IMG/VR virus record: IMGVR_UViG_3300009074_001057
Coordinates: 1 to 26,019 of that record
Strand: one strand, 5' to 3'
DNA: 26,019 bases
Source of the DNA: a virus
The position numbers were made by a program, and so were the translations under genes. A model generated the notes under the pieces. The model saw only the letters and a list, made by a program, of their open reading frames with translations. It made no database searches and was not told where the DNA came from. Below are positions 1 through 26,019 of the stretch, piece by piece (positions within the stretch are counted from its first letter, which is position 1; the number at the start of each line of letters is the position of its first letter).

Positions 1-2
1 CA

Positions 3-167
3 TTAGCATTTCAATTTTATAATGATGTTACCTTATATTGGGTAATATCTATAGCAAACCCAAATAAGATTAATATGGGCTCCTTATTTTTAGACCCAGG
101 TGCCCAAATAAGAATCCCAACAAATATAGTCCAAATAGTAGATAGTTATAATATATTAAATAGGTAA
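3..167 (+). CDS. Baseplate wedge protein, gp53-like (C-terminal fragment)
   Basis: An open frame runs from the left edge to the TAA at 165-167, so only the last 54 residues are visible and the true start lies outside the window. The fragment contains a FYNDVTLYWVI stretch followed by an N-x-I segment and then DPGAQIRIP near the end. This pattern (a Tyr-Asp pair, an aromatic-Trp helix, then a Gly-x-x-Ile-x-Ile-Pro strand) matches my memory of the C-terminal part of T4 gp53-family baseplate wedge proteins. Such proteins link wedges into the hexagonal baseplate. It sits 5 nt before the hub-like gene, which fits a baseplate module. The family call is from motif recognition in a short fragment and is moderately sure. 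Confidence 0.62.
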   Translation, partial: LAFQFYNDVTLYWVISIANPNKINMGSLFLDPGAQIRIPTNIVQIVDSYNILNR

Positions 168-172
168 AAGTT

Positions 173-3100
173 ATGGGTCAATCATTTACAGGAACCCCTT
201 TTGATCAAGGTGTAAAAACTCAAATAGAAACAAGACAAAAATCTTTAGGAAAATATACTAATATTCCTTCTAAAGATCTTCAATATTATAATACAAAAAC
301 CCCATTTTTAAGGCTAGCAAGTTCAGTTGATTTAGAATTTTATAACCCCCTAAAAGGAGTACCTAAACAGTTAAAAAATCTAGGATATCCTGTAGATACA
401 TGGGATGGGTATTACTTAGCAAAAAATATAATACTTCAAGGAGGAGTAATGTCAGCAGATTTTGATGAAGGGTCAAACCCAGGAAAATTAAAATTTGGTT
501 TAAATGATGGTAATAGCGTTTTTAATGGTGCTTATGGGTGGGGAGGTACATCAGAAAGAGGATATGTTCCTATGCCTGGTATTACAACAGCCGATGTAAC
601 ATATTATAATAATGGAGCTTTAGCTAAGTGTAACATTAATATAAAATGCTTCAGTAAGGCTCAATTTCAATTAATTGATATACTCTATTTAAGACCAGGA
701 TATACTTTATTAATGGAATTTGGACATTCTGTATGGTTAGATAATGAACAAAATCTAAAATCTATGGATAGTTTCTTAACAGAACCTATGTCTAAATTTC
801 TTTCACCCGATGAAGGAACAAACCAATACGAAATTTATCAATCTATTAAAACGGCTAGAGAAACATATGATTATAACTATGAAGCTTTTTTTGGTCAGAT
901 AAGTAATTTTAATTGGCAGTTTAATAGTGATGGTAGTTATGATTGTCAAGTCCAATTAACATCCTTAGGAGATGTTATTTCAGCCCTAAAATGTAATATT
1001 ACAGACCCTTCTTTAATAGAAATTAAAACAGATACAAGGGGATGGTGGAAAAAATTATGGACATCAGATCCAGACCCCACACAACAACCCCCATTAGTAG
1101 CAAATGCAAATAAAACAATAGTAAATAGAGAATTATATGGTATATACCAAGCTGCTCAAGTTTCAGATCCTCAATTACAACTTTTAGATTATGAACTTGT
1201 AGATTATAGAGGTATAGATGAAAGTGGAAAACCTGAAACCCAATCATCTTTAACATTTTCTAAAGGACTACTTACAATTCCCGGCACAACCGCAGATATA
1301 GAAGAAAACCAATCACCCCAAGTTTATATAAAATATGGAGCTTTTTTAGCTTATTTACAATCAAAAATTCTATTATATGATAATAGTACTGATACACCTT
1401 TAGTTGTTTTTGATATGGATTTTAAAAACCTCGATAAAGATGAAAATGTAATATTTAAAGTACCAGGACAATTTTCAGCAGATCCTAGAATATGTATAAT
1501 TCCTTATTCAAATACTAACATAGGAGAAGGTGTAACTCTACCCCAAACAAAAATTAATGAAGTTGTTTCTGCAACAGCTTGGGAATATCAAACTTATTTA
1601 GGTAGAGTAGGTAACATTATGGTAAATGTTAATTTTTTAGCTACTTGTTTAGTAGATGCCTCTGATGAAAAAGGTAATATTAATGTTATTAATTATCTTA
1701 AAAGTATTAATAATGGATTAATAACAGCATTGGGAGATATAAATGAATTTAAAATCAAATTATCCGATGATGGTTTAAAATTAATATTTAATGAAAATAT
1801 CCCCCAAAGAAGAACACCAGATACCCCAACAAGTGAATATACTAGATTTAATGTGTATGGTGTAAAACCTGGAGTTGAGGGAAGTTTTATTAGAAATGTA
1901 AGTTTAAATGCTTCAATTCCTTCAAATTTTGCTACTATGATATCTATTGGGGCCCAAAGTAATGGAAATCAATTATCTGAAAATGCAACTTCGTTTTCAA
2001 ATTATAATATGGGGTTAGCAGATAGGATTATAAAAGTAAAAGAAAGCATTTACCCTAAAAAAACACCAACTAATGAAGATGAAGTAGATGAAGTAACAAT
2101 AAAAACTAATTTTGATGATAATATAAATGCAACTAATGAAGAAGGTGCAAGTTTATTTTTAAAAATTTATGGGGATGCAAGTTTAAAATTTTTAAATGAT
2201 AACATAGGTTCTCTAGTAAGCCACAATAAAACTCATGCTTCTTTATTAGTAGGAAAATTAACTAAAGATAACCAAATACAAGCTCCTTTCTTTTTACCAT
2301 TTAACTTCCAACTTGAAATGGATGGACTTTCAGGTATGAAATTATATCAGAAATTTTTAATGACTGATGACATTTTACCACCCACATATACTAATGATGG
2401 GGTTGATTTACAAATTACGGGTATAAATCATAAAATAGACACATCATCTTGGATTACAGAGGTAACAACTCAAAGTGTAGCAGCCGAAACTTTAGGAGCT
2501 CCCGCAAGACCAAAACAATTAGTATCATCACAAACAACACAACAATCATCAGCCCAAGGCGATGCATTACCTTTATCAACAAATGAGGCACCAGCATCTG
2601 ATGATCCAGAATCAGTTGAAAGGTTTAATGCTATGCAAGCCTCTTACAATTATGTATTTAGTAGAGATGGAGAAATAAGTGGGATGTGTGCTAGATATTC
2701 TTATAATTTAGCTTTAAATTACATGAGATATTTACGAGATAACAACCCAGAAAAAAGACAATTAGCAGCAGGGGGTAATGCTAACAATAACCAAGAATAT
2801 TATAATAATTTAACAGCCTTAGGATATACTAAAACCCAATCTGTTGTTACTAAAACACAACTATTAAATGACTTAGCTACCCGTACTTGGGGTTATGGGG
2901 ATGTTGTAGCATACTATTGTAATAATGGTCCTACACAAGAATCCCATGTAAAATATGGTCACACGCAAGTTTATGTAGGGACTATTAACTCTGTTGGGTG
3001 GACAACATCAACAAGATCAAATTATAATACAGATTTCCCATATAGATCTAGAGTAGGAGATAATTGGACATATTTAATATTTACAGCACCCGCAGAATAA
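173..3100 (+). CDS. Baseplate hub/tail protein with C-terminal CHAP-like peptidase domain
   Basis: This is a 975-residue protein. Residues about 230-275 contain a segment (GQISNFNWQFNSDGSYDCQV) typical of tail hub or phage late-control proteins, where an aromatic strand precedes a 'DGSYDC' turn. After a Ser/Gln/Thr-rich linker (about residues 780-815) the last ~140 residues resemble a CHAP/NlpC-type cysteine amidase: C839 in GMCARYSYNLA, a WGYGDVVAYY strand, H930 in YGHTQVYVG, and a closing W-x-Y strand. C839 and H930 are the likely catalytic pair. The architecture suggests a hub that carries its own murein-cleaving domain for DNA entry, comparable in role to T4 gp5 but with a different enzyme. 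It starts with ATG after an A-rich leader (GGTAAAAGTT). The hub role is inferred; the CHAP-like end is better supported. Confidence 0.7.
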   Translation: MGQSFTGTPFDQGVKTQIETRQKSLGKYTNIPSKDLQYYNTKTPFLRLASSVDLEFYNPLKGVPKQLKNLGYPVDTWDGYYLAKNIILQGGVMSADFDEGSNPGKLKFGLNDGNSVFNGAYGWGGTSERGYVPMPGITTADVTYYNNGALAKCNINIKCFSKAQFQLIDILYLRPGYTLLMEFGHSVWLDNEQNLKSMDSFLTEPMSKFLSPDEGTNQYEIYQSIKTARETYDYNYEAFFGQISNFNWQFNSDGSYDCQVQLTSLGDVISALKCNITDPSLIEIKTDTRGWWKKLWTSDPDPTQQPPLVANANKTIVNRELYGIYQAAQVSDPQLQLLDYELVDYRGIDESGKPETQSSLTFSKGLLTIPGTTADIEENQSPQVYIKYGAFLAYLQSKILLYDNSTDTPLVVFDMDFKNLDKDENVIFKVPGQFSADPRICIIPYSNTNIGEGVTLPQTKINEVVSATAWEYQTYLGRVGNIMVNVNFLATCLVDASDEKGNINVINYLKSINNGLITALGDINEFKIKLSDDGLKLIFNENIPQRRTPDTPTSEYTRFNVYGVKPGVEGSFIRNVSLNASIPSNFATMISIGAQSNGNQLSENATSFSNYNMGLADRIIKVKESIYPKKTPTNEDEVDEVTIKTNFDDNINATNEEGASLFLKIYGDASLKFLNDNIGSLVSHNKTHASLLVGKLTKDNQIQAPFFLPFNFQLEMDGLSGMKLYQKFLMTDDILPPTYTNDGVDLQITGINHKIDTSSWITEVTTQSVAAETLGAPARPKQLVSSQTTQQSSAQGDALPLSTNEAPASDDPESVERFNAMQASYNYVFSRDGEISGMCARYSYNLALNYMRYLRDNNPEKRQLAAGGNANNNQEYYNNLTALGYTKTQSVVTKTQLLNDLATRTWGYGDVVAYYCNNGPTQESHVKYGHTQVYVGTINSVGWTTSTRSNYNTDFPYRSRVGDNWTYLIFTAPAE

Positions 3101-3102
3101 TT

Positions 3103-3783
3103 ATGTATATACCAAAAAGTAGAATATTAACCAATCAATATAGTAATGATAACTCATTAGTATATAAATCAAATAAAGAAGTTTATACGGGATTTTACTA
3201 CAAAACCTTTGAAGGTAAATACTTTACAGGTAAAACCCAAAATGACCCACCTAATGAAGAATTAGAATTAATAGAAGATATAAATTCAATTCCTATTGTT
3301 GAGCAACCTCAAAATTCAATAGCTTATAGTGATGCACCTACTATATTTGAAGATATTAACACACCCGGATACTCAGAAAGTATGGTAGTAAAATATGCTA
3401 CTTTACAAAAAGTGGATTTATCTAAATCTACCTTAATAAATATGCCCACACAGGAATATCCTTCTCCAACAGAAGAAGACTATAAAGTTGGTAGTTTTAC
3501 TAGATATTTCTGTGTTAAAACAAACCAACCAATTTGGCTTGAAATATCATCAGATACCTTTGATAAACTTGAAAGTAGAAGCGGAGAATGGTTGTGGCAA
3601 CCTTACAAATTAGTAACTTTACAATGGGCTTTAGTAGGAAGTGAAAATTACGTAGCTACTACTAATAAAAATATTATAATATTAGCAGAAAGAAGAAATA
3701 AAGTAATAGGGTTAAATGAATTTTTAAGAGGTAATTGGTTAAAATATTATAGAACTCCACTTGCCAATGCTTTAATAGGATAA
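3103..3783 (+). CDS. Hypothetical phage structural protein, 226 aa
   Basis: I do not recognise a named family. The start at 3103 was chosen over an upstream in-frame ATG because it follows the hub stop by 2 nt and has the local A/T-rich leader, whereas the longer form would overlap the hub gene. The N-terminus (YIPKSRILTNQYSNDNSL, then a Tyr-rich YTGFYYKTFEGKYFTGKT segment) is soluble and resembles small tail or baseplate-associated proteins of marine phages that I recall as uncharacterised. There is no signal peptide or membrane segment. It is the last gene before an intergenic region with the first promoter-like element, so it closes the structural module. A virion role is inferred from position only. 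Confidence 0.55.
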   Translation: MYIPKSRILTNQYSNDNSLVYKSNKEVYTGFYYKTFEGKYFTGKTQNDPPNEELELIEDINSIPIVEQPQNSIAYSDAPTIFEDINTPGYSESMVVKYATLQKVDLSKSTLINMPTQEYPSPTEEDYKVGSFTRYFCVKTNQPIWLEISSDTFDKLESRSGEWLWQPYKLVTLQWALVGSENYVATTNKNIIILAERRNKVIGLNEFLRGNWLKYYRTPLANALIG

Positions 3784-3804
3784 TGAGGTAATAAACTTTA
3801 ATTT

Positions 3805-3826
3805 TAATTTGGCTAAACCCAAATTA
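3805..3826 (+). other. 8-bp inverted repeat overlapping the promoter
   Basis: TAATTTGG (3805-3812) and CCAAATTA (3819-3826) are perfect inverted repeats around a 6-nt loop. A T-rich stretch follows. It could be a weak terminator for the structural genes, or an operator, because its left arm contains the TTGG of the promoter element. The stem has only two G-C pairs, so it is weak as an RNA hairpin. Confidence 0.35.
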
Positions 3827-3837
3827 TTTCTTATATT
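3809..3837 (+). promoter_or_regulatory. Promoter element: TTGG-N15-TTCTTATATT
   Basis: Exact copy of the repeated element, with TTGG at 3809-3812 and TTCTTATATT at 3828-3837, 16 nt before the polymerase ATG. TTG followed 20 nt later by TATATT resembles the Bacteroidota -33 (TTG) and -7 (TAnnTTTG) boxes, and the added TTCK is specific to this set. An early/middle promoter for the replication genes is inferred. Confidence 0.72.
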
Positions 3838-3853
3838 ACGTTAAAATAAAGTT

Positions 3854-5113
3854 ATGTTTTGGTTAGTAGAATCTGAGGATCAAATAAAAAGGTTTTTTCA
3901 AAGTAGTTATAAGGAAGCATTTGTAGAAATAATTCCATATAATGACACCGTACACCCCACACAAAACCAAGTTTGTGCCGTTTATATTCGTCCGTTAGTA
4001 TCCACAAAAGGATTCATGTTGCCCATTTCGCATAGCGAAACGATTGATACTAGTATTGACAATATAAAACACATATTATCAAAATATGATGCATTGTACG
4101 TGCGTGATAAAAAGGAATTTTTACATTATTTTCCTTTAAAAACTCTTTATGACATAACACTTAGTTCTCATACGTATATACGTGAAACAACACAAACCCA
4201 CTCTTACTTCTACAGCAAGATGGGTGATAAAAAAGATTTAAACCGCATTATTCCAATAGTAAAACATTATGAATATTGTGAAAACCTATTTAATGATTTA
4301 AAAGATAAAATAAATGAGCCAATCAACGAATTTTACAACACAAAAGCCTCAGTGGTATTCAACGCCGTGGAGCGAAGTGGTTTACGAATTGATAGAGAAA
4401 AATTCCAATCGCACTTTCACGATGTCGATGGAGAGTATGTCTACACACAATTCAACTTTAAAACCCTTACAGGAAGACCAAGTAATAAATTCAAAGGAGT
4501 AAATTATGCGGCGATACCCAAAGATGACGGTAGTAGAGACAGTTTTATCGCAAGTAATGATTGCTTGCTTGAGCTTGATATTGGTGCTTATCATCCTACT
4601 TTGTTGGCTAAGTTGGTCGATTATGATTTTGGTGATGAGGATATTCATGCTGCCTTTGCTAAAATGTATGGGGTGGATTACCAAAAAGCTAAGGAGTTAA
4701 CATTTAAACAACTATACGGAGGAGTATTTGATAAGTATAAAGATCTGGAATTCTTTAGAAAAGTAACGGCATATACGGATGATTTGTGGGATACTTTTCA
4801 ATATCAAGGCTACATTGAATGCCCTATCTCTAAAAAAATATTCAAAAGAGATGAATTAGATAATATGAAGCCTCAAAAGTTGTTAAATTATTTGCTTCAA
4901 AACTTGGAGACGTCATATAACATTCGTATATTGTGGGAAATATTTAAAACATTAAACGGTGCTAATACAAAATTAATACTATATACTTACGATTCTTTTT
5001 TGTTTGATTTAGATAGAAGTGAAAGGGTAAAAATGGTGGAGATATTAAATATATTTAAAGATTATAAATTAAACATAAAATTCAACTATGGCAACACATA
5101 CAATTTTAAATAA
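3854..5113 (+). CDS. polA-like: Compact family A DNA polymerase, degenerate exonuclease region
   Basis: The 419-residue protein carries family A landmarks: TLTGRPSN (204-211), motif A with D242 in LELDIGAYHPTLLAKL, motif B AKELTFKQLYGG (279-290; K280, F284 and Y288 match Pol I K758, F762 and Y766), and motif C as YDS (379-381) rather than the usual HDE. D242 and D380 are the expected metal ligands. The first ~150 residues look like a decayed 3'-5' exonuclease: where Pol I has a D-x-E metal motif there is only VEII (24-27), so proofreading is probably absent. At 419 aa it is much shorter than Klenow-type proteins (about 600). The Pol I Arg754 equivalent appears to be Tyr276. It presumably acts in phage DNA synthesis with gp32 and gp41 nearby. 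Its first ~700 nt use more CGT/CGC codons than neighbours. Confidence in family A is good; whether it is the main replicase is unknown. Confidence 0.82.
   Translation: MFWLVESEDQIKRFFQSSYKEAFVEIIPYNDTVHPTQNQVCAVYIRPLVSTKGFMLPISHSETIDTSIDNIKHILSKYDALYVRDKKEFLHYFPLKTLYDITLSSHTYIRETTQTHSYFYSKMGDKKDLNRIIPIVKHYEYCENLFNDLKDKINEPINEFYNTKASVVFNAVERSGLRIDREKFQSHFHDVDGEYVYTQFNFKTLTGRPSNKFKGVNYAAIPKDDGSRDSFIASNDCLLELDIGAYHPTLLAKLVDYDFGDEDIHAAFAKMYGVDYQKAKELTFKQLYGGVFDKYKDLEFFRKVTAYTDDLWDTFQYQGYIECPISKKIFKRDELDNMKPQKLLNYLLQNLETSYNIRILWEIFKTLNGANTKLILYTYDSFLFDLDRSERVKMVEILNIFKDYKLNIKFNYGNTYNFK
4904..4932 (+). promoter_or_regulatory. Intragenic promoter element: TTGG-N15-TTCGTATATT
   Basis: Exact copy inside the 3' part of the polymerase gene, with TTGG at 4904-4907 and TTCGTATATT at 4923-4932. 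It is oriented towards the small gene starting at 5088, about 155 nt downstream, and could give that gene its own transcript. The match to the other copies, including spacing, makes chance unlikely. Confidence 0.6.
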
Positions 5114-5576
5114 ACCTTCGCATATGTATAAGGTAGACGACTTTCAGGAGTTGGATAACTTAAACATTAGCGATTTGAATAATAAATTATTTTGCACCTT
5201 TACAACTTTAGAGGAATTAGATGGCCTTTTAGACCACATAACATCTAGTTATTCTATAATGTATAATAAGATATTTGTTTTACATATAAAAAGTAATGAT
5301 GAATATGTTTGCACATATAACATAGATCAGGGAAACATATCTCATTTAGATAGAAATTCATTACCACCTAATACTATAATGGTGCATAGGAAAAAAGATA
5401 CTAATACTTTATATACTATCAATGCCCTAAATGAATTAATTAAAAAATTAAATGGGGGAGTAGTTGATACTAAATTCCCAATTGATTGGCAACATTACAG
5501 AAACACAGTTCTTCTTACCCAACATGATGAATTAAAGCAACTGAAAACAAAGATTTTCAAGATTATTGAACTTTAG
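5088..5576 (+). CDS. Hypothetical protein downstream of polymerase, 162 aa
   Basis: I do not recognise this protein. It is soluble, mixed alpha/beta by eye, with a Lys/Asp-rich C-terminal helix (HDELKQLKTKIFKIIEL). The ATG at 5088 overlaps the polymerase end by 26 nt; an alternative in-frame ATG at 5124 would leave a 10-nt gap. Its position directly after the polymerase, and before gp32, suggests an accessory role in replication, but nothing in the sequence proves it. A copy of the promoter element lies inside the polymerase gene upstream of it, so it may be transcribed independently. Confidence 0.6.
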   Translation: MATHTILNKPSHMYKVDDFQELDNLNISDLNNKLFCTFTTLEELDGLLDHITSSYSIMYNKIFVLHIKSNDEYVCTYNIDQGNISHLDRNSLPPNTIMVHRKKDTNTLYTINALNELIKKLNGGVVDTKFPIDWQHYRNTVLLTQHDELKQLKTKIFKIIEL

Positions 5577-5577
5577 G

Positions 5578-5606
5578 TTGGTTTACCCAAAAGAAGTTCT
5601 TATATT
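5578..5606 (+). promoter_or_regulatory. Promoter element: TTGG-N15-TTCTTATATT
   Basis: Exact copy with TTGG at 5578-5581 and TTCTTATATT at 5597-5606, placed 37 nt before the gp32 ATG. The spacer shares ACCCAAA with the copy at 3809. The leader to gp32 is rich in TTAAAATTAAAAG and has no Shine-Dalgarno sequence. It likely drives gp32 and uvsX. Confidence 0.73.
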
Positions 5607-5643
5607 AACACAGTTATTAAATTAAAATTAAAAGTTATAAAAC

Positions 5644-6486
5644 ATGGATTTAAATGCAATTAAAAAGCGTCTGAATGATTTTCAAAATCAGACAAACAGT
5701 TCCGGAGGTCAACAAAAACAACTATTCTGGAAGCCAACAGTAGGTAAACAACTAATTAGAGTTGCACCTAACAAATACAACAAAGATTTTCCATTTACGG
5801 AAATGAAATTCTACTATGGAATTGGTAGTAAACGAGTAATGGCATCTCCTTCAAATTGGGGTGAGAAAGATCCAATTATGGAATTTGCTAAACAACTTCG
5901 TGGAACTAGTGATAGAGAAAATTGGAGACTAGCTAAAAAATTAGACCCAAAAACACGTATTTTTGCTCCTGTAGTTATTCGTGGGCAAGAAGATGAAGGT
6001 GTTAAGCTGTGGCAGTTTGGTAAAGAAGTTTATCAAGAATTTTTGAATATGGCTGCTGATGATGAAATTGGTGATTTTACTGATATTGCTGGTGGTAGAG
6101 ATATTAAACTATCTACAGTAGGACCAGAAACAACAGGTACTCCTTATAATAAAACATCAATTGGACCATCTTTAAAAACATCTCCACTTCATGATGATGC
6201 TACATTAGTTGAAAGTTTGATGAATGATCAAGCAGATCCAATGAAGGTATTTAAACCACTTTCATATGATGAAATGAAAGTAGCCCTTCAAGAATGGTTA
6301 GCCCCAGAGGGTAGTGAAGAAGAAGGAGAAATAACTTCAGAACCTGCAGTAGCGTTTGACAGTGATGAAAAAAAGTCTAATTACTCATTAGATACAACAT
6401 CTACCAATGTTAAAAAGTCAAAAGCCGCACAATTTGATGATTTGTTTTCAGATGATAAAAATAAATCAGACGATTTACCGTTTTAA
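5644..6486 (+). CDS. gp32: gp32-like single-stranded DNA-binding protein with SSB-type DDLPF tail
   Basis: The 280-residue protein has the gp32-type layout: a basic N-terminal cooperative segment (KKRLNDFQ), an FWKPTVGKQLIRVAPNKYN strand set, a PFTEMKFYYG segment, and a long acidic Ser/Asp-rich C-terminal tail. It lies immediately before uvsX, as expected for T4-like recombination-replication genes. Two points are unusual. It contains no cysteine, so the zinc ribbon of T4 gp32 is missing; the region where Cys would sit reads VMASPSNWGEKDPIMEF. It ends in SDDLPF, the same kind of tip that bacterial SSB uses to recruit partner enzymes. It coats ssDNA during replication and recombination. The start is the first ATG after the promoter leader. 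Confidence 0.85.
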   Translation: MDLNAIKKRLNDFQNQTNSSGGQQKQLFWKPTVGKQLIRVAPNKYNKDFPFTEMKFYYGIGSKRVMASPSNWGEKDPIMEFAKQLRGTSDRENWRLAKKLDPKTRIFAPVVIRGQEDEGVKLWQFGKEVYQEFLNMAADDEIGDFTDIAGGRDIKLSTVGPETTGTPYNKTSIGPSLKTSPLHDDATLVESLMNDQADPMKVFKPLSYDEMKVALQEWLAPEGSEEEGEITSEPAVAFDSDEKKSNYSLDTTSTNVKKSKAAQFDDLFSDDKNKSDDLPF

Positions 6487-6496
6487 TAAATAATTT

Positions 6497-7573
6497 ATGG
6501 CTAGAAAGAAAAAATCACTATCGGAGGCAGTCTCCTCAGAAATACAGGCAAATTTTAACTTAGATGGGTTTAAATCTAAAAAAGGTTTAACATCCAAAGC
6601 TAAATTTAAGGATCAAGAATGGATTCCTCTATCACCAGCATACCAGGAAATAACGTCAGTACCTGGTATTCCTATGGGTCATATAGTTTTACTTAGAGGT
6701 CATTCTGACACTGGAAAAACTACAGCTCTATTAGAAACAGCAGTTGAAGCTCAAAAACGTAAAGTACTTCCGGTTTTTATCATTACAGAGATGAAATGGA
6801 ATTGGGAGCATGCTATACAGATGGGTTTAAAAGTTAATGAAGTTGTTGATGAAGAAACAGGTGAAATAACTGATTATAATGGTAATTTTATTTATGTAGA
6901 CAGAGAAACTATCCATTCAATTGAAGATGTTTCTGGATTTATTCTTGATTTAATTGATGAGCAGAAAAATGGTAACTTACCTTATGATTTACTATTTCTT
7001 TGGGATTCAATTGGTTCAGTACCATGTGAAATGTCTATTAAATCTAATAAAAATAATAATGAGTGGAATGCTGGAGCAATGTCAACACAGTTTGGAAATA
7101 GTGTAAACCAACGCATTACATTATCTCGTAAAGAATCATCTCCATATACTAATACTTTAGTTTGTATTAATAAAGTATGGACAGCAAAAGCAGAATCACC
7201 AATGGGTAAACCAAAACTTATGAATAAAGGTGGATTTGCTATGTGGTTTGATTCAACATTTGTTGTAACCTTTGGTAATATTATGAATGTTGGAACTTCT
7301 AAAATAAAAGCTATTAAAGGAGGAAAACAAGTAGAATTTGCTAAACGTGTAAATGTTCAGGTTGATAAAAACCACATTAATGGTATGACAACAAGAGGAA
7401 AACTTGTAATGACACCTCATGGGTTTATTTTGGATAATGATAAAGATTTGAAGAAATATAAAGAAGACCATGCAGAAGAATGGGCTGCTATATTAGGTGG
7501 AAGTGATTTCAAGATCGCAGAAGAAGATCAAGAATATCATGATATAACATCTCACACAGACGAGCCACAATAA
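6497..7573 (+). CDS. uvsX: UvsX/RecA-like recombinase
   Basis: The 358-residue protein has the RecA-fold core: Walker A GHSDTGKTT (about residues 68-76), a strand ending in a glutamate (FIITEMKWNW), and Walker B-like LLFLWDSIGS (about 166-175). A LSRK...NTLVCINKVW region follows, as in UvsX-type recombinases of T4-like phages. Its C-terminus is acidic. It forms filaments on ssDNA and promotes strand invasion for recombination-dependent replication, working with the gp32 encoded 10 nt upstream. It probably shares the gp32 transcript. The next gene has its own promoter-like element after the stop codon. Confidence 0.87.
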   Translation: MARKKKSLSEAVSSEIQANFNLDGFKSKKGLTSKAKFKDQEWIPLSPAYQEITSVPGIPMGHIVLLRGHSDTGKTTALLETAVEAQKRKVLPVFIITEMKWNWEHAIQMGLKVNEVVDEETGEITDYNGNFIYVDRETIHSIEDVSGFILDLIDEQKNGNLPYDLLFLWDSIGSVPCEMSIKSNKNNNEWNAGAMSTQFGNSVNQRITLSRKESSPYTNTLVCINKVWTAKAESPMGKPKLMNKGGFAMWFDSTFVVTFGNIMNVGTSKIKAIKGGKQVEFAKRVNVQVDKNHINGMTTRGKLVMTPHGFILDNDKDLKKYKEDHAEEWAAILGGSDFKIAEEDQEYHDITSHTDEPQ

Positions 7574-7575
7574 AC

Positions 7576-7604
7576 TTTGATACCCGGGATATCTTTCGTA
7601 TATT
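7576..7604 (+). promoter_or_regulatory. Variant promoter element: TTTGA-N14-TTCGTATATT
   Basis: The downstream half TTCGTATATT (7595-7604) is exact; the upstream box is TTTGA (7576-7580) with a 14-nt spacer instead of TTGG with 15. It lies 22 nt before the nuclease ATG. It is embedded in a strong inverted repeat, which no other copy shows. Confidence 0.58.
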
Positions 7605-7611
7605 CCGGGTA
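7581..7611 (+). other. 12-bp hairpin overlapping the promoter element
   Basis: TACCCGGGATAT (7581-7592) pairs with ATATTCCGGGTA (7600-7611) over 12 positions, with one G-T wobble and a 7-nt loop. The stem has five G-C pairs in the strong outer half. It is followed by TATAAAAAAATC rather than a T-run, so it is not a canonical rightward terminator. It could be an operator, an mRNA 3'-end stabiliser for uvsX, or an attenuator. It covers the -7 part of the promoter element. Confidence 0.55.
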
Positions 7612-7626
7612 TATAAAAAAATCACA

Positions 7627-8655
7627 ATGAAACAAAAGGAATTATTAAATCTCCTCAACAATATTGAGGAGCATGGGGAAGAAACTGTAGAAGGGGAAAG
7701 AATTCTAATGATAGATGGATTAAATCTATTTTTTAGAAACTTTGCAATGATGAATATGGTAAACCCCGATGGGGTTCATATTGGGGGGTTAGGCGGATTT
7801 TTTAGATCTTTAGGAGCTGAAATTCGTAGAGTTGATCCTACTCAAGTTTATGTAATATTTGATGGTGCTGGGTCAGCTAATGCTAGGAAAAATCTCCTCC
7901 CTGAATATAAATCAGGTAGGGATTTACAACGTATTACTAATTGGGAAGCTTTTGATGATATAGAAGATGAACATGATGCTAAAGTGGATCAAATGGTCAG
8001 GGTAATTCAATACCTAAAAACTTTACCTGTTAAAACTATAACATTACCTAAAGTTGAAGCTGATGATGTTATAGCATATTTGTCAGATATTATCCCTGAA
8101 AAACCAGAAGATAAAGTGTTTATAGTATCCTCAGATAAAGATTTTTTACAACTAATTAATAAAAATGTTATTGTATATCGCCCTATGGAAAAGGAATTTT
8201 ATACTGAAGAAACAGTAGTTGAAAAATTTAATATGTCCCCTCATAATTTTATTTTATATAAAACCCTAATGGGAGACAATTCAGATAAAGTAAAAGGAGT
8301 TAAAGGGTTAGGTGAAAAGAAACTAAGAAAACTATTTCCTGAATTAAGTGAAAGAGATTTATCATTAGATGATATCTATAATATTTGTGAATCAAAATTT
8401 AAGGAAAATGTTATATATGCTAGGGTAATTCAACATATTGATGAATTAGAAAAGAATTACAAAATAATGGATTTATCTAACCCAATGTTAGATGAAAATG
8501 ATAAAAAATACCTCACTCAGGTTGTGAAAACTAATGATTATCATTATCTTCCTGATCAATTCGTAGCATTCTACAATGAAGATAAATTAGGTGGAATGAT
8601 AAGAAATGTTAATTTTTGGGTAAAGGAAATATTTGAATCATTGCAAATTAAATAA
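7627..8655 (+). CDS. rnh: 5'-3' exonuclease/RNase H of the FEN family (T4 Rnh-like)
   Basis: The 342-residue protein has FEN-family metal-binding motifs in order: MIDGLNLFFR (about 28-37), YVIFDGAG then an Arg/Lys-rich YKSGR helix (about 77-102), VEADDVIAY (about 142-150), VSSDKDFLQL (about 165-174), then LMGDNSDKVKGVKGLGEKKL, the helix-3-turn-helix. T4 Rnh (305 aa) removes RNA primers and trims 5' flaps on the lagging strand, and this protein probably does the same beside the helicase and polymerase. The length is slightly above T4 Rnh owing to an N-terminal extension (about 25 residues). It is preceded by the variant promoter and hairpin. Confidence 0.85.
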   Translation: MKQKELLNLLNNIEEHGEETVEGERILMIDGLNLFFRNFAMMNMVNPDGVHIGGLGGFFRSLGAEIRRVDPTQVYVIFDGAGSANARKNLLPEYKSGRDLQRITNWEAFDDIEDEHDAKVDQMVRVIQYLKTLPVKTITLPKVEADDVIAYLSDIIPEKPEDKVFIVSSDKDFLQLINKNVIVYRPMEKEFYTEETVVEKFNMSPHNFILYKTLMGDNSDKVKGVKGLGEKKLRKLFPELSERDLSLDDIYNICESKFKENVIYARVIQHIDELEKNYKIMDLSNPMLDENDKKYLTQVVKTNDYHYLPDQFVAFYNEDKLGGMIRNVNFWVKEIFESLQIK

Positions 8656-8670
8656 ATTAAAATAAAAGTT

Positions 8671-10035
8671 ATGACATTAACCAGTTTAAATCAATATGGA
8701 AACCATTTCCAAATAAAGGTACTATCTTCACTTTTAACCCATAAAGAATTCTTAACCAATATTCATGATATTTTGAGTGATGAATATTTTGATAACCAAG
8801 CACATCAGTGGGTTATTAATGAAATTCTTAGGTATTATGATAAATACCATACTACGCCTTCAATGGATACCCTTAAGGTAGAACTTCAAAAAATTGAAAA
8901 TGAAGTATTAAAACTATCAGTAAGAGAACAACTCAAATCAGCATATGAATCATCTGATGAAGATTTAGAGTATGTTCAAGAAGAATTTTCAACATTTTGT
9001 AAAAATCAACAATTAAAAAAAGCCTTACTTAATAGTGTAGATTTACTTAAGGCTGGGGATTTTGATGGGATTAAATATCTAGTAGAATCTGCATTAAAAG
9101 CAGGAAACGATAAAAATGTAGGTCATGAATATAATAAAGATATCGAATCACGTTTTAGAGAAGATTCAAGAACTACATTACCAACTCCTTGGGAAAATGT
9201 CAACGACATATTGCAAGGTGGATTGGGAAATGGAGATTTTGGTCTTATATTTGGCAATCCAGGAGGTGGTAAATCTTGGTCATTAGTTGCCTTAGGTGGG
9301 TATGCTGTAAGGATGGGATTTAATGTTTTACATTATACTCTTGAATTAGGCGAGCAGTATGTTGGTAGAAGATATGATGCTTTCTTCAGCAAAATCCCAG
9401 TAGACCAAGTACTTAAAAATCGAGATAAAATTGAAGAAATTTTACCTCAACTTCCTGGAGAACTTATTATCAAAGAATTCCCTACAGGAAGAGCAACAAT
9501 TTCAACAATTGAATCTCACATTCGTAAAGTAGAAGATTTGGGAACTAAAGCAGATTTAATTATAATTGATTATGTAGATCTTCTCTCAACAAAGAAAAGA
9601 ACAGCTGATCGTAAAGGGGAAATTGATGATATTTATACAAGCACTAAAGGACTTGCTAGAGAATTAGATGTACCAATTTGGTCAGTTTCTCAAGTAAATC
9701 GTGCAGGTGCAAAAGATGATGTTATTGAAGGAGATAAAGCAGCAGGATCATATGATAAAATTATGATTACTGATTTTTGTATGTCTTTATCAAGAAAAAA
9801 ACAAGATAAGGTAAATGGAACAGGAAGATTTCACATTATGAAGAATAGGTATGGTATGGATGGTTTAACATTTGGTGTAAAAGCTGATACATCTACAGGA
9901 CATTTCGAAGTTCATGATTACAATCCAGATGACTATGAATCAGATGAACCTACCCCACAAAATAAAGGTTATGGTGATTTTGATACCTTTGATAAGCAAG
10001 TATTAAAAAATAAATTTTTTGAATTAAATAAATAA
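8671..10035 (+). CDS. gp41: DnaB-type replicative helicase (gp41-like)
   Basis: The 454-residue protein has an N-terminal helical DnaB-N-like domain (about residues 1-145; LLTHKEFLTNIHDILSDEYF is typical). A RecA-type motor follows: Walker A GNPGGGKS (about 197-204), a LHYTLELGEQ motif, Walker B LIIIDYVDLL (about 291-300), a WSVSQVNRAG sensor, and RFHIMKNRYG near the end. It unwinds the fork and would recruit primase, which is not in the window. It starts at ATG after TTAAAATAAAAGTT, the recurrent leader. A near-match to the promoter element lies inside it. Seven nt separate it from nrdB. Confidence 0.88.
   Translation: MTLTSLNQYGNHFQIKVLSSLLTHKEFLTNIHDILSDEYFDNQAHQWVINEILRYYDKYHTTPSMDTLKVELQKIENEVLKLSVREQLKSAYESSDEDLEYVQEEFSTFCKNQQLKKALLNSVDLLKAGDFDGIKYLVESALKAGNDKNVGHEYNKDIESRFREDSRTTLPTPWENVNDILQGGLGNGDFGLIFGNPGGGKSWSLVALGGYAVRMGFNVLHYTLELGEQYVGRRYDAFFSKIPVDQVLKNRDKIEEILPQLPGELIIKEFPTGRATISTIESHIRKVEDLGTKADLIIIDYVDLLSTKKRTADRKGEIDDIYTSTKGLARELDVPIWSVSQVNRAGAKDDVIEGDKAAGSYDKIMITDFCMSLSRKKQDKVNGTGRFHIMKNRYGMDGLTFGVKADTSTGHFEVHDYNPDDYESDEPTPQNKGYGDFDTFDKQVLKNKFFELNK
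9223..9251 (+). promoter_or_regulatory. Near-match to promoter element inside the helicase gene
   Basis: TTGG (9223-9226), exactly 15 nt, then GTCTTATATT (9242-9251), which differs from the shared box at the first base only. It overlaps the region coding for the Walker A loop, so protein constraint could explain part of the match. If real, it could boost nrdB/nrdA transcription about 790 nt downstream. Confidence 0.28.
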
Positions 10036-10041
10036 AAATAA

Positions 10042-11028
10042 ATGGCAAAAACTTCCCTACTAAAAGAACGTATAGTATATAAACCTTTTGAATATCAGGA
10101 GGCATCAGATTTTTGGTTACAACAACAACAAGCTCATTGGTTACATACAGAAGTTCCAATGATGAGTGATGTTAATGATTGGAAACAAAATTTAACAGAG
10201 AATGAAAAAAATATAATTGGAACTATATTAAAAGGATTCGCTCAAACTGAAACAGTTGTAAATGATTATTGGTCAACTTTAGTTACAAAATGGTTTAGAA
10301 AACCTGAGATAATTAAAATGGCTGTTACATTTGGGGCTTTTGAAACTATTCATGCTGAAGCTTATTCTTTGTTAAATGAAGAATTAGGGTTAGATGATTT
10401 TAGCGAATTTTTAGAGGATGAAGCAACAATGGCTAAAATTGATGCCTTAACAAAAGTAAGAGATTCACATGATGGTACTCCTAATTGGCATGAAAGAGCT
10501 AAATCATTAGCTATATTCTCAGCATTTACGGAAGGTGTTAATTTATTTTCTTCATTTGCTGTTTTATTATCTTTTAAATTAGATAATAAACTTAAGGGTG
10601 TAGGTCAAATAGTTGAGTGGAGTATTAGAGATGAATCATTACACTCAAATGCTGGGTGTTGGCTATTTAGAACCTTAATGCAAGAACACCCTGAATTTAA
10701 CACCCCAGAGTTGAAAACTGATATTGAAGAAGCAGCTAAATTATCTTTAAAATTAGAATTAGATTTTATTGATAAAGTTTATGAAATGGGGGATTTAAAA
10801 GGATGTCCAAAATATGATTTAGTATCATTCATTAAACATAGAGTAAACACTAAAATGGGTGATTTAGGATATGGCGCAATTGTTAATGGTATAGATAAAG
10901 ACGCAGTACAAAGAATGAAATGGTTTGATAGTCTATCAGGTGGTAAACAACACACAGATTTCTTTGCGAATCGAGTTACTAACTATTCCAAAGGAGTTCA
11001 AGATTGGGATGCTAATTCAATATTTTAA
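10042..11028 (+). CDS. nrdB: Class I ribonucleotide reductase small subunit (R2)
   Basis: The 328-residue ferritin-like protein carries R2 landmarks: FAQTETVVND (66-75), ETIHAEAY (101-108) giving Glu101, His104 and the expected radical Tyr108, TEGVNLFSSFA with a metal Glu, and IRDESLHSN supplying the last Glu/His pair. It makes the radical used by NrdA to reduce ribonucleotides. By alignment to E. coli R2, Asp84 seems to be replaced by Glu70, a change also known in class Ic enzymes, but here Tyr108 is kept. It precedes nrdA by 3 nt, so the two are cotranscribed. Confidence 0.88.
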   Translation: MAKTSLLKERIVYKPFEYQEASDFWLQQQQAHWLHTEVPMMSDVNDWKQNLTENEKNIIGTILKGFAQTETVVNDYWSTLVTKWFRKPEIIKMAVTFGAFETIHAEAYSLLNEELGLDDFSEFLEDEATMAKIDALTKVRDSHDGTPNWHERAKSLAIFSAFTEGVNLFSSFAVLLSFKLDNKLKGVGQIVEWSIRDESLHSNAGCWLFRTLMQEHPEFNTPELKTDIEEAAKLSLKLELDFIDKVYEMGDLKGCPKYDLVSFIKHRVNTKMGDLGYGAIVNGIDKDAVQRMKWFDSLSGGKQHTDFFANRVTNYSKGVQDWDANSIF

Positions 11029-11031
11029 GAT

Positions 11032-12747
11032 ATGGAAAATAACGCACTACAAGTAGATTATAGTAATTGGGAAGCTGGAAAGCAATACCCAGAATGGATG
11101 GATGAAATATCTTTAGCTACAATTTCCAAAGGATACTTACTCCCAGGGGAAACCGTAAGAGTAGCTTATAAAAGAGTAGCCAATGCAGCTGCTATAAGAC
11201 TTAAAAAACCAGAATTATCTAATAAATTTTTTAAAATAATGTGGAATGGTTGGTTAGGATTAGCATCACCAGTATTATCAAATATGGGGACTGATCGAGG
11301 TTTACCAATTTCATGTTTTGGTGTTGATACACCTGATTCTATACGTGGTATAGGCCTAACAAACGCAGAGCTAATGAAATTAACAGCATCCGGTGGTGGT
11401 GTTGGAATCTCATTATCTCGCATTAGACAACGTGGGGAAGAAATTACAGGAAATGGTAAAAGTGAGGGTGTAGTGCCTTGGGCTAAAATTTATGATTCAT
11501 CTATTATAGCTACTAACCAAGGAAATGTTAGAAGAGGAGCAGCATCCGTTAATTTAGATATTGAGCATGGAGACATAGATGAGTTTTTACAAATTCGTAG
11601 ACCTAAAGGAGACCCTAACAGACAGTGTTTAAATCTCCACCAATGTGTTGTTGTAGGTGATTCATTTATGAGAAAATTAGAAGCTAGAGACCCAGAATCA
11701 ATGAATAGGTGGGCTACAGTTTTAAAATCAAGAATGGAAACTGGTGAACCTTATATTATGTATAAGGATAATGTTAATAAAGATAACCCAATTGCCTATA
11801 GACTAAATAATTTAGATGTAAGTATGACTAATATTTGCTCTGAAATTACTTTATTTACAGATGAAGAGCATTCATTTATTTGTTGTTTATCATCTTTAAA
11901 CTTAGCTAAATATGAAGAGTGGAAAGATACAGATACTGTAGAATTAGCTACTTGGTTTTTAGATGGGGTAATGCAAGAATTTATTGATAAATCTAATGGT
12001 AAAGATTCGTTAAGGAGAACCCACCAACATGCCAAAAAAGGTAGAGCATTAGGTTTAGGTGTAATGGGTTGGCATTCATTTTTACAACAAAAAAGCTTAC
12101 CATTTAATTCAATTGCTTCAACTGCTTGGACTCACACTATTTTTAGTGATATTAGAGGGAAAGCAGAAAAAGCATCTATGGATTTAGCTAAAGAATATGG
12201 TGAACCTCTATGGTGTAAAGGTACAGGTATGAGAAATACCCACTTATTAGCAATTGCCCCAACAGTATCAAATTCAGTTATTGTAGGAGGTATCAGTGCA
12301 GGTATTGAACCATTACCAGCAAACATTTATACTTTTAATGGAGCAAAAGGTACATTTATTAGAAAAAATAAAGTACTACAAGCATTATTAAAGGAAAAAG
12401 GTGAAGATAAAGATGAATGGTGGGATCAAATGTTAGTTGATGGGGGTTCTGTAATGAATTTACCCGATACTATTCTAACACCAGATGAAAAAGAATTATT
12501 TTTAACATTTCCGGAAGTAAACCAATTAGAATTAGTAAGACAAGCAGCTCTAAGACAAAGATATATAGATCAAACTCAATCTTTAAATTTATCTTTTGAT
12601 GTAAATGATTCACCAAAATGGATTAATCAAGTGCATTTAGAAGGGTGGAAATTAGGAATTAAAACATTTTATTACCTAAGAACTGATTCAGTTATTAAAG
12701 GAGATTTAGGAAGTAGAATGGCAGATTGTGTATCTTGTGATGGGTAA
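11032..12747 (+). CDS. nrdA: Class I ribonucleotide reductase large subunit (R1), short form
   Basis: The 571-residue protein keeps all R1 catalytic features: LPISCFGV with the first redox Cys, ASGGGVG, TNICSEIT (the Asn-x-Cys-x-Glu active site), a second Cys in CCLSSLNL, FYYLRT with the radical-transfer Tyr pair, and the C-terminal DCVSCDG thiol pair for thioredoxin. It is shorter than the ~760-aa bacterial enzyme because it begins near the catalytic barrel, without an ATP-cone domain. It would thus lack the usual dATP off-switch, as in many phage enzymes. The thioredoxin encoded at 23280 is a plausible reductant. It forms an operon with nrdB. Confidence 0.9.
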   Translation: MENNALQVDYSNWEAGKQYPEWMDEISLATISKGYLLPGETVRVAYKRVANAAAIRLKKPELSNKFFKIMWNGWLGLASPVLSNMGTDRGLPISCFGVDTPDSIRGIGLTNAELMKLTASGGGVGISLSRIRQRGEEITGNGKSEGVVPWAKIYDSSIIATNQGNVRRGAASVNLDIEHGDIDEFLQIRRPKGDPNRQCLNLHQCVVVGDSFMRKLEARDPESMNRWATVLKSRMETGEPYIMYKDNVNKDNPIAYRLNNLDVSMTNICSEITLFTDEEHSFICCLSSLNLAKYEEWKDTDTVELATWFLDGVMQEFIDKSNGKDSLRRTHQHAKKGRALGLGVMGWHSFLQQKSLPFNSIASTAWTHTIFSDIRGKAEKASMDLAKEYGEPLWCKGTGMRNTHLLAIAPTVSNSVIVGGISAGIEPLPANIYTFNGAKGTFIRKNKVLQALLKEKGEDKDEWWDQMLVDGGSVMNLPDTILTPDEKELFLTFPEVNQLELVRQAALRQRYIDQTQSLNLSFDVNDSPKWINQVHLEGWKLGIKTFYYLRTDSVIKGDLGSRMADCVSCDG

Positions 12748-12783
12748 TATATTTATAAGGGTAAATCATAAAAATTAACAAAA

Positions 12784-13029
12784 ATGGCACGTAAAAAAGC
12801 AATTAAAAAAGAAGTAGTAGTTGAAAAAATCTCAGCTATTAAAAAAACAATCAACGCAGTAAAATCTTGGTTGGAAGGTAATGGAATTGAAGGTATATTA
12901 GGTCTAGTTGCAGGTCTATTACTTTGGTCTTTTGGTTTTAAAATTTATGCTGGGTTTGCATTTGGTGTATTTGCTACACGAAATTGGGATTTAGCTAAAG
13001 CATGGGTATTAAGAGTACTTAATAAATAG
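12784..13029 (+). CDS. Small membrane protein, 81 aa
   Basis: Unrecognised. A Lys-rich N-terminus (MARKKAIKKEVVVEK) and an amphipathic helix are followed by a hydrophobic region, ILGLVAGLLLWSFGFKIYAGFAFGVFA (about 39-65), likely one long or two short membrane segments. It then ends in a basic tail. It is the first gene of the envelope/lysis block and is followed by a terminator, so it may belong to the nrd transcript. Structure resembles small holin-like or membrane-anchored phage proteins, but no function can be assigned. Confidence 0.6.
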   Translation: MARKKAIKKEVVVEKISAIKKTINAVKSWLEGNGIEGILGLVAGLLLWSFGFKIYAGFAFGVFATRNWDLAKAWVLRVLNK

Positions 13030-13055
13030 TATAAAAATAATTTATTAAAACTTTG

Positions 13056-13084
13056 AAAAGGGGGTGCATCAGCACCTCCTTTTT
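13056..13084 (+). terminator. Rho-independent terminator
   Basis: AAAAGGGGGTGC (13056-13067) pairs with GCACCTCCTTTT (13072-13083) over 12 bp with a single G-T wobble and an ATCA loop, running into a T-tract ending at 13084. It lies 27 nt after the stop at 13029 and ends the nrd/small membrane gene transcript. Confidence 0.9.
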
Positions 13085-13129
13085 ATGTATTTATAATTGA
13101 ATAAGTTTTCATCTAAATCATGTTATATA

Positions 13130-13399
13130 ATGAACTATATTAAAGATAAATTAATGGCATTTAGAGATATATTTAAAGATAACAACGATATAAACGAAAA
13201 AAGCGTTATAGGGTTTATGTCATTTGCAGTAATGGTAATATTTGCGGTAGCTGATTTAGTTACTGGTTACTTTAGTAAAGACTTAGTAATAAATGAGTTT
13301 ATATATGAATCGTTTTTAATAATAACTTTAGGTTGTTTTGGGATTGCGGGATTAGAAAAAATCTTTGTGGGGAAAAAGAACCCCAATAAAACAGAATAA
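13130..13399 (+). CDS. Small two-TM membrane protein, holin-like
   Basis: Unrecognised 89-aa protein with two hydrophobic helices (about GFMSFAVMVIFAVADLVTGYF and FLIITLGCFGIAGL) separated by a short Lys/Asp loop and a charged C-terminal tail (KKNPNKTE). I chose ATG 13130; another ATG at 13154 (giving MAFRDIFKD) is equally possible, and the longer frame would need a TTG start. Two-helix topology and a charged tail are holin-like, and the gene lies 2 kb from the endolysin, but the gene at 16249 is a better holin match. The gene follows the terminator, so a promoter for the block should lie in 13085-13130; none of the shared type is seen. Confidence 0.58.
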   Translation: MNYIKDKLMAFRDIFKDNNDINEKSVIGFMSFAVMVIFAVADLVTGYFSKDLVINEFIYESFLIITLGCFGIAGLEKIFVGKKNPNKTE

Positions 13400-13413
13400 C
13401 TTAAAATTAAAAA

Positions 13414-14616
13414 ATGAAAAAACTAATATTTATTGCTTTATTATTAATAGGAACCCAATCCCAAGCTCAGGGTTTATTAGATTCATTTTATCAAGACTTC
13501 CTAAAATATGGTACTATATATGGAGCTGGAGAAGTAAGAAATTCCATTGAGGCATCAGAACCAACATATTTTTTAAGAACTAACCCAGATGGCAGTCTTT
13601 ATTCTATTCCTGATGTAGTAGATAATACTCCTATTTATCCATTTGATTATAGATTAGGATTTGGTATAAGAAAATTAGCTAGATTTAATTATGAAAGAAA
13701 ACCTAAAAATTACTATGATGGTACTGAAGAACAATTAGTGTTTGGTGCCCCCACATCTGCAGTTACAGGTTTAGAATATCAATTTCATTTTGAAAAAGAA
13801 AGATGGAGAGGTGAAAATTTTACAAATTATAACTTTTTTATAAAACACACAGGAAAATATCATATTGTAAAAGTTCAATCTAGAGAAGTAGGTAAAATAA
13901 ATTTAAATTTTAACTCTGCTGAAGTAAGAGGTAGATTACCAATTGGTGAAAAATTTAGTATATCAGCAGGTGCTATTTTAAGAGGACATGAAAGAGCATA
14001 TGGTTATAATCCAGTAGAAATATGGTTAAATGAAACACAAATAATAGGTGGTCAAGAATACCCAGTTAATTATTGGTATGAGTTAGGCTATCAATATGGT
14101 TATCAAGATGTTTTTTATACACAAACAAGTACTGATCCTAATACTGGAGAAGAAATAACAACCCAAGATTGGTGTTGGATTGATTCAAATGGTGCTGAAG
14201 TAGCTCATTCAGATTTAGATTTTAGAGAAACAATAATGCCTGGATTAATGAATCGTTTTAATGGTGAAGCTTGGGATTTATTAGATCCTTGGATGGAAGT
14301 AGCTCCAATAGTAGGTATAGATTTTTATCATTATAAAAGAGATTTTTGGTTACATGCCTATGCAAATTATATTCTTCCATATCACAAATATATTGCTGGA
14401 GAAGAAGAATTTAGTTATCTTAATAGAAACAATTGGGGTAAAGGTGGATTAATACAAGACTCAGAACTAGAACAATGGAATGATTATTCAGCAGGAATTA
14501 GTTTTGGTTATAAATTTGGAAAAAACTTAGGAATTTTTGCAGAAGGTGAATTTTCAAAAATGTGGGATAGTAGATTATATCAAACTAGTTTTGGAATAAA
14601 TTATACATTTAAGTAA
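13414..14616 (+). CDS. Predicted outer-membrane beta-barrel protein, 400 aa
   Basis: It starts with a clear Sec signal peptide (MKKLIFIALLLIGTQSQAQ; cleavage expected after QSQA or SQAQ). The mature part is rich in alternating aromatic strands such as YRLGFGIRK, TGLEYQFHFEK, FSISAGAILRG, YSAGISFGYKFG and SFGINYTF at the C-terminus, as expected for an outer-membrane barrel. It contains no recognised enzyme motif. A phage-encoded exported barrel could alter the host surface, for example blocking other phages. I do not recognise a named family, and a secreted virion-associated protein is the alternative. Confidence 0.65.
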   Translation: MKKLIFIALLLIGTQSQAQGLLDSFYQDFLKYGTIYGAGEVRNSIEASEPTYFLRTNPDGSLYSIPDVVDNTPIYPFDYRLGFGIRKLARFNYERKPKNYYDGTEEQLVFGAPTSAVTGLEYQFHFEKERWRGENFTNYNFFIKHTGKYHIVKVQSREVGKINLNFNSAEVRGRLPIGEKFSISAGAILRGHERAYGYNPVEIWLNETQIIGGQEYPVNYWYELGYQYGYQDVFYTQTSTDPNTGEEITTQDWCWIDSNGAEVAHSDLDFRETIMPGLMNRFNGEAWDLLDPWMEVAPIVGIDFYHYKRDFWLHAYANYILPYHKYIAGEEEFSYLNRNNWGKGGLIQDSELEQWNDYSAGISFGYKFGKNLGIFAEGEFSKMWDSRLYQTSFGINYTFK

Positions 14617-14619
14617 AAA

Positions 14620-14904
14620 ATGGCAAAACAAATAGGAGAAGAAACAAAAGTAACGTTAGATTTAAAAACTATCGGAATGGTACTAGTAGGAGTAGCTACT
14701 GTAGTAGGTATGTGGTTTGCTCTACAAGCTGATATACAAAAAGCTAAAGAACTCCCAGTACCCCCAATAGATCGTATAGAGTATGATTTAAAAGATGAAT
14801 TAATTCGCCAAACTATTATGGATACTCAAGATGATGTTGAATCAATATTAGAAGAATTAGAAAAAATTGATCAACGTCTTTATGAATTACAAAAACAAAG
14901 ATAA
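14620..14904 (+). CDS. Small single-TM protein with coiled coil (spanin-like possibility)
   Basis: 94-aa protein with one hydrophobic segment (about 17-34, IGMVLVGVATVVGMWFAL) followed by a long charged helix (DELIRQTIMDTQDDVESILEELEKIDQRLYELQKQR) with heptad-like spacing. An inner-membrane anchor with a periplasmic coiled coil matches the shape of an i-spanin, and the endolysin is 460 nt away. No matching o-spanin lipoprotein is seen, so the spanin idea is a guess. The gene is 3 nt after the barrel gene and is followed at once by the secreted thioredoxin-fold gene. Confidence 0.6.
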   Translation: MAKQIGEETKVTLDLKTIGMVLVGVATVVGMWFALQADIQKAKELPVPPIDRIEYDLKDELIRQTIMDTQDDVESILEELEKIDQRLYELQKQR

Positions 14905-14905
14905 T

Positions 14906-15337
14906 ATGAGAAATCTATTAGTATTATTATTTTTATTTCCTATATTTATTTTTGCTCAAGATAGAATCCCTGAAAAATATTGGATTAATGATAATACTTT
15001 TGAAGGTGTAATTTCTCCTAATGGAGGATTTGAAGATGATTATCATGAAGTTATTGTTATTGAGTTTTATGCAGATTTTAATAAAAGTAATGCATTTAGT
15101 GATTGGAAAAAATTAGATGATTTAGAAGGGGTTAGTTATTATCGTATTGATATAGCAACCTCCCCTAAACTTAAAAAAGAATTAAGAATTCGAATGGCCC
15201 CAACTATTTTACTTTATCTTAAAGGAGATGCATATATAAAATTCACAGCAAAAGCAGGATTAGATTTATTATGTCCTGTAGACTATCCTAAAATGTTAAG
15301 AGCTATAGAAGTAGTTAAACAAGAATCAGCTTACTAA
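14906..15337 (+). CDS. Exported thioredoxin-fold protein without the CxxC motif
   Basis: 143-aa protein starting at ATG 14906, one base after the previous TAA; a longer in-frame start at 14867 would run inside the upstream gene. The first 18 residues form a Sec signal peptide ending in FAQ. The rest follows the thioredoxin plan: a VIVIEFYADF strand, the active-site loop, a SDW helix, YYRIDI strand, and RMAPTILLY with the cis-Pro strand. At the CGPC site the sequence is NKSN (59-62), so both cysteines are replaced by Asn and redox activity is unlikely. It may be a periplasmic binding or chaperone-like protein. Its position between a coiled-coil membrane protein and the endolysin suggests an envelope role. 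Confidence 0.68.
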   Translation: MRNLLVLLFLFPIFIFAQDRIPEKYWINDNTFEGVISPNGGFEDDYHEVIVIEFYADFNKSNAFSDWKKLDDLEGVSYYRIDIATSPKLKKELRIRMAPTILLYLKGDAYIKFTAKAGLDLLCPVDYPKMLRAIEVVKQESAY

Positions 15338-15363
15338 TATTTATAATAAACAATTACTATAAA

Positions 15364-16245
15364 ATGGTATTAAAATTAGGATCAAAAGGTTTAGAAGTTA
15401 AAAAATTACAAGAATTTTTAAATATTTTAGCTGATGGTAAATTTGGTAAAGGAACTGAAAAAGCAGTTAAAAAATATCAATCACAAAATAATTTAATTTC
15501 TGATGGGATAGTAGGCCCTGTTACTTTAGATTATATGGGGTTAATAAGTACAGACAATTCAGAATCAGTATACACTACATTTAATGATTTATTAATCCAT
15601 AAACATTACTTACCTAAAGGTGAATATAAAGAAGGTAATATTGAACCTGAATTTTTATTCCTTCACCATACTGCAGGGTGGAATAATCCTTACAGAACAA
15701 TTGATCATTGGGGGAGAGATAATAGGGGGGCAGTAGCAACAGAATTTGTATTAGGAGGACAATCAATAAAAGGAAATGATGATGAATATGATGGAGAAGT
15801 TGTTCAAGCTTTTCCTGAAGGATGCTTTGGGTGGCATTTAGGTAAAAATGGCTCACAACACATGCATGTTTATTCTGTTGGTATCGAAGTAAACAACTTT
15901 GGATACTTAAAAAATGGTAAAACATATGCAGGAACTACAGCAAATGAATCACAAATCGTTACATTAGATAAACCATTCAGAGGATATAAAACATGGCACA
16001 AATATTCAGATAAACAAATAGAATCTTTACGTAAATTAATTTTACACATTGCAGATAGAGATAATATAGATGTAAGAGCAGGTCTTCCTGCTTTAATTAA
16101 AGAAAAAGGGGCTAAAGCCTTTGAGTTTAATCCAGATGCTTATTATGGTAAAGTAAAAGGATTATGGACACACACCAACACACGTAAAGATAAATTTGAT
16201 ATGTTTCCACAACCAGAACTTTTAGAAATGTTAATAAATTTATAA
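15364..16245 (+). CDS. Endolysin: PG-binding domain plus N-acetylmuramoyl-L-alanine amidase
   Basis: The 293-residue protein has an N-terminal peptidoglycan-binding domain of the PG_binding_1 type (about 1-60: LKLGSKGLEVKKLQEFL, DGKFGKGTEKAVKKYQ, DGIVGPVT). An amidase_2 domain follows: FLFLHHTAGW (about 95-104) with the first zinc His, WGRDNRGAVATEFVLG, CFGWHLG, VGIEVNN, and HTNTRKDKFDMFP near the end with the second His and Lys/Asp residues. It cleaves the amide bond between MurNAc and the peptide. There is no signal peptide, so release needs the holin encoded 3 nt downstream. Confidence 0.9.
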   Translation: MVLKLGSKGLEVKKLQEFLNILADGKFGKGTEKAVKKYQSQNNLISDGIVGPVTLDYMGLISTDNSESVYTTFNDLLIHKHYLPKGEYKEGNIEPEFLFLHHTAGWNNPYRTIDHWGRDNRGAVATEFVLGGQSIKGNDDEYDGEVVQAFPEGCFGWHLGKNGSQHMHVYSVGIEVNNFGYLKNGKTYAGTTANESQIVTLDKPFRGYKTWHKYSDKQIESLRKLILHIADRDNIDVRAGLPALIKEKGAKAFEFNPDAYYGKVKGLWTHTNTRKDKFDMFPQPELLEMLINL

Positions 16246-16248
16246 ACA

Positions 16249-16662
16249 ATGCAAACTAAATTATCAATAGTGGGAATAACATCATTTTGTACATATCTTT
16301 GTACGTACTTTCTAAACTTATCAATGGAAAATATGGAACAGTATTTAGCTGTAGTAGCAGTATTATGGTTAGATGGCATATTCGGTATTTGGGCTGGAAT
16401 AAAAAGAGAAGGATTTAAAACATATAAAGCTCTAAAAATAACAAAAAATACATTTGTGTGGTTAGCTATTTTAACAGTTATTTTAATGGTAGAAAAAGGA
16501 TTTACAGGAGCAGGTTGGCTATCTGAAGTAATTATTGTACCGTTCATGGTATTACAGCTAATAAGCGCTCTTAAAAATGCATCTATGGCAGGTTTAATTA
16601 AAGTTAAAGAATTAAATAAAATTTTAGACCGAATAGATAAGCATAAGGGTTTTAGAAGCTAA
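16249..16662 (+). CDS. Phage holin family protein
   Basis: 137-aa protein with three or four hydrophobic helices: about 5-25, 33-50 (YLAVVAVLWLDGIFGIWAG), 66-84 and 90-108. The LDGIFGIWAGIKREGFKTYKALK segment is typical of the Phage_holin_4 family common in Firmicutes and Bacteroidota phages. The C-terminal tail is basic and charged. It lies directly after the endolysin, the classical lysis cassette arrangement, and would form the inner-membrane lesion that releases the amidase. Confidence 0.8.
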   Translation: MQTKLSIVGITSFCTYLCTYFLNLSMENMEQYLAVVAVLWLDGIFGIWAGIKREGFKTYKALKITKNTFVWLAILTVILMVEKGFTGAGWLSEVIIVPFMVLQLISALKNASMAGLIKVKELNKILDRIDKHKGFRS

Positions 16663-16673
16663 AACTTTTTATT

Positions 16674-17786
16674 ATGTTTGAAAAAATCAAAGAAAGAATA
16701 TTCCCTTTCATTATAGCACTTTCTGCTTTATCAGTAAGTGCATCTGCTGCTTTTTATTCAATAAGTGGCCTTAGTAAACTATTTGCAGGAGCAACCTTTG
16801 CTGTTATCGTAATGGCAACATCTTTAGAAATAGCAAAACTAGTAATTGCATCTCTTTTATATCAATATAGAAAAGGATTACCTAAATTTTTAAAATATTA
16901 TCTATCAGTAGCTTGTATAATATTAATTCTTATTACATCAATGGGAATTTATGGATTTCTTTCATCAGCATATCAAGAAACAGCAGCAAAAGCCGGAAAT
17001 ATAGATTCCCAAATTGCATTAGTTGAAACCAGAAGAGATAATACTAAGGGGCAACTTGACGTATATAACGACGAAAAAGAAAATATCAATAAAGCCGTTG
17101 CCGATTTACGTACTGGACTAGCAAACAACGTTATACAATATACAAACGCCGAAGGTGTATTGATTACTACAACTTCAAGAGCAACTCGTAATGCTTTAGA
17201 AAAACAATTAGATCAAGCTATTGATAGACAAACTAAGATTAATGATAAGGTAGATATTTTAAATGAGAAATTATTTAATTATGAAACAGAAATAGTCGAA
17301 ATAAAAACAAGTAGTTCTGTCGCTAGTGAATTAGGCCCTTTAAAATATCTATCAGGATTAACAGGTTTACCTATGGATCAAATTATTAATTATTTACTAT
17401 TAACTATTATATTTGTATTTGATCCTTTAGCAATTGCTTTAGTAATAGCTGCTAACTACGCATTTGAAAGAATACGCCCTATTACAAAAAAAAACCTTTA
17501 TGGTGAAAAAGTTATAGTTAAACCAAAAGATAATGAAGAAAACATTGATGATGATAAATTTACTGATATTTATGATTACGAAATTGATAAGGAACCCACA
17601 AGCCATACAGAAGAATCGGCATTCCCACAAGGGTACTCATCAGAAATAGAACAATTAGAAAAACAAATTCAAAATACCTCAAAAAATCGAAAAAGAGGTC
17701 CTAGAGGTTTAGCAGCTTTAAACAAAAAGTTGAATAAACTCAAAGGAAAAAATAATGATGATGACGACTTAGTCATTCGTTATTAA
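16674..17786 (+). CDS. Membrane protein with central coiled coil, 370 aa
   Basis: Unrecognised. Four hydrophobic segments are visible: two in the first ~65 residues (FPFIIALSALSVSASAAF and a second ending in IASLLY), one at about 75-97 and one at about 240-262 (YLLLTIIFVFDPLAIALVIAAN). Between them (about 105-215) is a long Lys/Glu/Gln-rich helix region likely to be coiled coil, and the C-terminal ~110 residues are cytosolic and charged, ending in an acidic run. The shape resembles coil-containing membrane proteins seen in phages of Bacteroidota. It may act in lysis timing or superinfection exclusion, but that is speculation from position. Confidence 0.6.
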   Translation: MFEKIKERIFPFIIALSALSVSASAAFYSISGLSKLFAGATFAVIVMATSLEIAKLVIASLLYQYRKGLPKFLKYYLSVACIILILITSMGIYGFLSSAYQETAAKAGNIDSQIALVETRRDNTKGQLDVYNDEKENINKAVADLRTGLANNVIQYTNAEGVLITTTSRATRNALEKQLDQAIDRQTKINDKVDILNEKLFNYETEIVEIKTSSSVASELGPLKYLSGLTGLPMDQIINYLLLTIIFVFDPLAIALVIAANYAFERIRPITKKNLYGEKVIVKPKDNEENIDDDKFTDIYDYEIDKEPTSHTEESAFPQGYSSEIEQLEKQIQNTSKNRKRGPRGLAALNKKLNKLKGKNNDDDDLVIRY

Positions 17787-17946
17787 AGAATATCCAATTC
17801 TGTTACTTTAGGTTGGATATATTGGTCAATTTTATTATCGTTCCGGTTCGACATTTGAATAATGTATATAGGTCACGATAAGTTATCCAAAGTAGCTGGC
17901 CACTACGTTTTCAAATATTAATTATTTATTAACCAAAATCAAAAAA
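17787..17946 (+). other. 160-nt intergenic leader with several inverted repeats
   Basis: No ORF or tRNA is seen. It holds ATATCCAATT (17790-17799) paired with GGTTGGATAT (17811-17820; two wobbles, 8 perfect outer pairs), the palindrome GATAAGTTATC (17877-17887), and GTAG-CTGGCCA-CTAC (17892-17906). It is less AT-rich than other gaps and contains none of the shared promoter elements. It may be a structured 5' leader, an operator region for the barrel gene, or a small RNA. Confidence 0.45.
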
Positions 17947-18372
17947 ATGAAAAAGATGATTTTAACACTAGCTTTAGGACTGTTTATTGCAGTTGGAGCT
18001 AACGCACAAGAAGTGCAAAACGCAAAAGGTGATTGGTACGTTGGTACTGGTAACATTGCAGATGTATCATGGACTGAATGGTCTTTAAGCCCAACAGTGG
18101 GATATGCTATAACAGATGACCTTATGATAGGGGCAAATGTTTCTCAAGCAGATTCTTCTAAGGATGTAAGTTTAGATCTACATGCAAGATATTTCTATAA
18201 AGGATATTTCGCATATGTAGCTACAGACGGACTAGACACAGATGGTATGAAATTAGGAGTTGGTAGAATGTTTGCCTTTCATAAAGGTGGAATGTTCCTA
18301 GATCCGAAAGTTGTGTACGATACACAAGCTAAAACTACTAACTTACAGTTAGGGTTTGGTTTGAAGTTTTAA
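17947..18372 (+). CDS. Small outer-membrane beta-barrel protein, 141 aa
   Basis: A Sec signal peptide (MKKMILTLALGLFIAVGANA, then Q) is followed by alternating beta strands: DWYVGTGNIADVSW, WSLSPTVGYAITDDLMIGANV, VSLDLHARYFYKGYFAYVATDG, MKLGVGRMFAF and a final LQLGFGLKF ending in Phe, the usual outer-membrane assembly signal. Size and strand pattern suggest an eight-stranded OmpX/OmpW-like barrel. No enzyme residues are recognisable. Host-like features suggest acquisition from a bacterium. It could remodel the infected cell surface or block reinfection. It has a long structured leader of its own. Confidence 0.75.
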   Translation: MKKMILTLALGLFIAVGANAQEVQNAKGDWYVGTGNIADVSWTEWSLSPTVGYAITDDLMIGANVSQADSSKDVSLDLHARYFYKGYFAYVATDGLDTDGMKLGVGRMFAFHKGGMFLDPKVVYDTQAKTTNLQLGFGLKF

Positions 18373-18399
18373 TTATTGTTTAACTTAAATTAAATTAAA

Positions 18400-18627
18400 A
18401 TGGAAAATGTAATTAAGTATGTAACTGGATTTTTTGGGGGTTTGTTATCAATTATGATGGCAGTTCTTCCAGTAGCGATCCTATGGAATGTTTTAACTGG
18501 TCAAACTATATTCGGAATGGATGTAGTTGGTAATTTAACAAGTTTAATCTCAAGCTTTGGTGAGGGAGGATTTGTTGGTTTAGTAGCACTAGTTATTTTA
18601 GCTCAATTCTTTATTAATAAGAAATAA
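18400..18627 (+). CDS. Small membrane protein, 75 aa
   Basis: Unrecognised. Two hydrophobic segments, FFGGLLSIMMAVLPVAILWNVL (about 12-33) and GFVGLVALVILAQFFI (about 57-72), separated by a short polar loop, with almost no soluble part. It lies 27 nt after the barrel gene with a TTAAATTAAATTAAA leader and is followed by a strong terminator, so it ends the envelope block. A holin or membrane-stress role is possible but not shown. Confidence 0.6.
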   Translation: MENVIKYVTGFFGGLLSIMMAVLPVAILWNVLTGQTIFGMDVVGNLTSLISSFGEGGFVGLVALVILAQFFINKK

Positions 18628-18647
18628 GCTTAATCTATATAGTAGAG

Positions 18648-18674
18648 AAAGGCGCCTTAATTGGCGCCTTTTTT
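18648..18674 (+). terminator. Strong rho-independent terminator
   Basis: AAAGGCGCC (18648-18656) pairs perfectly with GGCGCCTTT (18663-18671) around TTAATT, followed by further T residues to 18674. Six consecutive G-C pairs in this AT-rich genome make it the clearest terminator in the window. It separates the envelope block from the promoter-led genes that follow. Confidence 0.93.
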
Positions 18675-18692
18675 CTTTCTATGCGAAAAAAT

Positions 18693-18721
18693 TTGGAGAA
18701 GCGGAAGAGGGTTCGTATATT
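18693..18721 (+). promoter_or_regulatory. Promoter element: TTGG-N15-TTCGTATATT
   Basis: Exact copy with TTGG at 18693-18696 and TTCGTATATT at 18712-18721, directly after the terminator and 47 nt before the next ATG. This terminator-promoter order marks a transcription-unit boundary, which independently supports a promoter role. It probably drives 18769 to about thyX. Confidence 0.75.
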
Positions 18722-18768
18722 TACGTATAAATAAGGGCGTTAAGCCAAGTATAAATTAAATAAAAGTT

Positions 18769-19095
18769 ATGTCAAAAGAAATTAAAGAAACATTAAAGAA
18801 AGGTAAAGTTGATTTTACAGTCACAGGTATTACTACTTATTGTAAAGGTGATGATGGTAAGTGGGGGATGAATCCAAAAGTATTTACTGTAAGTGAAAAA
18901 GGTGATTCAATTAATTGTGATTGGAATGGAATGAATGTTACTAAATGGGGTCCTACCTGTGTTACATTATATACATTTGATATGTTAGGTAAAAAATCAG
19001 TAGGGAAAATTAATTATAAAGACATTACACTAAAAGAAATAAAAGTAGAATGTTCAGCAGCATTAGATAATGAATGGGCTAACGAAAGTATTTAA
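18769..19095 (+). CDS. Hypothetical protein, 108 aa
   Basis: Unrecognised. A small soluble protein with a basic N-terminus (KEIKETLKKGKVDFTVTGI), then two Cys-containing segments (TTYCKGDDGKWGMN and GPTCVTLYTFDMLGKK) that read like a compact beta-sheet domain, and a C-terminal acidic helix. The first gene after the terminator/promoter pair, with leader ATAAAAGTT directly before ATG. Position suggests an early or middle accessory function. Nothing links it to a family. Confidence 0.55.
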   Translation: MSKEIKETLKKGKVDFTVTGITTYCKGDDGKWGMNPKVFTVSEKGDSINCDWNGMNVTKWGPTCVTLYTFDMLGKKSVGKINYKDITLKEIKVECSAALDNEWANESI

Positions 19096-19110
19096 TTAAA
19101 AAATAAAATT

Positions 19111-19248
19111 ATGTTTATAGACATTGAAGTATTAGCAGATCAATGGGAATTAGAACAAGAACTAATAACCCAACTCCAAGAAGAATTATTAGAAAACCCA
19201 GGAATTTTCCTTACTGAAGAAGGGGAAGAAGATGATTTACCATTCTGA
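19111..19248 (+). CDS. 45-aa acidic protein ending in an SSB-like DDLPF tip
   Basis: A short ORF starting at ATG 19111 after an AAAATAAAATT leader, ending with TGA at 19246-19248, two bases before the SET-domain ATG. It is a helical acidic peptide (DQWELEQELITQLQEELLENP) followed by a GEEDDLPF end. The final five residues are identical to those of the gp32 at 5644 and match the C-terminal tip of bacterial SSB that binds many genome-maintenance enzymes. It therefore could compete for or recruit SSB partners. The gene is too short for composition-based prediction, so the spacing and leader are the main support that it is real. Confidence 0.6.
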   Translation: MFIDIEVLADQWELEQELITQLQEELLENPGIFLTEEGEEDDLPF

Positions 19249-19249
19249 T

Positions 19250-19645
19250 ATGAAAGTTCCAAATAATTTATATGTAAAGTGGACTGATAAAAAAGGCTAT
19301 GGAGTCTTCACAGACACACCTATTAAAAAGGGAGAACTTATTGAAAGATGCTATTGTATAAAAACTGGTAGTCCAAAAGACCATGTTAATGGTACTTTAA
19401 TGGATTATGTATTTAATTATCCTAGAGGTACTAGTATGGATAATGGAGCAGAACATGTATTACCTTTAGGTTTTGGTTGTATATACAACCATAGTAATGA
19501 TAATAGTAATGCAATGTGGGATAATACTAAAGATATACCTTACCATTTTGATTTTATTGCTTTAAAAAATATTGAAGTTGGGGAAGAAATTTGCACTTAT
19601 TATGGAGATGAATATTGGCCAACTAAAGACATATCACCAATATAA
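19250..19645 (+). CDS. SET-domain protein, possible protein lysine methyltransferase
   Basis: 131-aa protein starting at ATG 19250 (a longer in-frame start at 19232 would overlap the previous stop). It contains all the usual SET landmarks: KGYGVF (15-20), the start of the SAM pocket; CIYNHSNDNSN (77-87), corresponding to the NHS motif; a FDFIALKNIEVGEEICTYYG run (100-119), the conserved GEE-[IL]-xx-YG box. The minimal size equals an isolated SET domain without pre- or post-SET zinc clusters. SET enzymes methylate lysines using SAM. What it methylates in a bacterial cell (ribosomal proteins, host nucleoid proteins, phage proteins) is unknown. Confidence 0.82.
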   Translation: MKVPNNLYVKWTDKKGYGVFTDTPIKKGELIERCYCIKTGSPKDHVNGTLMDYVFNYPRGTSMDNGAEHVLPLGFGCIYNHSNDNSNAMWDNTKDIPYHFDFIALKNIEVGEEICTYYGDEYWPTKDISPI

Positions 19646-19646
19646 C

Positions 19647-20147
19647 ATGAAAACCCCTAAAAAACCAAGTGGAAGAAGAGCTTTACCTTTTTATTGGTGG
19701 AGGCGTTTTAGAACTCATAAATCTTTACCTTATAAATTTTCCCTTTTAGATAAAATTAGAAACGGGGATTTTGAATACCCAGAATACTTCCAACAAGCAG
19801 AATGGGAGTTAAAGTGGATGAAGGATGAACAAAAAGAATTTATTGATAATTACCAAGGTCGAGAACCAGAGCAAGATAGACTTTATCTTGAAATTGAGTT
19901 GCGTGCTAGGAAACGCTATAATAAATTGTTTGAAGATGGTATGAAAACCGAGTATGAAAGAATGGATGATTTAAAACAAAAATTGGGTAAAGTATTTAAA
20001 ATTAGTAAACAAGAAGTTCAAGATATTATGGAACAATTTGGAGGTACTACTGAAGAGTTGTATTTTCACATAGCAAAGATTAAAAATTATAACATAGACA
20101 CTTTAAATAAATTAAATGCAAGTAAAACTATTAAACATTACTCCTAA
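19647..20147 (+). CDS. Hypothetical basic/helical protein, 166 aa
   Basis: Unrecognised. I start it at ATG 19647, one base after the SET gene's stop; the longer in-frame form would overlap the SET gene. A basic N-terminus (MKTPKKPSGRRALPFYWWRRFRTHK) leads into a highly charged, helical protein (EWELKWMKDEQKEF, RARKRYNKLFED, KISKQEVQDIMEQFGG). No catalytic motif is visible. The 3' end overlaps thyX by 32 nt, an arrangement that usually means translational coupling. DNA or RNA binding is possible from charge but not shown. Confidence 0.55.
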   Translation: MKTPKKPSGRRALPFYWWRRFRTHKSLPYKFSLLDKIRNGDFEYPEYFQQAEWELKWMKDEQKEFIDNYQGREPEQDRLYLEIELRARKRYNKLFEDGMKTEYERMDDLKQKLGKVFKISKQEVQDIMEQFGGTTEELYFHIAKIKNYNIDTLNKLNASKTIKHYS

Positions 20148-20772
20148 TGCTGAAGAGCATATTGTGGAGATTGCACGTGTATCTAGTTCACGTAAGGATA
20201 AGAAGACTAATGCAGCAGGCCTTCTCAAATACCTTGTACGCCACAAGCACTGGTCGCCGTTTGAACATAGTCACGCGACGTTCGAAATTGAAACTTCCAA
20301 AGCAATCGGAATCCAGCTCATCCGCCACCGTTCGTTTTCTTTTCAAGAGTTTAGCCAACGATATCAAGATGTTAATAAAGTTGGATCCATTTTTGAACCC
20401 ATCGAGCTTCGAGAACAATGCGAAGACAACAGACAAAGCTCAACCAAAGTAGTTAATCCTATTATAAAGGGAGTAGACCTAAAAACCATTCAAACTACAG
20501 CTTTAAACGCTATCAACGGACTTTTAAATAACTCCCATATTCTTTATAATCAACTTTTAGAAGCGGGAGTTGCTAGGGAGCAAGCTAGAATGATTTTACC
20601 ATTAACTACTACTACTAAAATTCAAATGACTGGATCGATTCGTTCTTGGGTTCATTTTCTTGAATTAAGAGATGATGAGCACGCCCAAAAAGAAATACAA
20701 CTAATAGCAAAAGAAATTAAAAAACAACTAAAAACAAACCTTCCAGTAATATCGGAAGCCTTAAATTTTTAA
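20116..20772 (+). CDS. thyX: Flavin-dependent thymidylate synthase ThyX
   Basis: The 218-residue protein has the ThyX signature RHRSFSFQEFSQR (70-82, the RHRx7S motif) plus HWSPFEHSHATFEIE, a conserved helix before it, and GVAREQARMILPL, which binds the nucleotide. It methylates dUMP to dTMP using FAD, NADPH and methylene-THF, supplying dTTP for replication. Its first ~300 nt are noticeably richer in C/G-ending codons (CTC, CGC, ATC, ACG) than its 3' half and neighbours, suggesting recombination or recent transfer within the gene. It overlaps the preceding gene by 32 nt. Confidence 0.92.
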   Translation: MQVKLLNITPNAEEHIVEIARVSSSRKDKKTNAAGLLKYLVRHKHWSPFEHSHATFEIETSKAIGIQLIRHRSFSFQEFSQRYQDVNKVGSIFEPIELREQCEDNRQSSTKVVNPIIKGVDLKTIQTTALNAINGLLNNSHILYNQLLEAGVAREQARMILPLTTTTKIQMTGSIRSWVHFLELRDDEHAQKEIQLIAKEIKKQLKTNLPVISEALNF

Positions 20773-20773
20773 A

Positions 20774-20953
20774 ATGATAGAATTTTTTAAACATGCTTTA
20801 GGATTATGTGGTGAACATTGGCACCCAAACATTTTTACAATTATCTTAGGTGGGCTTGGATTATCCGCTCCATTTTCGTATATTAAATACAAATTAAACA
20901 GTTATGGCAATAAAAATAAGTCACGAAACACCCCTATGTCTATTAAACGATAG
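20774..20953 (+). CDS. Small membrane ORF, 59 aa, overlapping dpdA
   Basis: ORF from ATG 20774, one base after the ThyX stop, to TAG at 20951-20953. It encodes MIEFFKHALGLCGEHWHPN followed by a hydrophobic helix (IFTIILGGLGLSAPFSYI) and a basic tail, a layout I recall from small 'HALGLCGE...H' phage ORFs of unknown function. It overlaps the dpdA start by 50 nt and contains the promoter element for dpdA. It may be membrane-bound. The N-terminal similarity is a memory-based match and its function is unknown. Confidence 0.6.
   Translation: MIEFFKHALGLCGEHWHPNIFTIILGGLGLSAPFSYIKYKLNSYGNKNKSRNTPMSIKR
20856..20884 (+). promoter_or_regulatory. Promoter element: TTGG-N15-TTCGTATATT
   Basis: Exact copy with TTGG at 20856-20859 and TTCGTATATT at 20875-20884, inside the 3' part of the 59-aa ORF and 19 nt before the dpdA ATG. 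It probably starts a transcript for the deazaguanine module. The leader ends AAACAGTTATG, close to the AAAGTTATG seen at other promoter-led genes. Confidence 0.72.
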
Positions 20954-21695
20954 TAGACGATTTAATGATTATGACTATTGTCTTCCCCATTTATTGGATG
21001 AAGAACCAGGTTATTTAGAATATTTTTTAGAATCTAAAAGACAAGGTCGTTATATTATAATGGATAATTCTCTTCATGAATTAGGCGAAGCCTATAACCA
21101 TGAACGTCTTGTATATTGGGTTAATGAATTAGAACCTAATGAATTTATAGTACCAGATGTTTGGGAAAATTGTGTAGAATCTATTCAAAATGCTGAAATA
21201 TGGAATATTTATGATTTTCCTGAAGGAGTTGAGAAAGTTGCTGTAGTTCAAGCAAAAACAATTCATGAAGCTTCACAATGTGTTAAAGCTTATAAAAATT
21301 TAGGTTACGGTAAAATTTGTTTTTCATATGGGGCTTCTTATTATAATGATGTTTGTCCTCACCCAAATAAGGATTTAGGTAAAGCTTTAGGAAGACTTTA
21401 TGTAATTTCAGCTTTAATGAAAATGGGAGATATTAAACAAGATGATAGAATTCATTTATTAGGATGTGCTGTACCCCAAGAGTTTGGGTGGTATGAAGGT
21501 ATTAATTGCATAGAATCAATTGATACATCAAACCCAGTTATGGCGACATTAGAAGATGTTCAATATAGAAATTATGGTTTATATCAAAAACCAAAAGCAA
21601 ATATGAATGATTATTTTTATATGTTAAATGATCAAGTTGATTATGATCTTTTAACTTACAATTTAGATGTGTTTAAAATGATAAATAATTTATAA
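20904..21695 (+). CDS. dpdA: DpdA/TGT-like 7-deazaguanine transglycosylase
   Basis: The 263-residue protein matches the phage TGT-like family: IIMDNSLHELGE (51-62) in the place of the TGT D-S-G-G-F motif (D54 as candidate base), ELEPNEFIVPDVWEN (75-89), VAVVQAKTIHEASQCV, HLLGCAVPQE (184-193), and SIDTSNPVMAT (205-215), where D207 aligns with the TGT nucleophile Asp. It lacks the Cys-rich zinc site of tRNA-type TGT and is shorter, as in DNA-acting members. DpdA-type enzymes swap guanine for preQ0 or a derivative in DNA. QueC, QueD and QueE encoded downstream support this. A tRNA substrate cannot be excluded from sequence alone. Confidence 0.75.
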   Translation: MAIKISHETPLCLLNDSRRFNDYDYCLPHLLDEEPGYLEYFLESKRQGRYIIMDNSLHELGEAYNHERLVYWVNELEPNEFIVPDVWENCVESIQNAEIWNIYDFPEGVEKVAVVQAKTIHEASQCVKAYKNLGYGKICFSYGASYYNDVCPHPNKDLGKALGRLYVISALMKMGDIKQDDRIHLLGCAVPQEFGWYEGINCIESIDTSNPVMATLEDVQYRNYGLYQKPKANMNDYFYMLNDQVDYDLLTYNLDVFKMINNL

Positions 21696-21696
21696 A

Positions 21697-21891
21697 ATGG
21701 CAAAACTAACAAGAAATGTAAATTACGCAAATTACAGATGGGAAGAATATGTGTTAACCGAAGAAGAATTAACACAGTGGAAAACGGGTGATGAAGATAT
21801 CCAACAAGAGATTATAGATAATGCAGATTGGGATCTAGTAAGAGATAAACCAATTGATGATTACAGTGAACCAGAATTTATAGAAGAATAA
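21697..21891 (+). CDS. Small acidic protein, 64 aa
   Basis: Unrecognised. Begins one base after the dpdA stop and is strongly acidic towards the C-terminus (DNADWDLVRDKPIDDYSEPEFIEE) after a short basic N-terminus. No motif or membrane segment. Tight packing suggests it is cotranscribed with dpdA and queC. Acidic small phage proteins often act as DNA mimics or inhibitors, but there is no direct evidence here. Confidence 0.5.
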   Translation: MAKLTRNVNYANYRWEEYVLTEEELTQWKTGDEDIQQEIIDNADWDLVRDKPIDDYSEPEFIEE

Positions 21892-21895
21892 AGAT

Positions 21896-22120
21896 ATGTT
21901 AAAAAAACAATCAATAAGGTCTAATCAGACCATTTTTATCAATAATAATGATAAATCAGCAAGTAAAGATGAAATTCTAGCACTTAGTGAATTTTGGACT
22001 GATAGAGAAGAAGGATTATTTCGAAAACTTCTTAAACAAGGTGGAAGTACAAAAATACAAGGTACTCATTTTAAAGTGGTTGTTGAAGAAAAACAACTTA
22101 AATTACGTGACATGCAATAG
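21896..22120 (+). CDS. Hypothetical protein, 74 aa
   Basis: Unrecognised. Begins 4 nt after the previous stop; its TAG stop at 22118-22120 forms the start of the pseudoknot upstream of queC. Sequence is Lys/Glu-rich with a helical middle (KDEILALSEFWTDREEGLFRKLLKQGG) and a beta-hairpin-like end (TKIQGTHFKVVVEEKQLKL). It is probably cotranscribed with dpdA. No function is evident. Confidence 0.5.
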   Translation: MLKKQSIRSNQTIFINNNDKSASKDEILALSEFWTDREEGLFRKLLKQGGSTKIQGTHFKVVVEEKQLKLRDMQ

Positions 22121-22152
22121 CGTTTGCCTATACGCTTAAAATACCTGGCAAA
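22119..22152 (+). ncRNA. H-type pseudoknot leader upstream of queC, riboswitch candidate
   Basis: AGCGT (22119-22123) pairs with ACGCT (22132-22136); the loop TTGCC (22124-22128) pairs with GGCAA (22147-22151), leaving an A-rich connector TAAAATACCT (22137-22146). This is a compact H-type pseudoknot that ends 16 nt before the queC ATG. The topology (5-bp stem, loop pairing to an A-rich tail) resembles preQ1-I riboswitches, and queC makes preQ0, but the consensus residues of that class are not matched. It may sense a deazaguanine or simply regulate translation. Confidence 0.5.
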
Positions 22153-22167
22153 TATAAATAAATAAAA

Positions 22168-23040
22168 ATGACACAATTGGAATTAAATTTTAAGGACTCA
22201 CGACGTCCGAAACACGCAGTAGTATCACTTTCAGGTGGTATGGATTCAAGTACATTATTGCTTAAATGTCTTGATAAATTTGAAACAGTAACAGCTTTAT
22301 CCTTTGACTATGGTCAAAAACATAAGGTTGAACTAAAAAGAGCAAGAGCATTAGTTGATTATTTAAATAGACAATGTACTGACAATAATTGTTATGGTGG
22401 TTGTAGAATTAAATATCAGGTTATTAAATTAGATGGATTAGTTGATTTACTAGATTCAGCATTAGTTGAAGGTGGTGAAGAAGTACCAGAAGGGCATTAC
22501 GCAGCTGAAAATATGAAAGCTACTGTAGTACCTAATAGAAATAAAATATTTGCTTCTATAACTCAGGCAGTTGCTTTATCAGTAGCAAATAGAACAGAAG
22601 AAGGAACATCAATTGCTTTAGGAATTCATGCCGGGGATCATGATATTTACCCTGATTGTAGACAAGAATTTAGAGATGCTGATGATCATGCTTTTAGAGA
22701 AGGTAATTGGGATGCTGAAAGAGTAGGTTATTATACTCCTTATCTTAAAGGTGATAAATTTACTATTCTTCAAGATGGAGAAGTATTATGTGAAAAATTA
22801 GGTATTGATTTTGATGAAGTTTATGCTAGAACAAACACTTCATATAAACCAACACCTGAAGGGTGGTCTGATTACAAATCAGCATCATCTGTAGAACGTA
22901 TTGAAGCGTTCATTAAATTAGGAAGACCTGATCCAGTACAATATGCCGATGAAACAGGTCCTGTTGATTATGAAACGGCAAGAATATATGTTGAACAAGT
23001 TCTTTCAGAATACGAAAAAGAACAATTAAAAATTAAATAA
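22168..23040 (+). CDS. queC: QueC-like 7-cyano-7-deazaguanine (preQ0) synthase
   Basis: The 290-residue protein carries the ATP-pyrophosphatase loop SGGMDS (22-27), LSFDYGQKHKVEL (44-56), VPNRNKIFASI (121-131) and LGIHAGDHDIYPDCRQEF (151-168), which match QueC. QueC converts carboxy-deazaguanine to preQ0 with ATP and ammonia. The canonical C-terminal zinc cysteines are missing: the place where C-Y and CGxCxxC sit reads TSYKPTPEGWSDYKSAS (224-240). Instead a CX4CX3C cluster lies at C70, C75 and C79. It is thus a variant, possibly with altered metal binding or chemistry. A pseudoknot leader precedes it. Confidence 0.85.
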   Translation: MTQLELNFKDSRRPKHAVVSLSGGMDSSTLLLKCLDKFETVTALSFDYGQKHKVELKRARALVDYLNRQCTDNNCYGGCRIKYQVIKLDGLVDLLDSALVEGGEEVPEGHYAAENMKATVVPNRNKIFASITQAVALSVANRTEEGTSIALGIHAGDHDIYPDCRQEFRDADDHAFREGNWDAERVGYYTPYLKGDKFTILQDGEVLCEKLGIDFDEVYARTNTSYKPTPEGWSDYKSASSVERIEAFIKLGRPDPVQYADETGPVDYETARIYVEQVLSEYEKEQLKIK

Positions 23041-23041
23041 A

Positions 23042-23263
23042 ATGGAAAATAAAGAATTAAATAAAGAAGTAGATAAAATAGTTAACCAATTAGCAGGTGC
23101 TAATATAAAAGAATTACCTGATGCTTACATGCACCAAAAAATCAGTTTTATTAAATCTGGTGTAAGAATTTTAGGTTATTGTTTTATCCCATTTAGCTTG
23201 GGTTGGGCAACTGCTTTTCTTATATTGAGTGAAGTAATAGGTATAATCGAAGAATTAGTATAA
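23042..23263 (+). CDS. Small membrane-associated protein, 73 aa
   Basis: Unrecognised. It starts one base after the queC stop with a charged helical N-terminus (KELNKEVDKIVNQLAGANIKEL), then a hydrophobic region (RILGYCFIPFSLGWATAFLILSEVIGIIEEL, about 43-73) that could form a membrane hairpin. The promoter element for the thioredoxin/queDE group lies in its 3' end. Its link to the deazaguanine genes is positional only. Confidence 0.55.
   Translation: MENKELNKEVDKIVNQLAGANIKELPDAYMHQKISFIKSGVRILGYCFIPFSLGWATAFLILSEVIGIIEELV
23198..23226 (+). promoter_or_regulatory. Intragenic promoter element: TTGG-N15-TTCTTATATT
   Basis: Exact copy with TTGG at 23198-23201 and TTCTTATATT at 23217-23226, within the small membrane gene and 53 nt before the thioredoxin ATG. 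It could drive trx, queD and queE. The identical spacing to the other copies argues against chance. Confidence 0.66.
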
Positions 23264-23279
23264 ATTAAATAAATAAAAA

Positions 23280-23537
23280 ATGAATAGAGGAATTTTGTAT
23301 TTCAGCGCACCATGGTGCGGACCTTGTAAAGTAATGTCTCCTTTGATGGAACAAATGGAAAAACAAGGAAAAATTAAGATGAAAAAAATTAATGTTGATT
23401 ATGATGCTTCAATGCCTCAAAAATATAACATTAAAAGTGTACCTACTATGGTCTTAACAGATTTAGATGGTAATGAAATTAAAAGAACAACAGGAAATAT
23501 GTCTGAGGTTCAAATAATGGAGTTTTACAATGGGTAA
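23280..23537 (+). CDS. trx: Thioredoxin
   Basis: An 85-residue thioredoxin fold with the standard WCGPC active site (12-16), a KKINVDYD strand, and SVPTMVLTD with the cis-Pro. It is shorter than E. coli thioredoxin (109 aa) because it lacks the N-terminal strand/helix, as in many phage or glutaredoxin-like forms. It is the likely electron donor to the NrdA/NrdB pair whose R1 keeps the C-terminal cysteine pair. It overlaps queD by 8 nt (ATGGGTAA). Confidence 0.92.
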   Translation: MNRGILYFSAPWCGPCKVMSPLMEQMEKQGKIKMKKINVDYDASMPQKYNIKSVPTMVLTDLDGNEIKRTTGNMSEVQIMEFYNG

Positions 23538-23994
23538 ATTTTCATCAAGTAAAGTATTTGACGGGTTTAGTACAGTGTTTCGTCAATGGAAAGCTGAAGA
23601 TACACATTGTAGATTTTTACATGGATATGGTATTAGTTTCAAAGTATATTTTGAAGGTGATTTAGATGATAGAAACTGGGTTTGGGATTTTGGTGGTATG
23701 AAGCGTGCTAAAACCCAAATTGAGGGTAAATCACCTAAGGAATGGATGGATTATATGTTTGACCATACTGTTATCATTGCAGAAGATGACCCAGGTATGA
23801 AAGGTTGGGAAACTATGAATCAACTAGGAGTAATTCAATTAAGAGTAATTGAAGCTACAGGTGCAGAAAAATTTGCAGAATATATTTATAATAAGCTCAA
23901 TGATTTTGTATTTGAAGAAACAGATAATAGAGTTAGAGTAACAAAAGTTAAATTTATGGAGCATGGAAAAAATGCTGCATATTATAGTGAATAA
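23530..23994 (+). CDS. queD: QueD/6-pyruvoyl-tetrahydropterin synthase-like protein, variant zinc site
   Basis: The 154-residue protein has the T-fold pattern of QueD: catalytic Cys27 in THCRFLHGY, DFGGMK (53-58), FDH (77-79) and a late ExG-type E144 in MEHGKN. QueD makes 6-carboxytetrahydropterin from dihydroneopterin triphosphate, the step before QueE. Of the three zinc His, only H31 is in place; the HGH second His is Y33 and the early AxH His is F17. His26 might substitute. Similar HGY variants occur, from memory, in marine phages. The call is QueD-like by context with queC and queE, slightly less certain as to activity. Confidence 0.8.
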   Translation: MGKFSSSKVFDGFSTVFRQWKAEDTHCRFLHGYGISFKVYFEGDLDDRNWVWDFGGMKRAKTQIEGKSPKEWMDYMFDHTVIIAEDDPGMKGWETMNQLGVIQLRVIEATGAEKFAEYIYNKLNDFVFEETDNRVRVTKVKFMEHGKNAAYYSE

Positions 23995-24015
23995 AAAACC
24001 ACTTAAAAAAATTGT

Positions 24016-24792
24016 ATGTTAAAAAGAATAGAAGATTATAATAAAAATCTACCTGTTGTAGAAATTTATACAGCAGTTCAGTCAGAAGGATCAAGAGCAG
24101 GTTACCCAACAGTAGTTATTAGAACAACAGGTTGTACTCATCGATGTTATTTTGGAGAAGGTGGTTGGTGTGACTCTTGGTATACTAGTATTCATCCTGA
24201 AAAAGGACATTTTAATTTCAAAGACATTATTGAAATGTATGAGAAAAATCCTCATATAAAAGAAATGATGTTAACTGGAGGCTCACCTACTATGCATCCT
24301 GCTTTGGTAAATGAATTAACACATTTTGCACATGAAAATGATATTTTTATTACTATCGAAACTGAGGGATCTCATTTCCTCCCCACAGACTATCCTATTA
24401 ATTTATTATCTATTAGCCCTAAGTTTAGTAATTCTGTACCAGTTGTAGGTGTTTTAACTCCCCAAGGTAAAGAAACGGATGAAAAAATGATTAAAACTCA
24501 TAATAGGCTTAGACTTAATTATGATGCAATGAAACAATCAATTGAATATCATTCTGATTATCATATCAAACCAGTATGGGACGGTAAGGATGAAGGAGCA
24601 TTAGCTGAGATTATGGAATGTATTAAAACATTAGAAGTACCTCAACATAAAGTATGGTTTATGCCTGCTGGAGATTCAAGAGAAGCATTATTTAAGTCAT
24701 ACCCAGTATTATTTGATTGGGTTAGGGACAATGGTTATAGAATGACATGGAGACCTCACATTATTGCCTTTGAAGACAAAAGAGAAGTATAA
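24016..24792 (+). CDS. queE: QueE-like radical SAM 7-carboxy-7-deazaguanine synthase
   Basis: The 258-residue protein begins with EIYTAVQSEGSRAGYPTVVIRTTGC, the QueE N-terminal signature, then the 4Fe-4S cysteines C40, C44 and C52. The spacing CX3CX7C differs from the usual radical-SAM CX3CX2C. A GGSP motif (LTGGSPTMHPAL) that positions SAM follows, then TIETEGS and SISPKFS. QueE turns carboxytetrahydropterin into 7-carboxy-7-deazaguanine, feeding QueC. It follows queD by 21 nt and overlaps the next small gene by one base (TAATG). Confidence 0.88.
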   Translation: MLKRIEDYNKNLPVVEIYTAVQSEGSRAGYPTVVIRTTGCTHRCYFGEGGWCDSWYTSIHPEKGHFNFKDIIEMYEKNPHIKEMMLTGGSPTMHPALVNELTHFAHENDIFITIETEGSHFLPTDYPINLLSISPKFSNSVPVVGVLTPQGKETDEKMIKTHNRLRLNYDAMKQSIEYHSDYHIKPVWDGKDEGALAEIMECIKTLEVPQHKVWFMPAGDSREALFKSYPVLFDWVRDNGYRMTWRPHIIAFEDKREV

Positions 24793-24926
24793 TGTCTAAA
24801 GAAGAAGCACTTGAAATACTGGAAGAAATATCAGAAAATGTTAGTGTTTGTTGTGCTATAACAATGGAACCAGATGAAGTTTTACTATTAATAGATAAAT
24901 TAAAGAAATACTTAGAAAATGTATAA
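24792..24926 (+). CDS. Small hypothetical protein, 44 aa
   Basis: A short ORF whose ATG overlaps the queE stop (TAATG) and whose end overlaps the next gene by 8 nt (ATGTATAA). It encodes an acidic helical protein (KEEALEILEEISENVS, then EPDEVLLLIDKLKKYLEN) with a Cys-Cys pair in the middle. Both junctions show the overlapping-codon packing of real phage genes, which is the main evidence that it is translated. Function unknown. Confidence 0.6.
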   Translation: MSKEEALEILEEISENVSVCCAITMEPDEVLLLIDKLKKYLENV

Positions 24927-25257
24927 ATACAATGCAAAATTAGATAGAGTTGTTGATGGAGATACTGTTGATGCCCTTGTAGATTTAGGATTTAATACTT
25001 GGAAAAAAGTAAGAATTAGAATGGTAGGGATGAATGCCCCAGAGTCAAGAACTAGAGATTTAGAAGAAAAAGCAAGAGGAATTGCTGCTAAAATTAGATT
25101 AGAAGAATTACTAGAAAAAGGATCATTTATTTTAGAATCTCAAGGTGTAGGTAAATACGGTAGATGTTTAGGAATTATATTTGTTAATGAAGTAAATGTA
25201 AATAAACAATTAATAACTGAAGGACATGCTGTAGAGTATAATGGAGGGAAAAGATAA
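24919..25257 (+). CDS. Staphylococcal nuclease-like protein (thermonuclease family)
   Basis: 112-aa protein with the SNase (OB-fold) plan: VVDGDTVDALVDLG (11-24), VRIRMVGMNAPES (31-43) and GKYGRCLGIIF (78-88). R34, E42 and R82 align with catalytic Arg35, Glu43 and Arg87 of staphylococcal nuclease, and D13 with Asp21. The calcium ligand Asp40 appears to be Asn39, which may reduce activity. It has no signal peptide, so it would act inside the cell, for example in host DNA breakdown or nucleotide recycling. The call is firm for family, not for activity. Confidence 0.8.
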   Translation: MYKYNAKLDRVVDGDTVDALVDLGFNTWKKVRIRMVGMNAPESRTRDLEEKARGIAAKIRLEELLEKGSFILESQGVGKYGRCLGIIFVNEVNVNKQLITEGHAVEYNGGKR

Positions 25258-25258
25258 A

Positions 25259-25645
25259 ATGCATTATATAACCCAACACCCAATTAAAAAATCAGATTTA
25301 GGATTCCATGGAAATTTATTTGGAGGAAAATTACTAGCTTGGTTAGATGCAGCAGCTGCTTCTTATGCTTCTGAGTTTTGTGATACCCCACGAATGGTAA
25401 CTAAGAGTATAGATAAATGCATTTTTAATAAACCTGCTAAAGAAGGTCAGTTATTAAAAATATATGGTGATGTAAAAAAAATTGGAACTACTTCTTTAAC
25501 ATTATATATGGAAGCACGTTCACATAATGTTTATAATGGAAAGCAAAATGTTATTTTAGCAACAAATATTACATTTGTTAGAATAGATGAAATGGGAGAT
25601 GCTATCCCAATATCAGATAGAGTTAAATCAAAATTAAAAATATGA
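25259..25645 (+). CDS. Hotdog-fold acyl-CoA thioesterase
   Basis: 128-aa protein. The ATG at 25259 gives MHYITQHPIKKSDLGFHGNLFGGKLLAWLDAAA; a longer in-frame start at 25241 would overlap the nuclease gene. HGNLFGGKLLAWLDAAAASYA is the YciA/BFIT-type acyl-CoA thioesterase signature with the Asp (in WLD) as catalytic residue. The remaining strands (LLKIYGDVKKIGTTSLTLYMEA, NVILATNITFVRID) complete a hotdog fold. It would hydrolyse acyl-CoA thioesters in the cytosol. It is an unusual gene for a phage and probably an auxiliary metabolic gene. It overlaps the next gene by 4 nt. Confidence 0.82.
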   Translation: MHYITQHPIKKSDLGFHGNLFGGKLLAWLDAAAASYASEFCDTPRMVTKSIDKCIFNKPAKEGQLLKIYGDVKKIGTTSLTLYMEARSHNVYNGKQNVILATNITFVRIDEMGDAIPISDRVKSKLKI

Positions 25646-26019
25646 ATCAATTAATTAGTGCTAAAGATATAGATATCCAAACAAAAATAGTTGCAAAACA
25701 AATATCAGATGAACATAAAGGTGATAAAACTCCTGTAGTAATGGTTGGGTTACTTAATGGTTGTTTTGCGTTTTATGCTGATTTAGTACGGGCTATGCCA
25801 ATTGATGTGGAATGTGATTTTATGCGCGTTAAATCGTATATAAATCGTAAACAAGGCGATATAGTTATTGCTAAAGACCTTGAGACTCCTATTAAAGGTA
25901 AGCATGTTTATATTGTAGATGACATTTATGACACTGGAAATACTATGAAAGTTGTTATTGATTATTTAAATGTTAAAAAACCAGCTTCTATTTCAATTGT
26001 AAGTTTAGTTACTAGAAAA
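25642..26019 (+). CDS. hpt: Hypoxanthine/guanine phosphoribosyltransferase (truncated by window end)
   Basis: The first 126 residues are visible and the frame runs off the right edge; full-length enzymes are about 175 aa. Type I PRTase features are VVMVGLLNGCFAFYADLVRAM near the N-terminus, FMRVKSYINR, the VYIVDDIYDTGNTM PRPP loop (about 92-105), and a VVIDYL helix. It transfers phosphoribose from PRPP to a purine base in salvage. The pattern matches Hpt more closely than other PRTases. The ATG overlaps the thioesterase stop (ATGA). A role in purine salvage for deazaguanine precursors or dNTPs is inferred. Confidence 0.82.
   Translation, partial: MNQLISAKDIDIQTKIVAKQISDEHKGDKTPVVMVGLLNGCFAFYADLVRAMPIDVECDFMRVKSYINRKQGDIVIAKDLETPIKGKHVYIVDDIYDTGNTMKVVIDYLNVKKPASISIVSLVTRK

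Follow-up and report, generated by a model that had tools for sequence, protein, structure and literature searches.

The window analysed here, a virus record of 26 kb (26,019 nt), carries T4-type replication genes (gp32, a UvsX-like recombinase, a DnaB-like helicase, NrdA/B and ThyX) and also queuosine-type genes, as judged from database matches and reading of the ORFs. Cultured relatives of the phage suggest a host akin to Flavobacterium or Tenacibaculum. A short ORF starts with the ATG at 19111 and ends with a TGA whose last base is 19248; its product is a protein of 45 aa, MFIDIEVLADQWELEQELITQLQEELLENPGIFLTEEGEEDDLPF. The features of the window that bear on this ORF are as follows.

5644-6486, plus strand: gene of a gp32-like ssDNA-binding protein (PF08804, E 4.5e-13; phrog_1192), with the tip codons for DDLPF at 6469-6483
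18645-18674, plus strand: terminator-like hairpin, ahead of the promoter-like element
18712-18724, plus strand: promoter-like element TTCGTATATTTAC, ahead of the run of 108-aa, 45-aa and SET genes
18769-19095, plus strand: gene of a 108-aa protein, which adjoins the 45-aa ORF in close relatives (order swapped in L119 and L120); no Pfam match
19111-19248, plus strand: the 45-aa ORF, a predicted helix with a C-terminal SSB-type tip, as read from the sequence, homologues and pN/pS
19250-19645, plus strand: gene of a SET-domain protein (PF00856, E 1.2e-11)

The start of the SET gene was placed at 19250 because relatives begin there. The gene 3′ of the 45-aa ORF differs among relatives (SET, a metalloprotease-like protein and others), so an overlapping reading frame is not what conserves the 45-aa ORF. 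The 108-aa protein has the conserved core GMNVxKxGPTCVTLYTFDMLGKKxxGKI, occurs in many contigs that do not contain the 45-aa ORF and matched no family. In a related genome of 163,571 bp (G001), TTCGTATATTTAC was found in 19 copies with at most 1 mismatch, all of them on the same strand, in intergenic positions 16-137 nt upstream of a gene. The copies are often followed by a run like GGGTAAATGAGG. We take TTCGTATATTTAC to resemble the Bacteroidota TAnnTTTG promoter element.

Identical copies of the 45-aa ORF were found in seven other contigs, together with seven further variants in which residues 1-10, 12-18, P44 and F45 are unchanged. The SET neighbour as query gave ten contigs with the 45-aa ORF in place, and an alignment of the ORF itself gave 18 contigs. 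Judged by this conservation, the 45-aa ORF is a real gene and not a chance reading frame. The family is known from uncultivated virus contigs only. No match was obtained by tblastn in annotated phages, no Pfam or PHROGs family was matched, and PDB sequences gave matches at chance level only. Bacterial chromosomes did not yield the family; a search of 299 Flavobacteriaceae genomes, run without a positive control, gave one marginal match with an internal stop (E 0.009). The pattern M[FY]xDIE[VI], when searched in DNA, found mostly the exonuclease motif MFFDIEV of family-B DNA polymerases, which was taken as a chance likeness.

Eight distinct close variants could be aligned without gaps and were used to calculate pN/pS. 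Over the whole ORF pN/pS was 0.15; this and the values below are pairwise over related sequences, and the pairs are not independent. AlphaFold2 predicted a single helix followed by a floppy, low-confidence tail. The following parts can be distinguished.

19111-19164, plus strand: residues 1-18, the most conserved part in the close variants (pN/pS 0.02; only residue 11 varies among the eight)
19123-19194, plus strand: residues 5-28, predicted long helix (AlphaFold2, pLDDT about 80-90)
19207-19230, plus strand: residues 33-40, variable acidic linker (pN/pS 0.38; pLDDT about 51-55; unrelated sequence in L119 and L521)
19231-19245, plus strand: residues 41-45, DDLPF tip at the exact C-terminus (pN/pS 0.06, LPF 0.00; present in 14/20 distinct members)

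L43, P44 and F45 did not vary in the eight variants although their codons change silently (pS 0.61), and residues 33-40 vary freely. In these variants, conservation of the N-terminal helix equals or exceeds that of the tip. The preliminary description of this DNA had reported that the 45-aa ORF ends EEDDLPF and gp32 ends SDDLPF, and re-reading of the window confirmed both, the gp32 end being KNKSDDLPF. It had also named conservation of the C-terminus as a check on a function for the tip; selection on the last residues is strong in close relatives, and the loss of conservation that was to count against such a function did not occur. The tip is encoded by GAT GAT TTA CCA TTC in the 45-aa ORF and by GAC GAT TTA CCG TTT in gp32, and these synonymous differences indicate that the end of the 45-aa ORF was not copied recently from gp32.

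LPF is invariant in all tip-bearing members of the family. Their endings include EEDDLPF, EENDLPF, EEDGLPF and MEDELPF, with acidic residues right before the hydrophobic end. L119 (MYLDIEVQADRYEVEQELLQEIAKEDFENGEIVRIFTPQENDDLPF) has the helix in common with the 45-aa ORF and a different linker, but its end is still DDLPF. A later scan added L520, L521, L526, L535 and L539, every one of them ending in DDLPF or DELPF, and the element TTCGTATATTTA lies directly upstream of most newly found members. Among six diverged tip-bearing members, identity was 0.83 in the tip, 0.57 in the helix and 0.44 in the linker. Six of the 20 distinct members have no tip: L256/L517 (30 aa, helix only), L518 (32 aa), L522 (37 aa), and L241, L242 and L243, which carry a RQMNERERASLKTFNEQLENSFKK-like tail in its place. 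On the members compared here, the tip is thus not essential to the family. The tipless members and the swapped tails indicate a constant helix to which the tail is attached as a module. A RQMNERERASLKTFNEQLENSFKK-like tail was also seen on an unrelated N-terminus in L298, as a second exchangeable C-terminal tail. On the reverse strand of L119, a copy of the promoter-like element (GTTCGTATATTTACC) lies within the linker codons of the 46-aa homologue, directly before the next gene, and promoter and protein linker may share bases there.

LPF stands at the end of gp32 in 78/80 relatives, and the gp32 tip variants are those of the small proteins (DDLPF, NDLPF, DGLPF, DPLPF and DELPF). Host SSB ends in [LM]PF in 74/80 sequences from Flavobacteriaceae and relatives (LPF 72, MPF 2). 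That the tip is of SSB type, as first proposed from the sequence, agrees with its tolerated forms, DDLPF, NDLPF, DGLPF and DELPF, all of which match ends of gp32 and host SSB. Host DUF3127 (PF11325; L502-L514) ends in [HY]DDLPF in 12/12 Flavobacteriaceae sequences, and no paper on this tip was found. In G001, whose 45-aa ORF and gp32 are identical to the window copies, four genes end in [LIM]PF, whereas internal tripeptides predict 0.07 (Poisson P 9e-7); they are gp32, the 45-aa ORF, the gene of a 79-aa protein and that of a cupin with the end NLPF. In the related genome, the cupin-like protein (PHROG 'cysteine dioxygenase'; L301:4173-4580) ends DPKNLPF.

The 79-aa protein is a member of a second phage family, unrelated to the first, whose proteins are about 78 aa long (L307:3339-3578, L418-L494) and have the core KRYVVxMDMYVYAENDYMARKRAH; 55/58 distinct complete copies end in [LM]PF after a gapped, variable linker. 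This family matched no Pfam family, its structure gave no fold match, and it was not found in the 299 Flavobacteriaceae genomes, again searched without a positive control. A fixed link of this gene with a RecA-like ATPase was considered and rejected, since a Walker-A gene was nearby in only 20/59 loci. By these comparisons, the tip is not a peculiarity of gp32. Its presence on gp32, small proteins, SSB and DUF3127 indicates a C-terminal code shared by these bacteria and the phages that infect them, on non-homologous carriers.

Compared with the tip of bacterial SSB (SSB-Ct), the 45-aa protein has the same exact C-terminal position, a terminal Phe after Pro and a hydrophobic residue, acidic residues before them, a flexible linker of free sequence, and tolerated variants as in host SSB. 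Its carrier differs, being a 45-aa helical protein; no OB fold or gp32 DNA-binding domain was detected in it by Pfam or PHROGs, a single helix was predicted, and binding to the pocket is a prediction. T4-type gp32 (PF08804) shares the DDLPF end and the variant spectrum, but outside the tip the two have no sequence relation, and the 45-aa protein has no ssDNA-binding domain. DUF3127 is likewise a non-SSB protein ending DDLPF after an acidic stretch, but it is about 125 aa long, chromosomal and not homologous, and has its own domain, for which no Pfam match was found before the tip of the 45-aa protein. The 78-aa family is similar in being small and phage-encoded, with a variable linker that leads to a conserved [LM]PF end; its sequence is unrelated and matched no solved fold. 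In phage HK620 the SSB tip NDYPPF is the docking site that recruits the phage protein Sak4 (PMC5928155), but there the tip sits on the SSB itself.

In E. coli SSB-interacting proteins (SIPs), the terminal Phe of the tip is buried, its carboxyl is held by a basic lip and the Asp residues are placed along a basic ridge; a Pro-to-Ser change or loss of Phe weakens or abolishes SIP binding, and the SSB linker is a spacer whose sequence is unimportant (PMC10164576). A fixed LPF, exchangeable acidic residues and a free linker are the pattern that these rules predict. At the level of sequence, the comparisons establish a real gene with a selected helix and tip and a free linker, and a modular tip common to gp32, SSB, DUF3127 and the 78-aa family. 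The balance of the evidence leans modestly towards a bipartite docking protein, that is, a stand-alone SSB-Ct for SSB-tip pockets, borne on a helix with its own partner. The C-terminal DDLPF would work as a stand-alone SSB tip, with its last Phe, the carboxyl group of this Phe and the preceding acidic residues fitting the pocket with which SIPs such as RecQ, RecO, PriA, RecG or exonuclease I bind SSB. The N-terminal helix would hold a second partner, or would self-associate so that several tips are presented, and the 45-aa protein would tether or occupy SIPs away from ssDNA. We infer that the tip binds SIP pockets and that its readers are host proteins; what the helix binds is likewise a matter of prediction.

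The preliminary description had proposed that a free tip peptide titrates host SSB-binding enzymes. The part that rests on a conserved gene and tip stands, but a plain decoy does not need a conserved helix, and the helix is retained in 6/20 members that have no tip. In its pure form, in which an abundant free peptide titrates host SIPs and the helix serves for stability or solubility only, we consider this explanation unlikely. It would suit a small, acidic protein with the tip at its exact C-terminus and a host SSB with the same tip, and the 78-aa family shows the tip in use on more than one carrier; but a pN/pS of 0.02 in residues 1-18 needs a specific role, and the micromolar tip affinities of E. 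coli RecG (PMC10164576) would call for a high copy number. The strong conservation of the helix points to a second interface and makes a tether or adaptor more likely than a plain decoy.

Slightly less probable again is that a phage protein reads the tips of both the 45-aa protein and gp32, and places the former at the phage replication or recombination complex. gp32 has the same tip in most relatives examined, and phage proteins do read phage SSB tips elsewhere, as Sak4 does (PMC5928155). Moreover, the SSB of the cultured Flavobacteriaceae phages immuto and PTm1 has no tip, and no tip-ended satellite gene was seen in 150 of 160 kb and all of 225 kb read, respectively; in PTm1 the homologue of the 78-aa protein has the end NKLIER. 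This pattern would also fit a phage-internal reader. However, the strict link between gp32 tip and satellite tips that immuto and PTm1 suggest is broken in other genomes. In G368 and G369 gp32 ends FDDLFNE or FTDLFNE, and the 78-aa protein there ends PLPF or QLPF, so a reader need not belong to the gp32 circuit. Conversely, G022 has the tip on gp32 and no satellite, and in G028 and the L256/L517 contig gp32 has the tip and the 45-aa homologue has none. No such reader was identified. The SSB of the G368 and G369 hosts presumably has the tip, as is usual in their family, and the pattern in these two genomes is moderate evidence for host readers. A conserved internal motif, FDDLF, was seen about 15 residues before the tip of gp32 and its relatives, and the gp32 proteins of immuto, G368 and G369 stop at this motif or close to it.

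It is very improbable that the small proteins are kept short-lived by a terminal LPF acting as a ClpXP signal. LPF is such a tag in Streptococcus mutans, but GFP-DDDLPF accumulates equally with and without ClpXP in E. coli, and LPF goes unrecognised in S. gordonii and S. sanguinis (PMC5143411), for which reason we rate this explanation low; it also leaves unexplained why gp32, SSB and DUF3127, all of which need to be abundant or stable, share the tip. The idea that the end of the ORF has no function, being left over from gp32 or having reached the motif by drift, can draw on the identical tip sequence of gp32 in the same genome, but is hardly credible in view of the synonymous changes around a fixed LPF, tip codons unlike those of gp32, the excess of tip-ended genes over chance and the retention of the tip across diverged members.

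In bacterial genome maintenance the SSB tip serves as the main hub peptide, and it is also a drug target. A tag kept by selection, also on a second family, suggests that these phages use it to gain access to host repair proteins, separately from the binding of DNA. More tentatively, and short of an even chance, T4-like Bacteroidota phages may carry the tip on at least two unrelated small families with no recognisable DNA-binding domain, redirecting or blocking host SSB-binding repair enzymes even where gp32 has lost its tip. No description of stand-alone SSB-tip proteins in phages was found in the open-access literature, outside which most subscription journals lie. Unrelated small ORFs ending [DE]x[LM]PF would be the rule by which to look for more carriers. 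If the docking function is true, natural stand-alone tip carriers, selected in phages, would provide probes, ready for use, for the proteins that bind SSB in Bacteroidota, and would represent a way for phages to take over the SSB hub without an SSB.

Follow-up and report, generated by a model that had tools for sequence, protein, structure and literature searches.

A probable DpdA3-type 7-deazaguanine DNA-modification module with altered zinc sites in a marine phage

Phages are known to replace guanine in their DNA, a change that probably conceals the DNA from bacterial defences. In phages CP220 and CPt10 (Firehammervirus), dG is reported to be 100% replaced by dADG (PMC8306585), and dPreQ0 has been described in CAjan and Rosebush (PMC6884629). 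The locus analysed here, at positions 20904–24792 of a 26,019-nt stretch of viral DNA (the window; IMG/VR record IMGVR_UViG_3300009074_001057), appears to encode an unusual version of this strategy that combines zinc-site losses with nucleotide-recycling genes. We infer a DpdA3-type 7-deazaguanine DNA-modification module, a reading to which we assign a probability of roughly 0.88.

A conserved gene cluster and its TGT-fold enzyme

The dpdA, queC, queD and queE genes are intact ORFs with the boundaries first annotated (Table 1), and the gene order dpdA-queC-trx-queD-queE is kept in most of the 61 independent viral contigs of the synteny comparison. The genes are under purifying selection, with dN/dS about 0.1–0.2; judged by this synteny and by dN lying well below dS, conservation of the module is far above chance. 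A TGT-like gene and three Que genes do lie within 4 kb, but the latter are not strictly consecutive as had been described, with a 73-aa ORF and a thioredoxin gene separating queC from queD. The thioredoxin gene precedes queD in 51 of the 61 related loci. The same phage is represented by 164-kb contigs (4 mismatches in 13,116 bases), and it is T4-like, probably with marine Flavobacteria as hosts. PADLOC returns no more than weak QueC and viperin-like matches. The three small ORFs, which the first-pass annotation had put forward as possible modification partners, are distributed patchily among the related loci, and the phosphoribosyltransferase, MazG-like and kinase genes described below are stronger candidates for that role.

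Table 1. Coordinates of the module and neighbouring features within the window
Feature	Position	Strand	Evidence or occurrence
DpdA3-type guanine transglycosylase (predicted), 263 aa, TGT fold	20904..21695	+	AF2, Foldseek, homology
64-aa ORF	21697..21891	+	no family matches; 28/61 related loci, variable position
74-aa ORF	21896..22120	+	no family matches; 31/61 related loci
QueC, 290 aa, zinc-less class A (TNTSYKP..WSDYKSASSVER)	22168..23040	+	PF06508 E=1.6e-36
73-aa ORF, hydrophobic segment	23042..23263	+	no family matches; 42/61 related loci, between queC and trx
Thioredoxin (CGPC)	23280..23537	+	PF00085 E=1.2e-17
QueD (PTPS family), 154 aa	23530..23994	+	PF01242 E=7.9e-15; phrog_2389 1.1e-39
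QueE, radical-SAM 7-carboxy-7-deazaguanine synthase	24016..24792	+	phrog_2076 1.7e-53; TIGR03365 1.7e-15 (below curated cut-off)
Hypoxanthine/guanine phosphoribosyltransferase, cut by window end	25642..26019	+	TIGR01203 6.5e-34

The AF2 model of the 20904 protein (pLDDT 92.9, pTM 0.90) adopts a TGT fold. The 50 PDB matches listed by Foldseek are all tRNA-guanine transglycosylases (E from 1.2e-7, probability 1.00, TM about 0.6), and in BFVD the model matches a protein of Cellulophaga phage phiST (TM 0.83) and the nt-1 protein R9TGF0. At the sequence level, the protein has zero Pfam or NCBIfam matches, a sequence-only PDB search returns nothing significant (the DpdA structure 7ui4 appears at E=0.64), and PHROGs places it solely in 19058 and 20335, both listed as 'unknown function', which thereby gain a TGT-fold identity. 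DUF6610 (PF20314) was considered for the family and rejected, the matches being weak (7e-6 at best for members, and up to 0.001 when phage proteins are scanned singly) and absent for the 20904 protein itself. The protein is 36–37% identical to DpdA of Flavobacterium phage vB_FspM_immuto and, over 98% of the sequence, to CPT_0056 of CP220 and its CPt10 counterpart. Matches extend to Campylobacter, Cellulophaga, Flavobacterium and Bacillus phages, MA9V-3 and Youna2, all of them phage groups that carry Que genes. The CP220 enzyme and the 20904 protein both belong to phrog_19058 and thus to the CP220-type subfamily, which we take to be DpdA3 (a name from Cui et al. 2023).

Across all DpdA3-like proteins, D54, N55, D85, H184, G187 and D207 are invariant and Q116 is near-invariant, with D54, D85, Q116 and D207 being the predicted catalytic residues. 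These residues align by hhalign with the E. coli Tgt motifs IIQG, YLMG and MFDC. Comparison of the family profile with Tgt and DpdA1 yields a probability of only 1.9–2.5%, yet recovers the Tgt motifs in order; given this low probability, it is the motif order and the fold that carry the argument, and together they uphold the initial description of a TGT-like protein with DpdA-type motifs.

As its PDB matches are bacterial tRNA enzymes, the 20904 protein might itself act on tRNA, the cluster serving to boost queuosine in host tRNA during infection, a role proposed for phages that have Que genes but lack DpdA (PMC6884629). However, this make-up of the matches reflects the available structures, most of which are of tRNA TGTs. 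The protein, at 263 aa and without a Pfam match, has no counterpart of the C-terminal region in which TGT binds zinc; indeed, no Cys/His zinc cluster is present in it or its relatives. Moreover, the substrate of bacterial TGT is preQ1, whereas QueF is missing from near-complete relatives, and the closest experimentally informative homologue resides in CP220, where the DNA is fully modified. We therefore consider action on tRNA very improbable, and DNA the probable substrate, as argued from the relatives.

The preQ0 pathway and its altered metal sites

The window supplies queC, queD and queE, and folE, which the first-pass annotation had suggested seeking elsewhere in the genome, is located 6.1 kb downstream of dpdA, just past the window end (positions 14801–15496 of same-phage contig L003). 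The GTP-to-preQ0 gene set is thus complete and phage-encoded. QueF, formyltransferase and GATase_2 are all absent from the near-complete relatives G001–G003; QueF (PF14489) is likewise absent from G004, and sub-cut-off matches in G005 and G009 fall inside FolE. PF00310 (GATase_2) is absent and QueC carries no GAT fusion. The earlier expectation of preQ0 or a precursor, made because neither QueF nor ArcS was seen, is therefore reasonable, with preQ0 the most likely base and ADG the second.

In the proposed pathway, FolE would convert GTP to dihydroneopterin triphosphate, from which QueD would form 6-carboxytetrahydropterin, QueE 7-carboxy-7-deazaguanine and QueC, via ADG, preQ0. The TGT-fold enzyme would then swap guanine for the deazaguanine in the DNA of the phage, and the swap may be complete, as has been reported for CP220. 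DNA modified in this way would resist host restriction and any other nuclease that reads guanine. The neighbouring phosphoribosyltransferase would probably recycle the guanine that is displaced and the GTP that is consumed.

All three Que enzymes had been described as deviating from canonical metal sites; this holds for QueC (0 of 4 zinc cysteines) and QueD (1 of 3 zinc histidines), but not for QueE, where there is only an insertion. The window QueE contains CX3CX7C, and GGSP replaces GGEP; the three radical-SAM cysteines are present in 37/37 QueE sequences, spaced as CX3CX7C or X8. In the window QueD, H16 is replaced by F and H33 by Y, with H31 kept, and the H16/H31/H33 positions (E. coli QueD numbering) are F/L/I, H and Y in 49/49 marine sequences, all of which retain the catalytic C27, D70, H71 and E110. 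The QueC zinc motif C(x)8CxxCxxC is gone; in place of its cysteines, 55/55 marine QueC sequences and that of immuto have S/D/S/S. The odd metal sites of QueC and QueD are thus real and fixed. By contrast, the window QueC retains SGGMDS, YxQxHxxE, VPNRN, YPDC and the Y189 equivalent, and the motifs SGGxDS, YxQxHxxE, VPxRN and YPDC are kept at nearly all positions in 55/55 marine sequences (C134 in 54/55).

With the zinc site of QueC gone and QueD missing two zinc ligands, these enzymes could yield another base, for example ADG, if QueC stops halfway, or CDG, if QueC attaches it elsewhere; the DNA would then carry dADG, dCDG or an unknown base. Consistent with this, CP220 makes dADG, and two paralogues of QueC, QatC and Cap9, attach CDG to proteins (PMC13329287). 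However, the dADG of CP220 is made with a QueC that retains the zinc site, and the remaining QueC signature residues of the window are intact, including Y35, R99, Y131 and Y189, loss of which abolishes preQ0 synthesis (PMC13329287). In addition, the zinc-less class A QueC of immuto is accompanied by a QueF with ESKS..Y and C..D motifs, and as QueF needs preQ0, class A QueC is implied to make it. The QueC tree places three or more zinc losses in phages, and an unusual base therefore does not follow from the loss alone, contrary to what had been suggested at first pass; since the site is repeatedly discarded while the essential tyrosine stays, the zinc is probably structural. We therefore consider an altered base unlikely, and favour preQ0, with QueC and QueD presumed active from their conservation and from the phages that share the variant. 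A zinc-sparing pathway, in which QueC and QueD lost zinc jointly, is ruled out, as about 30 loci combine a zinc-less class C QueC with a QueD of the HGH type, and FolE retains its Cys/His motif.

Nucleotide-recycling neighbours and the level of base exchange

The full-length copy of the phosphoribosyltransferase has 167 aa (L003:12739–13242; PF00156 5.5e-24). Most loci have a phosphoribosyltransferase gene after queE and before folE, from either of two families but never from both; in relatives, the position is shared or is occupied by the unrelated PRT2 family. A MazG-like PRA-PH gene follows folE in marine phages and lies beside dpdA in immuto, but is not found in CP220 or phiST. A P-loop kinase from one of three PHROG kinase families adjoins dpdA in CP220, immuto, L216, L141/L142, BSTP12, MA9V-3, Youna2 and phiST, whereas a Walker-A ORF of 120–260 aa is found within 1.5 kb of dpdA in 0 of 83 DpdA1-type loci. 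The marine clade has its kinase (AAA_28) at another place in the genome. The linkage of these genes points to recycling of guanine or, with lower probability, to an exchange of the base at the nucleotide level.

In such an exchange, the MazG-like pyrophosphohydrolase would convert dGTP to dGMP, DpdA3 would swap guanine for the deazaguanine on the deoxynucleotide, a dNMP-kinase-like enzyme would re-phosphorylate the product for incorporation by the polymerase, and the phosphoribosyltransferase would recycle guanine, a route comparable to that of hydroxymethyl-dCMP in T4. The selective placement of the kinase and MazG-like genes is consistent with this route, as are the short 20904 enzyme without a TGT zinc subdomain and the 100% replacement in CP220, which a deazaguanine dNTP pool would, if it exists, explain. 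Nevertheless, all characterised DpdA/TGT enzymes work, to our knowledge, on nucleic acid, and Cui et al. reportedly concluded in 2023 that insertion is post-replicative. The distant kinase of the marine clade and the missing PRA-PH of CP220 and phiST also argue against it, and kinase and phosphoribosyltransferase could equally serve GTP regeneration. An acidic pI, considered as a sign of a nucleotide substrate, is uninformative, because E. coli Tgt is acidic too. Although a modified-dGTP route had been proposed for Campylobacter phages, as reported by Hutinet 2019, we regard exchange on the nucleotide pool as quite improbable and retain exchange on DNA. If it does work at the nucleotide level, DpdA3 would be the first enzyme of the TGT fold with free nucleotides as substrate. 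Because kinase, phosphoribosyltransferase and MazG-like genes are linked selectively to DpdA of this type, the question of how every guanine is replaced, and whether on DNA or on nucleotides, becomes testable.

Comparison with described phage systems

The module would extend DpdA3-type, possibly complete-replacement 7-deazaguanine DNA to a widespread marine phage group, and the fold, Tgt motif alignment, CP220 and immuto homology, folE and synteny all support the first-pass proposal that the phage has such a module, with an enzyme of the DpdA type. The DpdA1 phages (CAjan, the Rosebush group and Iggy) similarly combine a preQ0 pathway with a TGT-fold DNA enzyme, but their DpdA is longer and falls into PHROGs 887 and 7068, no kinase or phosphoribosyltransferase linkage is seen, and QueC is canonical in CAjan and Godines. 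Phage phiST shares QueD (68%), QueE (73%), FolE and a distant DpdA3-like protein of the same fold; however, its dpdA is only 20% identical to that of the window and has a kinase directly upstream, and as no QueC is found in phiST, its base is probably CDG-derived.

CP220 and CPt10 are closer, being T4-like with a transglycosylase of the same family and folE, queD, queE and queC in the genome. In CP220, the genes are scattered rather than clustered, QueC keeps its zinc site and has FPDC where the window QueC has YPDC, and a kinase lies beside dpdA with no PRA-PH match. Immuto has, in addition to its DpdA homologue, a class A zinc-less QueC (69%), an altered QueD (67%), QueE (84%), a short phosphoribosyltransferase, a MazG-like gene and FolE, all as in the window phage. 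Unlike the window relatives, which are without QueF and formyltransferase, immuto has both, together with a kinase next to dpdA, and its end product should therefore be a preQ1 derivative.

A predicted tRNA-guanine transglycosylase fold in the DpdA3 family

The four open reading frames previously assigned to DpdA-like, QueC, QueD and QueE proteins are intact, real and co-directional, with the coordinates as first annotated. QueC, QueD and QueE are matched by Pfam and PHROGs, with NCBIfam matches below curated cut-offs. The 20904 protein (P0001) had no match in Pfam or NCBIfam searches and its PHROGs matches were limited to families labelled 'unknown function', so that it had been assigned on the strength of motifs. 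With 40 viral relatives as input, AlphaFold2 gave a confident model (pLDDT 92.9, pTM 0.90), and 50/50 of the Foldseek matches listed from the PDB are tRNA-guanine transglycosylases (TGT; best E 1.2e-7, prob 1.00, TM about 0.6). Viral models matched include a phiST protein (TM 0.83), Vibrio phage nt-1 protein R9TGF0 and annotated phage queuine transferases. Alignment with E. coli Tgt by hhalign has low probability and pairs VVQA with IIQG, HLLGCAVPQEF with YLMGVGKPEDL and SIDT with MFDC; across all DpdA3-like proteins, the TGT catalytic-set equivalents D54, D85 and D207 are invariant and Q116 is nearly so.

The 31 phage records matched by P0001 belong to groups that also turn up with Que genes, namely Campylobacter, Cellulophaga, Flavobacterium and Bacillus phages, Chryseobacterium phage MA9V-3 and Weizmannia phage Youna2. 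The family was reportedly named DpdA3 by Cui and colleagues in 2023. The differing labels in Bacillus phage records (BSTP5/8/10/12), namely NadR, integrase/recombinase or polynucleotide kinase, are apparently misannotations of one DpdA3-like gene. Campylobacter phages CP220 and CPt10, for which replacement of all dG by dADG is reported (PMC8306585), were counted as lacking DpdA by Hutinet 2019, where a modified-dGTP proposal is cited for them (PMC6884629). Both encode a protein of the P0001 family (36-37% identity to P0001), which, judged by this likeness, is likely the missing enzyme in the DpdA role.

Coordinates of module genes, neighbours and compared genes
Feature	Position	Remark
Module	window 20904-24792	dpdA, queC, queD, queE
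dpdA	window 20904..21695 (+)	263 aa
SET-domain protein	window 19232-19645	PF00856, E=1.2e-11; close upstream of module; kept in about 10 related loci
Small staphylococcal-nuclease-like protein	window 24919-25257	between queE and phosphoribosyltransferase
YciA-like thioesterase	window 25241-25645	between queE and phosphoribosyltransferase
CP220 CPT_0055	L064:6862-7893	directly upstream of dpdA
CP220 QueC	L103:2967-3626
Bacillus phage DpdA3-like protein	L112:5896-6684

Altered metal sites in QueC and QueD

The first-pass annotation saw metal-site deviations in all three Que enzymes; this held for QueC and QueD, and QueE has all three cysteines. The QueC zinc cysteines are replaced by S, D, S and S in 55/55 marine sequences and in Flavobacterium phage immuto, all of which retain SGGxDS, Y35, Q37, H39, E42, R99, Y131 and Y189; Y35, R99, Y131 and Y189 are essential in E. 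coli QueC (PMC13329287). Among about 235 sequences surveyed, zinc-less QueC falls into three motif classes, each forming one clade whether or not the zinc columns are included in the tree, which implies at least three losses of zinc. Since the sole QueC match in immuto belongs to the same class A as the window, and its QueF carries the ESKS and C..D motifs, class A QueC probably yields preQ0. CP220, which reportedly makes dADG, has a QueC with FPDC for YPDC (Y131F) and S for Q37; Y131F QueC is partially active in E. coli (PMC13329287), and these changes may be the reason CP220 stops at ADG.

In QueD, H16 is replaced by F, L or I and H33 by Y in 49/49 sequences, with C27, D70, H71 and E110 retained; the same losses occur in immuto, phiST, phiSM, MA9V-3, Iggy, Moby and RHEph04. 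The two zinc losses are not tied, as class C QueC, a large phage clade without zinc cysteines (L275-L309; TDYNG..NPA..RxKGY), is partnered with canonical HGH QueD. A dN/dS around 0.1-0.2 for most pairs indicates that the variants are maintained. Three otherwise syntenic modules (L011, L047 and L053) carry a QueD at 38-40% identity whose residue at the H16 site is L or I; queD was apparently exchanged there for a divergent allele, which suggests recombination inside the module.

Nucleotide-salvage neighbours and the possible route of exchange

Across 61 viral loci the gene order is dpdA-queC-(73-aa ORF)-trx-queD-queE-(SNase)-phosphoribosyltransferase-folE-mazG, the nuclease-like gene recurring in 21/61. 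Tallied by hand among loci that reach folE, HPRT is present in 18, an unrelated short phosphoribosyltransferase, also found in immuto, in 9, both in 0 and neither in 6 divergent loci. Occupation of one slot by two families suggests that the phosphoribosyltransferase serves the module. Recycling guanine to GTP for FolE would be a sensible role, since each base exchanged frees one guanine and costs one GTP, and we estimate about 51,000 guanines per genome copy (31% GC, 164 kb).

CP220, immuto, L216, L141/L142, BSTP12, MA9V-3, Youna2 and phiST have a kinase gene next to their DpdA3-type gene (three PHROG families; that of phiST, with a GKD P-loop, was picked by eye), and most marine-clade genomes carry an AAA_28 kinase elsewhere; of 83 DpdA1-type loci, some of them partial, 0 have a Walker-A ORF (120-260 aa) at a distance of 1.5 kb or less from dpdA. 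In CP220, CPT_0055 fuses an HD domain to a P-loop kinase and may act in the same pathway as a deoxynucleotide phosphohydrolase/kinase. Exchange on nucleotides, by a T4-like pool logic, is the rival reading; the links to kinase and MazG genes hint at it but also fit GTP regeneration. The best reading is that the DpdA3-type enzyme would exchange the base in DNA, after replication.

Predicted base and relation to known systems

Three longer contigs of the same phage (L003-L005, 163.6-164.1 kb) show 4 differences from the window in 13,116 positions. The search for folE elsewhere in the genome that had been proposed located it there, 6.1 kb downstream of dpdA and followed by the MazG-like PRA-PH protein gene. 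Family searches found no QueF, formyltransferase or GATase_2 in three near-complete relatives (G001-G003); thus the phage encodes the path from GTP to preQ0 and an exchanger, but lacks preQ1, formyl and GAT steps. The inserted base is most likely preQ0 (probability about 0.6), with ADG the next candidate, and guanine replacement is possibly complete.

The proposed phage 7-deazaguanine module proves well-founded as a DpdA3-type module, by TGT fold, catalytic motifs, Campylobacter-phage homology, folE and synteny, and is new for this phage group. This kind of system is already known; what is new is the variant, with a conserved zinc-less QueC and an altered QueD, and its recurrent linkage to nucleotide salvage.
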